Program-made: the position numbers and the translations under genes
Assembly (NCBI RefSeq): GCF_015687155.1
Contig: NZ_JADPQF010000002.1
Location: forward strand, 620,001-684,000
Origin: Aliikangiella sp. G2MR2-5
Lineage (GTDB): Bacteria; Pseudomonadota; Gammaproteobacteria; Enterobacterales; Kangiellaceae
DNA length: 64,000 nt
Reading direction: 5' to 3'
Part shown: piece by piece, positions 1-64,000 of the stretch
How the letters are laid out: each line of letters opens with the position of its first letter
Position numbering within the stretch: the first letter of the stretch is position 1
Notes under the pieces: generated by a model
Told to the model about the DNA's origin: nothing
The model's database searches: none
The model's input: only the letters and a program-made list of their open reading frames with translations

Positions 1-2
1 AC

Positions 3-737
3 TGGAATGAAAAGCTTTTTAGTTTTAAAACTACGCGAGATCAAAGCTTACGCTTCCGCAATGGAGAGTTCGTGATGGTTGGTCTTCCTGGAGACAGCAA
101 ACCTGTTTTAAGAGCCTATAGCATTGCTAGCGCCAATCACGAAGAATACCTTGAATTTTTTAGTATCAAAGTACCCAATGGAAAACTAACTTCAAGGCTT
201 CAGTTTATAAAACCCGGAGATGAAATATTTGTAAGCCGCAAACCCACAGGTACGCTGGTAACCGATGACCTGCGACCCGGTAAACATTTATATTTGCTCG
301 CTACAGGCACCGGACTAGCGCCGTTTTTAAGCATTATCTACGATCCTGAAGTCTATTCTCGCTTCGATAAGATTGTACTTTTCCATGGCGTACGCAATAT
401 CGATGATCTTGCTTATCGCAATCTCCTGGAAAATCAATTGTCAGCTCACCCTTATCTTGGTGAATTAGCCAAGGACAAGCTAATCTACTACCCATCTGTC
501 ACCAGAGAAAAATTTATCAATCAGGGAAGAATCACTGACTTAATTACTTCTGGACAATTAGCTAGCGATATAGGCCTCCCCCAACTCAATCCACAAACAG
601 ATCGCGTAATGATTTGTGGTAGTCCAGGCATGCTGGAAGATACTCGTAAACTCCTCAACCAAATGGGCTTTGAGATTAGTCCACATATGGGTGTTCAAGG
701 AGACTATGTGATAGAGCGAGCTTTCGCTGAATGCTAA
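3..737 (+). CDS. fpr: Ferredoxin--NADP+ reductase, 5' end cut by window
   Basis: FAD-dependent enzyme moving electrons between NADP(H) and ferredoxin or flavodoxin in the cytosol. The frame is open to the first bases of the window (it begins W-N-E-K-L-F-S-F), so the GTG at 72 is internal and about 20-30 N-terminal residues lie outside. Visible family marks are the FAD-binding RAYSIAS, the KPTGTLV stretch, the NADP-site GTGLAPFLS, the MICGSPGML motif and the C-terminal YVIERAF ending typical of the Azotobacter/Pseudomonas subclass. The stop overlaps the stop of the convergent next gene by 4 bp and I see no T-rich terminator. Identification is firm; physiological partner (redox stress or biosynthesis) is inferred from the family. 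Confidence 0.93.
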   Translation, partial: WNEKLFSFKTTRDQSLRFRNGEFVMVGLPGDSKPVLRAYSIASANHEEYLEFFSIKVPNGKLTSRLQFIKPGDEIFVSRKPTGTLVTDDLRPGKHLYLLATGTGLAPFLSIIYDPEVYSRFDKIVLFHGVRNIDDLAYRNLLENQLSAHPYLGELAKDKLIYYPSVTREKFINQGRITDLITSGQLASDIGLPQLNPQTDRVMICGSPGMLEDTRKLLNQMGFEISPHMGVQGDYVIERAFAEC

Positions 738-1246
738 AATGAAGGCTTCTTACCTGAATTAGAATTAACCGGTTTCAATATCAGATCTTTGTCTACAGAA
801 TCATTCGCGTCAAGTTTATGCTGAGCAACTTCATAGGCCTCTAGTAAATTTTTTGCTCTCGTTTTTTCTGCTTCGGTTGGAATTTTGTAACCTCTTGGAT
901 AATCCCAACCATATCCCCAACGAAAACTCGTTGGCCAAAAAGGAGAGCCACCGACTCTGACTCCTGCTAACATCAGTTTTGCAATCTGCTTTTCACCTAC
1001 TTGTTCAACACATTGTTTTAGTTCCTCATCCGCTTTTTTTCGCTGCTGATAACTACCTCCAAGCCAGTAGGCTTTATCATGGGCAACGCAGCACTCAAGC
1101 CAGAGCTTTCTATGTTTGATTGTTCCGTCAGGAAACGAAGAACAGCCATCACTGGTAAAGGGTTTTAGATTACTTTTTTCATTAGCATTTGCTAAAGAAC
1201 AATGCACAAGCAGGAATAGAACTGAAACTATATTTATTGTCTTCAC
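734..1246 (-). CDS. Secreted phospholipase A2-fold-like protein (CCxxHD motif)
   Basis: 170 residues beginning with a signal peptide (hydrophobic residues 5-17, likely cleavage after ANA). The mature part has C52-C53-V-A-H56-D57, the layout of the phospholipase A2 active-site helix in which His is catalytic and Asp binds calcium, followed by Y60 and a Cys in the next helix. An earlier SDGCSSFPDG stretch could form the calcium loop. This suggests a small periplasmic or secreted disulfide-bonded PLA2-like fold; catalytic activity is inference. GTG start. The start overlaps the stop of the upstream nitrobindin-like gene as GTGA, so the two are translationally coupled. The 3' end overlaps fpr tail to tail. 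Confidence 0.6.
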   Translation of the reverse strand: MKTINIVSVLFLLVHCSLANANEKSNLKPFTSDGCSSFPDGTIKHRKLWLECCVAHDKAYWLGGSYQQRKKADEELKQCVEQVGEKQIAKLMLAGVRVGGSPFWPTSFRWGYGWDYPRGYKIPTEAEKTRAKNLLEAYEVAQHKLDANDSVDKDLILKPVNSNSGKKPSF

Positions 1247-1794
1247 ATTATTTTCTTTAGTGTGTGTTTATCGGTATGCTCAAATTCTCTATCGTATATA
1301 TCTAAAGTCATTGATTGACGGTAAGTTAGGCTATCTCCTTCCACCGACATCTCAAAAAGGTAAGAACGCGTCTTCGCGTTTTCCTGCATAAACATAGACT
1401 CAGATATACCTGTTTCGTGATCCGCTTTGAGAGAGCAAATCATCTTTTCCGATGAAAAATTCAGCTCTCCTGAAGCGACAATGGCAATTCCGCGAGGAAT
1501 GCTAAAAGACTTTATCAACTGCCTGTTTTCACTGTCCCAGGAATAATAACCACTTTCCTGGTGAATCAATTTTTCATCATCTATTCGATGCACTGTTTGC
1601 CTATATTCAACAACAACCAACTCTTGTGTCTCAGCATTATCTAGGTCTCCTGCACGGCGAAAAGTCAAAATTTCACGGTAGTTGTTGATCTCCTTACCAT
1701 CTTCTTCTGGAGAAACATCAATCCCGCTGCAACCTTGCCACTCGCCAACAAGACAGGCTAATGGACCATAATCAATCTGCTCTAGACTAGTCAT
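1243..1794 (-). CDS. Nitrobindin-like heme-binding beta-barrel protein
   Basis: 183-residue soluble protein without signal peptide. The N-terminus (LACLVGEWQGCSGIDVSPEE) matches the opening of the nitrobindin/THAP4-like beta-barrel family (G-x-W-x-G-x-G, then a small loop), and alternating strands follow throughout. The C-terminal stretch around EHTDKHTLKK carries histidines at the position where nitrobindins place the proximal heme ligand; which one binds is not certain. Members bind ferric heme and react with nitric oxide or peroxynitrite. First gene of a two-gene unit with the PLA2-like protein (4 bp overlap). Function is a family inference; a plain lipocalin-type carrier is the alternative. 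Confidence 0.6.
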   Translation of the reverse strand: MTSLEQIDYGPLACLVGEWQGCSGIDVSPEEDGKEINNYREILTFRRAGDLDNAETQELVVVEYRQTVHRIDDEKLIHQESGYYSWDSENRQLIKSFSIPRGIAIVASGELNFSSEKMICSLKADHETGISESMFMQENAKTRSYLFEMSVEGDSLTYRQSMTLDIYDREFEHTDKHTLKKIM

Positions 1795-1943
1795 TTTACT
1801 CCGCCATCGATATTTTGTAGTGTTGTGGATGATAGTGCTAAGGAAGTAAACAATAAATTATATTCAAACTTGTACTTCAAGCTAGAATATTTAACTATAA
1901 CACAGGTTAACTTAAGATTTTACAAAGGTAAATGGACTAGCTA

Positions 1944-4277
1944 GTGGAAATTATTAAACGTCTTGCATCCGGTATTATTGCTGTCGCTATGGCTATCGCA
2001 GGCTGGTACCTTAGCGGAAATGGCTTTGCACAGATAAAACACCTGCAACAAGTAGAGCGTCTGCCAAAAACTTTGATTACCACAACTTTACCGGGTGAAG
2101 CCAAACTCGAAGTAGAAGTTTCAAAAAGTCAGAATACCATTTCCAGTGAGCATTTCAGAGTGCCGAGTGTTTATTATCGTGTTGAATATGAAATTCAAAA
2201 AACCGACTCAGAAGGAAAACGATATTGGGATACCCAGTACATTCATGAAAAGTCGATAGACTTTCTAGCAAAGGATACTAGCGGTTCCATTATGATAAAG
2301 GCTAACAGTCAGGCGGATCAAAAGCTCAAATTTTCCCTGCCGTTAAGTAATCGCCAAACCTATGGAAATGAGCGCTATTCAGAATGGAGGATTGAGCCTG
2401 GTGATACACTATTTATTCTTGGCTATTTAAATAAAACCAATGAAAATCACTATCTAAATTTTCCTGAGCAAGGACAATACATTCCACTGATATCAAAATT
2501 TACTGAAGAAGAAGAAAGATCTGACATAGGAATCGCACTAATTTTGCAAATTTGTGGCGGCATTACCTTAATTGCATTAGCTGCTTTTTTTATCAATGTA
2601 GCATTATCAAATCATCGAATCATTGCATTTTTAGTGATCTTGACCTTTGCAGTACTAATACCAATCACACATTTTGGCGTCACGACTTTATATGAAGACA
2701 TTGTCAATGCGGGGCAACAGCTGGAGAAAAAACAGGAAGCAACAATAATACGCATCAGTAAACTTCTCGGTTATCAAAGTTCGACACTATTACCCTCTGA
2801 TATTCAAGCATTTCTATCAAGATCACCGCTCGATGTTTCATCAGAAGTCGAGCAGCAGATTAATCACCTGCTGGTTAATCATGGCTATGAGCAACGACAT
2901 TTTATTAAGCAGTTGAAAAGCTTTCCTAGCAATATCATTGCCTGGTTTTATTCTGTCGAAATTAGTCCAATCGAACCTTATCTCAACGATAACCAAAGAC
3001 GCCTATTGGAAGCGAAATATTTGGCATCGAAAAGCACGACTACCATTGGAATAATGCCTTATATCGTAGGAATCTTAGGCTTGATAATAAGCGCTGTTCT
3101 CACCTGGTTGGCTTTTCGGCTGATAAGACTAAAACGTCATATCGAAAATATTCCAACGTCTAAATCTTCAGGTTTGATGATAGGACTTTCCGAATTGAAA
3201 GGACGGGTAAAACCTATCTCTGAGTCTAATCACCTAACCAGCCCCTTAACCTCCAGTCGTTGCGTCTGGTTCCACTACATTGTCGAAGAGCGACGTGGAA
3301 GCGGAAAAAATGCTAAGTGGGTGACCATTGAAGATAGAGAGGAAGCTATACCCTTCAAATGTAAAGACGCCTGGGGCGAAGTTAAAGTAAATCCGAAAGA
3401 TGCCGAACTGATTAGCAAGCATCATTCCTCAAGAAGAAATGGAAGACTAAGATATAGAGAGAAAGTCATTCGTCTGGAAGATAAAATTTATCTGCTCGGT
3501 GAAGCAAGAATTGATCATGAAAAAGGGGACCAGTTAGAGATTCGAGGAAATAATAAAAACACACCTTTTTTGATAACAAACCTGACGGAAAGGGCGATAA
3601 TGATGCGCAAGGCTCATTTTGGAATGGGAACCCTGACGATCGCGTTCAGCTCACTGTTGTTCAGTTGTCTGTTTTATTTGGGAATTAATGGTAGTTTTTC
3701 TCCACTGGATTATTTTATCTCTGCCGCCATAGCACCAATTTATATGTCATTTATAATACTGACACTCCACTACAACGACCTTGTATTTTTGAAACAAAGG
3801 GTAACTCGTAATCGCTCCAACATCGATGTATCTCTTCAAAAACGTGCTCACCTTATTCCAAACCTTGAGAAAATAATTAAGAAATATTTGAGTCATGAGA
3901 GAGCTTTACTCGAGAAAATTGTTAAGCTCAGAAAAGATAGAAAACGCCCAGAATCGATATTGGAAATCGATCAGAGAGTCTCTCAGGAACAACCAGTGTT
4001 TGCCAATATTTTAGCGCTTGCAGAAAATACTCCAGAGCTTAAGGCGAATAAACTCAATATAAAACTAATGAATCAACTTGTCGATTTGGAAAATGAAATA
4101 TCCTTAACGCGAGAATCATTTAATGATGCGGTAACCTATTACAATACAAGAATTTCTTCGATTCCGGATGTGATACTGGCAAGGATTTTTCGGTTTTTAC
4201 CGATATCTCTTTTACGTTTTGAGCCCCAAAAACTTAAGCGATTTGAATTGAAATTTGACAAAGAATCGGACAAATAA
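1944..4277 (+). CDS. Large membrane protein: GIDE-like repeats fused to a LemA domain
   Basis: 777 residues, GTG start (the ATG at 1932 is followed at once by a stop). Membrane segments lie near residues 8-25, 195-245 (two), 370-395 and 555-605 (two). Two stretches, about 40-165 and 405-545, share a pattern (charged beta-rich, PSVYYRVEY / SRCVWFHYIVEE, then a W-x-T or W-V-T-I line) resembling the GIDE domain of MULAN-type proteins. The C-terminus from about 615 is a LemA domain: YNDLVFLKQRV, then R-A-H-L-I-P-N-L-E-K and the S-H-E-R-A-L-L-E-K helix. Normal LemA proteins are about 200 residues, so this is a multi-module form. Role unknown; envelope stress or membrane remodelling is a guess. Followed by a strong terminator. 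Confidence 0.72.
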   Translation: MEIIKRLASGIIAVAMAIAGWYLSGNGFAQIKHLQQVERLPKTLITTTLPGEAKLEVEVSKSQNTISSEHFRVPSVYYRVEYEIQKTDSEGKRYWDTQYIHEKSIDFLAKDTSGSIMIKANSQADQKLKFSLPLSNRQTYGNERYSEWRIEPGDTLFILGYLNKTNENHYLNFPEQGQYIPLISKFTEEEERSDIGIALILQICGGITLIALAAFFINVALSNHRIIAFLVILTFAVLIPITHFGVTTLYEDIVNAGQQLEKKQEATIIRISKLLGYQSSTLLPSDIQAFLSRSPLDVSSEVEQQINHLLVNHGYEQRHFIKQLKSFPSNIIAWFYSVEISPIEPYLNDNQRRLLEAKYLASKSTTTIGIMPYIVGILGLIISAVLTWLAFRLIRLKRHIENIPTSKSSGLMIGLSELKGRVKPISESNHLTSPLTSSRCVWFHYIVEERRGSGKNAKWVTIEDREEAIPFKCKDAWGEVKVNPKDAELISKHHSSRRNGRLRYREKVIRLEDKIYLLGEARIDHEKGDQLEIRGNNKNTPFLITNLTERAIMMRKAHFGMGTLTIAFSSLLFSCLFYLGINGSFSPLDYFISAAIAPIYMSFIILTLHYNDLVFLKQRVTRNRSNIDVSLQKRAHLIPNLEKIIKKYLSHERALLEKIVKLRKDRKRPESILEIDQRVSQEQPVFANILALAENTPELKANKLNIKLMNQLVDLENEISLTRESFNDAVTYYNTRISSIPDVILARIFRFLPISLLRFEPQKLKRFELKFDKESDK

Positions 4278-4278
4278 G

Positions 4279-4713
4279 CTAACTTGAATGGTCAATGACT
4301 ATTTTCCATTGACCATTGATTTTTTTCCAATAGAGAGTAAAGAAACCTTGTGGGCTATCATTTTCTCTTTTCAGCATCCATTTACCGAGAACAAAAGCAG
4401 TCGTATTCTCGACATCAACATCGAGAATCGTAAACTTTAGTTTCCCCATAAACTCTTTAGTCGGATAAGATTTTTGATAATTTTCAAGGGTTGTTTTCCA
4501 TCCCTTTTTAATGCCATTCTTCCCAATAAACTGAAGTTTGTCAGATTGCCAGTATCCCTTCATAAATCCGACCAGGTCACCATGATTCCATGCCCTTTCC
4601 TGATCTAACATAATTTGACGGATTAATTTGGATTCTTGCAATTCATCAGCAAAGCAACTTGGTAATACAAAAACCAACAAGAGGAAGATAATACAGATTT
4701 TTGAAATTTTCAT
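4279..4713 (-). CDS. Secreted SnoaL/DUF4440-like (NTF2-fold) protein
   Basis: 144 residues with a signal peptide or lipoprotein-like N-terminus (hydrophobic 6-18, then SCFADE; the Cys at about 20 could be lipidated but the box is imperfect). The rest follows the DUF4440/SnoaL-like NTF2 fold: RQIMLDQERAWNHGD, a FMKGYW helix, GWKTTLENYQKSYP and a C-terminal FTLYWKKINGQWKIVID strand pair. Such proteins are small ligand-binding or putative isomerase-like folds; no substrate can be read here. The 3' codons double as the terminator of the convergent LemA-fusion gene. Four bases separate it from the upstream minus-strand gene, so co-transcription is likely. Confidence 0.7.
   Translation of the reverse strand: MKISKICIIFLLLVFVLPSCFADELQESKLIRQIMLDQERAWNHGDLVGFMKGYWQSDKLQFIGKNGIKKGWKTTLENYQKSYPTKEFMGKLKFTILDVDVENTTAFVLGKWMLKRENDSPQGFFTLYWKKINGQWKIVIDHSS
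4287..4327 (+). terminator. Intrinsic terminator of the LemA-fusion gene
   Basis: Perfect 11-bp inverted repeat AATGGTCAATG (4287-4297) and CATTGACCATT (4307-4317) with a 9-nt loop, then GA and eight T (4320-4327). It starts 10 nt after the plus-strand stop and lies inside the last codons of the convergent minus-strand gene. Confidence 0.85.
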
Positions 4714-4717
4714 TTTT

Positions 4718-5059
4718 TTAGTCTATTGAAAGCTTATTTAACTTGTATTCCTGGATAATTTTTTCAGCTAATAGCAATAGCGGTGAGGATGACTCCGGAT
4801 CTGCCGATTGGGATAATCTTACTTCAATTATTTTTTCTCGCTTCTTAGAATCATCGAACAGTAAAAATAGCGAATTATCCTGATCATCCTCAAAAACACC
4901 ACAACCAGCAAACAGGTCGAGGTATCTAAATTCTCCGGAATTTACAAACGGTGCTAACGCGTCAAAAATTTGGTCGGTTAATCTAATATGATAAGAAAAA
5001 AGTGACCACCCATCTTGAGGTATCAGCCTGAAATTTTTAAATTCACTAACATTTTTCAA
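4718..5059 (-). CDS. Hypothetical protein downstream of formate dehydrogenase
   Basis: 113 residues, TTG start (no ATG in the open frame before an upstream stop at 5090-5092). Acidic, with a central stretch RYLDLFAGCGVFEDD and a helical C-terminus rich in Leu (SSPLLLLAEKIIQEYKL). I do not recognise a family; it is not the small FdsD delta subunit by pattern. It lies 83 bp after fdsA on the same strand and directly before the DUF4440 gene, so it may be read through from the formate dehydrogenase operon, but that is inference. Confidence 0.5.
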   Translation of the reverse strand: MKNVSEFKNFRLIPQDGWSLFSYHIRLTDQIFDALAPFVNSGEFRYLDLFAGCGVFEDDQDNSLFLLFDDSKKREKIIEVRLSQSADPESSSPLLLLAEKIIQEYKLNKLSID

Positions 5060-5142
5060 ATGAACAACACCAATATTTTGTTCGTTAATCTATACCTTCC
5101 ATATAAAGCAGCTATTCGAAGCAATTAGCTACTTAGAATTAC

Positions 5143-7854
5143 CTAAGCTGCCTCGAAATCAACAGCTACGACCTTATATTCAGGACATAGGGTTTCAAGA
5201 TCACACTCATCACTAGTAATTTTGTTTACCATGAGCTCTGGAAAATGAAATGTAGTAAATAATACTCCGGGCTTAACTTTTTCACTGATCATAGCTTTTA
5301 AGTTAACTTCACCTCGAGTTGAAAATAACCTGACCACGGATTGGTCACTGATGCTTTTCTTCATTGCATCTTGAGGATTAATTAGTAAGAGATCTTCACC
5401 AACGATATCCTTATTACCCGTTCGCCGAGTCATAGTTCCACAGTTATAGTGCTCAAGAATTCTGGATGTCGTTAAAATAAATGGAAAACTTTCGGCATGA
5501 TTCTCAAGCTCTTTTGACTCTTCAAAATCAAAGTAATAAAATTTCCCAAGTCCGCGCTTAAAAGTTTCGGTATGTAATATCTGAGTGTCGGTACCATCTG
5601 CCTGTACTGGCCACTGCTTGCCCTGCTCTCCAAGTTCAAGCCAGCGAATGCCTTCAAAAAATGGCACGATCTGAGAAATTTCTTCAAGCATGGTTTCTGG
5701 ATCATAATCTGCTTGTGAATAGCCCAGACGATTCATCATATCGACAATTATTTGACCATCAACCTTGCTACCGGCAATCGGTTTAACAGCAGCTCTCACT
5801 GCCTGGACGCGTCGCTCGCCATTAGTGAAAGTACCGGATTTTTCCAAAAATGAAGTGCCGGGCAATACCACATCGGCCAACTTAGCAGTCTCACTCATAA
5901 ATATTTCCTGAACCACCAGAAAGTCTAGATTTTCAAGACTTTGTACGACATGTTTTGTATTAGGATCAGTTTGAGCGACATCTTCTCCCATAATCCACAT
6001 AGCTTTGAGTGTTCCTGCTTGAGCAGCATTAAACATTTGGGGAATTTTCAATCCTGCTTCAGATGGAACCGGCACACCATATTTTTCTGAGTAATACTTT
6101 TGCCATTTCGGATCATCTACCGGCATATAACCTGCTCCCTGATGAGGCTGACATCCCATATCAGCAGCACCCTGCACATTATTTTGCCCGCGTAATGGAT
6201 TAACCCCAACCCCTTCTCGTCCAATATTACCAGTCATCATTGCGAGATCAGCGATACACATGACAGTTCTTGAGCCTTGTGAGTGTTCTGTTACACCGAG
6301 CCCATGAAAGCTCATCGCTCCGCGAGCAGACGCATAAGCTATAGCAGCTTCTCTAACTAGTTCACGCTTGACGCCAGAAATACTTTCCATATGGTCGATA
6401 TCAAGGGAAAGAATGGATTTTTTATAGTCACTCCAGCTCTCAGTGCGAGTATCAACAAAAGTTTGATCGACCAGTCCAGCCTCAATAATGTAATAGGCCA
6501 TCATATTGAGTACAGCTACATTAGTTCCCGGTCTTAACTGTAAATGATAGGTCGCATATCTTGCGACTTCTGTTTTAACCGGATCGATGACAATTGATGG
6601 CATTCCTTTCATTAATTTTTGTTTAATTTTGGCGCCAGTAACGGGGTGTGCGGATGTCGGATTGGCACCAATAACCATAATGAAGTCAGTTTTATCAAGA
6701 TCGGCGATTGAATTTGTTGCTGCACCAGTACCAAAACTCTGTTGCATTCCATGAGCAGTTGGGGAGTGACAAACACGGGCACAGCAATCAATATTATTGG
6801 TACCGATTACCGCGCGCATTAATTTTTGCATCAAATAATTCTCTTCATTTGGACATCTTGAAGATGAAATACCGGCAATCGCATCAGGACCGAAATCATT
6901 CTTGATCTGAGTTAATTTAGTCACAATGAGATCATAAGCTTCGTCCCAGCTAGCTTCAACAAATTCTCCCTGCTTCTTAATAAGCGGGCGGGTTAATCGA
7001 TCAGGATGATTATAAAATCGCCAGGCGTATCGACCTTTCAGGCAAGTGTGCCCTGAATTAACTTCGGCATTATTTGGAGCAGTAATTGACAAAATTTCAT
7101 TGTTCTTTACGGCAACTTCAAGATTACAGCCTACGCCACAATAAGAGCAAATGGTTCGAACTTTCTCGCTTGTCTGGTTCGATTTACTCTGGAAAACATC
7201 ACTTATCGCGGCTGTTGGACAGGTCTGCGCACAAGCTCCGCAGGAAACACAAGCCGAGTCATCGAATGAAAAATCTGCACCTTTTATAATTTTGCTGTCA
7301 AACCCTCGCCCCTGAATACCTAGCACAAACTCTCCCTGAATTTCATCGCAGGCTCTGACGCAGCGATAGCAATTAATACACTTTGACAAATCGCTACGCA
7401 TATAAGGGTGAGAAAGATCTTTTTCATAGTGACTATGGTCAGCCGCATTCTTATAGCGTACTTCACGAATACCCACCTCTGCGGCAACATCCTGTAATTC
7501 ACAGTTACCATTCGACTCGCACGTCAGGCAATCCAGCGGGTGATCGGTTAATACCAGCTCGACGATGTTTTTTCTGAGTTTTTGCACCGAAGACGACTGG
7601 GTTTGAATATGCATACCTTCAGCGATTGGCGTGTGACACGACGCCATAGTTTTACTTGGACCATCGGCCTGCAATGCGACATCGACCGAACAAACTCGGC
7701 AAGCACCGAAGGCGTCCAGCCGTGAATCATCACATAATGTTGGAATTCTGATCCGGTTGCGATTGGCAAACTGTAATATGGTTTCACCCGCTTCTATTTG
7801 ATAAGGGTGGCCGTCGATAAATGCGATTTTATTTAATTGCGGATTATTGGTCAT
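5143..7854 (-). CDS. fdsA: NAD-dependent formate dehydrogenase, molybdenum (alpha) subunit
   Basis: 903-residue catalytic subunit oxidising formate to CO2 at a bis-MGD molybdenum centre. Order: [2Fe-2S] domain (C41, C52, C55, C73), His-Cys cluster motif HPLDCLTCESNGNC, two 4Fe-4S ferredoxin motifs (CINCYRCVRAC, CVSCGACAQTC), then the molybdopterin domain with its own 4Fe-4S motif CSYCGVGC...CLKGR. The active-site ligand is C362 in ARVCHSP, where E. coli FdhF has selenocysteine, so no SECIS is needed. The C-terminal dinucleotide-binding domain ends near ECDLETLCPEYK. Soluble and cytosolic, no twin-arginine signal. Lies 22 bp downstream of the beta subunit in one operon. Confidence 0.95.
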   Translation of the reverse strand: MTNNPQLNKIAFIDGHPYQIEAGETILQFANRNRIRIPTLCDDSRLDAFGACRVCSVDVALQADGPSKTMASCHTPIAEGMHIQTQSSSVQKLRKNIVELVLTDHPLDCLTCESNGNCELQDVAAEVGIREVRYKNAADHSHYEKDLSHPYMRSDLSKCINCYRCVRACDEIQGEFVLGIQGRGFDSKIIKGADFSFDDSACVSCGACAQTCPTAAISDVFQSKSNQTSEKVRTICSYCGVGCNLEVAVKNNEILSITAPNNAEVNSGHTCLKGRYAWRFYNHPDRLTRPLIKKQGEFVEASWDEAYDLIVTKLTQIKNDFGPDAIAGISSSRCPNEENYLMQKLMRAVIGTNNIDCCARVCHSPTAHGMQQSFGTGAATNSIADLDKTDFIMVIGANPTSAHPVTGAKIKQKLMKGMPSIVIDPVKTEVARYATYHLQLRPGTNVAVLNMMAYYIIEAGLVDQTFVDTRTESWSDYKKSILSLDIDHMESISGVKRELVREAAIAYASARGAMSFHGLGVTEHSQGSRTVMCIADLAMMTGNIGREGVGVNPLRGQNNVQGAADMGCQPHQGAGYMPVDDPKWQKYYSEKYGVPVPSEAGLKIPQMFNAAQAGTLKAMWIMGEDVAQTDPNTKHVVQSLENLDFLVVQEIFMSETAKLADVVLPGTSFLEKSGTFTNGERRVQAVRAAVKPIAGSKVDGQIIVDMMNRLGYSQADYDPETMLEEISQIVPFFEGIRWLELGEQGKQWPVQADGTDTQILHTETFKRGLGKFYYFDFEESKELENHAESFPFILTTSRILEHYNCGTMTRRTGNKDIVGEDLLLINPQDAMKKSISDQSVVRLFSTRGEVNLKAMISEKVKPGVLFTTFHFPELMVNKITSDECDLETLCPEYKVVAVDFEAA

Positions 7855-7876
7855 GGTTCTAATTCAGTAGCGATTG

Positions 7877-9538
7877 CTACGCCTCCACCACAGGTATACG
7901 AGTGATCGAACCTGGTTCAAATAGCTCAGTCATTTCATCGAAAAAATATTCCAGTGCATTTTTTACCGGCAGCGGAACGCCACCACCTAATGCGCATAAG
8001 GAACCTTTTTCCATGGTTTCCAAAAGATCATCAAGTAAAACTCGATCGAGTTTGTTAGTGCCATTCAATGCATCTCTAAACATTTCTTTACCGCGGGTAG
8101 CCCCCAGGCGGCACGGGAAACATTTTCCACAAGATTCTGCGGCAGTAAAATCAAACAAATGCAAGATATATTCGGCAATGTTTTGCGTTTGTGGAATTCC
8201 GATAATACTGGCGTGTCCCAGCAGGAAACCGTTTTCACTGAAAGATTCAAAATCGAGTGTCAGCTTTTCAAAGTGGCTCGCCGGAACCAGTCCACCTAAA
8301 GGCCCGCCAATATGTAACGCTTTTACCGGTTTAACAAAGCCACCAGCCTTTTCAATAACAGCACTAAGAGACTCTCCCATGGCCACTTCGTAAATTCCAG
8401 GCTTGCTAAAACTACTGTCCAGTGAAAGTAATTTGGAACCGGTCGAACGTCCATTGCCGAGTGCATTAAACGCAGCGGCTGAATTTTCCAGAATCCAGTG
8501 AATGGCAGCGAATGTTTCAACATTATTTAAAATAGTCGGTTTTCCAAAAAGTCCTTTGACTGTCGGAAAAGGCGGCCGCACCGAAACCATGGGCCTTTGT
8601 CCTTCAATCGAGCGCAATAATGCGGTTTCCTCACCACAAATATAAGCACCGGCCCCACGAATAATTTTAAATTGAAACTCAAAATTTAATGCCTTATCCA
8701 ATTCCAGCTTTTCGAAGTCTTCAATCGCTTGCTGAATTTGTTCAACCGATTGCGGATACTCATCACGGATATAAAGGACGCCCCAATGGGCTCCAGCAAG
8801 ATAGCCCGCGGTCAACATACCAAATAGAACTGCATGGGGTCTTTGTTCCATCAGATATCGGTCTGAGAATGCTCCAGGATCACCTTCATCGGCATTACAC
8901 ACAATATATTTTTCAGCGGATGTTTCATTGGCGCAGGACTGCCACTTAACCCCCGTAGGAAATCCAGCGCCACCTCTACCTCGTAGTCCAGAGTCGATAA
9001 TTTGTTGAAGCAAGTTTTCTTTGGAGTGCGCTTGACTCAACTTGACCAGAAGCTGGTAGTAATCGTCAACACTAGCTATCGATTCTGTCAGCAAAGGTTT
9101 ATCCAACAGGCAATCAACAAGATAGTTCTCCATCGAATTTTTTCGTTCTGAGAGAATACCTGAAAGAGATTGGATATCATCGCCTGAATAGTTGATGCCA
9201 TCGAGCTGAAAAGCAGCATTTTCATGGCAGCGCCCCAAACAGGTGACGTGTCCAACTTCGCTGCTGCCAAATTCATTTTCCAGAGCTTGTCGTACACTAT
9301 CCTGAGATCCGGCACAGAGGCAGGAAGAACCATTACAGACGTAAGCTTTTTTACCGGCATTTTCTCCCTGAATAAAATCATAGGCCGTTGAAGGACCATA
9401 AACGCTGGACTCGCCGACTTTAAAGTTTTTAGCAATTTCCTTCAGTCGCACCGGCTCGCCTTTTGCCTGCACAATAGCTTCGAAAAGGTTGTCTTCCAGC
9501 CCTTTACGGGCAGAAAGTTTGGATAGATTTTCTGACAT
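7877..9538 (-). CDS. fdsB: Formate dehydrogenase beta subunit, NuoE-NuoF type fusion (FMN/NADH)
   Basis: 553 residues passing electrons from the alpha subunit through Fe-S clusters and FMN to NAD+. Residues 1-125 are a compact NuoE-like module: a helical part ending SSVYGPSTAYDFI, then a thioredoxin-like [2Fe-2S] site C68, C73, C100, C104. The NuoF-like part has the FMN/NADH loop GRGGAGFPTGVKW, then YIVCNADEGDPGAF, a SLBB-like region and the 4Fe-4S motif ESCGKCFPCRLG with a final Cys in SLCALGGG. No separate FdsG gamma gene is visible, so the fused N-terminus probably serves that role. First gene of the operon; preceded by a 133-bp region with repeated TATCGAT elements. Confidence 0.93.
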   Translation of the reverse strand: MSENLSKLSARKGLEDNLFEAIVQAKGEPVRLKEIAKNFKVGESSVYGPSTAYDFIQGENAGKKAYVCNGSSCLCAGSQDSVRQALENEFGSSEVGHVTCLGRCHENAAFQLDGINYSGDDIQSLSGILSERKNSMENYLVDCLLDKPLLTESIASVDDYYQLLVKLSQAHSKENLLQQIIDSGLRGRGGAGFPTGVKWQSCANETSAEKYIVCNADEGDPGAFSDRYLMEQRPHAVLFGMLTAGYLAGAHWGVLYIRDEYPQSVEQIQQAIEDFEKLELDKALNFEFQFKIIRGAGAYICGEETALLRSIEGQRPMVSVRPPFPTVKGLFGKPTILNNVETFAAIHWILENSAAAFNALGNGRSTGSKLLSLDSSFSKPGIYEVAMGESLSAVIEKAGGFVKPVKALHIGGPLGGLVPASHFEKLTLDFESFSENGFLLGHASIIGIPQTQNIAEYILHLFDFTAAESCGKCFPCRLGATRGKEMFRDALNGTNKLDRVLLDDLLETMEKGSLCALGGGVPLPVKNALEYFFDEMTELFEPGSITRIPVVEA

Positions 9539-9614
9539 CTCGTTTTGTCCTGATTGGGCAAAATTTTCATTGCCCTGTGTTTAACTTTTATTTTAGTTAT
9601 TCAAATTTTAAATC

Positions 9615-9640
9615 TATCGATAATAGCGAGTATCGATTAT
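9615..9640. promoter_or_regulatory. Candidate operator: paired TATCGAT repeats
   Basis: TATCGATAAT (9615-9624) and TATCGATTAT (9631-9640) form a direct repeat with 9 of 10 bases matching and a 16-bp spacing, and the TATCGATA core is itself a palindrome. It lies between fdhD and fdsB, about 77-102 bp upstream of fdsB. Such spacing puts both sites on a similar DNA face. A binding protein is not known. Confidence 0.35.
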
Positions 9641-9671
9641 CAAGATCTGTCGAATCTTGTTTTACTTCCCT

Positions 9672-10553
9672 TTACTCAGACTTCATACCGACCTCTACTT
9701 TTTGTCGATGAGAAGTATAGAGGTTGAACTGCTTATCCTTTGCAAACCCAACCAGTACCATATCAAACTGATTAGCTGCCTGTATTGCCAGATTGCTGGG
9801 CGCGCCCAATGCAACTATGGTTGAAAACCCGGCCATCACCGCTTTTTGTACCAGTTCAAAGCCGATTCTACCGGACAATACCAGGATACCCGATTGCAGC
9901 AGATCGTTTTGCAACAATTCAAAACCAATCAGCTTGTCGAGCGCATTGTGTCTGCCAACATCTTCAAAAAACGGCGAGTCATCAATCTCTAAGCAGCCAT
10001 TCTTTTCATAAACCAGACCTGCGGCATGAACCCCGCCAGTATCAGAAAAAAGTGGTTGCCTGGCCAACAGGGATTTTAGCTCTCTAACCAGGTCAACACT
10101 GAGCAATGTCGCAACAGGCTTCATTGCTCTTGATTGCTTTAATTCTAGCGCTTGCAAGCTTGTTTTACCACAAAGACCGCAGCCGGAATAACTGGTCAAA
10201 CGTCGAGATATTTTGGGTATATCGAGCGTCACTTTGTCGTCAATAGCCGCCTCAATCAGATTACCTTTCTGCTCAACTTCCAGTTCAGCTTTCAGTTCTG
10301 GTGTTGACAATCTCAGGATATCTTCAGCGTGCCGGATGACGCCTTCCGAAAATAGTAGTCCGTAAACCAGCTCAGTATCATGTCCCGGTGTGCGCATGGT
10401 CAGGCTGAAAACCTCTGAATTACCCTGATGAGACAAGCTAATCTGCAAAGGTTCTTCAACCCCCACCTTGTCCCTGCTTAAATTGATCCCGGAATTATCC
10501 ACTCGAAATCGGTTAAGCACCGCTTGCTGGCCAAGTTTTCCATCAAAAGTCAT
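9672..10553 (-). CDS. fdhD: Sulfur carrier/sulfurtransferase for formate dehydrogenase
   Basis: 293 residues. FdhD takes sulfur from a cysteine desulfurase and places it on the bis-MGD cofactor of formate dehydrogenase, which is inactive without it. The hallmark C125-G-L-C128 lies in SYSGCGLCGK; also visible are MRTPGHDTELVYGLLFSEG near residues 52-71, DTGGVHAAG and the nucleotide-site stretch FFEDVGRHNALDKLIG. The C-terminal third ends with LVGFAKDKQFNLYT, typical of the family. It is on the same strand and just upstream of fdsB, across a 133-bp gap that may hold a second promoter, so it belongs functionally to the fds cluster. Confidence 0.95.
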   Translation of the reverse strand: MTFDGKLGQQAVLNRFRVDNSGINLSRDKVGVEEPLQISLSHQGNSEVFSLTMRTPGHDTELVYGLLFSEGVIRHAEDILRLSTPELKAELEVEQKGNLIEAAIDDKVTLDIPKISRRLTSYSGCGLCGKTSLQALELKQSRAMKPVATLLSVDLVRELKSLLARQPLFSDTGGVHAAGLVYEKNGCLEIDDSPFFEDVGRHNALDKLIGFELLQNDLLQSGILVLSGRIGFELVQKAVMAGFSTIVALGAPSNLAIQAANQFDMVLVGFAKDKQFNLYTSHRQKVEVGMKSE

Positions 10554-10759
10554 TATTGGTTACTTCAATTGATTCAACTAGTTAGCTTCTATCATACGCT
10601 AAATAAGTGATAAAAGTGGAATAGAAAGACTAGTGCACCGTTAAGTTTCAACAATTCAACCTGGTTTCTAACTGATTGTGCAAAGTAAGCTGGCTTATCC
10701 AAATCAAAGCGCTTACACTTTTGCCAGTTAATAATTTGAAGTAAAACAAGGAGCTTGTT

Positions 10760-12130
10760 ATGTCGGAATTGACGACGAAAACAGCAAATAACCGCGGTTC
10801 GATCATTAAGATTGCGGCCTTTGCAATAATTTTAGCAGTTACTGGAGTAATACTATCCAATTCCTTCTTCTATGCTGAGCCTGGCTATATCTATCATGTC
10901 AGAACAGTCATGGGGAACGAAGAAGTTGTAACCGAAGTTGGTTATAAATTTTATCCTTTTGGTCGCTACAATGCCTGGAAACGTGCGATGACAGTACAAG
11001 CAGCCAGAGGCGCAAGCGGTAATGCCATTCGCGCGGAAAAAGATTCGGATAATACCTCCGCCAGCCTGCCACCGATGAGCATTATGTTCCTCGATCAGGT
11101 TGACGCCCACGCCGAAGCAACTGTCCGCTTTGCCATCCCTTCAGATCATGAGTCATTCCTGAAGCTTGCCCACGAGTATCGCTCTCCAGAAAACTTGCTC
11201 AGAACTGCGTTAATGCCGGCATTCAAAGAAACATTACAGGCTAACGCATCATTAATGAGTGCTGAAGAATATTACTCGGGTGGTCGTACCGAGTTTAACA
11301 GTGAGTTTGAAAACCAGATGAGTAACGGTATCTATCTGGTAAAGCGTGAAGAAGTTGAAATTCGTTCCAGTAAACAAGCCAAAGCTTCAGCCAATGCCGC
11401 GTTGGGAACAGAGCAGGAGCAGTACGGCGAAGACTCGAAAACCATGTTTGTTGTCAAAAAGGTTCTTAGCGAGGATGGTCTGCCGAAGCGTAAAACTCAG
11501 AGATTCATTAACTATGGAATAACGGTTGTTTCCGCGCTGGTGACCGATATGCGTCCTAACCAAAAATTCGTAGAGCGTATGCAGCTAAAACAAAAAGCCT
11601 CTGCAGACCGCGCAATCGCTCGTGAACAACGCGTTCAGGAAGAAGAACAACGATTATTGGCAATAGCTCGCGGTGAGCGTGAAGTAGCGGAAAGACAAGC
11701 TAAAGCCAAAGTCGAACAAATTCAAAAAACGACAGAAGCAGAAACCGAAAAGCAGTTAGCAATCACTTCTGCTGAAAAGCTTAAAGCTCAAGCTGCTATC
11801 GCCAAAGAAACTGCCGAAATCAACTTTGAAAAAGCAAAGATCGAAGCGGAAACCAAGCGTACTCTGGCGGAAGCCGAAGCTTATCAAAAGAAAGTCATTT
11901 TGGAAGCAGATAACGCACTGGCTCAAAAATTGGAAGCTGAGATAAAGATTCAACAACTATGGGCTGAAGCTTTTTCCAAAAGACAGGTTCCGTCGACAGT
12001 ATTTGGCAGCAACGGCGCTGGCGGAGCTCCTGTGGGAAGCGATGCTGAAGTCAAAGCATTTATGCAGATGCTGACTCTGGATGCAGCAAAACGTCTAAAC
12101 TATGACCGAGACGTGAACAAGAGCAAGTAA
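10760..12130 (+). CDS. SPFH/band 7 (prohibitin-like) membrane protein
   Basis: 456 residues, ATG with an AAGGAG-type site just upstream (10748-10753). One N-terminal membrane anchor (about 17-36), then the SPFH domain (about 38-285) with FYAEPGYIYHVRT at its start and a YRSPENLLRTALMPAFKETLQ stretch like band 7 proteins. Residues 285-400 form a long charged coiled coil (EREVAERQAKAKVEQIQ, AEAEAYQKKVILEAD), and the tail holds a Gly-rich patch GSNGAGGAP. Such proteins oligomerise in the inner membrane as scaffolds or modulators of proteases. No NfeD partner or FtsH is adjacent, so its client is unknown. A terminator follows. Confidence 0.88.
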   Translation: MSELTTKTANNRGSIIKIAAFAIILAVTGVILSNSFFYAEPGYIYHVRTVMGNEEVVTEVGYKFYPFGRYNAWKRAMTVQAARGASGNAIRAEKDSDNTSASLPPMSIMFLDQVDAHAEATVRFAIPSDHESFLKLAHEYRSPENLLRTALMPAFKETLQANASLMSAEEYYSGGRTEFNSEFENQMSNGIYLVKREEVEIRSSKQAKASANAALGTEQEQYGEDSKTMFVVKKVLSEDGLPKRKTQRFINYGITVVSALVTDMRPNQKFVERMQLKQKASADRAIAREQRVQEEEQRLLAIARGEREVAERQAKAKVEQIQKTTEAETEKQLAITSAEKLKAQAAIAKETAEINFEKAKIEAETKRTLAEAEAYQKKVILEADNALAQKLEAEIKIQQLWAEAFSKRQVPSTVFGSNGAGGAPVGSDAEVKAFMQMLTLDAAKRLNYDRDVNKSK

Positions 12131-12151
12131 ATTTGTCCAGAAATTTGCTAT

Positions 12152-12178
12152 AAAGGGAGCTATAATGCTCCCTTTTTT
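12152..12178 (+). terminator. Intrinsic terminator after the SPFH gene
   Basis: AAAGGGAGC (12152-12160), loop TATAAT, GCTCCCTTT (12167-12175), with the T-run to 12178. GC-rich perfect stem 21 nt after the stop. Confidence 0.9.
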
Positions 12179-12244
12179 ATTTCAGGCCACACCTTTTGCT
12201 TCTAAAGATGGCCAAAACAGTCGATATCAAATTTGAGAATCAAA

Positions 12245-12781
12245 ATGAATTTGCGTAGTATCATTTTTAAACTAGTTTCTATCACTATTAGTGTCTGCTG
12301 GATAAGTGCCTGCTCGAATTCGACTTATCAGGCACAAGGGAATGCAGGATATCTTAATCAGGGTCAGGCGAAAGATAACCTGACCAGAACCGGCGAAATT
12401 AGTGCAGAAGAACTTATCACCCGTTATTCAAAATTTGCCCGTCAATACAAAAACTATCAAGTCGATCCTCTTGATTCAGTTAAGTTTGCACGTCTCTCGA
12501 ATATGGAAATCTGGGTATTTTTCGGTTTATGGTGCCACGATAGCCAGCGAGAAGTGCCGCGCCTGTTAAAAACTATCGAGAAAAATGGTATCAGTTTTGA
12601 CAAGCTTAGATTGATAGCCGTTAACACTAAAAAGGAAATTCCCCAAGCATTCCAGAGTCGCTTTTCAATTGAAAAAACGCCGACCATATTCGTTGTAAAT
12701 AAAGGTGAAATAGTGGCAACTATGGAAGAGCGTCCCAAGGTCTCCATAGCGAAAGACCTTTTAGAGCAAGTATTCAGATAG
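12245..12781 (+). CDS. Thioredoxin-fold lipoprotein with a WCxxS site
   Basis: About 178 residues; I chose the ATG at 12245 over an in-frame TTG at 12233. The N-terminus is a lipoprotein signal (basic start, hydrophobic core, box ISAC then S-N), so the mature protein should be anchored in the envelope. The C-terminal half is thioredoxin-like: WVFFGLWCHDSQREVPRLLK places a C-H-D-S motif where thioredoxins have CxxC, and KTPTIFVV gives the cis-Pro loop. One active-site Cys (CxxS) suggests a monothiol or reductase-like role rather than a disulfide oxidase. Between an upstream and a downstream terminator, so probably monocistronic. Confidence 0.72.
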   Translation: MNLRSIIFKLVSITISVCWISACSNSTYQAQGNAGYLNQGQAKDNLTRTGEISAEELITRYSKFARQYKNYQVDPLDSVKFARLSNMEIWVFFGLWCHDSQREVPRLLKTIEKNGISFDKLRLIAVNTKKEIPQAFQSRFSIEKTPTIFVVNKGEIVATMEERPKVSIAKDLLEQVFR

Positions 12782-12810
12782 GCTGAGTATACCCCTCATT
12801 AACTTTTTCA

Positions 12811-12836
12811 GTGAAGCAGAGGCTTCACCGATTTTT
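12811..12836 (+). terminator. Hairpin terminator between convergent genes
   Basis: GTGAAGC (12811-12817), 4-nt loop AGAG, GCTTCAC (12822-12828), then CGATTTTT. It lies between the stop of the lipoprotein gene and the stop of convergent tag. Confidence 0.65.
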
Positions 12837-12840
12837 ATAG

Positions 12841-13407
12841 TTAAGTTGTCTTGTCGTAACAGAAACAGTCAGTAGTATGATCATTTACCATTCCGACAGC
12901 CTGCATAAAAGCGTAACATATAGTACTTCCTACAAAGGTGAATCCGCGCTTTTTCAATGCTTTCGACATATTGTCTGACTGCTCAGTAGTAGCCGGTAGC
13001 TGAGATAAATCAGTCCAGCGGTTATTTATCGGCTCTCCTTCGACAAACTGCCATAAAAATTGACTGAATTTCATTTCTTCAGAAAGTCTCAAATAAGCCA
13101 GGGCATTTTTACGAAACCCGTATACTTTTAATCGATTCCTTATAATTGAAGGATCCTGTAGTAAGACTTCTAACTCGCTATCGGTCATATTGGCAATTTT
13201 AACCGGATCAAAACGATGAAACTTGTGCCGGTAATTTTCTCGCTTTTTCAATACTGTGATCCAGCTAAGACCTGCTTGAGCACCTTCGAGTAACAATTGC
13301 TCGAATAGCTTAAGGTCATCATATACTGGAATACCCCACTCTCTATCGTGGTAATCAATATAGATTGGTTCCTTTCCTACCCAGGGACATCGACTCGTCT
13401 GTGACAA
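12841..13407 (-). CDS. tag: DNA-3-methyladenine glycosylase I
   Basis: 188 residues. Removes 3-methyladenine from alkylated DNA as the first step of base excision repair. The zinc ligands of the Tag family are all present with the E. coli spacing: C7, H20 (YHDREWG), H177 and C181 (NDHTTDCF). QAGLSWITVLKKRENYR and FDPVKIA are further family stretches. The start is TTG with a strong AAGGAG site 8 nt upstream; no ATG fits. It converges with the lipoprotein gene across a hairpin. Constitutive-type Tag enzymes need no SOS or Ada control and I see no such box. Confidence 0.95.
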   Translation of the reverse strand: MSQTSRCPWVGKEPIYIDYHDREWGIPVYDDLKLFEQLLLEGAQAGLSWITVLKKRENYRHKFHRFDPVKIANMTDSELEVLLQDPSIIRNRLKVYGFRKNALAYLRLSEEMKFSQFLWQFVEGEPINNRWTDLSQLPATTEQSDNMSKALKKRGFTFVGSTICYAFMQAVGMVNDHTTDCFCYDKTT

Positions 13408-13490
13408 TCTTTTATCTCCTTGAATTTTATCAATTTAAAGCGTTTCTGATCGCTAGTATTATGCGGCCCAGTTGGTATATACTCAAGCAG

Positions 13491-13546
13491 AGCTTTGATA
13501 CTATATTCCTCCCGCTATGAGACACCGGATATAGTCTTTCAAAGCT
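13491..13546 (+). promoter_or_regulatory. Long imperfect hairpin upstream of the coiled-coil gene
   Basis: AGCTTTGA (13491-13498) pairs with TCAAAGCT (13539-13546) and ACTATAT (13500-13506) with ATATAGT (13529-13535): 15 pairs with a 1/3-nt internal bulge and a 22-nt loop containing CCTCCC. It lies 47 bp before the next start codon. There is no T-run, so it looks like a structured leader or an operator rather than a terminator. Confidence 0.45.
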
Positions 13547-13592
13547 GAAAAAATGTAGCCCATAATTAGCAACAATAGAAAAGATTTTCACC

Positions 13593-14525
13593 GTGGCAAA
13601 CTCCGTCGATCTCGATAAATTAAAAGCTAAAACTGCGGAATTAAGAGATAAAACCGCGGCGTTCAGTTCATCCTGGAAAAAAAAGCTTAATCATCTAGGT
13701 CACTCCATCTCTCGCTCTGGAATGGAAGGGGTTCAACTCTGGTTTAAATCACATAGTCAATTAGAAGAATTTGAAGAAGCAGTCGCTGAACTGGTTAAAG
13801 CCAGTGAGGAGCCCGACTTCAAACTGCTTCAGGTCTATACCACTTTCAGTAGTTTTATACTTCCGGAAGAAGATATTGGTCAGGCAGAATGGTATAACAC
13901 GGCCCATCAACAACTTGAAAAATTTGAGTCCAGACTCAAAGAGAATAAACAGTGGGATATGTCATCCCTCAAGGCTTCGGTTAAGGAGCTTAAATTCATC
14001 AGTCAGGCTGAAGAATTTCATCAAAGATATCAAATTGAACCGATCAGACAAAAGGTGACCCAATTGTATCAATTCCTGGAACAATCAATTAGTGATTTCA
14101 AGCAATTTGAAAAGGAACGTCTGGAAGCCAGTCATCAGGAAGAAAAGCGTAAAGTCGCAGAGCTTGAAGCGAAAAAAGCCGAAGCAGTTGCTAAAAAAGC
14201 CATGCTGGAAAATATGAAAATTAAAGAAAAGCGGCTGGCTATTATTGAGGAAAAGAAAAGAAGACAGGCGGAAAAGGAAGCTGCCGAGGCTGAACTAAAG
14301 CTCAAAGAAAAAGAAATGGACAGTCAAGCAAAGCAGGCAGAACTGAGCAGGCAGGCTCAGCTTCAGGATGCCTATCTTGACTTACAAATTGAAGAAAAAC
14401 TCGGACAGTGGGAGCTAGATAGGTTAGTCGAAAAGCTCAAACAAAAAATTGAATCGAACACATTGACAGAAGATGATCGGCAAAGTCTTACAGCTTTTAT
14501 TGATTACAGCCAGTCAAAGATTTAG
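13593..14525 (+). CDS. Hypothetical coiled-coil protein
   Basis: 310 residues from GTG. No signal peptide or membrane segment. Residues 1-175 are mostly helical with KLKAKTAELRDKTAAF and a WFKSHSQLEEFEEAVAELV stretch; residues 180-275 are an uninterrupted charged coiled coil (repeats of EKK, AEAEL, KEKEM), and the tail ends in a short acidic helix. I do not recognise a family. A structural or adaptor role in the cytosol is plausible from shape only. It stands alone, preceded by the large hairpin at 13491-13546. Confidence 0.7.
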   Translation: MANSVDLDKLKAKTAELRDKTAAFSSSWKKKLNHLGHSISRSGMEGVQLWFKSHSQLEEFEEAVAELVKASEEPDFKLLQVYTTFSSFILPEEDIGQAEWYNTAHQQLEKFESRLKENKQWDMSSLKASVKELKFISQAEEFHQRYQIEPIRQKVTQLYQFLEQSISDFKQFEKERLEASHQEEKRKVAELEAKKAEAVAKKAMLENMKIKEKRLAIIEEKKRRQAEKEAAEAELKLKEKEMDSQAKQAELSRQAQLQDAYLDLQIEEKLGQWELDRLVEKLKQKIESNTLTEDDRQSLTAFIDYSQSKI

Positions 14526-14681
14526 AAAGTTGAGAAAGTTCTGAACGACCGTTATTAGATAGAGTTGGTTATATAGTAGCTATTTGTGTCGCGTCCTCCT
14601 ACTGACAAGTATTTAATTTAATTTCACTACTCTATGTATATCAGTATCGTCCAGCCCACTGCTAATTGGCTAAATTAACAA

Positions 14682-15068
14682 TTACATACTTTTCAACCAA
14701 TCTAACGCCTCTCTAAGGTCCCAAAATGTTTTACTTATAAGCCCATTAGCAGCTGCTACGGTCCTTGAAAAATCAGTGGCAAAGCGGACATTTTTATCTA
14801 CATTCGCTTGAGACAAAACTATCGCAACAACAAATGACTGTGAATTACTAGTCATTGGCCAGGAATTCCCAAAATCGTCTAAGTTCTTCATTGAAACATT
14901 CTGATCTAAAACAGGTTCCCGCCAATCAGCTAGAATCTTAAAATAATTTTTATCCAGATTTATGTTTAAGGCTTCTTCTCTTGCGCTTACACTTTCTTCA
15001 TAATCAGTATTTCCAAAAAATTTCACAGAAATAATTTCGTCATCTTTAGTTGATATTTGATATGGCAT
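14682..15068 (-). CDS. STAS/SpoIIAA-like small protein
   Basis: 128 residues, ATG start. Alternating strands and helices (IISVKFFGNTDYEESV, then YFKILADWREP, then a C-terminal TFWDLREALDWLKS) resemble SpoIIAA-like/STAS single-domain proteins that bacteria use in signalling or as lipid-binding folds. There is no membrane segment. The match is by fold pattern only, and no partner kinase or phosphatase is adjacent, although the giant hybrid kinase lies about 400 bp away on the same strand. Confidence 0.55.
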   Translation of the reverse strand: MPYQISTKDDEIISVKFFGNTDYEESVSAREEALNINLDKNYFKILADWREPVLDQNVSMKNLDDFGNSWPMTSNSQSFVVAIVLSQANVDKNVRFATDFSRTVAAANGLISKTFWDLREALDWLKSM

Positions 15069-15378
15069 AAATTTTCCCCTATCAATGGATTCCCGCCAAA
15101 AATACGGTACTAACTATAGCTATGATGCCTAACGCAACACATTTTGAACAACATCTTTAACTCCCTCAGATTTAATCTTAAACCCTACTCCTAGAAGACA
15201 CATATTCAAGGCTTAAGGATCAAGAGAAGCAGGTCATTTGCTCAGCCAACGTCCACTTTGAAATATTAGTTGGCCTCTCAGTATTTGTCAGATCTTTTTG
15301 GTACTAATAAGCAGAAGTGTTAGTTTGAATATGAACTGATACAACTAAGTGATCTTCAGAAAAATTGGTTCGACTAGC

Positions 15379-15405
15379 ATGACTACTAGTTAATCTAGTA
15401 GTCAT
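15379..15405. repeat. Perfect 11-bp inverted repeat after the giant kinase gene
   Basis: ATGACTACTAG (15379-15389), loop TTAAT, CTAGTAGTCAT (15395-15405). It lies 58 bp beyond the stop of the minus-strand kinase gene. No T-run follows directly on either strand, so terminator, RNA-stabilising hairpin or operator are all possible. The rest of the 394-bp gap (15069-15462) shows nothing I can assign. Confidence 0.5.
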
Positions 15406-15462
15406 TGACATTAAATACGACTATTTTCAAACCGGAATAAGTATTTTCGCATTCTGAAAACT

Positions 15463-18400
15463 TCAGCTATTCAAAGCGTCAATTTCTTTTTTTGAGATTA
15501 AGATCGTCTGTTCAAGAGATTTCAAAAATTGCATCAATTCTCGCTCTGCGGGCACATATCCGGATTTCAGTTTTTCATTTAGCTTTTGGGCGAGCAAATT
15601 CAACTCTGAAAAACCCAACTCACCGAGAGAACCTTTAAGCTTATGTAAAATAACTTCTGCCGTTTCCAGATCATTTGCTGCGAGAAGCTCAGGAATTCGG
15701 ATATGGTCGATACAGTGATTGTTAACAAAAATTGTCAGCAATTCTCTGGCTAACTCACCGTCATCAAACTTTTCAGTTAAACGCCGCAAATTGGCACCAG
15801 AAACATGTAGGTCCTTGACATCTCTCTGGCTATTCGCTTCTTTATCTTCGTCGCTGCTAAATTTTGAAAAGTTTCGCTTATTTCCAATTAACTGTTCTAA
15901 AGTCGAAAAAAATACCGTGCGATTAATTGGCTTGGCGATATAATCATTCATTCCATGTTCCAGACATTTTTCCTTGTCACCTTTCATCACATTTGCGGTC
16001 ATTGCAACGATAGGAAAAGAATCCATGGCCTTAAATTCTCTAATTGCTTCGGCAGCTTGGTAACCATCCATCACTGGCATTTGCATATCCATTAATACCA
16101 GATCAAAATCCTTGCAGCGACATGCTTCAACAGCTTTTTGACCATTGTCGACAATAGTTACCTTAACGCCTGCTTTTTTCAGTATTTCACTAGCAACTTG
16201 TTGATTGATTGGGTTGTCTTCCGCAAGCAAAATGTGTTTGCCAACCAGTAGTGGTCGAATTCGACCGGTTGATTCTGATGCTTGTATCATTTGCTCTATG
16301 GCATCGTAGTCATATCTTATCAGATCTAGTACAAACCCCATTTTGGTTGGCTTATCAATTAGCTTGGTATTAGCATCCAGATTTTGAGAAATCCTAATCT
16401 GTTCACCAGGTTGCACCAACAGAAAAACAGGAGTATTAACTTCAAGCAATCTGGATACGGCCTCAAGTAATTCCAATCCCTTATTGGTGTCTTTTTCATT
16501 ATCAAGAAAAATATGAGACACATCTCTGGCAATTGGCTTTTTATTTTGTGTTTTGAGGATGAGTTCATCGTAGCTGAGCAATGAAAAATCTACCTTGAAC
16601 AAACTCGCGAAATCTTGCCATGCTTTTGCATAGTAACTATCATCGGTAACGAGTAACATATGAGTTCCCGAAAAGTCGTACTCATCAGCAGCTTGTTCCT
16701 TTTCTTCCGGCAGGTCAATTTCAAAAGTAAAGCAGCTACCTAAATCATTTTCTCCCTCAACTCTAATCCAGCCGTTCATCAGAGTGACCAGTTGCTGACA
16801 AATACTCAGGCCAAGCCCGGACCCTCCAAACTTTCTGGTCGTAGTATCATCTGCCTGGGTAAATGATGCAAATATAAGCTCTCTCTTCTCTTCTGGTATA
16901 CCTATTCCTGTATCAATTACTGAAAATTTCACTCTTTGATTGCCGATTGCAATTACTTGTAATCTAATCAAACCCTCTTCAGTAAACTTAATTGCGTTAC
17001 CGATAAGGTTTATCAAAATTTGTGAGAGCCTCAAAGAATCTCCAAATCGTTCAAGTGCCACATTTGGCTCGACATCAACAATCAGTTTTAAATTCTTCTC
17101 ATTAACCCTGCTGGAAAAAACGTCAACAACATTATCCAGAACCTCGATCAAACTGAAGCGTCTGTTTTCCAACTCAAGCTTTCCACGCTCGATTTTCGAA
17201 AAATCTAGAATATCGTTGATAATTTCCAAAAGAGAGGTCGAGGACTTTGAAATTTTATTAATATAGTCTCTCTGCTGCGCTGTTAGCGTTGTATCTCCGA
17301 GTAACGAGAGCATGCCAAGAATCCCATTCATGGGCGTTCTAATTTCGTGACTAACGGTCGCAAGGAAAGCCGACTTTGCCTTGTTTGCTTCCTCCGCTTT
17401 TCGAGTCTTTATTGCTAATTCAGAGTAGGCTCGACGCAACTCCCTTTCTGCTTGTTTTCGCTGCAGAGCATCAGCAATATGAGTAGACACAAAGCTCAAA
17501 ATTCCAATTTCTCTATCACCATAGAAATAAGATTCATCATAACTTTGTAAAACCATAATTCCGAGCACATGACCTGAGGACATCAATGGTACACCTACCC
17601 AATCAACCGCATAACTTCCAAGGTGAGTTATCTCGCCTTTCGCCTCCAGCTCTCTTATTTGTTTCTGATTAACATGAACAATTGATTTTCGACGATAGAC
17701 ATAACCGGTTAAACTTCTCCCAATCGGAATAACATCAGGAACATCTTTGTCGATTTCATCCACCACATAGTCAAAATTAAAGACCTTATTTTCTTCATCA
17801 ACCAATGCAATATAAAAACTCTTCACGTACATTAATCTTGAAAATATCTTGTGCAACTGTATATATAGCTCTAACTCTGTATCACACTGCTGTGGTGTCT
17901 CAGAAATTTCAAAAAGTGCCTTTTGTAACTCTTCTGAATCTCTGCGGTTTCGAATTTCTTCCTGGAGACGTTCATTGGTTATAGTAAGTTCCTGTGTCCT
18001 CTGTTTGACCTGCTCTTCGAGTCGAAGGTGATACTCTCTTTTTTCAATAGTTGAAACAATCGATTGCGCAACAAAGTTAAGAAGCTCTTGGTCAGCACTT
18101 GTAAACTTAATCGCTTCATCATACGACTGAACAGCCATAACGCCCATTGGCCCGTCACTTCCAATCAATGGCACTCCCAGATAATATTCGGAAGCAGGGC
18201 CTATAAGACATATTTTCCCATCCTCTTCCATCTCTAGTATTTGCTCTTTGTTAACTAGCAATGACTTACCAGACATGACGACCATTCTGGCAAGAGTTTT
18301 CTTACGTTTTTCCTTCGAAAGATTTTTGACAAAACTGTAATCATAAGTTTGATCCGAGTCCACAAAGTATGTCCAGTCCATGTCATCATTTTGTGGCTCC

Positions 18401-21400
18401 CAAAGTGCAATATAGAAATTTTCTGCGTAAATCAATCGCGATATTTCCCGATGTATTTTTTCGAACATTGAATTCATCGGAAGGTTTTTGTTCGCTAAGT
18501 TTGCGATATAGTAAAGTGCAGCCTGGGTAGCCTCACTTCGTTGCCTTACCTTCACTTGTTGTTCAAGAGAGGCGTTTGTTTCGGCGAGCTTAGCAGTACG
18601 TTCTTTTACTCGCTCCTCAAGTTCACTTTGTGCTCTTTTTCTTTCAAGAGTAATTGCAATATGCTGAGAAACGAATTCCAGCAACCCTAGTTCCTCCTGT
18701 CCAAGAACATGCTTCTCGTCATAGCTCTGGATTGTAAGTACACCAATAATTTTATTATCTAAAATTAGTGGAACACCTATCCAGTAAAGGGACTTTTTAC
18801 CAATTTTTTTCCCTGTCGATTGAAATATCTTTTCTCGATTATCAGGCGTTCTTAGTAGAGACTTCCCTGATGTCAAAACCTGACCGGTAGCTGTTTTTTT
18901 GATGTCTTCAAAAGGAATTCTTTCTAGCTCAGTACGATTGATACTATCTTTGGTATCCACAAAGTAGACAAATCTCAATTTACTTTCGCTCTCATCATAG
19001 AGGCAAATATAAAAATTTTCTGCATAAATTAGTTCAGAAATAATAGCATGCAAAGAGCGATATAATTCGTTCATATCTTCAGCTGACGAAGCAAGATCAG
19101 TAATCTGATATAATGCGGTCTGCAAGCGCTTCGCCCGCTCAGTCTTCTCAACTTGTTCTCTTAGTTCCTCAGTACGTTGTGCAACCAGAAGTTTTAGATA
19201 GTCCTTAGAGCGCTTTCTTTGCAGTGCGGTAGCAACATGCTGCCCAACAAATATCATTAACTCTTTATCAGAATTTGAAAAGCGCTTTTTCGGGAGATAA
19301 CTCTGAAGAGCCATAATCCCGATGATTGCACCATCAATTGACAGCGGAATACCAAGATAAGACTCGGTTTGCTGCCCCATCAAAGACAATCCATGCTTAA
19401 CTGCTATCTGACTAATTTCTTCTCCAGAAGCAAGTATGGGCATTCCGTTTGTCATAACATGACTAGTAAAACTTTTATTTAATGTATCTAAAGGCAACGC
19501 AGCGATTGCTTCAACATCATAATCATCCATGGTATCAACATAATAAACCATTCTAATGGTATTGCTTTCTTCGTCTTTTAGAGCAATATAAAAATTCTCA
19601 CAATACATTAGTGAACTAATGATTCGATGCAGCTCCTGATAAAAAGAATTAAGATTAAGGTCCATGTTCGCGAGGTTTGCAATCTGATAGAGAACTGATT
19701 GAGTAGCCTCTGTTTTCTTTCTCGTTTCAATTTCTTTTTCAAGTTCGTATGTACGCTCCTTAATAAGAAGCTCTAATCCCGCTTGTGACTGCTTTCTTGT
19801 CAATGCCTGTGCTATTTGACTGGATACGTATTCTAATAATTCGAGGTGCCAATTTTCATATATTGTGTCTTTCTTGAAACTCTGTATAACCACGACACCA
19901 ATTACTTTTCCGGCAAATTTTAGTGGAACACCTAGCCAGGAGTAAAATGGTTCACTAACAAGTTCGATTCCTTCACGCTCTCTGAGCCGCTCAAATTCAG
20001 CCGAGCCAATGAGTAAAGAGTGACCTTCTCTTACTAGCTTTGTTGCCAGTCGCTTTTCCGACAGAGAGATAGACTGTCCAGTTAAATTGACAGAACGACT
20101 ATATTCTGAGAAATATTTAAATTCCAGAGAGTTTTTTTCCTGGTCTACAAGTGCAATATATAAACTATCTATAAAGAAGAGCTCGCTAATCACCTGATAA
20201 ACACCTTGATAGAATTCATGCATATCTTCTGCGCCAGAGGCCAGACTGGCAAGCTCATATAGTGCAGTTTGTAATTTCTTAGCTTTTGTTATTTCTTCTA
20301 ACTGATTTGTTAAGGTCTCGTTTACCTGTGTTAACTGATTTGTTCTTTGATCAACCAGCTCTTCCAAAGCGAGCTGCTTGCGTTTTCGTTGAATCGCAGT
20401 AGCAACAGGTTTTGCAGCATATTCCATTAGCTGTTTATCTCGCTCAGTAAAGAAAACACCGTCTTTATACGACTGGAGCGTCATAACACCAAACACTTCA
20501 TTGTCAATAATAAGAGGTGTACCTAACCAGGAGTTTGCCAAAGGACCATGATATTGGATATGGTTAGCATCACACAAAGCCGCGAGTTGATTGCCGTCAC
20601 ACAAAATAGCTTTTCCAGTCTTAAGAAGATGACCTGTCAAGCTTTGCCTGACGACCTCCATAGGAATTTTCTTCAACTCGTCAATAGTCATTTCATCTTT
20701 TGTATCCGAAAAATAAACAAAAGATACGTCATTTGAAATATTCGACTTTAGTACAATGTAAAAGTTTTCGGCGTAAATAAAATCACTAATGATACTGTGC
20801 AATTCTGAATAGAAGTCATCCAGACTTATTTGCGAGTTGGCTAGCTCTGATAGTTGAAACAGTGCACTTTCTATTTTTTGGCGATAGTTCTTTTGTTCTA
20901 TTTCTTCCGAAAGCTTTCTCGTTCTTTCAGCAACTTCCTTCTCAAGGCTAACTTTACTTTGCTTTCTATCTAAGGTCGATGCAATCACATAAGATACATA
21001 GTCAAAAAGCTCCTTATGCCACTGCTCAAACAGAATATTTTCCTTATAGCTCTGAACAACAATTAGCCCAAGGGTTTTATTTTCAGATATTAATGGAGAA
21101 CCTAGCCAGGACTTGGACGCTGGACCAATCCTTTTTATTTGTCCTTCTGTTTCGAGTGCCCGAATATCCCTTTCAGACAGCAGTATCGTTTTTCCCTTGC
21201 GTATTACATAGGAAGACAGGCTGTTGGCATTGAGTGGAATAGTCAGACTGCTTTCCTCATAGTCCTTATCTTCTGAATCGATAAAATAGACGATGCGTAG
21301 TACCTGTTTCTCCTGATCCAAGAGAGCAATATAGAAATTTTCGGCATACACCAGCGAAGAGATCGTATGGTGCAAAGAAGAATAGAAATCTTGCATCGAC

Positions 21401-21627
21401 TCTGCGCCGGACGCTAGCTGGGAGATTTTGAATATTGCACTCTGAATATGTTCTGCCTTAGTGCTTTCCTCCTGCTGCTTTACCAGATTCAGCTTCAGAG
21501 CTTCCAGCTCCTGTTCTTTTTGAGCTAACTTTGCTTCCAATTTTGAGCTTGTTTGAATAGCAGTTTGTGAAATATCTGCTGATTGCTTTTTATTCTCAAT
21601 ATTCTTGTTCTTACCTGGAGGCGGCAT
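15463..21627 (-). CDS. Giant hybrid histidine kinase: seven GAF, HisKA, HATPase, two REC, HPt
   Basis: 2054 residues, no membrane segment, so a cytosolic sensor. After a short coiled coil come seven GAF modules of one kind. Their aligned strand (A-E-N-F-Y-I-A-L and variants) begins at residues 96, 287, 487, 677, 870, 1069 and 1269, a period of 190-200. Each module contains a W/Y-LG-x-PL strand and a GVM-x-x-QSY strand and is joined by an ERT-type coiled-coil linker. Then HisKA with H1427 ([10 protein letters not shown]), HATPase_c ([21 protein letters not shown]), a degenerate receiver (about 1655-1790, acid pocket partly kept), a good receiver with D1847 ([12 protein letters not shown]), and HPt with H1995 ([11 protein letters not shown]). 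This is a full His-Asp-His relay of BarA/ArcB type. Ligand unknown; no cognate regulator is adjacent. Confidence 0.92.
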
Positions 21628-21947
21628 TGATTAATCTTTCTTCAACATCGTTGCTTGCGTAATACTAAAGTATGGTGCATTGACCAAAATATTGCCAACT
21701 GATAGCCTGGAAATTATTTATAATTCCTTTAGTTAATAAGAAGTTAGCCAATGCAGCCTATGAAATGGCGCAGGCATCGATAGCCCCTTTCATATTTCCG
21801 AAGCAGAGAAGTAGATGAGCATCAAATATTTTGATGCAATTACAGTATTTTTAATAATGTGACAATAATCTATGCATTTATCATGTTAAGATACTCTCAT
21901 TCACGATAAAGACCCGTTATCAAGCGCTTTTAATTGATAGGCTATCA
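21628..21947. other. Divergent intergenic region, kinase / rsmD
   Basis: 320 bp between the start of the kinase gene (minus) and rsmD (plus). It must hold both promoters. A TTAAGATACTCTC stretch lies about 60 bp before rsmD, but I can fix no -35/-10 pair with confidence, and I see no repeat or RNA gene. Confidence 0.4.
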
Positions 21948-22556
21948 ATGCACCAGTCAAAAAATAAAACCTCAACGAGCCAAAGCAAACACCAGAAGGG
22001 TGTGGTAAGAATCATCGGTGGAGAGATGAGAGGACGAAAAATACACTTCAGTCAGGTGTCCGGGCTCAGACCAACATTAGATCGTATACGTGAGACCCTT
22101 TTTAACTGGTTAGCTCATTCAATTCATGGCGCCACCTGTCTCGACTTGTTTGCCGGGAGCGGAGCCATTGGATTCGAAGCGGCTTCAAGGGGAGCGAAGA
22201 AGGTCACTCTTGTTGAGAAACATCGTAAAGTGGTTAGTCAATTAAAAGAAAACGCCAGCAAGCTCCAGACAAATACAGTTTATGTAGTACAAGATGATGC
22301 TTCGGATTTTTTGAAGCGGAATAAAGAGGAGTTTAACCTTGTATTTCTTGATCCTCCTTTTAACCAAGGTTTGCTGTCTGAAACATTCAACGCATTGGTC
22401 CCTCACCTTTCTCCAGATGCTATCGTCTATATTGAGCAGGAGCGAAGTGAGCAAGCATTCGTTCCCCCGACTCCCTGGCAAACACTAAAATTCAAACAAA
22501 CAGGTAGTTTTAGTTATGCACTGTACCAAAGACCCGCCTGCCAACAGGATAAGTAA
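21948..22556 (+). CDS. rsmD: 16S rRNA (guanine(966)-N2)-methyltransferase
   Basis: 202 residues. Methylates G966 of 16S rRNA in the 30S subunit using S-adenosylmethionine. Family signs in order: RIIGGEMRGRKI, LRPTLDRIRETLFNWL, the SAM-binding LDLFAGSGAIGFEAASRGA, and the catalytic D-P-P-F of FLDPPF. The start ATG follows an AT-rich leader. Often beside ftsY/coaD, but here it stands alone; its stop is 2 bp from the stop of the convergent PDZ-protein gene, with no visible terminator between. Confidence 0.95.
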   Translation: MHQSKNKTSTSQSKHQKGVVRIIGGEMRGRKIHFSQVSGLRPTLDRIRETLFNWLAHSIHGATCLDLFAGSGAIGFEAASRGAKKVTLVEKHRKVVSQLKENASKLQTNTVYVVQDDASDFLKRNKEEFNLVFLDPPFNQGLLSETFNALVPHLSPDAIVYIEQERSEQAFVPPTPWQTLKFKQTGSFSYALYQRPACQQDK

Positions 22557-22558
22557 TT

Positions 22559-23509
22559 TTAAAACTCACATGATTTTTCTGTTCTCCGCCAAACCTCAGG
22601 CTGCCAGTACTCATTACGAAAAACTTTCATTCTCTTACTCCTATCAAACTTCGCAGCCAGGTGGTAGGTAGTATTAGCTTTAACGTCGATTTCAATAACT
22701 TTTGCCTTACTACTCGTTCGACGATGTCTTTGCAAAAATGGATCGGTAATAAGTTCATGTACTTTGATTTTGTGCTTACCAACAGGCAAACGGATAGTTT
22801 CTCTAAAACGGTGTATATAATCATCATCAATTGAGTTGATTAACACGGGATAGAGATCTTTTGTTTCAGGTGGCCTGAAAAATATCGACACTCTTCCACA
22901 GGCTTGCGGCGACGTGCCACTACTATCGACATCGCTATCAATTTGACTACTTTCTCCAACTTCCAGGTTGAACCCCGGTAAAGACAAACCGGCAATGCGA
23001 AACTCGAGCTTTCTATTACTCTGTTTCTGCTTCAACTCAAGAGAGACACTATCTCCAGGGATTAGATTTTGAAAGTCCTCTATAATACGATCAGAGTTAT
23101 TGTCCGATAGCCTCACTTGATTGAATGCAGTTAACTTATCTCCTGGCCGAATTCCCAAGGATTCAGCCTGACTTCCGGGAGTTACAGAAACCACTTTTGC
23201 ACCATCAACGGCAAGATTGTCAAAATCAAGAATAAGACCAAGGTTAGTTTTTTGTTGAGAAGGAACAGATAACGCAATATGTATTGGCGTTTGCGTATTG
23301 CCAGCTCGAGTTTCAGCTTCTTTGATTGCTAATATAGTTCCTCTAATTTGTTTCTCCAAATCAGCTAATAGCGTTTGTGATTCCGAAGAAAGCTCGGAAT
23401 CATTAGCTAAATCCAGGGTCAGATTTTCTGCTGCTTTTACATTATCAACAAAACCGATATTAAAAATCAGCAGTAAACTAAAAATAAAAAAACTACTGTA
23501 CGTATTCAT
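22559..23509 (-). CDS. Exported PDZ-domain protein of the ECF operon
   Basis: About 316 residues from the ATG at 23509, which has AGAGGA upstream; in-frame ATGs at 23539 and 23524 lack this. Signal peptide (FFIFSLLLIFNIGFVDNVKAA), a helical stretch 25-70, then a PDZ domain at about 85-165 (NLGLILDF, VSVTPGSQAESLGIRPGDKL). The C-terminal part (about 200-316) is beta-rich with a single conserved-looking Cys in SPQACGRV and ends in KSCEF. No protease domain is attached, so it probably senses or scaffolds rather than cuts. It is the third gene behind an ECF sigma and its anti-sigma, so it is likely part of the same envelope response. Confidence 0.75.
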   Translation of the reverse strand: MNTYSSFFIFSLLLIFNIGFVDNVKAAENLTLDLANDSELSSESQTLLADLEKQIRGTILAIKEAETRAGNTQTPIHIALSVPSQQKTNLGLILDFDNLAVDGAKVVSVTPGSQAESLGIRPGDKLTAFNQVRLSDNNSDRIIEDFQNLIPGDSVSLELKQKQSNRKLEFRIAGLSLPGFNLEVGESSQIDSDVDSSGTSPQACGRVSIFFRPPETKDLYPVLINSIDDDYIHRFRETIRLPVGKHKIKVHELITDPFLQRHRRTSSKAKVIEIDVKANTTYHLAAKFDRSKRMKVFRNEYWQPEVWRRTEKSCEF

Positions 23510-23550
23510 ATTAAATCCTCTCATAGCTAAACCTCTCATAGCTTAACTTC

Positions 23551-24210
23551 TTATATCCTGACTTCCCTGTTAGCTTTGGACTTTCTGCTTTCAGGTATCA
23601 ATTTCTGGTCTAACATTTTTTTCAAAACAGACTCTCGTTCTTTCCAGAGAATCAATGTTTCCTCCAGACTAAATTTTCCAAGATAAGCCTTTTGTAAAGC
23701 ACTATCTATTTCTTCCAGTCTCAATTGTTGGGAGAACACAAGCGTAGCCTGCAATCCATCAACGTCCTTCTTATTACTCAATTCCATCTGTAGTTTTTGG
23801 TTTTCATCGATTAAAAGAGCAATTTGAAGATTGAGGTTATTTGAACTATCTTCTCTATCAATAAAATAAATATTGGCTCCTAAGGCGACAATCAGACTCG
23901 CGGCTAGAGCGATACTTGTTATTTTCCAGTTGCGACTTACAAGCTTTTGCTTCTCCAGATTTTTTTCTGAATGAAAATGTTCAAATTGTTGTGAAACCTG
24001 CAACCAAAGCTGTTCGGAAGGCTCAACCTCGGGTAGTGCTTTCAAATTCCCCCTGAAATCTTCAAGACGACTTAAACGAGCTTTACATTCATGACAATTT
24101 TCAATGTGCAATACGACACTACAAACTGGCTCTTTCTTAGCATTTTGCGAACTTTTAAAATTAGTTTGAGCAGCACTTAGTTCAAGTAAAAGCTCATCAC
24201 TTGGATGCAT
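23551..24210 (-). CDS. Anti-sigma factor with a zinc-finger-like N-terminus
   Basis: About 219 residues from the ATG at 24210, overlapping the end of the sigma gene by 14 bp; an upstream in-frame start at 24273 is less likely. The N-terminus has H-I-E-N-C-H-E-C (HxxxCxxC), the metal-binding signature of zinc-finger anti-sigma proteins. One membrane segment follows at about 95-117 (ITSIALAASLIVALGANIYF), then a periplasmic helical region of about 100 residues (DENQKLQMELSNKK). This is the usual layout of an inner-membrane anti-sigma that holds the ECF sigma until a signal arrives. Translationally coupled to the sigma gene. Confidence 0.8.
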   Translation of the reverse strand: MHPSDELLLELSAAQTNFKSSQNAKKEPVCSVVLHIENCHECKARLSRLEDFRGNLKALPEVEPSEQLWLQVSQQFEHFHSEKNLEKQKLVSRNWKITSIALAASLIVALGANIYFIDREDSSNNLNLQIALLIDENQKLQMELSNKKDVDGLQATLVFSQQLRLEEIDSALQKAYLGKFSLEETLILWKERESVLKKMLDQKLIPESRKSKANREVRI

Positions 24211-24781
24211 TGTTATCTCTCTCCAAAGCTTGCGGTAATTGGTCAAACATTTTTCTAAGCTGGCTATAAGCACGACTTAGAGTAACTTTTGAAAAACTTT
24301 CAGATTTCCCAAACATTTCTGCAATTTCCTGATGACTATATCCTTCAACTTCATGTAACCATAAAACGGCTCTGGCATTAAGTGACAGTTTCCCTAGTAG
24401 TTCTGTAAGCCTGTCTTCTGATAATACCCAGCGGCTATCAAATACAGTCACCGCACTATCAAGCATGCCGCTTTCATCATCCCCAACCAAAGTTAAACGA
24501 TTTTGTTTTCTTACTCTGTTGATTGTTTCATTCGCGACAATACGCCTCAACCAACCTGAAAAATATCCCTCACCTTTATATTGTCCAATTTTTTGCATAA
24601 GCTTAACAAAGCAATCCTGAACAATATCCTGTGCCAATGCAGGCTGCTGACAAACCCTATACGCCAAGTTGTAACAAGCCTTGGCATAAGTACAATAAAT
24701 CTGTTCGAAAGCAGATCTGTCCCCTAGCTTTGCTCGTTCAATCAGTTCTTCTGGCAATGTTTGCGAAAAGCCAGAACTCAT
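24197..24781 (-). CDS. ECF-family RNA polymerase sigma factor
   Basis: About 194 residues from the ATG at 24781; an in-frame TTG at 24811 is the alternative. Sigma region 2 is at about 20-85 (LAYRVCQQPALAQDIVQDCFVKLM, GWLRRIVANETINRVRK) and region 4 at about 125-185 (LSLNARAVLWLHEVEGYSHQEIAE with a helix-turn-helix). There is no region 1.1 or 3, as in all ECF sigmas. First gene of the sigma/anti-sigma/PDZ operon, so autoregulation is likely. The regulon and inducing signal cannot be read from here. Confidence 0.9.
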   Translation of the reverse strand: MSSGFSQTLPEELIERAKLGDRSAFEQIYCTYAKACYNLAYRVCQQPALAQDIVQDCFVKLMQKIGQYKGEGYFSGWLRRIVANETINRVRKQNRLTLVGDDESGMLDSAVTVFDSRWVLSEDRLTELLGKLSLNARAVLWLHEVEGYSHQEIAEMFGKSESFSKVTLSRAYSQLRKMFDQLPQALERDNNASK

Positions 24782-24977
24782 TTTATTGCTCTTGTTATAA
24801 ATGTCATTCAACTTCCTATATCATTTACTTTTCCTAATCAATATTGCACCTTGAAAGTAGCTAGTTTCGCTACTCATACTCTAAGACAGCCTAAAGATCG
24901 AAATGGTTACAGTCTGCCGGATAGTTAAAGCCGATTTTCCTGTAAAAGCAAAGAGCCGTCCGCTAGACATATAAATT

Positions 24978-25892
24978 CTACAATTGTTGTTCAGAATCCC
25001 AGCCGGCTAGATACTTGGCCAGACGCTGGGCTTGAACATTGCTATCCAGCCTTGAATTGATACAGATTTTTAACTCTCGATTTGCCCAGGACTCATCAAG
25101 ACGTATTATTTTAAGTCCAAGAGCGTTTGAGTAGTTTTCAGCTACCGGTTTGGGCATGATGGCATTTCCGACTTTAGCAGAAACCAAAGAGGCAACACTT
25201 TCAAAATCAGGAGCCGTAGCCCGAAAAGAAGCCGTTCGATGACTTAACAGAGACATGCGCTGTATAAACTGCTGCAAAGAACTCTCTTCTTCATATCCGA
25301 TCATTGGATGTTTAAGGTAGTCGACAAAACGACAGCTCTCTAGTGGTGCGATCTCTGACTCTCCGTTAGTCAGAACAACCAGTTGGTTCCTTTGATATAC
25401 AAGAGTGATTAAATCATGGTGCTGATAATCACCATCCACAATCCCAATATCAGCTTGTCCAGCCGACACCGCAGATATTATCTTTTTACTTGAAAAACGT
25501 TCCACAGCCAGGTCAATTTGAGGGTTATTCGCCAGATAACGACCGAGTGCTCGCGTCAAATTGGTGCTCAAACCTGTTGTATTGCTTAATACTCTTAACC
25601 GCTCCCTCCCTCTTCCACCCAGAGCATCCATGTCCTGCTGTGCTTCTTTTGCAGTAGTCAGCAACCGGTTAGCATAGTCAAGAAAGACTTTCCCGGAATG
25701 AGTTAACTCCACTCCTCTGGGCATTCTCTTAAATAGCCGGGTTTGCAACCTTTCTTCAAGCCCCTTGATTCTTGTACTCGCAGCAGAAAGAGCAATAGGC
25801 ATGGCCTCCGCCGCTTTACTAATGCTACCTGTTTGTACGACCAGTACAAACAACCGTAAATCAATAAGCTCAAACCTCAAAGCCTTCGCCAT
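24978..25892 (-). CDS. LysR-family transcriptional regulator
   Basis: 304 residues. N-terminal winged helix-turn-helix: LRLFVLVVQTGSISKAAEAM then ALSAASTRIKGLEERLQTRLFKR, the standard LysR start. The effector-binding domain occupies about 93-300. It is transcribed away from an EamA-type exporter gene 95 bp away, the classic arrangement in which a LysR protein controls its divergent neighbour and itself. Effector unknown; an amino acid or related metabolite exported by the neighbour is a reasonable guess. Confidence 0.92.
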   Translation of the reverse strand: MAKALRFELIDLRLFVLVVQTGSISKAAEAMPIALSAASTRIKGLEERLQTRLFKRMPRGVELTHSGKVFLDYANRLLTTAKEAQQDMDALGGRGRERLRVLSNTTGLSTNLTRALGRYLANNPQIDLAVERFSSKKIISAVSAGQADIGIVDGDYQHHDLITLVYQRNQLVVLTNGESEIAPLESCRFVDYLKHPMIGYEEESSLQQFIQRMSLLSHRTASFRATAPDFESVASLVSAKVGNAIMPKPVAENYSNALGLKIIRLDESWANRELKICINSRLDSNVQAQRLAKYLAGWDSEQQL

Positions 25893-25987
25893 TAGAGAAA
25901 CCTCTTTAAATTATAAAGTAAGGTTAAAAACATTAACGCTAAATATAATCTAATTACTGAGTAATTTCTGCAAGGAGATTAAATAAA

Positions 25988-27046
25988 TTGAATAAAAGCT
26001 TCGCAAAAACAGAAAGCAAATCATTGCTTATCGGTAGTAGATTTGTACTGTTGACTACAAGCGGTTTTGCACTGGCTATCGTAGCGGCATTAACCTCTTC
26101 TTCCAAAGCAGTGTTGGTCAAATTAATTTATCAACAGGCAGCACTAACACCACTGGAGCTTCTAACGCTGCGCCTGGTATTAGCCGCACCATTATTTACA
26201 ATACTTGCATTTGCCGGAAAGCAGCCCGTCCGTGCAGATAGTAATGGCGAGACAAGATTTAGTTCCTGGTTACTGGTAGCCTGGCTCGGTTTCAGTGGTT
26301 ACTATTTTGCCAGTCTCACAGATTTTATCGGGCTTACCTATATTAGCGCTGGACTGGAGCGACTGGTCCTGTTCACCTACCCAACCTTCGTTCTCCTATT
26401 TGAGTCAATTAACAAGCGCGCCCTACCTTCGGGAAAAATTATTTTAGCAGTGCTTATCTGCTATCTGGGCCTTTCGCTAGCGTTCGCGCATGATTTGACT
26501 CTTGGAACCAACCTGTCTGCTACCTGGAAAGGTGTCGCCTGGGTGGTTTTAAGCGGTTTTACTTTTTCCCTCTACTATATGAGCACAAACCGTGGAGTAT
26601 ATTATTTCGGGGTTACCAGACTCACCGGTCTAGCCGGACTAACTGCTTCTCTGTTTACCCTTATTCACTTCGCAATTAGCGGAGGAGAGCTAACCAGAAT
26701 CCTTGCTTTAACACCTGACAGCTGGTTTCTTATTGCGGTTATGGCTATTGTCTGTACTGTCTTACCCAGCTTGCTACTAGTGAAAGCCATTACTAAGATA
26801 GGACCTGCGTTAACAGCCAATATTGGAGCTTTAGGACCGGTTATTACAATATTATTAGCCAACGTCATACTGGGAGAGTCTATGTCCGGTCTACAATTTT
26901 TAGGAATGACAGCTGTCATCTGGGGAGTCAGTCAAATGCGCCCAGTTAAAGTGAAACAAGAAAAAGACTGTAAGGCGGTTTTTAAAAGAAAATGCCGCTT
27001 TGATACATCCAGTAATAAGCCGGCCCACAGACTAGCCAACCAATAA
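25988..27046 (+). CDS. EamA-family (DMT) exporter
   Basis: 352 residues from TTG with AAGGAG at 25973-25978; about ten membrane helices in two EamA repeats (first half starting FALAIVAALTSSSKAVLVKLIY, second WKGVAWVVLSGFTFSLYY). Drug/metabolite transporters of this type export amino acids or other small metabolites. A basic tail of about 30 residues (KQEKDCKAVFKRKCRF) extends beyond the usual end and overlaps the convergent small membrane-protein gene by 65 bp. Divergent from a LysR regulator that probably controls it. Confidence 0.88.
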   Translation: MNKSFAKTESKSLLIGSRFVLLTTSGFALAIVAALTSSSKAVLVKLIYQQAALTPLELLTLRLVLAAPLFTILAFAGKQPVRADSNGETRFSSWLLVAWLGFSGYYFASLTDFIGLTYISAGLERLVLFTYPTFVLLFESINKRALPSGKIILAVLICYLGLSLAFAHDLTLGTNLSATWKGVAWVVLSGFTFSLYYMSTNRGVYYFGVTRLTGLAGLTASLFTLIHFAISGGELTRILALTPDSWFLIAVMAIVCTVLPSLLLVKAITKIGPALTANIGALGPVITILLANVILGESMSGLQFLGMTAVIWGVSQMRPVKVKQEKDCKAVFKRKCRFDTSSNKPAHRLANQ

Positions 27047-27230
27047 CCAGACTCTTTAAAAAGAAGCGATCACCCACTTTATCAATTTCGGTAATATGAT
27101 TTACCTGTACTTCTTCGAGAGGCTTTATGTAACGATAAATTCGGTAAATTGCCATACCTAAAATGAGTGGCAACATGACAATGACGACTAATAGCAATAA
27201 TGAAAGAATGGCACTAATGGCAGTTTTCAT
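26982..27230 (-). CDS. Small two-helix membrane protein
   Basis: 82 residues. A long N-terminal hydrophobic helix (ISAILSLLLLVVIVMLPLILGMAIYRIY), a charged loop of about 30 residues, then a second helix (SLVIGWLVCGPAYYWMY). No family recognised. The last 22 codons are antisense to the tail of the EamA gene. A real gene is supported by the membrane pattern and an ATG start, but codon evidence cannot be computed here. Confidence 0.55.
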   Translation of the reverse strand: MKTAISAILSLLLLVVIVMLPLILGMAIYRIYRYIKPLEEVQVNHITEIDKVGDRFFLKSLVIGWLVCGPAYYWMYQSGIFF

Positions 27231-27360
27231 AATATATGGAGGCTTCAGTGAAAAAAACTGTTAACGGCAAACACTATACCATGGGGTTATTTTTGATGCA
27301 TGCTGTTAGTTCGGCTTCTTCACAAAACCGATGTGCAAACCTTCGAGCACTATATCAATC

Positions 27361-27386
27361 AAAGGCCCGGAATTTTCCAGGCCTTT
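27361..27386 (-). terminator. Hairpin terminator of the 124-residue secreted protein gene
   Basis: On the minus strand AAAGGCC-T-GGAA pairs with TTCC-G-GGCCTTT around an AA loop, with one wobble pair, 17 nt after the stop at 27404. The final TTT is short, so efficiency is uncertain. Confidence 0.55.
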
Positions 27387-27403
27387 TCCGGTTCAAATAC
27401 AAT

Positions 27404-27778
27404 TTAGTAGACTGTAGTGTAAGTTACATCGACCTGCCCTTCATAATAGGCGTTCAGAACTTTGTCATACATTATTTCCTGTTTGATAAAAGCATAGTCT
27501 GTTTCAAACCCGATTCCATCATGAGGCTTGTACCAACGGCAATCGGCAGTGTTTGACAAGTACTGCTGTTGATCTGGTTCCATAATATAGTAAATTGAAT
27601 GAATCTGGCAGTCTTGGGCAATAAAGCCATCCCTTTTCAGATTTCTCTCAATTCGACCAAGGGTTTTGCCTTTCTGCATCACTTCATCAGGTGAAAAATA
27701 TACAGAAGAAGGACTGACAGCATAAGCAGAGGTAGTAACGACGAATAAAGCAGCAGCGGCATTAGTTAAGTAGCGCAT
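27404..27778 (-). CDS. Hypothetical secreted protein
   Basis: 124 residues from the second ATG (27778), which sits 8 nt after AGGAG; the ATG at 27784 is too close to that site. Signal peptide MRYLTNAAAALFVVTTSAYA, so periplasmic or secreted. The mature part has two cysteines (QDCQIHS, ADCRWY) that could form a disulfide, and many Tyr. A basic helix (GRIERNLKRDGF) lies near residues 38-50. No family recognised. Preceded by a 617-bp AT-rich region with an inverted repeat and an FNR-like box, so the gene may be redox regulated. Confidence 0.65.
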   Translation of the reverse strand: MRYLTNAAAALFVVTTSAYAVSPSSVYFSPDEVMQKGKTLGRIERNLKRDGFIAQDCQIHSIYYIMEPDQQQYLSNTADCRWYKPHDGIGFETDYAFIKQEIMYDKVLNAYYEGQVDVTYTTVY

Positions 27779-27810
27779 TTCCATTTCTCCTCATCAATCT
27801 ATAAATTTTT

Positions 27811-27836
27811 ATCAAGTAAATAAGTAATTACTTGAT
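27811..27836. repeat. 9-bp inverted repeat in the leader of the secreted-protein gene
   Basis: ATCAAGTAA (27811-27819), 8-bp spacer, TTACTTGAT (27828-27836). It lies 33-58 bp upstream of the start codon at 27778, a place suited to an operator or a 5' RNA hairpin. Confidence 0.4.
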
Positions 27837-27975
27837 GAACTCAGTTTATGCCTCTCTTCTTTATAAACAAACGATATTATCTAATTACAAAGATTAGAAA
27901 ATATCATGTTTGACAAAGACTAATTTTTAATTTAAAAAGCATGAAAATCAGAATTTTATTTTTGATTTTTTTCGA

Positions 27976-27989
27976 TTGACTTAGATCAA
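27976..27989. promoter_or_regulatory. FNR/ANR-like box
   Basis: TTGACTTAGATCAA matches the FNR consensus TTGAT-N4-ATCAA at 9 of 10 positions (C for T). It is about 200 bp upstream of the minus-strand secreted-protein gene; a TAAAAT -10-like hexamer lies on that strand at 27953-27958. No plus-strand gene of 60 codons or more follows before 30264, so the target is unclear. The surrounding gap (27837-28400) is very AT-rich and shows no other assignable feature. Confidence 0.45.
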
Positions 27990-28400
27990 ATGCAGTAAGA
28001 TTATTATAGATTTTTTAATTTATTGTTATCATTTATGTTGCTATTGAACGAGTACAACTATTTAATGTTTAGTTTGCCTACCCATCCAACACCAGAAATC
28101 TCAATTCGATATTTTTAAAAAATAATATTTCGCTAACTTGAAAACGACTTTTTAACTGGACATTGCTTAACCTGGAAAGACGAATAAAAGCTTTATCGCT
28201 TACACTTTCAAAGAATGCTCGGGAGGTTTGGCATTTCTATTCGTATATTATTGTGAAATTTCTTCTTTAGAATGGTATCCATTTACTACAGAATGTCGCC
28301 ATCGACTGACCTGCTAGTAGAAAGAGTCACTGGTGTCGATAAAAACTGTAGTTTTGAGCAACGACAATAAACCTCTGGAAGGATTATCAACCTGCAGTAA

Positions 28401-30242
28401 CTACATAGCTCTTCGAGCAGCAATAACGTTCGCCAAGGTTTGATGATATTGCTCTCCCCTACCGTATGAAACTACTTCAACTTTTCCTGCAACGATCATA
28501 TCCATCAGCTCGTCTCTCTTAACAGCCAGTTTGTATTGACAACTTCTGTCATTAAATATGAAGCGTCCGGTAGTTGAGGTGATAATGTTCAGTTGAAGTT
28601 TTATTTTTGAAGCTTGGTTGAGTTCGGCCTTTATTTCAGCACCTATTTTTATTTTTACAATTTGTTTTTCAGCTTCTGCGCGCTTCTGCTCCTCGATGAG
28701 CTGCTTTTCTCGCTCTCTCTCTTCTGCTTTTCTAATTTTTTCCAGTCGCTGCTGTTGCCTTAAAAGCATCTTTTCTTTTAATTCAAAATTTCTCCTTTCA
28801 AGCTCTGCTTCTTTCCTTTGTTGAGCTTTAATTCGAGCCGCAACTTCACTGTCAATTTCATTGATAGTGTTGTGATAACTTTCGCAAAACTTGGCCTCAA
28901 CCAAACTAAGCTCATGCTCTATAGTTATGGCGATATATTCCCAGTCTTTGATTTCGTGCAATGGTATCACTTGAATATCTTCAGCCATAAATCCGGGCTT
29001 GGCTGTATCATGAATGATGACGGGATTTCCTGAATAGTTAATAAAAACAATATGATTGCGAACTATGTCAGGTCCGAGTAAGCGACCAATAACTGTTTTT
29101 TGTTTGTAGATCACATGAAACCAGTGAACGTCGTATTTATTTTCTCGATACCAGAGCGCGGCTTGATCTGCAAAAAGAGAATCTGCATTAAAGTAAGGAG
29201 CGTTAAAGACGCTTTCTAATTTAATAAATTCACCCAGATATTTCGCATGTAAAATATCTTCCAATCCGATAAATTCCTGGTAGAGCCTCTCCCTGTCTTC
29301 AACATAAGGCTCGACCTTCAGCAGTAACCTTTGCATTGCAGGTGGAATTTTTGAAGGGTAATATTGACGATAGTTTTTGTCGACGCTCGCTCGAAATGCC
29401 CAGATCAGATAGCTCAAGTCCTTCATAGTTTGCCGCCAGCCGTCACCTTTTGGTCCATGTTGAGTATAATAATCTTCCAGATAAAGGTTGATATAGCTTT
29501 CAACAAAGTCGAGTAAGATAACCGGATAAATACCATCACCAATGGTATCTCGAACTTTTTCTGAAGTTGCAGCTCGAGCTCTGCGATAGGCTTGTACACC
29601 TCTGAGTTTTGCTATGCTTTCCTTCAAATTGACTTTAGCTTTCGCAGTCAAAAGGCCAGTTATCTTTACAATTTTCAAAGTAAGCTTTTCAGCAGGATAA
29701 GTCGCCTGTGAACTTTCAATATACTCAACAAAAGCTTTTAATAAGTCATGGCAATAAGTCCGCGAATCAGCACCGGAATAGTGGTCAATTCGACGGCTAT
29801 TTTTTAGCATTAGCTCAAATAACTTGGCGACAGGGCTGGCTTGTTTGAGTGTACTTTCCGGAGACTCTATCGAAAATTTAAACCATACCAAAGTTAGCAG
29901 ATAAAAGAGCTGCTTGATTGGTCTGCTCAACTCGTAGCTATTAATTAAGCTAGCATTAAGCCGCTCAATTATAAAAAGGTTTGCCTTTAGTTTCACCGGA
30001 AGTCGTTTTCCGTTCAACAGCTTCAGTATGCTTCCGAGTAATTGACGGTGTTCCAGGTCGGTCATTATACTTTTGTCACCAGAGATATATGCTCTGGCAT
30101 GAGCAGCAATTGCCTGAGAAATATCTTGCTCACTAGCGATAGGCGGCTGGAAACCTGAATCTCTATCGAGAACCTGGTACTTCAAGCGATAAAAAGCCAA
30201 TGCTTTTGGAAAGAGTTGTTCTAATCGCTGAAAAATTGACAA
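28401..30242 (-). CDS. Large hypothetical protein with a C-terminal coiled coil
   Basis: 613 residues from TTG with GGGAG about 6 nt upstream. No signal peptide or clear membrane span. The first 240 residues are helical and basic; a middle domain of about 250-440 contains ESYINLYLEDYYTQHG and a beta-rich part (HWFHVIYKQKTVIGRLLGPDIV). Residues 460-525 form a dense charged coiled coil (QQRKEAELERRNFELKEK), and the end is a compact beta/alpha tail with FNDRSCQYKLAVKRDEL. I do not recognise a family. It stands alone between two long gaps. Confidence 0.7.
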   Translation of the reverse strand: MSIFQRLEQLFPKALAFYRLKYQVLDRDSGFQPPIASEQDISQAIAAHARAYISGDKSIMTDLEHRQLLGSILKLLNGKRLPVKLKANLFIIERLNASLINSYELSRPIKQLFYLLTLVWFKFSIESPESTLKQASPVAKLFELMLKNSRRIDHYSGADSRTYCHDLLKAFVEYIESSQATYPAEKLTLKIVKITGLLTAKAKVNLKESIAKLRGVQAYRRARAATSEKVRDTIGDGIYPVILLDFVESYINLYLEDYYTQHGPKGDGWRQTMKDLSYLIWAFRASVDKNYRQYYPSKIPPAMQRLLLKVEPYVEDRERLYQEFIGLEDILHAKYLGEFIKLESVFNAPYFNADSLFADQAALWYRENKYDVHWFHVIYKQKTVIGRLLGPDIVRNHIVFINYSGNPVIIHDTAKPGFMAEDIQVIPLHEIKDWEYIAITIEHELSLVEAKFCESYHNTINEIDSEVAARIKAQQRKEAELERRNFELKEKMLLRQQQRLEKIRKAEEREREKQLIEEQKRAEAEKQIVKIKIGAEIKAELNQASKIKLQLNIITSTTGRFIFNDRSCQYKLAVKRDELMDMIVAGKVEVVSYGRGEQYHQTLANVIAARRAM

Positions 30243-30485
30243 GCAGTCAGCTCCCGTACGCTAGTGATATTTAAGTCTATGTCCGTCGAGTATCAATATT
30301 ATTTATCATTACATCATTTCAACCATAGCATAGCAGTTCATTCTTCGCTTAATATAGGTAGTCAGAAAATAGCTTTCTCCCAGTTTTACAAGTCTTGTCT
30401 TTCCAACCCGTTGCCCCCTTCACTATTGACAGATTCTGCGCGAAATACTAATTTTCACATCAAGTTCAACCCTATAAAGCTTAAA

Positions 30486-30986
30486 ATGCAATCTAACCCG
30501 GTAATCAAATATCTCGATGACAATCAAATAGCCTACAGCTCTTTCGACCACCCTCCATTGCATGACAGCAAAGAAGCCGACAGGCTTGCAATTCATAGAC
30601 CCGGTACTCGACTAAAAAACCTTTTTTTAAGAGATAACTATGGTCGTCGTCACTTTCTGTTATTGGTTCCCCCGGAAAAGTCAGTCGATTTAAAGCAATT
30701 GTCAAAACAACTCAAAGTTTCTCGCTTAGGATTTGCATCAGCAGAGAGGCTGGATAGGTACTTAGAAGTTAAACCCGGCAGTGTTTCTTTACTGGCTCTA
30801 TTAAATGATAAAGATAATTGTGTGGAGTTGTTAATTGATAACGAGTGTTGGTGCGGAGAAGCATTTCAATGTCACCCTTTGATAAATACCGCCACCCTGG
30901 TACTTAGCAAAAAATCAGTGCAAACATTTGTCGGTTTAACTGGTCATTCAATCACCGTAATTGATGTACCGTTGCTTAACGGTTAA
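30486..30986 (+). CDS. YbaK/ProX-type prolyl-tRNA editing protein
   Basis: 166 residues from the ATG at 30486; the frame is open upstream to 30264 but only from 30486 does the family pattern begin. The YbaK/EbsC fold removes wrongly charged amino acids from tRNA; the ProXp-ala (PrdX) branch clears Ala-tRNA(Pro). Visible: FDHPPLHDSKEADRLA, RLKNLFLRDNYGRRHFLL, VSRLGFASAERLDRYL, and the PGSVSLLALLND loop. The SPxGL-type editing loop is represented by KPGSVS. Divergent from the large unknown gene. Confidence 0.85.
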   Translation: MQSNPVIKYLDDNQIAYSSFDHPPLHDSKEADRLAIHRPGTRLKNLFLRDNYGRRHFLLLVPPEKSVDLKQLSKQLKVSRLGFASAERLDRYLEVKPGSVSLLALLNDKDNCVELLIDNECWCGEAFQCHPLINTATLVLSKKSVQTFVGLTGHSITVIDVPLLNG

Positions 30987-30997
30987 ATAGCCAAAAA

Positions 30998-31771
30998 TCA
31001 GCTATTCAAGTAAACATCATAGCGAAATTTTTTAGCGACAATTTCGTGCGAAGGTTTTTTGTTTGCTAACACTGGTGCACCTTTTGGTCTTTTTACCACA
31101 ATGCGAGGAACAGGGCTTTGCAAAGCGCCTAGCAACAGCTCATCAGCGTCTTTGTCCTCCCCGGCAAGCATCTTAAAAAGCCGCATTTCTTTTTTAACCA
31201 ATGCAGACTTTTTCCTTTCAGGGAACATGGGATCCAGATAAATGACATCAAAGCCTTCAGCCCCTTTGACAAACTCTTTGCTATCATTTTGAGCAAGAAA
31301 AAGACGCTCAGCAACTTGCTGATTATGGCCACTTAACTTAAAGCGCTCCAGAGCATTGGCCAACAATGCGTGAATTGCTACCTGCCTCTCATACATCACT
31401 ACATTACAACCGAGCATTGCCATAATCAAACTATCACGTCCCATCCCGGCAGTAGCATCCAGCACTTTTGGTCTGTAATTGGGTTTTACCCCCAGCGCCC
31501 TGGCTACCAGCTCGTTAGACTTACTAACTCGCCTGGCCCGATAGCCGACTTCTCCATCATCAAAATCAAAGCTGAGAGACGTGGGCTTGTTATCGAGCAG
31601 AAGGTGTAGACAAAGAATGCCATCGGCATACTCAAAGACAGCTCTTTTTGAGTCAGAAGGCTCATTGTCTGAAGTGCTCTCGAGATCGAGGGCTTGCTTC
31701 AGATTCAGTGCAAACCCTCGATCTGGTTCTTTGATTTCCGGTGCTATATATATAACAAGAGATTCAATCAT
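30998..31771 (-). CDS. rsmJ: 16S rRNA (guanine(1516)-N2)-methyltransferase
   Basis: 257 residues. Methylates G1516 of 16S rRNA. SAM-binding VLDATAGMGRDSLIMAMLG, and the diagnostic catalytic stretch DPMFPERKKSALVKKEMR near residues 180-197. The N-terminal 80 residues include FDDGEVGYRARR typical of RsmJ. Its ATG directly abuts the stop of prlC with no spacing, the same gene pair as prlC-yhiQ in E. coli, so co-transcription and coupled translation are expected. Confidence 0.95.
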   Translation of the reverse strand: MIESLVIYIAPEIKEPDRGFALNLKQALDLESTSDNEPSDSKRAVFEYADGILCLHLLLDNKPTSLSFDFDDGEVGYRARRVSKSNELVARALGVKPNYRPKVLDATAGMGRDSLIMAMLGCNVVMYERQVAIHALLANALERFKLSGHNQQVAERLFLAQNDSKEFVKGAEGFDVIYLDPMFPERKKSALVKKEMRLFKMLAGEDKDADELLLGALQSPVPRIVVKRPKGAPVLANKKPSHEIVAKKFRYDVYLNS

Positions 31772-33808
31772 CTATTGTGCTTTGATACCTGAATGTCTTA
31801 GCAAAGGTTCAATTTCTGGCTCCCGCCCTCTGAAATTTCTAAAGAGATCCTGAGGCTCTTGTGAGCCACCCTTTTCCAGAATATTTTCCAGGAACTTTCT
31901 TCCAGCTTCTTTATTCATTACCCCCACTTCTTCAAAAAGCGAAAATGCATCTGCAGACAGGACTTCAGCCCATTTATAACTGTAATATCCTGCGGCATAG
32001 CCACCGGCGAAAATATGGGAGAAGCTGTGTTGAAATCTGTTGAATTTTGGCGTCGGGATCACTGCAAATTCCGCGCGAGTTTCGTCAAGAACTCGCTGAA
32101 TACCGTCAATATCCAGCGGTTCACTCAAGTGGATACGCATATCAAATAAAGCAAATTCGAGCTGACGAACCATCATCATGGCAGACTGAAAATTTTTCGC
32201 TTTGATTAATTTATCGAGCAAGCTTTTTGGTAGCGGTTCACCACTTTCAAAATGACCGCTAAGCATAGCAATCACCTCTGGTTGATAGCAAAAATTTTCC
32301 ATAAACTGACTGGGTAACTCCACCGCATCCCAAGGTACATTGGAAATTCCCGAAGCAGAGAGCTCATCGACTTTGGTCAACATATGATGTAAACCGTGGC
32401 CAAACTCGTGAAACAATGTCACCACTTCATCGTGAGTTAACAAAGCAGGCTTACCGTCAACCGGTGGAGCAAAATTACAGGTCAGGTAAGCGATAGGTAA
32501 TTGTAACTGGTTGCCACTATCAATATATCTTCCCTGGCATTCATCCATCCAGGCGCCGCCTCGCTTATGGCTGCGTGCGTATAGATCGAGGTAGAATTCA
32601 GCCAGTTTTTTTCCATCGCGAATAAGTGCAAAGTGCTTAACATCATCATGCCAGCGCGCGCTGTTTTCTACCGACTCAAACTCAACATCAAAATGATGAC
32701 TCGTTATCTCAAATAAGCCTTTGATCACTTTATCAACCGGAAAATAGGGTCGCAATTCAGATTGAGAAATCTGATAATGAGCTTGTTTCAGCTTTTCACT
32801 GTAATAGGCGATATCCCATGCTTCCAGCTTATCTAAGCCTTCTTCTTTGGCAAAGCTCTGTAACTGGGCAAACTCTTCTTTCGCCTGGCCATAACTTGCC
32901 TTACCAAGAGCTTCCAAAAACTCAAGAACTTTCGCGGGTGTATCAGCCATTTTGCTTTCCAGCGACAGTTCGGCATAGTTTTTAAATCCCAGCAATTGTG
33001 CCTTTTCATTTTTCAGTTTTAGAATATCAACCATAACGGAACTATTATCAAACTTACCTTTATCAGCGCCAACCTCCGAAGCTCTGGTACTATACGCATA
33101 ATAAACCGCTTCTCTAAGTTCCCGGTTATCCGCATACATCATCACAGCCAGATAACTCGGAATCTCCAGCGTAATTAAGTAACCTTCCATATCGCGATTT
33201 TGTGCGTTTGCTTTTAACAAAGAGAGTTCCGTTTCAGGCAGTCCACCAAGTTCATCTTTGCCAACCTGTTTAGTCCAGCTCATAGTTGCATCAAGAATAT
33301 TTTGCTCAAATTTAGTCGTCAGTTCAGAAAGCTGACTCTGAATTTTCGAATAGATTTCCTGCTTGTCTTTCGGAAGATCAACGCCAGATAGCTTAAATCC
33401 GATGAGAGAATGTTTAAGGATATGCATTTGTGTCGAAGAAAGACCCAGTGCTTCACCTCTATCATACAGGCTTTGCGTTGCCTGATAGAGAGTCTTGTCC
33501 TGCCCAAGCTCTGTAGAATATTCTGTAATCAAACCTAATGCCTTGTTATAAGCATCACGCAAGGGTTCGCTATTGCAAACACTGTTAAGATGAGAAACTG
33601 GCGACCAGGCTTTGGATAACCGGTTATCAATCGTCTCCATTGGCCGCATAAAAGAATTCCAGTCAGGCTCTGATTGCTCACTAAGCTTTGCGATGGCTTT
33701 TTTGTTGTCCTCGATAATTTGTGAAATTGCGGAGACAACATAGTCTGGTTCTATTTTATCCACTAACTGTATAGGATTTTGTAATAACAAAGGATTGGTT
33801 ATAGTCAT
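31772..33808 (-). CDS. prlC: Oligopeptidase A (M3 zinc metallopeptidase)
   Basis: About 678 residues from the ATG at 33808 (MTITNPLL); an upstream in-frame start adds 11 residues. Cytosolic M3 peptidase that clears peptides, including signal-peptide fragments. The zinc motif HEFGH is at about 467-471 (LFHEFGHGLHH), with the downstream Glu in DAVELPSQFMENF. The C-terminal substrate loop HIFAGGYAAGYYSYKWAEVLSADAF is present. Length fits the family. Operon with rsmJ. Confidence 0.95.
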   Translation of the reverse strand: MTITNPLLLQNPIQLVDKIEPDYVVSAISQIIEDNKKAIAKLSEQSEPDWNSFMRPMETIDNRLSKAWSPVSHLNSVCNSEPLRDAYNKALGLITEYSTELGQDKTLYQATQSLYDRGEALGLSSTQMHILKHSLIGFKLSGVDLPKDKQEIYSKIQSQLSELTTKFEQNILDATMSWTKQVGKDELGGLPETELSLLKANAQNRDMEGYLITLEIPSYLAVMMYADNRELREAVYYAYSTRASEVGADKGKFDNSSVMVDILKLKNEKAQLLGFKNYAELSLESKMADTPAKVLEFLEALGKASYGQAKEEFAQLQSFAKEEGLDKLEAWDIAYYSEKLKQAHYQISQSELRPYFPVDKVIKGLFEITSHHFDVEFESVENSARWHDDVKHFALIRDGKKLAEFYLDLYARSHKRGGAWMDECQGRYIDSGNQLQLPIAYLTCNFAPPVDGKPALLTHDEVVTLFHEFGHGLHHMLTKVDELSASGISNVPWDAVELPSQFMENFCYQPEVIAMLSGHFESGEPLPKSLLDKLIKAKNFQSAMMMVRQLEFALFDMRIHLSEPLDIDGIQRVLDETRAEFAVIPTPKFNRFQHSFSHIFAGGYAAGYYSYKWAEVLSADAFSLFEEVGVMNKEAGRKFLENILEKGGSQEPQDLFRNFRGREPEIEPLLRHSGIKAQ

Positions 33809-33930
33809 ATTGAAATAGCATTCACTGAAATTAAATTGCAAACTATGGCTAGTTTAACCTCATGTCTCTTTAAGGTACACGATTTAACATTCGGTAAAGA
33901 AGATAACTAAGAACTGATTTGGATGAAACT

Positions 33931-35298
33931 ATGACAGATTCGACTCGACAACAATTTGATTTTGATTACCTGGCAATCGGAGGGGGCAGCGGCGGTATTG
34001 CCTCAGCAAACAGGGCAGCTATGTACGGTAAAAAATGTGCCATAGTCGAAGCAAAAGCTCTCGGTGGAACCTGCGTCAATGTCGGATGTGTTCCCAAAAA
34101 AGTAATGTGGTTTGCAGGACAAATAGCTGACGCATTCAAGCTTGCTCCTGATTATGGTTTTGATGTCGAAATGCCTGTACTTGACTGGCAGACATTGATT
34201 GATAATAGAGAAGCTTACATAAAGAGAATTCACCAGTCCTATGATCGGGTGCTCGGTAACAATCAGGTTGAAGTGATATCTGGTTATGCAACTCTGCTAG
34301 ATAATAATACCGTCAAGGTTGGCGATAAGACCTATACCGCTGAGCACATTCTGATCGCAACCGGCGGTCAGCCTATGATTCCAGAAATTCCCGGTAAGGA
34401 GCATATTCTTGACTCTGACGGCTTTTTTGCTCTCGAGTCCAAACCAGAAAAAGTTGTAGTTGTTGGGGCCGGATATATTGCAGTTGAGATAGCTGGCGTA
34501 TTAAATGCGTTAGGCTCAGAAACTCATCTGGTGGTTCGTAAAGAACATCCGCTCAGGGAGTTTGACGAGATAATACACTCGACACTAACAGAGCAATTAC
34601 AGGCTGAAGGGATAAAACTCCATAACCATACTCAGATTACAGAAATCAACAAGAATGAAAATGGTAGCCTTCGACTATCAACTCAGGGAAAAGAATTACC
34701 AGATGTTGACGCCGTAATCTATGCAATCGGTCGTAGCCCGGCGACTCAGGGACTTGGGTTGGAAAACGTGGGCATCGAACTTGATTCCGGAGGCTACATT
34801 GTTACTGACGAATATCAAAACACCAGTGTTGCTGGTATTTACGCTGTCGGAGATAATACCGGGCGTGCCCAGCTAACTCCGGTAGCCGTTGCTGCAGGCA
34901 GACGACTTTCGGAACGGCTATTCAATAACAAACCCGATGAAAAACTCGACTATTCAAATATTCCTACAGTCGTTTTTTCCCATCCAGCAATAGGGACGAT
35001 TGGTTTGACCGAAGCCCAGGCAGTCGAGAAGTTTGGAGAGCCTCAGGTCAAAGTTTATACCTCTAGCTTCACCGCCATGTACACCGCAATTACCCAGCAT
35101 CGTCAACCGACAAAGATGAAGCTTGTATGTGTTGGAGATGATGAAAAGGTTGTAGGTGTCCATATCATTGGGCTGGGTGCTGATGAAATGCTTCAGGGAT
35201 TTGCCGTTGCCGTAAAAATGGGGGCGACTAAAGCTGACTTTGACAATACAGTAGCGATTCATCCGACATCCGCCGAAGAACTGGTTACCATGCGTTAG
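33931..35298 (+). CDS. gor: Glutathione-disulfide reductase
   Basis: 455 residues from the ATG at 33931 (a TTG at 33919 is in frame). NADPH-dependent FAD enzyme keeping glutathione reduced. FAD-binding [17 protein letters not shown], redox disulfide [13 protein letters not shown] (Cys about 48 and 53), NADPH-site [17 protein letters not shown], and the C-terminal dimer helix with catalytic His in [15 protein letters not shown]. No mercuric-reductase or lipoamide-specific ends, so Gor is the best call. Divergent from prlC with about 120 bp between. A 10-bp direct repeat (ACTTGATTTG at 35299 and 35315) follows the stop. Confidence 0.95.
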
Positions 35299-35553
35299 AC
35301 TTGATTTGCGCTAAACTTGATTTGGAATCACTGTAGAAAACGCCTGAATCTATCAACAAAGCTGAACCGGTAACAGTTTTCCCTATCTGTTCGATAGACA
35401 ACTAATGCTACGGGTTTGGCTTAAATTAGGCTAAAATACTCAAAATTAGTAGTCGGGAATGAAACTCACTCCCTGTTCCAGGCAGGAAATTGCTTCGTAG
35501 TTTAGATTGGCGATCCTGAAATAACAAAATCGAAATAAAGAAGATAGACCTTA

Positions 35554-36084
35554 ATGAGTGTTAGATCATTTGAAAAAAAGCACCCTAAGTTAGGTGATAA
35601 GGTTTTTGTCGATCCTACAGCTTTGGTTGTTGGTGATGTAGAAATTGGTAACGATAGCTCTATTTGGCCAATGGCAACTGTTCGAGGCGATGTTCACTCT
35701 ATTCGTATCGGCGATAGAACAAGTATTCAAGATGGGTGCGTTTTGCACGTAACACACGCAGGTCCTTATGATCCTGAAGGGCATGATCTGGATATTGGAA
35801 ATGATGTTACCGTTGGACATAAAGCCATGATTCACGGCTGCGTCATTGAAGACGAATGCCTCATAGGAATGGGGTCAGTTGTTATGGATAACGCGATCAT
35901 AAGGAAAAATGTTGTCCTTGGTGCCAACAGCCTGGTTCCTCCAGGACGCGAACTCGAAGGCGGTTATCTATGGGTTGGCTCTCCAGCTCGTAAAATTCGT
36001 CCTTTGAATGATGACGAGATTGCGTTTTTTAAATATTCTGCTGAAAACTACGTCAAACTTAAAGACAGGTATCTTGCAGGCTAG
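35554..36084 (+). CDS. Gamma-class carbonic anhydrase-like protein (YrdA family)
   Basis: 176 residues, left-handed beta-helix of hexapeptide repeats (VVGDVEIG, IWPMATVRGD, IRIGDRTSIQDG). The zinc-binding histidines of the family are seen in VLHVTHAG and in VGHKAMIHG, and the helical C-terminal cap holds YVKLKDRYL. Members are trimeric, and many have weak or no measured carbonic anhydrase activity. The gene stands alone with a hairpin after it. An acyltransferase role is less likely given the His set. Confidence 0.9.
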   Translation: MSVRSFEKKHPKLGDKVFVDPTALVVGDVEIGNDSSIWPMATVRGDVHSIRIGDRTSIQDGCVLHVTHAGPYDPEGHDLDIGNDVTVGHKAMIHGCVIEDECLIGMGSVVMDNAIIRKNVVLGANSLVPPGRELEGGYLWVGSPARKIRPLNDDEIAFFKYSAENYVKLKDRYLAG

Positions 36085-36137
36085 TAGTTCAAACCTTCCG
36101 TTAGCAATTTTACTGTAACCCGATCATTTCAATATTC

Positions 36138-36176
36138 CGCAGGCAATAGGAGTTTATTAGAGTCCAATTGCCTGCG
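36138..36176. repeat. 10-bp perfect inverted repeat downstream of the carbonic anhydrase gene
   Basis: CGCAGGCAAT (36138-36147) and ATTGCCTGCG (36167-36176), 19-nt loop, 53 bp after the stop. The following TTATCTCTGTTTGT is only moderately T-rich, so a weak terminator or an operator for the MCP gene 48 bp downstream are both possible. Confidence 0.5.
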
Positions 36177-36224
36177 TTATCTCTGTTTGTGAACTATTCT
36201 TAAACAAAACACTTAACTTGAGAA

Positions 36225-37406
36225 ATGTTCATGTCTAAGGTCAGAGTAGTCAGCGGAATAGCGATTGTTCTGCTAACAGTGTCACTGCTCGCTTTATTGC
36301 TCGACTTTTCCGTCATTAGCATAGTGACGCTCTCACTGACATTGCCAGCATCTATATACCTCTTTATTCAGGCAAATAAAGGGGAAGCAAATACCGCCCT
36401 TACCGATATTTCCTCTCCACTTTCACTACAGGAACCCACCAAAATTCTCTCTCAAATCATATCTATGACAGAAGCTGAATTTGTCCTGGTGAACGAAGAG
36501 TTGGAAAAAATAGCTGAAATTGTCTCCCACGCAGGAAAGTCTCTCGCAGGAAATTTTACCGGACTCCACGGAGAAACAACCAACCAACAGGAACTGGTTG
36601 ATGAGCTACTGAAGAAGCTGGCAGTACTGGTGAACGAAGAGCAGGATATAAACCGTCAGACTGAAAGCTATTCAAGCCAAAGCCGACAAATATATCAGCG
36701 CATGCTTGATTCCATTGAATCCATAAAATCCTCCTGTGACTCTCTCGAAATAGAGTTCAGTACTGTTTCCGAACAAATGAATCATATCAACAAAACACTT
36801 GATGATTTAAATAGCATTACCGAGCAAACAAATCTACTCGCGCTAAATGCTGCCATTGAAGCAGCAAGAGCAGGAGATGTTGGTCGTGGATTTGCTGTCG
36901 TGGCTGACGAAGTAAGAGCACTTTCACAGCGCTCCCAATCTTTTAATTTGGAAATTGCAAACCAGGTTAATACAATCAAGAATAGCGTCGAAGGCGTTTC
37001 AACCCAAATCCATGAACTGGCCAGAGTTGATCTGGAGCAAAGCAGGTCCGATAAGCAAGATATCGAAAATATGTGGCAAGGTATGAAAGATATTGTGGCA
37101 CAGGCCTGTCACGATAGTGAAAGTATTAACGATATAGCTGAATCTATACGCCGACACGTGTCGAGCGGAGTTGTCTCTTTGCAGTTCGAAGATATGACCC
37201 AACAACTGATGTCTCAGTTAAAAAATCGATTACAGCTACTCAACAACTTTGCAACCCAGGCAAAAGAATTAATCAAAGGCGAGCTAGACAGTCATCGTCT
37301 GAACAAACTAACACAATTAATTGACGAGCAAGTCGATAGCCTGGAAAAGCTACACAATTCAGTCGAACAGCGCAATATGGACTCAGGGACAGTCGATCTT
37401 TTTTAG
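36225..37406 (+). CDS. Methyl-accepting chemotaxis protein without a sensor domain
   Basis: 393 residues; ATG at 36225, with the ATG at 36231 better spaced from GAGAA. Two adjacent membrane helices at the N-terminus ([19 protein letters not shown] and [16 protein letters not shown]) with almost no periplasmic loop and no obvious HAMP. Residues 70-390 are the cytoplasmic four-helix coiled coil, whose hairpin tip is intact: [20 protein letters not shown] then [15 protein letters not shown], the CheA/CheW contact. The C-terminus has no NWETF-type CheR tether. It must sense through the membrane or cytosolic segment or act as an adaptor. No che genes are adjacent. Confidence 0.88.
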
Positions 37407-37437
37407 CTTGTGGTGAATGCAGATGCGCGCTATACAA

Positions 37438-38226
37438 CTAGAGCATGACCTTGCTTACATCAGGAAAACATCCCGTCCAGATTTTGTATGATTGCGCCGC
37501 CTGTCCGATTAACATTCCTATGCCATCAATAAAGTTAGTACATCCAGCTTCATGGGAGAGCACCTTAAGACTTTCGGCCCTTTGTCCATAGTTGAGGTCA
37601 TAAACAAGCGTGCCTGACATGAGTGGCTGAGTAACTTGGCTAAAAAGCTTTTTATCAAGTTCAGTAACCGAACTAATTAGAATCTCATAGCTCATAGCAG
37701 GTTCCAATAACGCAATATTGCCAAAGTCACTGTAAGTTTTAACCAGGGCCTTTGCCTTTGATTCCGTTCTATTAAATAATTTCAGATTGGCGCCCGCCTG
37801 TAGCAATGCATAAATAATAGACGCAGCGGCACCTCCAGCTCCGATTACCAATACCGTTTTACCTTGTACATCGACACCTTTTTGTAACAGATCAATGACC
37901 AAACCTTTGCCATCGGTCGTATCGCCAATTAATCGTCCAGTATTATCGCGTGAAATAGTATTAACCGAACCAGTCAGCCTGGCTTGCTCAGTCAATTCAT
38001 CTACGATCGTTGCTGCAGAATGCTTGTGCGGCAAAGTAACATTGAGTCCTCGCCCACCACTGTTAAAAAAGTCATAAACAAACGATTCAAACTCTTGTTC
38101 GGAGATATGATATTTCTGGTAATCAATTTTGTGACCGAACTGCTCAGCAAATTGATTGTGGATCTTAGGAGATAAACTGTGCTCGACAGGATCACCGACA
38201 ACACCTAACTTAAAATCAATACTCAT
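37438..38226 (-). CDS. aroE: Shikimate dehydrogenase
   Basis: 262 residues from the ATG at 38226 (MSIDFKLGVVGDP); an in-frame start at 38256 adds 10. Reduces 3-dehydroshikimate to shikimate with NADPH in aromatic amino acid synthesis. Substrate-binding SLSPKIHNQF near residue 15 and NVTLPHK with the catalytic Lys near residue 64; NADPH-binding VIGAGGAAASIIYAL; the catalytic Asp is in GDTTDGKG. Converges with the MCP gene; no partner genes of the pathway are next to it. Confidence 0.95.
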   Translation of the reverse strand: MSIDFKLGVVGDPVEHSLSPKIHNQFAEQFGHKIDYQKYHISEQEFESFVYDFFNSGGRGLNVTLPHKHSAATIVDELTEQARLTGSVNTISRDNTGRLIGDTTDGKGLVIDLLQKGVDVQGKTVLVIGAGGAAASIIYALLQAGANLKLFNRTESKAKALVKTYSDFGNIALLEPAMSYEILISSVTELDKKLFSQVTQPLMSGTLVYDLNYGQRAESLKVLSHEAGCTNFIDGIGMLIGQAAQSYKIWTGCFPDVSKVML

Positions 38227-38649
38227 GGACAATATACAAGGCCTCTCATCATTCAAGGCAACTTATCACTCCGTCCCAATCTGAACAAAGAATTTTTTAT
38301 ATTAAACCCCAATTATTGTTCATTTCTTTGTTTTTCAAATACCTTAAAAATTGTCTATTTTTCCTATTTGTTAGTCAATCTCGACATTACTTTATTTGAT
38401 CGAAGATCCAAAAAGCTGTCATCTGCTCACTGATTAGCTTGAAACCAGGCAAGAAACCTGACTTTTCATTTTGCTTGTTGTTCAATTGAGAATTGGCACA
38501 GTAGCTGCTTTAGCAAACTTCACAGTCATTAATTCGCTTATCTACTCAAATATAGCGATTGAAGTTAAGGGAAGGTTAAGGTTACTTGTATACCATTAAA
38601 ATAGTCTCTCTTAACATATGTAAATAAAGAACCCTGATGGAGAAAATGA
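38227..38649. other. Intergenic region, aroE / DUF3192 lipoprotein
   Basis: 423 bp between divergent starts. It is AT-rich with an AAGGTTAAGGTTA tandem-like stretch near 38570-38582. Promoters for both genes must lie here but I can assign no convincing -35/-10 pair, RNA gene or ORF. Confidence 0.35.
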
Positions 38650-39009
38650 ATGAAAAACTGGGCTAACCTTATCGCTGCAAGTGCACTTACCTTTGGTCTT
38701 ACCGGATGTATCGTTGTCGATGGGCACGATGACCATAAAGAGCACTGGAAAGTCGAGCAAAAAGAAAATAGACAAATCATTAGTAATCTTTCCCTCGAGA
38801 CAAGTCGCAGCCAGGTGCTCGAGCTCATGGGGGCTCCTGCATTTTCCGAAGCATTTGCTAAAGGTAACGATGAATACCGGGTACTCTATTATCGCACTCA
38901 ACACCGCCACTCCGACGGTGATACAACTATAGACGAAACCACTCCACTGGTTTTTAAAAATGATAGACTGGTCGGGTGGGGAAACGAAGCTTTGGCCAGA
39001 AATAGATGA
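38650..39009 (+). CDS. DUF3192 lipoprotein
   Basis: 119 residues; lipoprotein signal with box LTGC (Cys at about 20), then V-V-D. The mature part matches DUF3192 of Vibrio and Shewanella: EQKENRQIISNLSLETSRSQV, LMGAPAFSEAF, YRVLYYRTQHRHSDGDTT, and LVFKNDRLVGWG. The fold should be SmpA/OmlA-like. Envelope location is clear; function unknown. AGAAAA-type start region with overlapping ATGs at 38646 and 38650; only the latter is in frame. Confidence 0.88.
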   Translation: MKNWANLIAASALTFGLTGCIVVDGHDDHKEHWKVEQKENRQIISNLSLETSRSQVLELMGAPAFSEAFAKGNDEYRVLYYRTQHRHSDGDTTIDETTPLVFKNDRLVGWGNEALARNR

Positions 39010-39160
39010 TGGTTCATTGCTGTTGTGAAGGGTGTTGATGGAAGTCGACACTCTCCACTCTTATCTAAAGCAAAGAGTACTCTTATACTGATATTTTAGT
39101 TGCAGACCAGCCAGACGTTTCAGTACCCTAAGGTCTGTGTCCCCTGTTTTCCAATAGCCA

Positions 39161-40027
39161 ATGTCAAACTCTTCTCAAGCTTCTATTCGTTACCTATTAA
39201 TGGTTGCAATGAGTGCAATACTCCTGATGGGCTTCGTTCCTGTCATCATAAAATGGATTAGTGCGAATGAAGCTACGATTGGAATTGTTAGACTCAGCAT
39301 CGGAACCTTAGGCATATCCATACTATTGTTCTTCAAAAGAAGATCGCTCAAATTAACTAGAAGAGACCTAAGGTGGTTGATTCTTCTCGGACTGGTATTT
39401 GCACTTCACTGGTTCACTTACTTTAAGAGTATTAAGCTCTCTGATGCCTCATTGGCGGCCATCGGCGTTGCCACTTTTGGCCTACATCTTCTATTTTTGA
39501 ATTTGATTTTTTACCGCGAAAAGCTCATTGGCAGTGATTTTATAGCGGTTATTATCGCTTTCGCAGGTATTTTTTTGGCATCGCCACCGATGGATCTTGA
39601 ACAAGGTAAGCTGGATGGCTTTTTAATCGCTATTCTTAGTGGGTTCCTCTATGCCTGCCTGCCACTCATTAACCGACAACTAAACCATCTGTCGACTAAC
39701 ACCCGGGCATTGGGCCAATTTGGGTTCGCACTTGTGGGCTTTTTGTTTTTATTGCCTCAGAGTAACTTTTCTCTTTCAACCAATGACTGGTGGGGACTGA
39801 TCTTTTTGGGCGTGCTCAGTACCCTGATAGCTCACACCTTATGGATCAAAGCGAGTACAGAACTACCGACATCCTACACTGCAGTGCTCTATTACAGCTA
39901 TATTCCCATGGCAATAATTCTAGGCTATTTCTTCCTGGGTGAGCCACTAAACTGGGAAAAGCTTGTTGGAGCGGGGTTAATTATTCTTGCCAATATCATG
40001 GTCGCCCTGCTTCACAAAAAGAAATGA
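39161..40027 (+). CDS. EamA-family (DMT) transporter
   Basis: 288 residues, ten membrane helices in two EamA repeats: the first starts YLLMVAMSAILLMGFVPVIIKWIS, the second LDGFLIAILSGFLYACLPLINR. Close in length and layout to small-metabolite exporters of the RhtA/YdcZ kind. Substrate cannot be read. Ends in a basic LHKKK tail. Transcribed alone; the next gene converges. Confidence 0.88.
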   Translation: MSNSSQASIRYLLMVAMSAILLMGFVPVIIKWISANEATIGIVRLSIGTLGISILLFFKRRSLKLTRRDLRWLILLGLVFALHWFTYFKSIKLSDASLAAIGVATFGLHLLFLNLIFYREKLIGSDFIAVIIAFAGIFLASPPMDLEQGKLDGFLIAILSGFLYACLPLINRQLNHLSTNTRALGQFGFALVGFLFLLPQSNFSLSTNDWWGLIFLGVLSTLIAHTLWIKASTELPTSYTAVLYYSYIPMAIILGYFFLGEPLNWEKLVGAGLIILANIMVALLHKKK

Positions 40028-40172
40028 ACGAGAAGAAAGAGTAGATTCAGCACTATGAATGAAACTTCGGCCATCTCCGCAAAGCCAGGCCTTTTGATTG
40101 CGAAAAAATTGGTAAATAAAAAAGCAGAAAATGTTCCAGTGAATATCTGAAGCAGTATCGTTGTACTGAGTA

Positions 40173-40718
40173 CTACTGGCGAGGAGGGATTCTTGCGTCA
40201 CGATAACGCTTGTTTTCAAATATCTTCTTATAAAAAGCGATTCGTTCATCCGCCTGTTTCAGTTCATCACTGGAAAGCTCTGTTTTCAGCTGTTCCACAA
40301 TATCCCTGGTTTTCTTATTGATGTGTTTGGCGACCGGACTATCGTTAGTTGAAGCAAAATAAAACCACACATAGGATTCTACTTTATCGGCTTTGAACCC
40401 TAAGCCCCGATGAAGCATGATTGCTGTATTGAACTGTGCAGAAGGGTATTCACGAATACTGGATTGGAAATATAGCTCCGCAGCTTTTTTATAGTTGCGA
40501 CGAAAACTACTCCCTTTCGGAGGTTCAAAATAGAAGTTGCCCAATAAAAACAGGGCTTGAGGGTCTCCCAGCTCTGCCTTGTGCTTGAGTTTCGACCACT
40601 CTGTAACGTAAACGTTCTTCTGACTACCTAACTCTCTGCTACTTGCCTCACTGACTGGAAGGAAAGGCACGACTGCGAGCAGGAATAGAGTTATCAGAAC
40701 TTTCTCTAAATGCTGCAA
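40173..40718 (-). CDS. Secreted SEL1-like repeat protein
   Basis: 181 residues from TTG with AAGGA about 7 nt upstream. Signal peptide (VLITLFLLAVVPFLPVSEAS). The mature part has tetratricopeptide/SEL1-like helices: LKHKAELGDPQALFLLGNFYF, YKKAAELYFQSSIREYPSAQFNTAIMLHRGLGF, then ESYVWFYFAST. Such proteins mediate protein contacts in the periplasm. C-terminal third is basic and helical. Partner unknown. Confidence 0.78.
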   Translation of the reverse strand: MQHLEKVLITLFLLAVVPFLPVSEASSRELGSQKNVYVTEWSKLKHKAELGDPQALFLLGNFYFEPPKGSSFRRNYKKAAELYFQSSIREYPSAQFNTAIMLHRGLGFKADKVESYVWFYFASTNDSPVAKHINKKTRDIVEQLKTELSSDELKQADERIAFYKKIFENKRYRDARIPPRQ

Positions 40719-40940
40719 AAAAAATCCTTAAAACAAGGGGTCTATTGTCATTAATTTGTTATTTTCTCACAATTCCCTTGGAAAATTACACTCATAGGGC
40801 TAATTATAAGATAAGATGGCTACCTAAATAGGTGATTTTAATGGCCTTTTGTTGTGTAATATTTACATGCTTTTGCGCTACGAATCCAGTTTTTTGGCGT
40901 AAACTATGTATGGAAATGTATCTCTATTAGAGGTTTGGGA

Positions 40941-41591
40941 ATGATGCAACTGAAAAACTTTGAGCTATTCAAGCAACTTGATGAAGAAATTGTCAACGAC
41001 ATTTTGTCACATATACACTGCCGAAGCTTTCCCAAGAAGACGCAAATAGTGACCGAGGGAGACGACTCACATAGCCTCTATTTTCTTCTTGAAGGGCGGG
41101 TAAAAATCTATCTGGACGATGATACCGGAAAAGAAATTATTATGAATATTCACGAAGAAGGTGACTTTTTCGGCGAACTTGGGCTTATTAAATCTATTCC
41201 GAGAACAGCATCGGTTCTGACTTTGGAAGACTCTCGCCTTGGTATCATGCCTGAGGCAGATTTTAAGCGTTGCATTGCTAATTACCCTGCTTTTTCAATG
41301 AGCTTGATTGAAAATTTATCTTCTCGTCTCATTGAAGCGACGGAAACGATTCGAAAACTCGGCCTGATGGACGTCTATCGACGTATTGCGGTAACTTTCC
41401 TTAATCTTTCCGAAGAAGAAGGCGGAGTGAGAGTCATTAACGAAAAGCTCACCCAGCAAAATATTGCCAATCGAGTCGGAGCTTCTCGGGAAATGGTCGC
41501 CCGAATATTGAAGGATTTACGCGCGGGAGGATATATTTCACAGGAAAGTAACCGAATTATCCTGCACAAGCCGCTACCACACTCCTGGTAA
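40941..41591 (+). CDS. Crp/Fnr-family transcription regulator, Crp-like
   Basis: 216 residues from the ATG at 40941, 7 nt after AGAGG; a TTG at 40935 is in frame. Cyclic nucleotide-binding fold at about 20-115: DDSHSLYFLLEGRVKIYL, then GDFFGELGLIKSIPRTASV at the phosphate cassette (GELGLI and RTAS as in cAMP binders). Dimer helix about 115-145, LMDVYRRIAVTFLNL, and a winged helix LTQQNIANRVGASREMVARILKDL. There is no N-terminal cysteine cluster, so it is not an O2-sensing Fnr. Recognition helix is close to Crp (SRETVGRILK). A 12-bp palindrome ACCTAAATAGGT lies 108 bp upstream. Confidence 0.9.
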   Translation: MMQLKNFELFKQLDEEIVNDILSHIHCRSFPKKTQIVTEGDDSHSLYFLLEGRVKIYLDDDTGKEIIMNIHEEGDFFGELGLIKSIPRTASVLTLEDSRLGIMPEADFKRCIANYPAFSMSLIENLSSRLIEATETIRKLGLMDVYRRIAVTFLNLSEEEGGVRVINEKLTQQNIANRVGASREMVARILKDLRAGGYISQESNRIILHKPLPHSW

Positions 41592-41611
41592 TTTTAAAAA
41601 TAATCGGAACT

Positions 41612-42343
41612 TTAACTGGCTTTAGCTAGCAATTTTGCGGCTTCGTTTAAACAGAAGCCGTTGTATAATGCTTTGCCGATAAGTACTCCGCTAACCGGCT
41701 TTTGGCGACTTGCTATTAACGGCGCTAAATCATTCGCGGTTTCAATTCCACCATGGGTAAAAATTTCCATTTCCAACTCGTTAGAAATTGACAGGATTGA
41801 TTCAAGCCCTACCAGAGGAGATTGCCCATTGGTGCGAATCTGGTTAATAACCAGACCAGCGACACCATCTTCCTCCAACTGACGTGCGATCGAAGCCAGT
41901 CCGAAGTGAGGTTCTCCAGCTCCCATAGCCACTTTTCCATCGAGTGTATCAAGCTCCACCAATATCTGGTTAGGGAACTCTACACAGATATCATCGAGCA
42001 GGTTGCGTTGTCGGATAGCTTTTCCATTTAAAACAATATAATCGACCAAAGCATCAATCCAGATATAGGCCGACTCTAAACATTTTACTCCGCCGAGAAC
42101 CTGAATAATAAGATTTGGATGTTCCTGTTTGAGTTTTCTAAGAAGGGTTACATTCTCTGGCTCACCAGACTCAATAGCATCAACATCCACTACATGAATT
42201 CGCTCAACACCTTTGCTTACCCAGTCTGCGACCTTATCCAGAACGCTTTCTTTTATCACTTTGTCATTAGCACTATTTTTGGGTTCAGTGTGTACACACT
42301 TACCATGACGAATTTCTAATACTGGAATCAGTTGCATGCTCAT
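41612..42343 (-). CDS. HisA/HisF-like TIM-barrel protein, active site altered
   Basis: 243 residues with the HisA layout: LIPVLEIRHGK, VERIHVVDVDA, QVLGGVK, a mid-barrel LVELDTLDGK, THGGIET and GVLIGKALY. In true HisA the first catalytic acid is Asp in PALDL; here it is E10 in PVLEI, and the first phosphate loop G-G-G is L-G-G at 83-85. The second Asp is kept (D132). This fits the non-histidine HisA/HisF-like family rather than ProFAR isomerase. No other his gene is nearby. It converges with the Crp-like gene across 20 bp. Confidence 0.8.
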   Translation of the reverse strand: MSMQLIPVLEIRHGKCVHTEPKNSANDKVIKESVLDKVADWVSKGVERIHVVDVDAIESGEPENVTLLRKLKQEHPNLIIQVLGGVKCLESAYIWIDALVDYIVLNGKAIRQRNLLDDICVEFPNQILVELDTLDGKVAMGAGEPHFGLASIARQLEEDGVAGLVINQIRTNGQSPLVGLESILSISNELEMEIFTHGGIETANDLAPLIASRQKPVSGVLIGKALYNGFCLNEAAKLLAKAS

Positions 42344-42606
42344 TTAACCTCAAAATAGACATCGCCCACCAGAGCCACCTATCCTCCTTTATTTTCGTTT
42401 TAAATTCCACCCTTGTCGACAGCTCTTATATAACTATAGGAGGGAATTATCTCTTCTGCAGTGCTTATCTCAAAATTATTGATAACGATTGATGGAGTTG
42501 CGCTATGATTAAAATATAGTCATGTTGTTGGCTAACTCGAGACACTTAGCTATTGATCTATTTTGGTTACCCTTAACACTTTTTAAAACAATCAAGAGCC
42601 AAGCAG

Positions 42607-42954
42607 ATGAGTAAAGTCGATCAATTAAAACAGCAACTTATTTACAGGCAACAAGAGCTGGAAAAGCGTTTGGAAGCCATTAAAACTGATATTTCCCATA
42701 CTGATAAACCTTTGTCAGCAGACTGGGAAGAGCAGGCAACTGAAAAAGAAAACGATGAAGTACTCAACGCGTTAGGTAATGCATCAGTTGCTGAGCTTGT
42801 TCAGATAAAGTCAGCTCTTAAAAGAATTGAGCAGGGCTGTTACCAGCGTTGCACAATTTGTGAGGACTGTATTCCGCTAGAACGGCTCGAGGTATTGCCA
42901 CACACCTCTCACTGTGACCGTTGTGCCGAAGAGCTGGAAGCTGCTGAAGCATAA
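42607..42954 (+). CDS. DksA/TraR-family zinc-finger protein
   Basis: 115 residues. N-terminal coiled coil (QLKQQLIYRQQELEKRLEAI) and a C-terminal zinc ribbon C-T-I-C-x17-C-D-R-C, the DksA/TraR spacing of CxxC-x17-CxxC. The coiled-coil tip lacks the exact DxxDxA of DksA; DWEEQATEKENDEV is in its place, so action on RNA polymerase may differ. Short, as in TraR-like or YbiI-like members. ATG start. Sits between the HisA-like gene and the argC leader. Confidence 0.88.
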   Translation: MSKVDQLKQQLIYRQQELEKRLEAIKTDISHTDKPLSADWEEQATEKENDEVLNALGNASVAELVQIKSALKRIEQGCYQRCTICEDCIPLERLEVLPHTSHCDRCAEELEAAEA

Positions 42955-43085
42955 AACCAGTTATTTCTTCTTACTACAAGCTAGAACGACTAATCTGGAC
43001 AGGATCTAATTCCATATTGATCTGGCAAGATTCAAGGGCTTTAGGCATAATTCCATCTCCGATAAGTTCACATCACTCCAAGTTG

Positions 43086-43178
43086 ATGCGAATGATGGCC
43101 GCGGGAATGACGGCAGGTTATGGCAAAAGGCTTTTTCTTAAAAAGTCAGCTAGACTTTCTGACGCGGTACTCATGTGA
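43086..43178 (+). other. Possible leader peptide and attenuator before argC
   Basis: A 30-codon ORF (starts M-R-M-M-A-A, contains G-K-R-L-F-L-K-K) ends with TGA at 43176-43178, exactly where a 9-bp hairpin begins (43178-43199). Inside it AAAGTC/GACTTT (43142-43158) and GTCAG/CTGAC (43145-43163) are mutually exclusive pairings. No good ribosome site is visible and Arg codons are few, so this is weak. Confidence 0.3.
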
Positions 43179-43199
43179 AGACCAAAACCGTTTGGTCTT
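43178..43199 (+). promoter_or_regulatory. Hairpin 40 bp upstream of argC
   Basis: AAGACCAAA (43178-43186), loop ACCG, TTTGGTCTT (43191-43199), a perfect 9-bp stem followed by TGGCTTC rather than a T-run. It could be an attenuator stem or an operator. Confidence 0.45.
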
Positions 43200-43239
43200 T
43201 GGCTTCAGTGGATAAATCAACTTATTAGGAACCTCATTC

Positions 43240-44298
43240 ATGAGTAAAATCAAAGTTTCCATCATTGGTGGCGCCGGCTATGGCGCAGCTGAAATTCTTC
43301 GTCATGTATTAGTGCGAGAGGACGTTGAACTCCTTCGAATTTCCAGTAAAGATTATATTGGTCAGTCTGTTAGCCAGGTTCACAGAAATCTGCCAGGATT
43401 TGATCATGTCAAATTGCAAGATATTAGTCCGCAAGAATGTGCCGAAGGCGCCGATATCGTTTTCCTGGCAATGCCACATATCATTACCGCCAAGGTAGCT
43501 ATGGAGTTATTCGATCTTGACGTAAAAATTATCGATCTATCCGGAGACTTCCGTCTGGAAAAGCTTGAAGACTATGTTCGCGATTATGCCCCCGAACATC
43601 CGTGTCCAGAAAGACTGGGTACCTTTACTTACGGCATGCCTGAACTTAATAGTGAAGCCATCAAAAGTGCTCAGCATGTTGCAAGTCCGGGCTGTTTTGC
43701 CACTGGTATTGCGATGGGATTATTGCCTATGGCTAAAGCAGGCCTTTTAAAAGGCACCAATATCCGTACTGTTGCTATGACCGGCTCATCAGGCTCAGGT
43801 GTTAAGCCGCAAGCGGGTACTCACCACGCTGTCCGTGTTAACAATCTGAAAGCATACAAAACCTTGCACCATCAGCACCGTGCAGAAATTGTACAAACAC
43901 TTTCTCATGGGGGTGCCGAGGGTATTTCTCTTGATTTTGTACCGGTATCTGCGCCATTGGTTCGTGGTATTCTTGCGGTATCTCAAATGGACCTTCCGGA
44001 AGGGATGGAACAAGCAGATATCCAGAAAATCTACGAGGACTACTATGCCGATCACCTGCTAACAACAGTACGTCCAGCTGGAGCCCCAGCAGAAGTTGCG
44101 GCTGTATCGGGAACAGCTCGTGTTGAAATTGGTATTGATACTCGAATCGACCCTGACACAGGCACACGTACTCTTTGCCTGACCAGCGCAATTGATAATC
44201 TGATTAAAGGCGGTGCTGGACAGGCAATCCAAAGCTTCAACCTGATGACAGGTAAGCCCGCTCATTTTGGTCTTGATAATCCAGGACTGTGGCCTTAA
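43240..44298 (+). CDS. argC: N-acetyl-gamma-glutamyl-phosphate reductase
   Basis: 352 residues. Third step of arginine synthesis: NADPH-dependent reduction of N-acetylglutamyl phosphate to the semialdehyde. NADP-binding IIGGAGYGAAEILRHV at the start, catalytic Cys in ASPGCFATG (about 149), GSSGSG and the substrate-region HHAVRVNNLKAYKT with the active His. The length is close to that of ArgC/LysY-type enzymes. Start ATG with AGGAAC upstream. The stop codon sits in the loop of a strong terminator. Confidence 0.95.
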   Translation: MSKIKVSIIGGAGYGAAEILRHVLVREDVELLRISSKDYIGQSVSQVHRNLPGFDHVKLQDISPQECAEGADIVFLAMPHIITAKVAMELFDLDVKIIDLSGDFRLEKLEDYVRDYAPEHPCPERLGTFTYGMPELNSEAIKSAQHVASPGCFATGIAMGLLPMAKAGLLKGTNIRTVAMTGSSGSGVKPQAGTHHAVRVNNLKAYKTLHHQHRAEIVQTLSHGGAEGISLDFVPVSAPLVRGILAVSQMDLPEGMEQADIQKIYEDYYADHLLTTVRPAGAPAEVAAVSGTARVEIGIDTRIDPDTGTRTLCLTSAIDNLIKGGAGQAIQSFNLMTGKPAHFGLDNPGLWP

Positions 44299-44313
44299 GC
44301 CGCAGTCTTTTTT
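44285..44313 (+). terminator. Intrinsic terminator spanning the argC stop codon
   Basis: GACTGTGGC (44285-44293), loop CTTAA containing the TAA stop, GCCGCAGTC (44299-44307; one wobble pair), then TTTTTT (44308-44313). The 5' arm is coding sequence. It separates argC from argB, whose start is 52 bp further on; a TTGACA hexamer (44312-44317) overlaps the T-run and could be the -35 of an argB promoter, though no good -10 follows. Confidence 0.85.
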
Positions 44314-44364
44314 GACAAGCATAGTCTTTCTGACAACTATGGCTTTTCTGAACGGAGAATTATC

Positions 44365-45195
44365 ATGACACAATCCAAACCAACCGCCGTCATCAAAGTC
44401 GGCGGAGATGTTCTACTAGATCAGGCCGAACGCGAGGGTCTGGCACAAAACATCAAATCACTGACCGAACAAGGCTGGAGTGTTGTCCTGCTACACGGCG
44501 GCGGCCCTCAAACCAACACACTTCAGGAAAAACATGGCCTGACTCCAAACAAGGTCGCCGGTCGTCGTATTACTTCTGAAGCCGATCTGACTGTAGTAAA
44601 GCAAGCTATTGCAGGCGAAGTAAACGTTAACTTAACCTCCGAATTGATCAAAGCAGGCCTTCCAGCATTCGGCTGTCACGGTGCTTCCGGTCAGCTAATT
44701 GAGGCGACTAAACGACCTCCAGTGGTCGTTACCGGCGCAGGTCCAGATCCCATCGATTTTGGAGAAGTGGGTGATGTGCAGGCGATTAACAGAGAGCTAC
44801 TCCAAGGTCTTCTGGCGTTGAACGTCATTCCGGTTATTGCAACTCTGGGCGTCTCTAAAGAAGGTCGCATTTTCAACATCAACGCCGATACCACGGTGGT
44901 GCAAGTCGCACGTTCGCTTAAAGCCGATTTGTTGCTGCTAACAACCGGTGTGGGAGCTGTATTCCGCGATCTTGATGATCCTGACTCTCGAATTAAAGAA
45001 GTAAATCGCGAGCAGGCAAAAGCTTTGATCGATGAAGGTGTTATTCAAGGTGGAATGATCCCGAAAGTGGAAGAAGCTATGACCCTGCTCGATGAAGGTG
45101 TCGGCTCAATAGCTATTGTTTCAGGCCGCCATGCAGGGGCATTTGAAGCCGTTGCTAATGGTACAGGTGAATATGGAACGAAAATCGTTTCCTAG
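44365..45195 (+). CDS. argB: N-acetylglutamate kinase
   Basis: 276 residues. Second step of arginine synthesis: phosphorylation of N-acetylglutamate. Amino acid kinase fold with VIKVGGDVLL (catalytic Lys in the first strand), LLHGGGPQTN (ATP/phosphate loop), KVAGRRITSEADL, and INADTTVVQVARSLKADLL. GGMIPKVEEAM and IVSGRH close the site. Good GGAGAA site before the ATG. Ends with TAG at 45193-45195, after which the same frame stays open for 173 more codons. Confidence 0.95.
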   Translation: MTQSKPTAVIKVGGDVLLDQAEREGLAQNIKSLTEQGWSVVLLHGGGPQTNTLQEKHGLTPNKVAGRRITSEADLTVVKQAIAGEVNVNLTSELIKAGLPAFGCHGASGQLIEATKRPPVVVTGAGPDPIDFGEVGDVQAINRELLQGLLALNVIPVIATLGVSKEGRIFNINADTTVVQVARSLKADLLLLTTGVGAVFRDLDDPDSRIKEVNREQAKALIDEGVIQGGMIPKVEEAMTLLDEGVGSIAIVSGRHAGAFEAVANGTGEYGTKIVS

Positions 45196-45201
45196 AGCCA
45201 A

Positions 45202-45714
45202 CTGTTTGCTGAGTACTTCCGGCGAGCTTTTCAAAAGCTCGCCTACTTACTTGTCTCACTTGTAGTTATTATTCAACCTGCAACTGCCGAGAGAGGCCTT
45301 TGCGTATGCTGTGATTCAAGAAGCATTATTATCGAACTCGAAACAATTGACTGCAAAGAAGTTAGAAAACCCAAATTTAAAAAAATCGGCAGCCTGATTC
45401 AAGAGAGACTCTTGATTATCAACGGAAAGATTACAGGAAAACTGGAAGTCGAAAATTTCAATTCTTTCGAAGTAGTAAATCATCAAAAGGGACTTAGCGA
45501 AGAAGCTACTTTTGTTTATGACCAATCCGATGAAAAATCCTGCGAAGACTTTCCAAAAGGTCTGTCCCGACTGGTCGTAGAGATTAAATGGCTATGCGTT
45601 GGTGATATTTCTGGTGACACTATTTGTGAGCATGAAGGTAGGACTATAAGGTTAATTGATAACAAGCTGAGAAGTTTACTAAAGCTAAACACATTAACTT
45701 TTGAGCTGAACTAA
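45202..45714 (+). CDS. Exported Cys-rich hypothetical protein, start codon unresolved
   Basis: The frame of argB continues without a stop from 45196 to 45714. Translated, it gives a typical signal peptide (FRRAFQKLAYLLVSLVVIIQ then PATA-E) and a mature part with GLCVCCDS and at least four more cysteines, so it looks like a secreted protein of about 140 residues. There is no ATG, GTG or TTG before 45412, which lies after the signal. CTG at 45202 (with TAGAG nearby) is the only plausible near-cognate start; read-through of the argB TAG, a lost start or a sequence error are alternatives. The TTG at 45412 alone would give a 100-residue fragment. Confidence 0.5.
   Translation: MFAEYFRRAFQKLAYLLVSLVVIIQPATAERGLCVCCDSRSIIIELETIDCKEVRKPKFKKIGSLIQERLLIINGKITGKLEVENFNSFEVVNHQKGLSEEATFVYDQSDEKSCEDFPKGLSRLVVEIKWLCVGDISGDTICEHEGRTIRLIDNKLRSLLKLNTLTFELN
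45221..45243 (+). repeat. 11-bp inverted repeat after argB
   Basis: GGCGAGCTTTT (45221-45231), C, AAAAGCTCGCC (45233-45243): the outer GGCGAGC/GCTCGCC would form a stem 25 nt after the argB stop. The following TACTTACTTG is not a T-run. It lies within the signal-peptide ORF. Confidence 0.55.
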
Positions 45715-45760
45715 ATTAAATAATTCCAGTCGAAGTTAACACCTCCCCGTCAATGAACAT

Positions 45761-45781
45761 GCAACTTGCAACTTGCAACTT
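45761..45781 (+). repeat. Heptanucleotide tandem repeat (GCAACTT)3 at a gene start
   Basis: Three perfect units directly before the ATG at 45782. Two ATGs in another frame lie just upstream (45753, 45759). Because 7 is not a multiple of 3, gain of one unit or loss of two would place these ATGs in frame with the gene. Confidence 0.75.
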
Positions 45782-46564
45782 ATGGAACTAAGTTATTTTG
45801 AGCTTTTAGATGAAAGCGCAAAGCCAAAATTCATTGCCAACAAATTTCTGTTAATAGCACTTTTTACTTCAATATTAATTCATGCTCTCATTCTGCAAGT
45901 TATCGGCAATCGTAAAAATCAGAGTTCTATTCAACCTTTTACTTTTGGTCAGACATCATTTAATATTGAAATCTTGTCGGAAGAAGTCAAGCTCGAAAAA
46001 TCTGAAAAAGCAGACCTCTCTCAAGAGATAACAGTGCCTCAAAACATCAAGAAAACTGGAACAAAAATAAAACCTTTGACCAAACCAAAAAATAATCCTA
46101 TAGATAAAAGCGAGAAACAAACCACGACTAGTCCAGCTCATGAACGAGCCACTAGTAAGCAATCGAAAAAACCTTCAACTCCCCCTTCCTTTTCTTCAAT
46201 TCGAGAGCAAGTTCAACAATTGGAAAGGGATGGTCTGATAGAATTAAATGATTCTCCTTCCTCTAGATTTGATCCACGTTTAGAACCCCACTTAGAAAAA
46301 CACGAACAAGAACTAACTCGAAAGAAAGATATTGAAGAGGCCAGACAGTTTCGTAAAGACAACGAGTTCTATCAATTCAAAGCGACCGGAGATACTCAAG
46401 TCGTTCGACGAAACGGACACTGCTTTATTGTACCGATTAATTTAGGAATGGAACCGGAGTATCGTCCATGGGTATATATTGGCAAATGTGGAAAGAAAAA
46501 AAAGCTAGACTTTAGCCGCGCCGCTAGAGACAAAAAAGCATTTGAAAAAGGACGCGATTTCTAG
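45782..46564 (+). CDS. TonB-like single-pass membrane protein
   Basis: About 260 residues from the ATG at 45782. One membrane helix at about 23-42 (FLLIALFTSILIHALILQVI, like the TonB anchor with an embedded His), then a long Lys/Thr/Pro-rich linker (LTKPKNNPIDKSEKQTTTSP) and a C-terminal region of about 80 residues with RRNGHCFIVPINLGMEP and VYIGKCGKKKKLDF, with two Cys that could pair. The layout suggests a periplasm-spanning TonB/TolA-type protein, but no ExbB/ExbD or TonB-box genes are close and the C-terminal domain is not a clear TonB_C. No Shine-Dalgarno site is visible because the heptamer repeat fills that space. Confidence 0.65.
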   Translation: MELSYFELLDESAKPKFIANKFLLIALFTSILIHALILQVIGNRKNQSSIQPFTFGQTSFNIEILSEEVKLEKSEKADLSQEITVPQNIKKTGTKIKPLTKPKNNPIDKSEKQTTTSPAHERATSKQSKKPSTPPSFSSIREQVQQLERDGLIELNDSPSSRFDPRLEPHLEKHEQELTRKKDIEEARQFRKDNEFYQFKATGDTQVVRRNGHCFIVPINLGMEPEYRPWVYIGKCGKKKKLDFSRAARDKKAFEKGRDF

Positions 46565-46673
46565 CCAAACCAGTTCATGCCGGATAGTTTCAACCATTTT
46601 ACTTACCACACGGTCAACCAATCAGTCACTACTCCGTTATAACAAGTGAAACAACTTGAAAGTGGAGAGAACA

Positions 46674-46997
46674 ATGAAAAGTCTGACAACAAAAATATCG
46701 GCATTAACCTTTATCGCACTATTTTCAGGACCTATTTTGGCTGGTACACCGGTTCTTGATAATCGACAGGATAATCAAAAAGCCCGTATTAAGCAGGGTG
46801 TTAAAAACGGCGAACTAACCAACAAGGAAGCAAAAAAACTGATTCAAGGGCAAAGACAGCTACAAAAGATGGAACTCAAAGCAAAATCAGATGGCGTTGT
46901 AACTCAAAAAGAAAGAGCCAAACTCCAGCACAAAGCGAATATTGAATCTGCCAAAATAGCGAAAATCAAACATGATCGTCAGGATAGAAAACCTTAA
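46674..46997 (+). CDS. Small secreted protein with a VLDNRQDNQKARIKQG motif
   Basis: 107 residues from the ATG at 46674, preceded by GGAGAG. Signal peptide ending in PILAG, then a helical, strongly basic mature part: VLDNRQDNQKARIKQGVKNG, ELTNKEAKKLIQGQRQL and VVTQKERAKLQHKANI. The repeated pattern G-E-L-T-x-K-E-A / G-V-V-T-Q-K-E-R resembles two EF-hand-like helix pairs without calcium ligands. Proteins of this pattern are common in proteobacteria but of unknown function. Periplasmic. Confidence 0.75.
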   Translation: MKSLTTKISALTFIALFSGPILAGTPVLDNRQDNQKARIKQGVKNGELTNKEAKKLIQGQRQLQKMELKAKSDGVVTQKERAKLQHKANIESAKIAKIKHDRQDRKP

Positions 46998-47058
46998 ACT
47001 GCTATTGATAAAACATTGGCCAGCAATCTTTCAAACTGCCATTGTTAAAAGCACCGTA

Positions 47059-47092
47059 TTTTCAGCTGTTGATTCTTACCGACAGCTGAAAA
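47059..47092. repeat. 11-bp inverted repeat between convergent genes
   Basis: TTTTCAGCTGT (47059-47069), 12-nt loop, ACAGCTGAAAA (47082-47092). It sits between the stops of the basic secreted-protein gene and the convergent Pmp3-like gene, so it may act as a two-way terminator, although neither side has a separate T-run. Confidence 0.5.
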
Positions 47093-47117
47093 TATCATCT
47101 ACAAAATAAAAAAATGG

Positions 47118-47276
47118 TTACTTGGTGACTAACCACAGCGCATGGATCATACCCGGCAGAAAAAAGAGCAGGCACAACAAGATGTTTATAACCAGATCTT
47201 TGCCAACACTTTTTTTTAGGAATACGGCTAGAGGAGGAAGAAATATCGCAATAAGGATAAGCACTACTTTATTCAT
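47118..47276 (-). CDS. YqaE/Pmp3-family small membrane protein
   Basis: 52 residues, short enough to be missed by length cut-offs. Starts MNKVVLILIAIFLPPLAVF and continues KKSVGKDLVINILLCLLFFLPGMIHALWLV: the two-helix Pmp3/UPF0057 pattern with LPPLAVFL, a basic loop with G, I-N-I-L-L and P-G-x-I-H-A. Family members are stress-induced inner-membrane proteins linked to membrane potential in yeast and plants. ATG start one base after the stop of the DUF3185 gene, so the two form an operon. Confidence 0.85.
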   Translation of the reverse strand: MNKVVLILIAIFLPPLAVFLKKSVGKDLVINILLCLLFFLPGMIHALWLVTK

Positions 47277-47277
47277 A

Positions 47278-47469
47278 TCATTTCACCCTAAAAACACCAA
47301 TAACAACGCAGACAGCACCACCGACTAATCCAATCCAGGCTTCAATTGGCGTATCTCCGCTAAAAGTTCTACTAAATTGCGAGCCGACAGAATCGTAAAC
47401 GTTATACCCCCAGGCAATTAAAGCGACACCGGCGATGATCAGAATGATTCCGATAATTTTATTGTTCAT
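47278..47469 (-). CDS. DUF3185 membrane protein
   Basis: 63 residues from the ATG at 47469 (MNNKIIGIILIIAGVALIA). Two helices with a loop YDSVGSQFSRTFSGDTP between, the DUF3185 pattern; the second helix is WIGLVGGAVCVVIGVF. An in-frame upstream start at 47511 would add 14 unlikely residues. Pairs with the Pmp3-like gene, suggesting a shared envelope or osmotic stress role. Confidence 0.82.
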   Translation of the reverse strand: MNNKIIGIILIIAGVALIAWGYNVYDSVGSQFSRTFSGDTPIEAWIGLVGGAVCVVIGVFRVK

Positions 47470-47554
47470 GCGATATCCTGTAATTATTATTAGCGTTTGA
47501 TTAACTTTCACACAGAGCAGATAGCCATGTCAAATTTTGGAAAATTTATTGTAG

Positions 47555-48457
47555 TTATCTGCGGCTCAGTAGCTGCCGAAAAGGTTTAATAAGATATAGC
47601 AATAATCCAAACCAGATAAAAACAAAACTCAACAACTGTTCACTTCCCAAGGGTTCTTGATAATACTGGGTTGCCAGTAAAAATGATAATGAAGGTGCAA
47701 TAAACTGCAAAAAGCCAACGCTGTTCAGTGGGATCTTCTTGGCTGCGGCGGCAAACATTATCAAAGGGATCGCGGTAATCACTCCACCCAGCGCAAGCAG
47801 AAGATCGGTCTCGATTGTACTATTTAAAAATACTGCCTGCTCAGTAGACAGAATCCATAATATATATCCCAGGGCAATTGGCAATGCTAGAGTCGTTTCT
47901 ACCAGTAATCCATTCAATGAGTCGACATCAAGTTTTTTGCGTATAAAACCATAAAGCGCAAAGCTGGTAGCCAGACTCAAAGCAATCCACGGAAATTCAC
48001 CGTAGTTGATTATTTGATTGCCGACTCCAACGCAAGCAAAAAAAACGGCTCCCCACTGCAACCTGGAAAGCCTTTCTGCGAAAAAGATCACGCCCAGTAT
48101 TATCGACATAATAGGATTGATAAAATAACCCAGACTAGTTGCTAAGATTTGCTCATGGGTAACAGCCCAGGTAAAAATGAACCAGTTGCAAGAAACCAGA
48201 GCTGTCGATGTAGCCAGTCCAAGCAATAACTTTCTATTGCGAAAAACATTTAACAGTTTAAAAGGTTTTCTCAACGCCCAGATAAAGAACAGAGTCACAG
48301 GTACACACCAGGCTATTCGATGAGCAAGGATCTCTTCAGCTGAAACATTGGCGACAGCCTTGAAATATAGAGGAACCAATCCCCACCATACAAATGCGCC
48401 AATGCCAAAAAACCAGCCACTTGAATCAGTCGCGTTTTGTTGGGCTACTTTTTCCAT
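47555..48457 (-). CDS. rarD: RarD-type EamA transporter
   Basis: About 300 residues from the ATG at 48457 (MEKVAQ); the longer open frame runs into the upstream gene. Ten helices; FGIGAFVWWGLVPLYFKAV, ILAHRIAWCVPVTLFF and SLGYFINPIMSIILGVIFFAERL are RarD marks. RarD proteins are chloramphenicol-sensitivity/permease-like DMT members of unproven substrate. Start lies 17 bp after the stop of the flavin-reductase gene, so the two are probably co-transcribed. Confidence 0.9.
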   Translation of the reverse strand: MEKVAQQNATDSSGWFFGIGAFVWWGLVPLYFKAVANVSAEEILAHRIAWCVPVTLFFIWALRKPFKLLNVFRNRKLLLGLATSTALVSCNWFIFTWAVTHEQILATSLGYFINPIMSIILGVIFFAERLSRLQWGAVFFACVGVGNQIINYGEFPWIALSLATSFALYGFIRKKLDVDSLNGLLVETTLALPIALGYILWILSTEQAVFLNSTIETDLLLALGGVITAIPLIMFAAAAKKIPLNSVGFLQFIAPSLSFLLATQYYQEPLGSEQLLSFVFIWFGLLLYLIKPFRQLLSRR

Positions 48458-48473
48458 CAATTCTTCACTTTTA

Positions 48474-49052
48474 CTATGTTGCTGTGTTTTCTGCGACTTG
48501 TATTTTTGACGAGCGCAGCCCAGATATATGTTGAACAACTTTCTCTATTTTATCTGAAAATTCTACTATTGCAGGTTCTTTAGGAGATATCTCCGGTTCA
48601 TTTTCACAGTAGCGAAATAAACTACCAATATTAGTCATTCCAAGATAACGAAAAGTATTATCAAAGATACTAGCAAAGCTCGGCTCAAGCTCTGGACTTG
48701 CACTGGTTGCGATTACACCAGTATATTTACTTCGCAAAATTCGCCCTTTATCTTTCAAAGCGTCAAGCTTAAGAAAATCTGATAATCGGTCGATAAATAT
48801 TTTGACCTGCGCACTGGGAGCATACCAATAGACCGGTGAAGCAAAAAGAATAATGGGATATTCCAGTAACTGATTCATTAGTAATTGAAAGTCATCTTCT
48901 TGATTCGCAAAATCATAATCGAAAGCTTTTATCTGGTAACGCCTCAGATCGTAAACTTTTGCACCAATGTTCTGTGTAAGTGCCGATACCAGCTTTGCTG
49001 TATTCCCCTCACTTCTTGCCGAACCTAATAGAATAGCAACTGACGGTTTCAA
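48474..49052 (-). CDS. Flavodoxin-fold NADPH-dependent FMN reductase
   Basis: About 192 residues from TTG at 49052, 8 nt after GGGGAG; a TTG at 49070 is in frame. Flavodoxin-like fold: AILLGSARSEGNTAKLVSAL (FMN phosphate loop), then ILFASPVYWYAPSAQVKIFIDRL, the standard second FMN loop of this family. It reduces flavins or quinones or small electrophiles using NAD(P)H. Cytosolic. Upstream of rarD. Confidence 0.85.
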   Translation of the reverse strand: MKPSVAILLGSARSEGNTAKLVSALTQNIGAKVYDLRRYQIKAFDYDFANQEDDFQLLMNQLLEYPIILFASPVYWYAPSAQVKIFIDRLSDFLKLDALKDKGRILRSKYTGVIATSASPELEPSFASIFDNTFRYLGMTNIGSLFRYCENEPEISPKEPAIVEFSDKIEKVVQHISGLRSSKIQVAENTAT

Positions 49053-49178
49053 TATTTTTTCTCCCCACAAGATTTAAACTTGCGAGCATCATAAAACCTT
49101 AAGTTAACTTCAAGTAAAGAACTATTTCGCTGGTTGCAATAAGCGTTAACTATGGCATGAAGCGGCTGACAGGGCTTG

Positions 49179-49691
49179 CTAGCCCGCCATATAGGTGCCG
49201 GTTCCCAGCGCGATTAAGGTATCATCATCGTTGTGAAGCTCCATTCGAACTACAGCAACTTTGTTTCCACTTCTAAGAAGTCTCGCTGTTGCATAAAAGG
49301 ACTTTCCTTTCCCCGGCCTGAGATAATCTACTCTCAAGTCTATAGTTCCTATTTTTGCCAATTTTTTTCCAATTTCTTCCTGACTGGCATTGATATTTTT
49401 TTGCATCATACCTGCCGCAGCCATTGCCCCACCCACAACATCCAGAGCCGTTGCTGTCACACCGCCGTGCAACATACCATGAACAAAATTTCCGACGAGT
49501 TCCGGCTTGTGCTCGAAACTGATACGGCAGCTCTCTCGGCTCAGCTCATTAAAACGAAAGCCCACAACCTGATTAAAAGGAATTTTATGGGTAAAAACGT
49601 CCCTGACCCTTTCCATTAAGACCTGATATTTAGCTTCATCATCCGAACTAGAGTTAAGGCTCTTATCATTACCAATATTTTCAGTTGTCAT
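49179..49691 (-). CDS. yigI: YigI-type hotdog thioesterase
   Basis: 170 residues. Hotdog-fold acyl-CoA thioesterase of the PaaI kind: FVHGMLHGGVTATALDVVGG carries the HGG catalytic turn, and GTIDLRVDYLRPGKGKSF, LRSGNKVAVVRMELHNDD and the C-terminal TGTYMAG match E. coli YigI. Substrates are probably medium-chain acyl-CoAs. The N-terminal 25 residues are polar and variable. Cytosolic. Single gene. Confidence 0.9.
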   Translation of the reverse strand: MTTENIGNDKSLNSSSDDEAKYQVLMERVRDVFTHKIPFNQVVGFRFNELSRESCRISFEHKPELVGNFVHGMLHGGVTATALDVVGGAMAAAGMMQKNINASQEEIGKKLAKIGTIDLRVDYLRPGKGKSFYATARLLRSGNKVAVVRMELHNDDDTLIALGTGTYMAG

Positions 49692-49946
49692 AGTGACTAT
49701 TCCGCATCGCTGTAGCTGATAGAAATTAAATGTTAAAAAGACAAACCTTTGGCCAGTTTAATCACATGAATCAACCAAGTCCAATTGAAATATCTATAAA
49801 TTCAATAACTTAACTATTGGCAAATTTCTTGCTGTATATAGCTAACAATCAGCTCAGCATTTAAAGCTGCTGTAGAGTCAGTGCTGTAAAGTAAACACAA
49901 ACCTCGCATTAAGCAAAGTGTGCGCAAATAACCATAAGATGTACTT

Positions 49947-51335
49947 ATGTCACTACATTTTCTTAGAAACTTCTGCCTTTTAGGACTTCCACTTTTTCTC
50001 GCGGTTGCGATCGCCGCCAAACTTATGCTCCCTCCAGAGCAACGCATGATCGGTGAAGCCTTCTTTACCGTCTGCCTGACCGCCAACATTGGTTATTTTA
50101 CCAATTTTATTGCGATAAAAATGCTCTTTCGACCCTATGATAAATCGGCACTCGGACGCCAGGGGCTGATTCCCAGGAACCAGAAGAAACTGGCAGCTTC
50201 ATTGTCAGCAACTTTGAGCGATCACTTTCTTGCTAGCGAGCACTGGGAAGAGTATTTGCATAAGGCCAATTTACTGCCGCAATTAATCGACTCTACTGAC
50301 AGCTTTATCAAAAAGTGGCTTGCTGTCCAATCTAACCGCCTCCTTCTATTAGAAATGATGACTGAAGCCTTGCGGCAGAATAGAGATTCCGTGGCCAGGT
50401 TTATCAACAGACTGCAAAGTAACTTTGTTCAGCAAGCACTCGAAGAATTCGATCCTGAATCTTTTCTCGAACAAGGGTTCGAGTGGATTGAGCAACAATT
50501 TGAAACTCAACCAGAGAAAATGACCTTTGTGATCGAACCGGTTATCAACACAATAGCCGGTAATGTCCCACTGATCGCTTCCAGATTAGTCAACGCAATC
50601 GACCAGCATATCGAGAAGCAGGATACGCTTAGAAGAAGTGTCGCCAAAGCAGCCAGGTGGTCGGCTAACTTTAGCGAAGAAGACATAAAGAACTATCTTT
50701 TTCGCCTGATCGCCAGTACTGAATTCAGACACACCCTGTTTGAAGGACTGGAATCTCTTGTAAAAGAGTACAAAAGACGAGGACTTGTTAACAGTGAAAA
50801 AACAGGGATTGACCGAAATACAGATACAGCTGAAAGTCCGCTGGATGTTAAGCAACTTTTTGGCGATTTGATAAAAGGAAAGCTGAAAAAACTTGTTACT
50901 CCCGAGTTACTTATTAGCTACCTGCAAAAAGACGACAACAAAGTACTGCTAGCTGATGCTGTTGATCGGGTCATAAACCAACTATTGCCGGTAATAAAAA
51001 GTAAAGCCTCATCACCTGAGTTTGCCGCCTCACTTTACCGCAAACTTTCAGCCATCATAGAAGATATTGATTTGAAAGAAGTCATCGAAGAGAAAGCTTC
51101 AGGATTTTCTCCTGCTAAAATGGAGTCTATCTTTCACAATATGATCGCCGATCAGCTTGTTTTTATTGAGTTGCTGGGTGCGTTTTTAGGCGCACTGTCA
51201 GGTTTGGCGTTAATCGATCTTAGGTGGTTTGCCGCACTTGCATCAGGTTTTTCAGGATTTTATCTACTCGATCTCTGGCTTACTTCTCGAAACAACAATC
51301 CCTTTAAGCAAATTCAGGATAGCAACTTGAAGTAA
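49947..51335 (+). CDS. DUF445 family membrane protein
   Basis: 462 residues; N-terminal membrane segments (about 5-25 and 37-58) followed by the DUF445 marker NIGYFTNFIAIKMLFRPY, then a long amphipathic helical domain (about 80-410) and two C-terminal helices (VFIELLGAFLGALSGLALI, WFAALASGFSGFYLL). The pattern I-G-Y-x-T-N-x-x-A-I-K-M-L-F is diagnostic. Function is unknown; Bacillus relatives (YheB) are membrane proteins. Start ATG at 49947 preceded by a short leader. Confidence 0.9.
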   Translation: MSLHFLRNFCLLGLPLFLAVAIAAKLMLPPEQRMIGEAFFTVCLTANIGYFTNFIAIKMLFRPYDKSALGRQGLIPRNQKKLAASLSATLSDHFLASEHWEEYLHKANLLPQLIDSTDSFIKKWLAVQSNRLLLLEMMTEALRQNRDSVARFINRLQSNFVQQALEEFDPESFLEQGFEWIEQQFETQPEKMTFVIEPVINTIAGNVPLIASRLVNAIDQHIEKQDTLRRSVAKAARWSANFSEEDIKNYLFRLIASTEFRHTLFEGLESLVKEYKRRGLVNSEKTGIDRNTDTAESPLDVKQLFGDLIKGKLKKLVTPELLISYLQKDDNKVLLADAVDRVINQLLPVIKSKASSPEFAASLYRKLSAIIEDIDLKEVIEEKASGFSPAKMESIFHNMIADQLVFIELLGAFLGALSGLALIDLRWFAALASGFSGFYLLDLWLTSRNNNPFKQIQDSNLK

Positions 51336-51386
51336 AGTCGCATAAACTTGCAGCTCTCTACCAGTAACGAATGATGAGACCTGTCC

Positions 51387-52004
51387 ATGATCACGTTATA
51401 CGGCGATATTATCTCCGGGAATTGTTATAAAACCTACCTGATCGCGAACCTGCTCGATATACCTGTTCATTGGGTCAATGTCGATATCATGGCAGGAGAA
51501 GCCCAAACAGCAAAATTCCAACAAAAAAATCCGAACGCAAAGATACCTCTGCTAGAGCTCGAAGATGGCCGCCTCCTTTCAGAGTCAAACGCGATCATTA
51601 ACTATCTGGCTGATGGCTCTGCTCTAATACCACAAGATCAGTTTTTGAAAGCTAAAGTGCTCGAGTGGCAATTTTTCGAACAGTACAGTCACGAACCTTT
51701 TATAGCTGTTGCACGCTTTATCAATAAATATCAGGGTTTACCTGCCGAAAGAAAAGCCGAATATGAGAGTAAGCAAGCAGGTGGCCACAAAGCATTGTCG
51801 ATAATGGATAAACAACTTCAAAAAAGTGATTATCTTGTGAGCGATCAACTAACCACTGCAGATATATCTTTGTATGCCTATACTCATGTTGCGCATGAAG
51901 GTGGATTTGATCTGACCCCCTACTCGGGAATCAATGCCTGGATTGAAAGAATTCGCTCTCTTCCAAAATATATTGGAATGTCATTAAAACCTGAACACCA
52001 ATAA
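51387..52004 (+). CDS. Glutathione S-transferase family protein
   Basis: 205 residues. Thioredoxin-like N-domain (1-78) with GNCYKTYLIANLL at the active-site helix, NPNAKIPLLELEDGRLLSESNAIINYL holding the cis-Pro loop and the glutathione-binding E-S-N, and an all-helical C-domain with LTTADISLYAYTHVAHEGGFDL. The catalytic Ser/Cys/Tyr at the N-terminus is not obvious, S-G-N-C being the candidate (Ser10/Cys12). It conjugates or reduces electrophiles with glutathione. 24 bp before the DUF1415 gene, likely one operon. Confidence 0.92.
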   Translation: MITLYGDIISGNCYKTYLIANLLDIPVHWVNVDIMAGEAQTAKFQQKNPNAKIPLLELEDGRLLSESNAIINYLADGSALIPQDQFLKAKVLEWQFFEQYSHEPFIAVARFINKYQGLPAERKAEYESKQAGGHKALSIMDKQLQKSDYLVSDQLTTADISLYAYTHVAHEGGFDLTPYSGINAWIERIRSLPKYIGMSLKPEHQ

Positions 52005-52027
52005 TCACTAATTTCAAAGGAATAAAC

Positions 52028-52591
52028 ATGGTATTTGACCAAGAGCTAATGAATCAGAAAATTATCAGTTCGGTGAAGTTCTGGATTCTGAATACCATAA
52101 TAGGATTTAATTTCTGTCCTTTCGCCAAACGCGAATTTGATCGAGATTCGATTCATTATGAAGTCGTCAATGAGATCCTCCCTGAAGAGCAATTACACTC
52201 ATTAGTTCATGAGTTTACACGACTCGACAAATGCCCGGCGATCGAAACTTCGATAATTATTTTCCCGCAAGGCCTGGAAAGCTTTTTTGATTATCTGGAT
52301 TTTGTAGAGCTGGCCAATGAGCTATTGGCGGAACAAAACTATGAAGGAATTTACCAGCTAGCGTCATTCCATCCAGATTACTGCTTTGAAGATGTTACCC
52401 AGGAAGATGTCTCAAATTTCACAAATCGTTCACCTTATCCAATGATTCATATCATCAGAGAAGCTAGCCTTGAAAAAGTTCTTGAGAAATACCCTTCGCC
52501 AGAAACAATTCCCGAAAGAAATATAGAATTAGCACGCAGTAAAGGCATACAAATATTTAAAGATATTTTACAGAAAAGTCGTGACCAGTAG
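52028..52591 (+). CDS. DUF1415 protein
   Basis: 187 residues with AAGGA 8 nt before the ATG. DUF1415 pattern: WILNTIIGFNFCPFAKREF near residues 18-36, IETSIIIFPQGLESFFDYLDF, YQLASFHPDYCFE and the NRSPYPMIHIIREASLEKVL block. One Cys in NFCPFA and one in DYCFE are typical of the family. Cytosolic, function unknown. Its stop is 4 bp from that of the convergent GFA gene; a 7-bp inverted repeat spans both stops. Confidence 0.9.
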   Translation: MVFDQELMNQKIISSVKFWILNTIIGFNFCPFAKREFDRDSIHYEVVNEILPEEQLHSLVHEFTRLDKCPAIETSIIIFPQGLESFFDYLDFVELANELLAEQNYEGIYQLASFHPDYCFEDVTQEDVSNFTNRSPYPMIHIIREASLEKVLEKYPSPETIPERNIELARSKGIQIFKDILQKSRDQ

Positions 52592-52601
52592 CCTGCTACT
52601 G
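52586..52601. repeat. Inverted repeat spanning two convergent stop codons
   Basis: CAGTAGC (52586-52592), 2-nt centre, GCTACTG (52595-52601). Its TAG (52589-52591) ends the DUF1415 gene and its CTA (52596-52598) is the stop of the minus-strand GFA gene. Confidence 0.5.
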
Positions 52602-53003
52602 TTCGATACTTTTATGTGCCAGAGTTGCAGCATTGTCTTCCCAGTTCTGACCATCAAATGCGACAATCGAAACTTCTCCCGGCTTTTGATCCAGGCACCG
52701 AAAATTAATATCAATCCCATCGGGATTAGAGCGAGGCGTATAAAACGGCTTAACTCCGCAAGTTTTACAAAACGTATGCCTGGCGATACCAGTATTAAAT
52801 GTATAGGTACTCAAGTTATCCTGGCCGGATAACAAGTGAAAGCGTGTCAGGGGTACTATCAGGTGTAGAAAACCAGCTTTGCTGCATATAGAACAGTTAC
52901 AATCTTCAACTTCCACAGCATCAGGTAACTCGACAGAAAACTGGACCGAGCCACAGTGACAACTCCCATGATAAGTCTTCAATTCAGGATCACTTGAAGT
53001 CAT
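52596..53003 (-). CDS. GFA (glutathione-dependent formaldehyde-activating) family protein
   Basis: 135 residues with the full zinc set of the GFA/CENP-V family: G-S-C-H-C-G-S near residue 14, D-C-N-C-S-I-C-S near residue 35, and C-K-T-C-G near residue 78. This is a beta-rich zinc-binding fold; glutathione-formaldehyde adduct formation is documented for some members only. ATG overlaps the end of the upstream CPXCG gene, so they are translationally coupled. Confidence 0.9.
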   Translation of the reverse strand: MTSSDPELKTYHGSCHCGSVQFSVELPDAVEVEDCNCSICSKAGFLHLIVPLTRFHLLSGQDNLSTYTFNTGIARHTFCKTCGVKPFYTPRSNPDGIDINFRCLDQKPGEVSIVAFDGQNWEDNAATLAHKSIEQ

Positions 53004-53212
53004 AAATTTTCCTTTCTCGCCTGTAAAATCAACTTCTCATCAAAACCTATTGAAACATCGATAGCAATCGGTTGACAACAGATCTGACAATCTTCTATGA
53101 AATTTATCGAAGATGCCGCCTCTTCAACTCCAAAATTGGAAATATCAATAGATATCTCCAAGCTCTCCCAACAATAAGGACATTGGATATTGTGATACTC
53201 AACTGGGTTCAA
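53000..53212 (-). CDS. CPXCG-motif cysteine-rich small protein
   Basis: 70 residues from TTG. Zinc-ribbon-like: QCPYCWESLEI near residue 10 and EDCQICCQPI near residue 42, the two knuckles of the CPXCG family. Soluble and unknown in function. Coupled to the GFA gene by a 4-bp overlap. The TTG is the only start in the open frame before the family pattern begins. Confidence 0.8.
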   Translation of the reverse strand: MNPVEYHNIQCPYCWESLEISIDISNFGVEEAASSINFIEDCQICCQPIAIDVSIGFDEKLILQARKENL

Positions 53213-53379
53213 GTTATACTACTCACTGCGATAAATTCCAGCTAACAATTGACGCACGTTGCAAGTAGTCAATATCGCACAACTTATTTGTCAGATCACC
53301 TCTATTTTCAAATCAATATTTTGTATTAAATATACAAGTCGACAATAAAAGGAATTTTCATCTCATCAAGGATTGATGT

Positions 53380-54903
53380 ATGTCTCTTTCAATCATATAT
53401 ACCCGAGCCGGAGTAGGCATTGAAGCACCATTGGTAACAGTGGAAACTCACTTGTCGAATGGACTGCCCAGCCTGAATATTGTTGGTTTACCTGAAGCCG
53501 CAGTCAAAGAAAGTAAAGACCGCGTAAGAAGCGCTCTTATCAATGCCAACTTCGAATTTCCCGCCAGACGTATCACCATCAACCTTGCCCCGGCCGATTT
53601 GCCAAAAGACGGCGGTCGCTATGACCTGCCAATAGCGTTGGGGATTTTAGTCGCGTCTGGACAAATCAATGTAAATACTATTCATCAATACGAATTTATG
53701 GGTGAGCTTGCTCTTTCAGGGGAGTTGCGAAGTGTTAACGGGATATTACCTGCTTCATTGGCGGCGAAAAGAGAGGGACGAAAGCTCATAGTGCCAACTG
53801 AAAATTTGAGCGAAGCGCGCCTGGTCGGTGAAACTCAAGCGCTGGGTGGAAAACATTTACTGGAAGTCTGTGCATTTCTACAGGGCCAGAGAAAGCTCGA
53901 GCTGGAACCAGAAATAAAACCAGTCGACACAAAATTTATCCCTCAACCCGACCTATTGGAAGTCAAAGGCCAGTATGCAGCCAAAAGAGCTCTGGAAGTT
54001 GCCGCCGCTGGCCGTCACAACCTTTTGTTTATCGGCCCACCCGGGACAGGGAAAACGATGCTGGCAACTCGCCTGGCTGGAATTTTACCCGAAATGAGTG
54101 AATCAGAAGCTATCGAATCAGCTGCAATCACTTCGGTAAGTCATCAGGGGCTAGATACCAACCACTGGAAACGCCGACCATTTCGTTCGCCACATCATAC
54201 TGCATCTGCCGCTGCACTAGTCGGCGGAGGCAGTAATCCCAAGCCGGGTGAAATATCACTAGCACACCATGGCGTGCTTTTTCTGGACGAACTCCCAGAG
54301 TTTGACCGACGTGTACTTGAAGTTCTACGCGAGCCTCTGGAGTCCGGAACTGTCACAATTTCAAGAGCGACACGCCAGGCGGAATATCCGGCCAAGTTCC
54401 AGTTTCTTGCAGCAATGAATCCCTGCCCATGTGGTCATTTCGGTAATCCCAAAGGGGTCTGCCGCTGCACAAGCGACAAAATCAGACGTTACCTGCTTAA
54501 GCTATCCGGTCCATTTATCGACCGTATCGACATGCATGTTGATGTCCCAGCCATGTCACAGGAAGAGTTAAAAGCCATTCCGGATACACAATCTGAACCA
54601 TCGGAAATAGTTCGCCAGCGAGTTATCGCAGCAATGCAACGCCAGGTGAGAGACAGAGGGAAATCCAACGCCTTGCTGAACCCCAGAGAGCTAGAGCAGG
54701 TCGTCAACTTTGATTCCGGAGCCGAGGATTTTATTTTGGCAGTACTGGAGAGGCTAAAATTTTCAGCCCGGGCTTATCACCGCATCCTTCGAGTATCTAG
54801 AACCATTGCAGATCTGGAAGAGTCGTTCAAAGTAACTCAGAAACATCTGGGTGAAGCGTTAAACTACAGGCGGTTAGAAAGAATGTTACTTCAGGTGGCG
54901 TAA
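53380..54903 (+). CDS. comM: YifB/ComM-family AAA+ Mg-chelatase-like ATPase
   Basis: 507 residues. N-terminal Lon-like S16/ChlI domain (1-180: VGLPEAAVKESKDRVRSAL, NLAPADLPKDGGRYDLPIAL), then the AAA+ core with Walker A GPPGTGKTMLA near residue 220, Walker B FLDELPEF, an insert CPCGHFGNP...CRC with a zinc-knuckle-like Cys set, and a helical C-domain. In naturally competent bacteria ComM is a branch-migration helicase for integrating donor DNA. ATG start. Confidence 0.93.
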   Translation: MSLSIIYTRAGVGIEAPLVTVETHLSNGLPSLNIVGLPEAAVKESKDRVRSALINANFEFPARRITINLAPADLPKDGGRYDLPIALGILVASGQINVNTIHQYEFMGELALSGELRSVNGILPASLAAKREGRKLIVPTENLSEARLVGETQALGGKHLLEVCAFLQGQRKLELEPEIKPVDTKFIPQPDLLEVKGQYAAKRALEVAAAGRHNLLFIGPPGTGKTMLATRLAGILPEMSESEAIESAAITSVSHQGLDTNHWKRRPFRSPHHTASAAALVGGGSNPKPGEISLAHHGVLFLDELPEFDRRVLEVLREPLESGTVTISRATRQAEYPAKFQFLAAMNPCPCGHFGNPKGVCRCTSDKIRRYLLKLSGPFIDRIDMHVDVPAMSQEELKAIPDTQSEPSEIVRQRVIAAMQRQVRDRGKSNALLNPRELEQVVNFDSGAEDFILAVLERLKFSARAYHRILRVSRTIADLEESFKVTQKHLGEALNYRRLERMLLQVA

Positions 54904-54968
54904 TAAAAATGAATAATATTACCCAATTTTAATAACATCAAACTTATACCAGACTCGAGATTTTGGTG

Positions 54969-55003
54969 TATAATTATTAACCTATTGAGATGTTTTCTCA
55001 ATA
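54969..55003 (+). promoter_or_regulatory. -10 element and leader hairpin before the 62-codon gene
   Basis: A perfect TATAAT (54969-54974) followed 8 nt later by the hairpin TATTGAGA (54983-54990), loop TGTTT, TCTCAATA (54996-55003). No good -35 is seen at 16-18 bp. The leader to the GTG at 55093 would be about 110 nt, long for a 62-codon gene. Confidence 0.45.
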
Positions 55004-55092
55004 TAGAATCAAACAGGAACCCTTCTAAGGTGGGATTGCCATAGAGAATTGGCGGGTTAGCAGTTTGAGCACAAGGAAAAGAGGGAATTACA

Positions 55093-55281
55093 GTGAACAA
55101 TACCGTAAAAGCTATTCACCCTGGTCACTACCAATATCGTCCAAATCAGTTTTTCCCATGGATGAATGTTAGAGTCTTCAAACAGTCAGCTCAAGAGCAG
55201 GACAAGCTAAGCGTACGCTTCGCCGGAGTCGAGCTCGATGCAGATATGTTTATCAGACACGGCCAGTGGAAAGAAATTTAA
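55093..55281 (+). CDS. Hypothetical 62-residue protein
   Basis: GTG start with GAGGGA 6-7 nt upstream. Polar, with H-P-G-H-Y-Q-Y-R-P, FFPWMNVRVFKQ and a compact end DADMFIRHGQWKEI. No signal, no membrane span. I do not recognise a family, but a promoter-like -10, a structured leader, a ribosome site and a strong terminator all frame it, so it is probably a real monocistronic gene. Confidence 0.65.
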   Translation: MNNTVKAIHPGHYQYRPNQFFPWMNVRVFKQSAQEQDKLSVRFAGVELDADMFIRHGQWKEI

Positions 55282-55333
55282 TCTAACTAATTAATTTTCA
55301 AGCAATTAATTGGTTACGATATATCATCTTAAT

Positions 55334-55361
55334 GAAAAAGCGACCTGATAGTCGCTTTTTC
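55334..55361 (+). terminator. Intrinsic terminator after the 62-residue protein gene
   Basis: GAAAAAGCGAC (55334-55344), loop CTGATA, GTCGCTTTTTC (55351-55361): perfect 11-bp stem with the T-run inside the 3' arm. Confidence 0.9.
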
Positions 55362-55482
55362 ATTTTATCTTGCTCTCAGTATCCCCTAAAATAAGCGCCA
55401 GCTTGCAAGATACACAACTCAAATTTTGTAGCAATTGCAATTTTCCAACCATCACGATAATAAATATTAGCAGTAGTAGCCA

Positions 55483-57504
55483 TTGGCAAGTATTCAACTC
55501 AACCCACAGCAAGAATTAGCAGTAAAGCAAACGACTTCACCTTTGCTGGTACTGGCCGGCGCTGGTAGTGGAAAAACGGCGGTAATTACCCAAAAAATTG
55601 CGCATCTGATAATCAGGTGCGGATATCGTGCGGATCAAATTGCTGCGGTAACCTTCACCAATAAAGCAGCCAAAGAAATGAAAGCTCGAGTCACCAAAAT
55701 GCTGGGGGAAACTGCTGCCAAGGGACTGATCGTTTCGACCTTCCATAATCTTGGTTTAAACATAATACGTCGTGAACACAAAGTACTGGGAATCAAACAA
55801 AACTTCACCATCTTTGATGATCAGGATTCACTCGCCCTTATGCGAGAACTCTGCAAAAAAGGTGTCGACGCCGATAAAAATGAGTTGCTGGAAGTTCTAC
55901 GAAAGATATCTTCGTGGAAGAATGACTTAATGCTACCCCAGGATGCGATTGCAAAAGCGAAGGATAATGATGAGCTTCTGGCCGCAAAACTTTATGAATC
56001 CTACACAAGAAGTCTGAAAGCATATAACGCGGTTGATTTTGATGACCTGATACTGGTACCAACGCTATTACTCAAACATAACGAAGACGTCAGAGTCCGC
56101 TGGCATAATAAAATACGCTATTTACTTGTGGATGAGTATCAAGATACCAATACCAGTCAGTATGAACTGGTCAAGTTGCTCACAGGAAAGCTTGGTAGCT
56201 TCACGGTAGTTGGCGATGACGACCAATCTATCTATTCCTGGCGTGGTGCGCAGCCGAAAAATCTGGAGATGCTGCAGCACGATTTTCCCAATCTGAAAGT
56301 CGTTAAGCTGGAACAGAATTACCGCTCCTGTGGACGAATTCTAAAATCAGCAAATGTGCTGATCGCTAACAATCCACACTTGTTTGAAAAGAGTCTCTGG
56401 TCTGATAAAGACTATGGAGAGCCTATCCGAATTCTTTCTGTAAAAGAAGATAACCATGAAGCGGAAAGAGTGGTTGCAGAAATTCTAGCGAGAAAAATAA
56501 AACACAATTTGAAGTTTCAGGACTTTGCAATTTTATACCGCGGTAATCACCAATCACGGCTGTTGGAACGTGCTTTAGTTAACAAGCAGGTCCCTTATAA
56601 AATTAGCGGAAATACATCTTTTTTTGCCCGAGCAGAAATTAAAGATGTGCTTGCTTACCTGCGCTTACTTGTTAACCCGGATGATGACAATGCGTTTATC
56701 CGAATAGCAAACGTACCACGAAGAGAAATTGGTGCAGCGACTTTGGAAGCATTAGGTACTTATGCAAATGAAAGAAAAATCGGGATGTTTGAGGCAATAT
56801 TTGAGATAGGATTAGAAGAACACCTATCTGGTCGAGGACTCACTGCAGTCAGGAAATTTGGCGAAATAATGTCCCGGGCGAGCGATAATATTCGTCGAGG
56901 TAATTCGATGGAAGTTTTAAATGAGTTGATGGCTTATGTTGGCTACCACGGTTATCTATTTGAAACCTCCAGCTCACCGAAAATGGCTGAGTTTCGCTGG
57001 TCCAATGTAACTGAACTGTTAAGCTGGATAGAAAAAGGATTAGAAGATAATGCCGATGCAGATGATCCTTTTGCTCGTACTGTTTCAAAAATATGTCTGA
57101 GAGAAATGCTCGACAGAAATAGTGAAGAAGATGAAGATACAAACGAAGTTCAATTAATGACACTTCATGCTTCAAAAGGACTGGAATTTCCCCATGTTTA
57201 TCTACTCGGCGTGGAAGAAGAACTGTTACCCCATAAATCATCCATAGAAGAAGATAACGTCGAGGAAGAACGAAGACTCGCGTATGTAGGAGTCACCCGA
57301 GCCAAAGAAACACTAACCATCATGGTTGCTGAAAAACGGGCGCGTTACGGTGAAATGGTCAATTCTGTTCCCAGCCGCTTTCTTGAAGAAATGCCACAGG
57401 AAGATCTGGACTGGGAACTTGACAGACTAAACATATCGGATGATGAAAAAAGAGAAAAAGGTAAAAACAGAATGGCAGATTTGAAGAAAATGCTATCTTC
57501 TTAA
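55483..57504 (+). CDS. rep: ATP-dependent DNA helicase Rep
   Basis: 673 residues, TTG start (the family pattern LNPQQELAV begins within eight codons, and no ATG fits). SF1 helicase: LVLAGAGSGKTAVI (Walker A), AVTFTNKAAKEMKARV, DDQSIYSWRGAQPKN with LLVDEYQDT (motif II), NYRSCGRI (motif IV) and TLHASKGLEFPHVYLLG (motif V), VGVTRAKETL (motif VI). Length matches E. coli Rep (673), which helps forks pass protein blocks. No ribosome site is strong; low translation would suit this protein. Confidence 0.95.
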   Translation: MASIQLNPQQELAVKQTTSPLLVLAGAGSGKTAVITQKIAHLIIRCGYRADQIAAVTFTNKAAKEMKARVTKMLGETAAKGLIVSTFHNLGLNIIRREHKVLGIKQNFTIFDDQDSLALMRELCKKGVDADKNELLEVLRKISSWKNDLMLPQDAIAKAKDNDELLAAKLYESYTRSLKAYNAVDFDDLILVPTLLLKHNEDVRVRWHNKIRYLLVDEYQDTNTSQYELVKLLTGKLGSFTVVGDDDQSIYSWRGAQPKNLEMLQHDFPNLKVVKLEQNYRSCGRILKSANVLIANNPHLFEKSLWSDKDYGEPIRILSVKEDNHEAERVVAEILARKIKHNLKFQDFAILYRGNHQSRLLERALVNKQVPYKISGNTSFFARAEIKDVLAYLRLLVNPDDDNAFIRIANVPRREIGAATLEALGTYANERKIGMFEAIFEIGLEEHLSGRGLTAVRKFGEIMSRASDNIRRGNSMEVLNELMAYVGYHGYLFETSSSPKMAEFRWSNVTELLSWIEKGLEDNADADDPFARTVSKICLREMLDRNSEEDEDTNEVQLMTLHASKGLEFPHVYLLGVEEELLPHKSSIEEDNVEEERRLAYVGVTRAKETLTIMVAEKRARYGEMVNSVPSRFLEEMPQEDLDWELDRLNISDDEKREKGKNRMADLKKMLSS

Positions 57505-57742
57505 AGCTCAATTAATATCAACTGACACTTATTGCTTAAATAGCATGTTGCGGTTCCTAATGAAATTGACTCTCGCTTTTCTTATTTTTTATTCGTTCTG
57601 ATTATTATTGACACGGTAACCAACATCGATGCTAAGACATATCGGATTAACTTAGTACGAGTCTCCTGATATCTTAAAACGGACCTTGAAATCAATTGCT
57701 CTGGCCCTTTGATTTTTGCTATCTAATTACATACTTATATTA

Positions 57743-58189
57743 TTAGTAATAAAAAGCCAAAGCAATTAAGGAGGCGGCGCTAGTGTATAAGAATATTGCT
57801 GAAATTCTTCTCATCCTAGCCTTAGAGACAAGGCTTTTGTGGTAACTTTTAGGAGCGTTAACTATTTCTTTCGCTATCAATCCTGGTCCAAACATAGTTT
57901 TTGCACCGCTACTACTAATAAACACCAGCTGTGGAGAGCCATGCTTTTCATATAGCTTTGGATAACTTTTGCGAACTTCGAGTAAGAATATGCAATTCAA
58001 AAAACCATACAAACCAAGACTAAACATCGTAAGAGCGAAACTAATTTTAATAGCAAACTGAATATCTGCGAATAACGTAATAATTGAAACCAAAAAAAAT
58101 GAAGGAATAAAAATTATTCCTAATATCAAATTGTACACATCAAAGATTACTTTTTTAGACTTGCTCTTAATAACATCACCCCAAATCAA
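57743..58189 (-). CDS. Hypothetical membrane protein
   Basis: 148 residues from TTG. Three or four hydrophobic segments: LGIIFIPSFFLVSIITLFA, ISFALTMFSLGLYGFLNCIFLL and a C-terminal ISAIFLYTSAASLIALAFYY, with a polar loop of about 45 residues (SSSGAKTMFGPG) between. Lys-rich N-terminus (KSKSKK). No family recognised. Stands alone between rep and the serine hydrolase gene. Confidence 0.6.
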   Translation of the reverse strand: MIWGDVIKSKSKKVIFDVYNLILGIIFIPSFFLVSIITLFADIQFAIKISFALTMFSLGLYGFLNCIFLLEVRKSYPKLYEKHGSPQLVFISSSGAKTMFGPGLIAKEIVNAPKSYHKSLVSKARMRRISAIFLYTSAASLIALAFYY

Positions 58190-58495
58190 AGAATTTCTCT
58201 CAACACACTTGATTATACAATAGCCTAACGCTAATAAAGCAGTATTATTTCAATTTTAGAAAACAACACTAAAGAAGCTGCACTATCAATTAGCATAACT
58301 TTCGCAATAGCTGTGTATTGATATTAAAAAAAAATCAATTGAGTCAAAACAATTAATTTTGGCTACTTTATAATGTCTGGCATTGTAAAAATCACTACTA
58401 CCCCGTAATCTTTTGGCACTGTACGCTTAATAACCGTGGAGATCAGTAGAGTCACTGAAAATAGAAACTTAATTCGAATGTTGTAAGAACGAGCG
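58190..58495. other. Intergenic region upstream of the membrane protein gene
   Basis: 306 bp between two minus-strand genes. AT-rich, no ORF of note, no repeat or RNA structure that I can assign. It should contain the promoter of the gene ending at 57743. Confidence 0.35.
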
Positions 58496-59620
58496 TCAGT
58501 TCTCTTGGATAATTGCCGGTAAGATATACCGATCAATCATCTTAAACGGCTGTTCCATCTCTGGAAATTTTCCGTAATTTTCTCCAGTAAAAACAGCAAC
58601 CAATTTCAGCTCTGGAAAAACCATTATAAATTGTCCGCCATTTCCCCATGCTTCAAAGGAGTGAACACTTGTTCCTTTAATATTCCGATCAATCATTCTC
58701 CAGAGATAACCAAAATCCTCATCTTGATAATCACTGGTAGCTTGCTTGGTCGTCGACTTTTCGACCCAATCGCGCGAAATAATCCGTTGTCCTTCCCAGA
58801 TTCCGTTATTCAAATAGAGTTGACCAAACTTCGCCATGTCTCTTGACTTCAATTTTAAGCCTCCTCCAGTCATTGCCAATCCTTGATTTCCTAATGAATT
58901 TGTAATCGGCCAACGATACTCATGAATGCCTAAAGGTTCAAACAGGTATTTATTGGTAAATTCCGGGATGCGTAGACCTGAAGTTCGAGTTATCACACTT
59001 CCCAGAACAACTACGCCACTAGTAGCGTAGGAAAACTCTTTTCCAGGAGTAGAAGAGACGGGTTGGTCAAAGTAAAATTTGATCCAGTCATTTGTCGGAT
59101 ACATGGCATCTTCATTTCCTTTTATTCCGGAAGTCATTGAAAGAATATGTTTTAATTTGATTCTGCGCTTGCGCTCATCCCAGTTTTTAATCAAACCTTC
59201 ATATTCAGGAAAATAAGGCAACACCTTTGCTTCCTCTGACTCAATATAGCCCTGTTCAATAGCAATTCCTACAAGAGCAGAAGTAACCGCTTTAGAAGCG
59301 GAACGCATTGTGTGAAGTTTATTCATTTTGGCTTCACCAAAATACTCTTCGACTATAAGCTGGCCGTCCTTAACTAATAGAATACTGCTAATTCCCGAAA
59401 ACTTTCCATTGTTCACATCATGTACCAGGTCCACCATAAGCTGTCTATTAACACCAGCACCCTCCAGTGTCCCAATATTCCAACCATCATTCGATTTTTC
59501 TGGCCTGGAAAGATGATTCCTACTTTTCTCTATAGTTTCTACATCGCTGTTGACTAAGTCGCAACCCGATAAAATAGTGAATATCAATATAGATAGACTT
59601 TTTGAATATTTGTTCAACAT
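58496..59620 (-). CDS. Class C beta-lactamase-like serine hydrolase lipoprotein
   Basis: 374 residues. Lipoprotein box L-S-G-C with Cys20. Serine hydrolase of the beta-lactamase/DD-peptidase/EstB fold: S107-A-S-K110 (SxxK) in MRSASKAVTSALVG, Y-A-T-S-G (the YxN/YxS site) near residue 198, and a C-terminal G-N-G-G-Q-F strand in place of KTG. The family includes esterases, so the substrate need not be a beta-lactam. Envelope-anchored. Upstream neighbour (SIMPL protein) is on the same strand, 54 bp away. Confidence 0.88.
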   Translation of the reverse strand: MLNKYSKSLSILIFTILSGCDLVNSDVETIEKSRNHLSRPEKSNDGWNIGTLEGAGVNRQLMVDLVHDVNNGKFSGISSILLVKDGQLIVEEYFGEAKMNKLHTMRSASKAVTSALVGIAIEQGYIESEEAKVLPYFPEYEGLIKNWDERKRRIKLKHILSMTSGIKGNEDAMYPTNDWIKFYFDQPVSSTPGKEFSYATSGVVVLGSVITRTSGLRIPEFTNKYLFEPLGIHEYRWPITNSLGNQGLAMTGGGLKLKSRDMAKFGQLYLNNGIWEGQRIISRDWVEKSTTKQATSDYQDEDFGYLWRMIDRNIKGTSVHSFEAWGNGGQFIMVFPELKLVAVFTGENYGKFPEMEQPFKMIDRYILPAIIQEN

Positions 59621-59674
59621 ATAAAAACTCCGTGAAGTACTTTACTTTCTGCACTTTAAAAAACTTAGCAAACC

Positions 59675-60508
59675 TTATTGGTCTAGTACCTCATAGATCA
59701 CGGAAATATTCATTCGATATTCGACTTCATCGAATCCGGTAGATAAGGTTTTTTCTGAGTGGCTATCAGAGATTTCAATTTCATATTGACTTTCTTTGAG
59801 TGTCCGAGAGCCGATCGTACTCTTCTTCTGGCGGTACTCTTTCGCGCCAAAGGACGCACCATACTGGATATTCGGAGCGTGAAAACCTATTGCTTTTAAC
59901 TTGATACCCAGAATATCCTGATAGTCTTTTTTTTGCTCGCTAATTCTACGCAAAACTTTCTGTTTAATAATCCTTTGAAATTGCTCTCTTTCTGTATGCT
60001 TAAATTCAGCACCTGCAAAGAACACATCATCACTGCTGTCAGCAAGCTTTGCGAGAGCTTGTAACTGATTTTCGTTAAATATGTTAATTTGTACTCGATT
60101 AGAAACCTCAAAACTATTGGGGGCGTCACCAAACCAACCGTATTGAGGAGAAGAAGAAAATCTTGCATTATTGATATTGCTAGCACTCACCCCCGCTGCG
60201 TGAAGCGCTTTATATATTACATCTCTAATTTTCCGGTTTTCTTGTAGTGCAGATGTCATGGTTTTACCTTCCGTAGTAACAATCAAGCTAACTATCGCTT
60301 TGTCCGTAAAAGCTTTTTCTACCACTGTATCACTGATGGTCACAGTATTCTTAAGCGGATGAAGAAAACTTTTTAAATCTTCAGGACTTCCTTTTAATTG
60401 TGGCGATGCTTTTATAGAAAAACTCAAACAGGAGAGAATAAAAAATAACCTTGATGACTTTAGAATTTTTAGGTAAAAATGGGAAATTTCAGAATTGAAG
60501 TTCGTCAC
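59675..60508 (-). CDS. SIMPL-domain (DUF541) exported protein
   Basis: 277 residues from GTG. Hydrophobic signal at about 18-33 after a polar N-region. SIMPL pattern: NRKIRDVIYKALHAAGVSASNI, a beta strand NRVQINIFNENQLQALAKLAD, a QKKDYQDILGIKLKAIGFHAP helix-strand, and ISVIYEVLDQ at the end. Several SIMPL proteins are periplasmic or outer-membrane; function is unknown. Probably in one operon with the serine hydrolase. Confidence 0.78.
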   Translation of the reverse strand: MTNFNSEISHFYLKILKSSRLFFILSCLSFSIKASPQLKGSPEDLKSFLHPLKNTVTISDTVVEKAFTDKAIVSLIVTTEGKTMTSALQENRKIRDVIYKALHAAGVSASNINNARFSSSPQYGWFGDAPNSFEVSNRVQINIFNENQLQALAKLADSSDDVFFAGAEFKHTEREQFQRIIKQKVLRRISEQKKDYQDILGIKLKAIGFHAPNIQYGASFGAKEYRQKKSTIGSRTLKESQYEIEISDSHSEKTLSTGFDEVEYRMNISVIYEVLDQ

Positions 60509-60618
60509 TATCGATATCCTTTATTAAACTGAACGAGTGAATCACTCTATACTATCGATAAACAGGCAAGCGCTTTGTTAATTTATTGTAAACTTATAAA
60601 ATTCATATTGTGTTCTCA

Positions 60619-60644
60619 TAAAAAAAGGAAGCTAACAGCTTCCT
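60619..60644 (-). terminator. Intrinsic terminator of the S9 peptidase gene
   Basis: On the minus strand AGGAAGCT, loop GTT, AGCTTCCT, then a run of T (the A-run at 60619-60626), about 20 nt after the stop at 60665. Confidence 0.9.
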
Positions 60645-60664
60645 CTTTTGCAAAATTTTCAGCC

Positions 60665-63139
60665 TTACTTTTCAGGATAGAGCGAGTACCACCAGTCAGG
60701 TTCCTGCTTTAGCTTAAAATCAAAATAGGCCAATATTGATTTCCACCAACGAATGCGATGTGAGCGCTTGTTAATATGGTGATCATCCCCCTGAAACTCA
60801 ATAAGCTCTACATCTTTCTCCAAAAGCTTAAGCGCTGTATACATCTGGTGACTCTCGCCTACTGGAACATTAGTATCAGCATCACCGTGTAACAACAACA
60901 AAGGTGTTGTTACTTTATCCGCATTAAAAACCGGGCTTTGCTCGGTATAAAGCTCAGCGTTATTCCACGGAAAACTATTTTTGCTCGCAACGCCTGAGTA
61001 TGCGTAACCCCACCATCCATATCCCCAATATGAAGTCAGGTTACTAATGCCAGCATGAGAAATAGAAGCTGAAAAAATATCGGTTTTAGTCGCTAGATAC
61101 ATAGTCATAAATCCACCGTAGGAAGCTCCCATATTACCGACACGCTTTTCATCGACAAATTGGTGCGCGGCCAAAAACGCATTTGTAGATTCGATAATAT
61201 CGTTGGCTGTTTGCTTTCCCCAGGCATTAACATGTTTGGCAGAAAAATCCTGTCCATAACCGGTCGTGCCTGATGGCTGTAATACATAAACCACATACCC
61301 ATGGTTAGCCCAAAGACTAAAAGGCCAGCGCCCGGTAAAAGATCGAGACACAGGCGATGTACCTCCGTAATAATACACGATTGCGGGGTATTTCTTGTTT
61401 TCCTCAAAGGTAGTGGGTAGATATATACGACCGTCAATTTTATTGCCGGATTTTGTCGTATAATCCCAATCTTTTAGATGCGGAAATTTGTTATTTGCAA
61501 ACTCAGTTTTAGCTGAGTCAAATAGAGTACGTTGCTTTGACTTACCCACTCGATATAGCATCATTTTTTGTGGTGCAGTCGCACTACTTCCCTTATAGAC
61601 AATTGTTGCACGCGACTCATTGGAAACACTAAAACTCTCCACCACTTCGACTTGCGTCTTAATTTTTTTAAATTTCTTCGAGCTAAAACTATAAAGATAA
61701 AGCTGCTTTTTATCTTGCACACCTGCAAGCAGCAGCAAATCACCATTTTTAAGAACTTCAAACTGTCCGATAGAAGGGTCAAAATTTTTGGACAGAGCTT
61801 CTATTTCTCCTTTCGAATTTCTTAGATATAACTGCCCGTCGTAGTTGTTAGCAGTTTTGCCATTTTCCAGGGCAGAGCCCAAGCCATTACTTTCGTTGGC
61901 TAACAGGTCTGGTCCGGCAGAAAAGATTATTCCCATAGAATGGTACCGAGCGTTATTAAACGTTCGAAACTCACCCAGTTGACTCTCCTTTCCAGTTTCA
62001 ATATCGAGCTCTAACAACTGTGTCAACTGATGAGGTGCTTTCTTATAGTCAACAGGTTCACGCGAAACTAATAATTTGCCCTTCTCCTGCTCATGATCAA
62101 GTAAAGCGGTAGACAAACGATTATTAGTCACTTGCTTGACATATCCTGATTCGACGTCCATCAAGTAGATCTGGCTGTTGCCGCGCCAGTAACTCCAACG
62201 ATCCTCAAGCGCTCGATAGCGCTTGGTAAATTCATGTGGTTTCTTTTCTGGTTTTTGCCAGGAAAGAAGCAACGACTTGTTATCATTCCACTCCACAGCC
62301 CGAATATCTTTTAGTCCGGTCGCAATTTCTTTCAGTAACAATGTTTCAACTGAAAGGCTATAAATAGCATCCTTATCCACAAATGCCAAAAATTGACCAT
62401 CGGGAGACCACCTGGCAGAACTGGGAACGCTACCTTGCCAGCGATAGACTAATTGCCGCTTATCCAGATCATATATTTCAGAAACAACCTCTCGCTTATC
62501 TTTTGTTTCTTCCGAGTATTTTGCCTTGCTCCATAAAACTCTTTTGCCATCAGGAGAAAGATTTAACGCCATAACCGATTCTGCATCAAAAAACTGTTGC
62601 ATTGATACTCGAGTTTTCTCACTATCTCGATTAAAAATCAGTTTTGAATCTTTATTATCAGGATTCCAGTCGACTTTAAATTGCTTCCAGTCCTTAACAC
62701 CTTCGACTAAAAGTAATACTCGGTAATCGCCATTAACTAATTCCAGCTTGAACTTATTATTGCCCTTGATTTGAGTACCATTTAAGTAAAGAGAAGAGTT
62801 GTTAGCGCCTTCAATTATTAACGTTCCTTTAGCAAATTTTGAGGTTGACATACCAAAGCGGACCAGTCGAGATTGTGATGAAGATTCGACTTCATCAAGA
62901 TCAATCCATTCTTTTTTCTGATTAAATATTTCAACATCAGATCGCTGTTCAAGCGCCAGATTAACTTGGCGAACAAGGTTATCAGTGATTAAATCTTTAA
63001 AGTTGTTATCTGAAAGTTGAATCGAAGTTCCCGAATCAAATGCGTCCAGAATTCGAATATAACGACCATCCACGGGTTCGGCACTAACCAGAGAAGTTGC
63101 TAGCAATAGAGAAGCAATACAGGTAAAACGTTTTTTCAT
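60665..63139 (-). CDS. Prolyl oligopeptidase-family (S9) exported peptidase
   Basis: About 824 residues from the ATG at 63139 (MKKRFTCIAS). Signal peptide ending VSA. An N-terminal PEGA-like sugar/anchor-type beta domain (LYLNGTQIKGNNKFKLELVNG) comes first, then a seven-bladed TolB/DPP4-like propeller (for example LSPDGKRVLWS, WSPDGQFLAFV), then the alpha/beta hydrolase with S673 in GASYGGF, Asp in HGDADTNVP and His in GDDHHINK. It should cut short peptides after Pro or Ala in the periplasm. Ends with a clean terminator. Confidence 0.93.
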   Translation of the reverse strand: MKKRFTCIASLLLATSLVSAEPVDGRYIRILDAFDSGTSIQLSDNNFKDLITDNLVRQVNLALEQRSDVEIFNQKKEWIDLDEVESSSQSRLVRFGMSTSKFAKGTLIIEGANNSSLYLNGTQIKGNNKFKLELVNGDYRVLLLVEGVKDWKQFKVDWNPDNKDSKLIFNRDSEKTRVSMQQFFDAESVMALNLSPDGKRVLWSKAKYSEETKDKREVVSEIYDLDKRQLVYRWQGSVPSSARWSPDGQFLAFVDKDAIYSLSVETLLLKEIATGLKDIRAVEWNDNKSLLLSWQKPEKKPHEFTKRYRALEDRWSYWRGNSQIYLMDVESGYVKQVTNNRLSTALLDHEQEKGKLLVSREPVDYKKAPHQLTQLLELDIETGKESQLGEFRTFNNARYHSMGIIFSAGPDLLANESNGLGSALENGKTANNYDGQLYLRNSKGEIEALSKNFDPSIGQFEVLKNGDLLLLAGVQDKKQLYLYSFSSKKFKKIKTQVEVVESFSVSNESRATIVYKGSSATAPQKMMLYRVGKSKQRTLFDSAKTEFANNKFPHLKDWDYTTKSGNKIDGRIYLPTTFEENKKYPAIVYYYGGTSPVSRSFTGRWPFSLWANHGYVVYVLQPSGTTGYGQDFSAKHVNAWGKQTANDIIESTNAFLAAHQFVDEKRVGNMGASYGGFMTMYLATKTDIFSASISHAGISNLTSYWGYGWWGYAYSGVASKNSFPWNNAELYTEQSPVFNADKVTTPLLLLHGDADTNVPVGESHQMYTALKLLEKDVELIEFQGDDHHINKRSHRIRWWKSILAYFDFKLKQEPDWWYSLYPEK

Positions 63140-63189
63140 TTCTATTCCCAAATATTTTTGTCTTGTTATCTTTTGTTTGTTTTCAACTT

Positions 63190-64000
63190 TTATCTGTTTT
63201 TCGTCAACAAGGTTTTATCTGACATAATCTGATTTTCATTGGTCTTGCCAAACTGAAGAAGGCTCGGTAAAAAGATTAATGTAAAAATAGTACTAACACT
63301 CATACCGCCAACAATGACCGCCGCGATACCTCGATAAAGCTCTGCTCCCGCTCCAGGAACTAATAACAAAGGCAACATGCCACAGATACTTGTCAGTGTA
63401 CTCATTAAAATAGGCCGCAGCCTCAAACGTACGGCCTGTCGAACGGCTTCACGACGGGATAAGCCTTCACTTTCACCAATACGTGTTTGGTAAACCAGCA
63501 GGATGGCATTATTAACGACCAATCCCAACAAAATAATAAAACCGATCATCGTCAGAAGATCGAGTGGTTGAAAAATAATTTCATTGGTAATTCCCAGCAT
63601 ACCAAATCCGCCGATGGTCGCCAGAGGGATAGTTAAAACCACAAGCAAGCTATCTTTGAAAGATCGAAATAGCGCGGACATCAACAAGTAAAGAATAGCC
63701 AACGCAAGAATAAAACTCTGGCTCATATTAGCCAACGCTTGAGTTAATGCTTCAGCACTGCCGCGATAGGCAATGCTTCCATTGTCAGTCAGACTCGATA
63801 GAATGGCCGGCTCAGCTTTTTCCTGAATCAACTCAATGGCTTCTTCAAGACTAAGATTATCAGGAGGTGTCACCTGCAAAGTTATGGTTCGTTTGCGATC
63901 CACCCGGCGAATTGAACTTGGACCGGCCGTGCGCACTATGTCTACCAGCTCTCCTACCGGTTGCACGCCAGCTTGCGGAGTAAAAAGAGGAATAGCAGCC
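63190..64000 (-). CDS. RND-family efflux transporter, N-terminal part outside window
   Basis: C-terminal third of an AcrB/MMPL-type RND pump; the frame stays open to the right edge (A-A-I-P-L-F-T-P before the GTG at 63966), so the gene starts beyond 64000. Periplasmic part GELVDIVRTAGPSSIRRVDR, then helices ALANMSQSFILALAILYLLM, LTIPLATIGGFGMLGI, DLLTMIGFIILLGLVVNNAILLV and the end GIAAVIVGGMSVSTIFTLIFLPSLL. The Asn pair in V-V-N-N-A-I is in helix 11. Swr/HAE-type exporter of unknown substrate; the rest of the pump operon lies outside. Confidence 0.9.
   Translation of the reverse strand, partial: AAIPLFTPQAGVQPVGELVDIVRTAGPSSIRRVDRKRTITLQVTPPDNLSLEEAIELIQEKAEPAILSSLTDNGSIAYRGSAEALTQALANMSQSFILALAILYLLMSALFRSFKDSLLVVLTIPLATIGGFGMLGITNEIIFQPLDLLTMIGFIILLGLVVNNAILLVYQTRIGESEGLSRREAVRQAVRLRLRPILMSTLTSICGMLPLLLVPGAGAELYRGIAAVIVGGMSVSTIFTLIFLPSLLQFGKTNENQIMSDKTLLTKNR

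Follow-up and report, generated by a model that had tools for sequence, protein, structure and literature searches.

Coding frames that run from stop to stop without one of the usual start codons are a known class, the StORFs, according to the excerpted account of StORF-Reporter (PMC10682499). With regard to initiation outside the standard codons, the excerpt of PMC11497404 describes CUG initiation complexes as less stable and inefficient, and that of PMC13009471 describes natural noncanonical starts in S. aureus as being accompanied by extended Shine-Dalgarno (SD) sequences. The reinitiation work in the excerpt of PMC4648390 is eukaryotic. Here we describe a bacterial frame that opens directly behind the stop codon of argB and reaches well past a putative signal peptide before its first standard start. 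It lies in a stretch of 64,000 nucleotides, referred to as the window, and its features are collected in Table 1.

Table 1. Features at and around the open frame downstream of argB
Feature	Position	Strand	Basis or remark
argB, acetylglutamate kinase; stop TAG 45193-45195	44365..45195	+	TIGR00761, 192.5 bits (cutoff 151.3)
Out-of-frame ATG ORF, 30 codons	45173..45265	+	Overlaps argB end; SD -4.5 kcal/mol, best of local candidates
Open frame, 172 codons + TAA	45196..45714	+	No ATG, GTG or TTG before 45412
CTG, candidate start	45202..45204	+	Sole in-frame NTG upstream of hydrophobic core
Putative signal peptide (if CTG is used): n-region FAEYFRRAFQK, core LAYLLVSLVVII, ATA before E32	45202..45288	+	Sequence; homologue alignment
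Out-of-frame TTG	45206..45208	+	Register of ATG 45173; 4 nt past start of CTG 45202
Perfect inverted repeat, 11-bp arms, 1-nt center, no T tract	45221..45243	+	Overlaps codons 9-16
Mature domain, 7 cysteines	45289..45711	+	All kept in G035 homologue
Next gene, unnamed, N-terminal hydrophobic segment	45782..46564	+	36.6% over 134 aa, E 3.6e-22 in L005
G035 homologue, 161 residues, ATG + signal peptide	L012:1450-1935	-	

The open frame and its homologue

The preliminary description had stated that the argB frame stays open past the TAG and that no normal start follows until TTG 45412, beyond the signal. Both statements were confirmed: the frame shared with argB is open from 45196 to the TAA at 45712-45714, giving 172 residues, and its first in-frame ATG, GTG or TTG is TTG 45412, at codon 73. 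The window holds 75 stop-to-stop frames that are 100 codons or longer, and in 3 of them the first standard start comes 40 or more codons into the frame. Of these 3, only the present frame exceeds 120 codons, and it also has the largest start offset; one of the two others runs antisense to argB. Missing starts alone are only mildly unusual, since 352 of 12,426 72-codon segments (2.8%) inside the 32 long ORFs of the window are likewise free of ATG, GTG and TTG. The noteworthy point is that the start-free run spans the signal peptide.

Codon usage in the mature part scored best of the six frames but weakly (+0.09 bit/codon over 141 codons, compared to +0.25 for argB) and was close to neutral in the first 31 codons (+0.08). 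GC content was 0.50 in argB, 0.39 in the frame and 0.37 in the gene that follows. That the frame is a real coding sequence is shown by its homologue, not by its codon usage. Among 40 family genomes, our own included, a single homologue was found, in another genus (genome G035, E 1.4e-20); the match spans residues 12-158 of 172, with 29% identity overall. All 7 mature cysteines (C36, C38, C39, C53, C116, C134 and C144) are invariant and in register, which bears out the Cys-rich mature protein of the preliminary description, and its signal-peptide reading is supported by the fact that the homologue has the same layout and an ATG. Over the 141 mature codons, identity between the two sequences was 0.47, 0.53 and 0.33 at the first, second and third codon positions; the third positions are thus the least conserved, which fits a protein-coding relation. 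The two signal-peptide segments also aligned with a score that was reached by only 0.85% of 2,000 shuffles. On these comparisons, the gene is real, or was until very recently, and would encode a small exported seven-cysteine protein of a rare, unnamed family.

Further members were searched for in 394 genomes of the order, 369 of the class and 398 of the phylum (overlapping samples, each holding our own genome), and none was found. Pattern scans of genome contigs returned 40 and 24 stretches and those of viral contigs 49, none of which was confirmed as a family member, and plasmids yielded no homologue. Chance was taken to account for the matches in G313 (E 0.00995, 2 stops) and G717 (E 0.004, 2 TAA), and scanning both loci for C-x-C-C returned nothing family-like; two matches in G002 (E 0.09 and 0.5), one of them with 3 internal stops, were discounted in the same way. 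Pfam, NCBIfam, PHROGs and PDB sequences gave no convincing match for the protein, whose family is without a Pfam or NCBIfam name.

The homologue search found no copy of the gene in the six other genomes of the genus, so it is not essential there. In the closest relative (G004), whose ArgB is 86% identical, the counterpart of 45782-46564 lies behind argB without the seven-cysteine frame between them, and comparison of the gap downstream of argB with that of this relative revealed no clear gene remnant, the aligned stretch not being meaningful. We read the gene as either locally added or a survivor. The frames behind argB vary among genus members (L005-L010), as if this were a spot of gene turnover. 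The next gene had no Pfam match. A tandem repeat at 45756-45781 (7-nt unit AACTTGC, 3.7 copies) abuts its ATG at 45782, which is without SD-like pairing, and the repeat is a possible length-variable leader.

A hairpin behind argB and the 5' end of the frame

The core of the putative signal peptide has a mean hydropathy of 3.04. Three or more K/R and no D/E in the six residues before the core, as found here, are seen with 7 of 98 core-like hydrophobic segments when all six frames of the window are counted, which makes the n-region somewhat better than chance, though this argument was made after the fact. Its RRAFQK stretch, encoded at 45220-45237 in the hairpin region, is similar to the Tat motif, and RRxFxK has 3 occurrences among the 127,996 residues of the window's six-frame translation. 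Given the strong hydrophobicity of the core and the lack of an RR in the homologue, Sec appears a more likely export route than Tat.

The preliminary description had overlooked the perfect hairpin at 45221-45243, which overlaps the n-region, as well as the out-of-frame ATG 45173 and TTG 45206. The hairpin begins 26 nt past the argB stop and is present in a single copy in the genome, which rules it out as a repeat element. It has no T tract and was not scored as an intrinsic terminator in a terminator scan, and an Rfam search over 43000-47600 returned no relevant RNA family, with one sub-threshold microRNA match inside argC. Counting hairpins that lie at most 90 nt behind argB and whose strength is matched by no more than 2% of shuffles, we found hairpins of unrelated sequence in 5 of the 6 relatives from the genus and, over a family sample of 20 relatives that includes the genus, in 11, the other 9 having none at that level. 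Since relatives carry hairpins at that place, the one at 45221-45243 is best assigned to the 3' end of argB itself, and codons 1-16 of the frame are best read as sequence that is, or was, the argB 3' untranslated region. Two other inverted repeats with perfect arms of at least 11 bp occur in the window, at 15379-15405 and 55331-55364.

These positions bear on the possibility, nearly tied with the CTG initiation that we favor below, that the start was recently lost. A recent junction or mutation would have removed the gene's own leader and ATG, and the remnant, joined to the argB 3' hairpin, would be hardly or not at all translated, stops having not yet gathered in it. In the alignment, the ATG of the G035 homologue falls on codon 13 (45232), inside the hairpin, which is itself placed like the argB hairpins of relatives; both facts favor such an event, as do the lack of an SD and of a promoter-like site and the absence of the gene from the six other genus genomes. 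Start-codon loss is, in addition, a recognized route to pseudogenes in the excerpt of PMC10682499. On the other hand, the 7 cysteines and the full 141-codon mature frame are intact, and the stretch coded by the hairpin happens to supply, in the correct frame, a well-formed n-region, at the chance level given above. In the comparison with relatives for an ATG that the preliminary description proposed, an ATG is present in the sole homologue, which is distant, and the six other genus genomes are without the gene.

Candidate starts and their rivals

We then weighed the ways in which the frame could be translated; the weights given to these readings are judgements and not computed probabilities. 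Pairing of the sequence upstream of CTG 45202 with the anti-SD amounts to -2.1 kcal/mol, a value that 37% of random sites equal or exceed in strength. The ATG of the G035 homologue has a similarly poor SD (-1.5 kcal/mol), suggesting that weak initiation may be the norm in this family, and the missing SD is thus not a strong argument against CTG. Between 44300 and 46800, the + strand yielded no promoter-like site.

Our tentative first choice is that ribosomes coming straight from argB translation initiate weakly at CTG 45202, which gives a good putative signal peptide. The gene adjoins argB directly, its 5' end fused to the argB 3' untranslated hairpin, and the ribosomes concerned would be those that terminate at the argB TAG, 6 nt upstream. 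The product would carry a 29-residue signal peptide, with a stretch of its positively charged n-region (RRAFQK) encoded by the hairpin, followed by a secreted mature domain presumably folded by disulfides. This choice is favored by the homologue with the same signal-plus-cysteine layout, by the least-conserved third codon positions and by the frame being open from the argB stop, as well as by an n-region with 3 K/R and no D/E, by the few occurrences of RRxFxK, by CTG being the only in-frame NTG before the core and by the poor SD of the homologue's own ATG. It is weakened by the lack of an SD and of a + strand promoter-like site, by the out-of-frame TTG 45206, which would compete with CTG 45202 for initiation, and by the inefficiency of CUG and the extended SDs of noncanonical starts in the excerpted sources cited above (PMC11497404 and PMC13009471). 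Codons 1-12 are moreover without a counterpart, the homologue starting at the equivalent of codon 13, codon usage at the 5' end is near neutral, and the segment coincides in position with the argB 3' hairpin, which is what one expects of an untranslated region. The fuller proposal, that this is a natural CTG-initiated exported protein dependent solely on argB ribosomes, in which an untranslated argB 3' hairpin was taken over as the n-region of a secretion signal and output is tied to arginine-gene expression, is doubtful.

The two standard starts just upstream, one register off, raise the question of whether a standard start is hidden by a wrong base or a small indel, either in the assembly or in the isolate, for example one that cuts the frame off from ATG 45173 or TTG 45206. 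The SD of ATG 45173 and the short homopolymer runs within the hairpin would suit such an error, which comes third among the readings and which we consider improbable: the hairpin reads as fully symmetrical, the contig measures 757 kb in an assembly rated 100% complete, and ATG 45173 is formed by TAT-GGA in the argB tail, where the codons of relatives (TAC GGT, TTT GGC, TCA GGT, etc.) contain no ATG.

From ATG 45173, the signal-peptide frame can be reached only via a -1 shift. A hairpin-aided -1 frameshift from the register of ATG 45173 and TTG 45206 would find a start with a fair SD and then a stable hairpin in the correct order. Such recoding is nevertheless very unlikely, since no X XXY YYZ slippery site was seen by eye before the hairpin, the runs sitting within it, and ATG 45173 is not kept in relatives.

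Of the four options in the preliminary description, namely CTG initiation, a lost start, a base error and read-through of the argB TAG into an ArgB fusion, the first three still stand and the last is disfavored. The frame is the same and no other stop intervenes, as read-through would require, but the ArgB end is equivalent in 6 of 6 genus relatives, all without the seven-cysteine domain, so that nothing points to an ancestral fusion, and a signal peptide buried behind a cytoplasmic kinase would not make sense. We regard this option as the least credible of all.

What the locus means depends on the reading. Should translation start at the CTG with no SD, the frame would be a case of natural coupled non-AUG initiation with an n-region drawn from the 3' hairpin of a neighbor; start-based gene callers would then pick TTG 45412, predicting a cytoplasmic protein of 100 aa and missing the export signal. 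As a remnant without a start, it would be an ordinary snapshot of gene loss. Under either reading, such loci need a stop-to-stop view together with homologues.

Comparison with known systems

Two structure models of the seven-cysteine protein were both poor (mean pLDDT of about 44). A Foldseek search with the first model gave no match at E <= 0.001, and the VIA matches of both poor models were mostly OB-folds with Z scores of about 5 or less. TIMP-2 was among them at Z 3.6-4.6, with 2e2d_C (Z 4.6, rmsd 3.9 A, 73 aligned) and 1br9 (Z 4.6, rmsd 5.0 A, 76 aligned) ranking with the best matches. A C-x-C just behind the signal peptide is a feature of TIMPs. The C-x-C directly after the cleavage site here, taken together with the OB-fold and TIMP-2 matches, hints at an OB/NTR(TIMP)-like fold, which is a reasonable lead but no more. 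The protein resembles the OB-folds of the NTR/TIMP type in this C-x-C, in its several cysteines and in its beta-rich models, but differs from them in having no sequence match and poor models (pLDDT 44), with other OB-folds scoring equally.

The closest likeness is to the G035 protein, with which it shares the signal peptide, the 7 mature cysteines and conserved CxCC, FVY, SC..FP.G and CVG.I motifs. In contrast to our frame, the G035 gene has its ATG 18 codons before the cleavage site, lies in another neighborhood and has an n-region that is not hairpin coded. A standard start directly ahead of the signal is thus present in G035 and absent here (codons 1-72), a difference between only two members that may not define the family.

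As in the StORFs of the excerpted report (PMC10682499), this is an intergenic coding frame that start-based gene callers miss or shorten. Unlike in that general class, the present case has an identifiable upstream codon, CTG, and overlaps the 3' hairpin of the neighboring gene.
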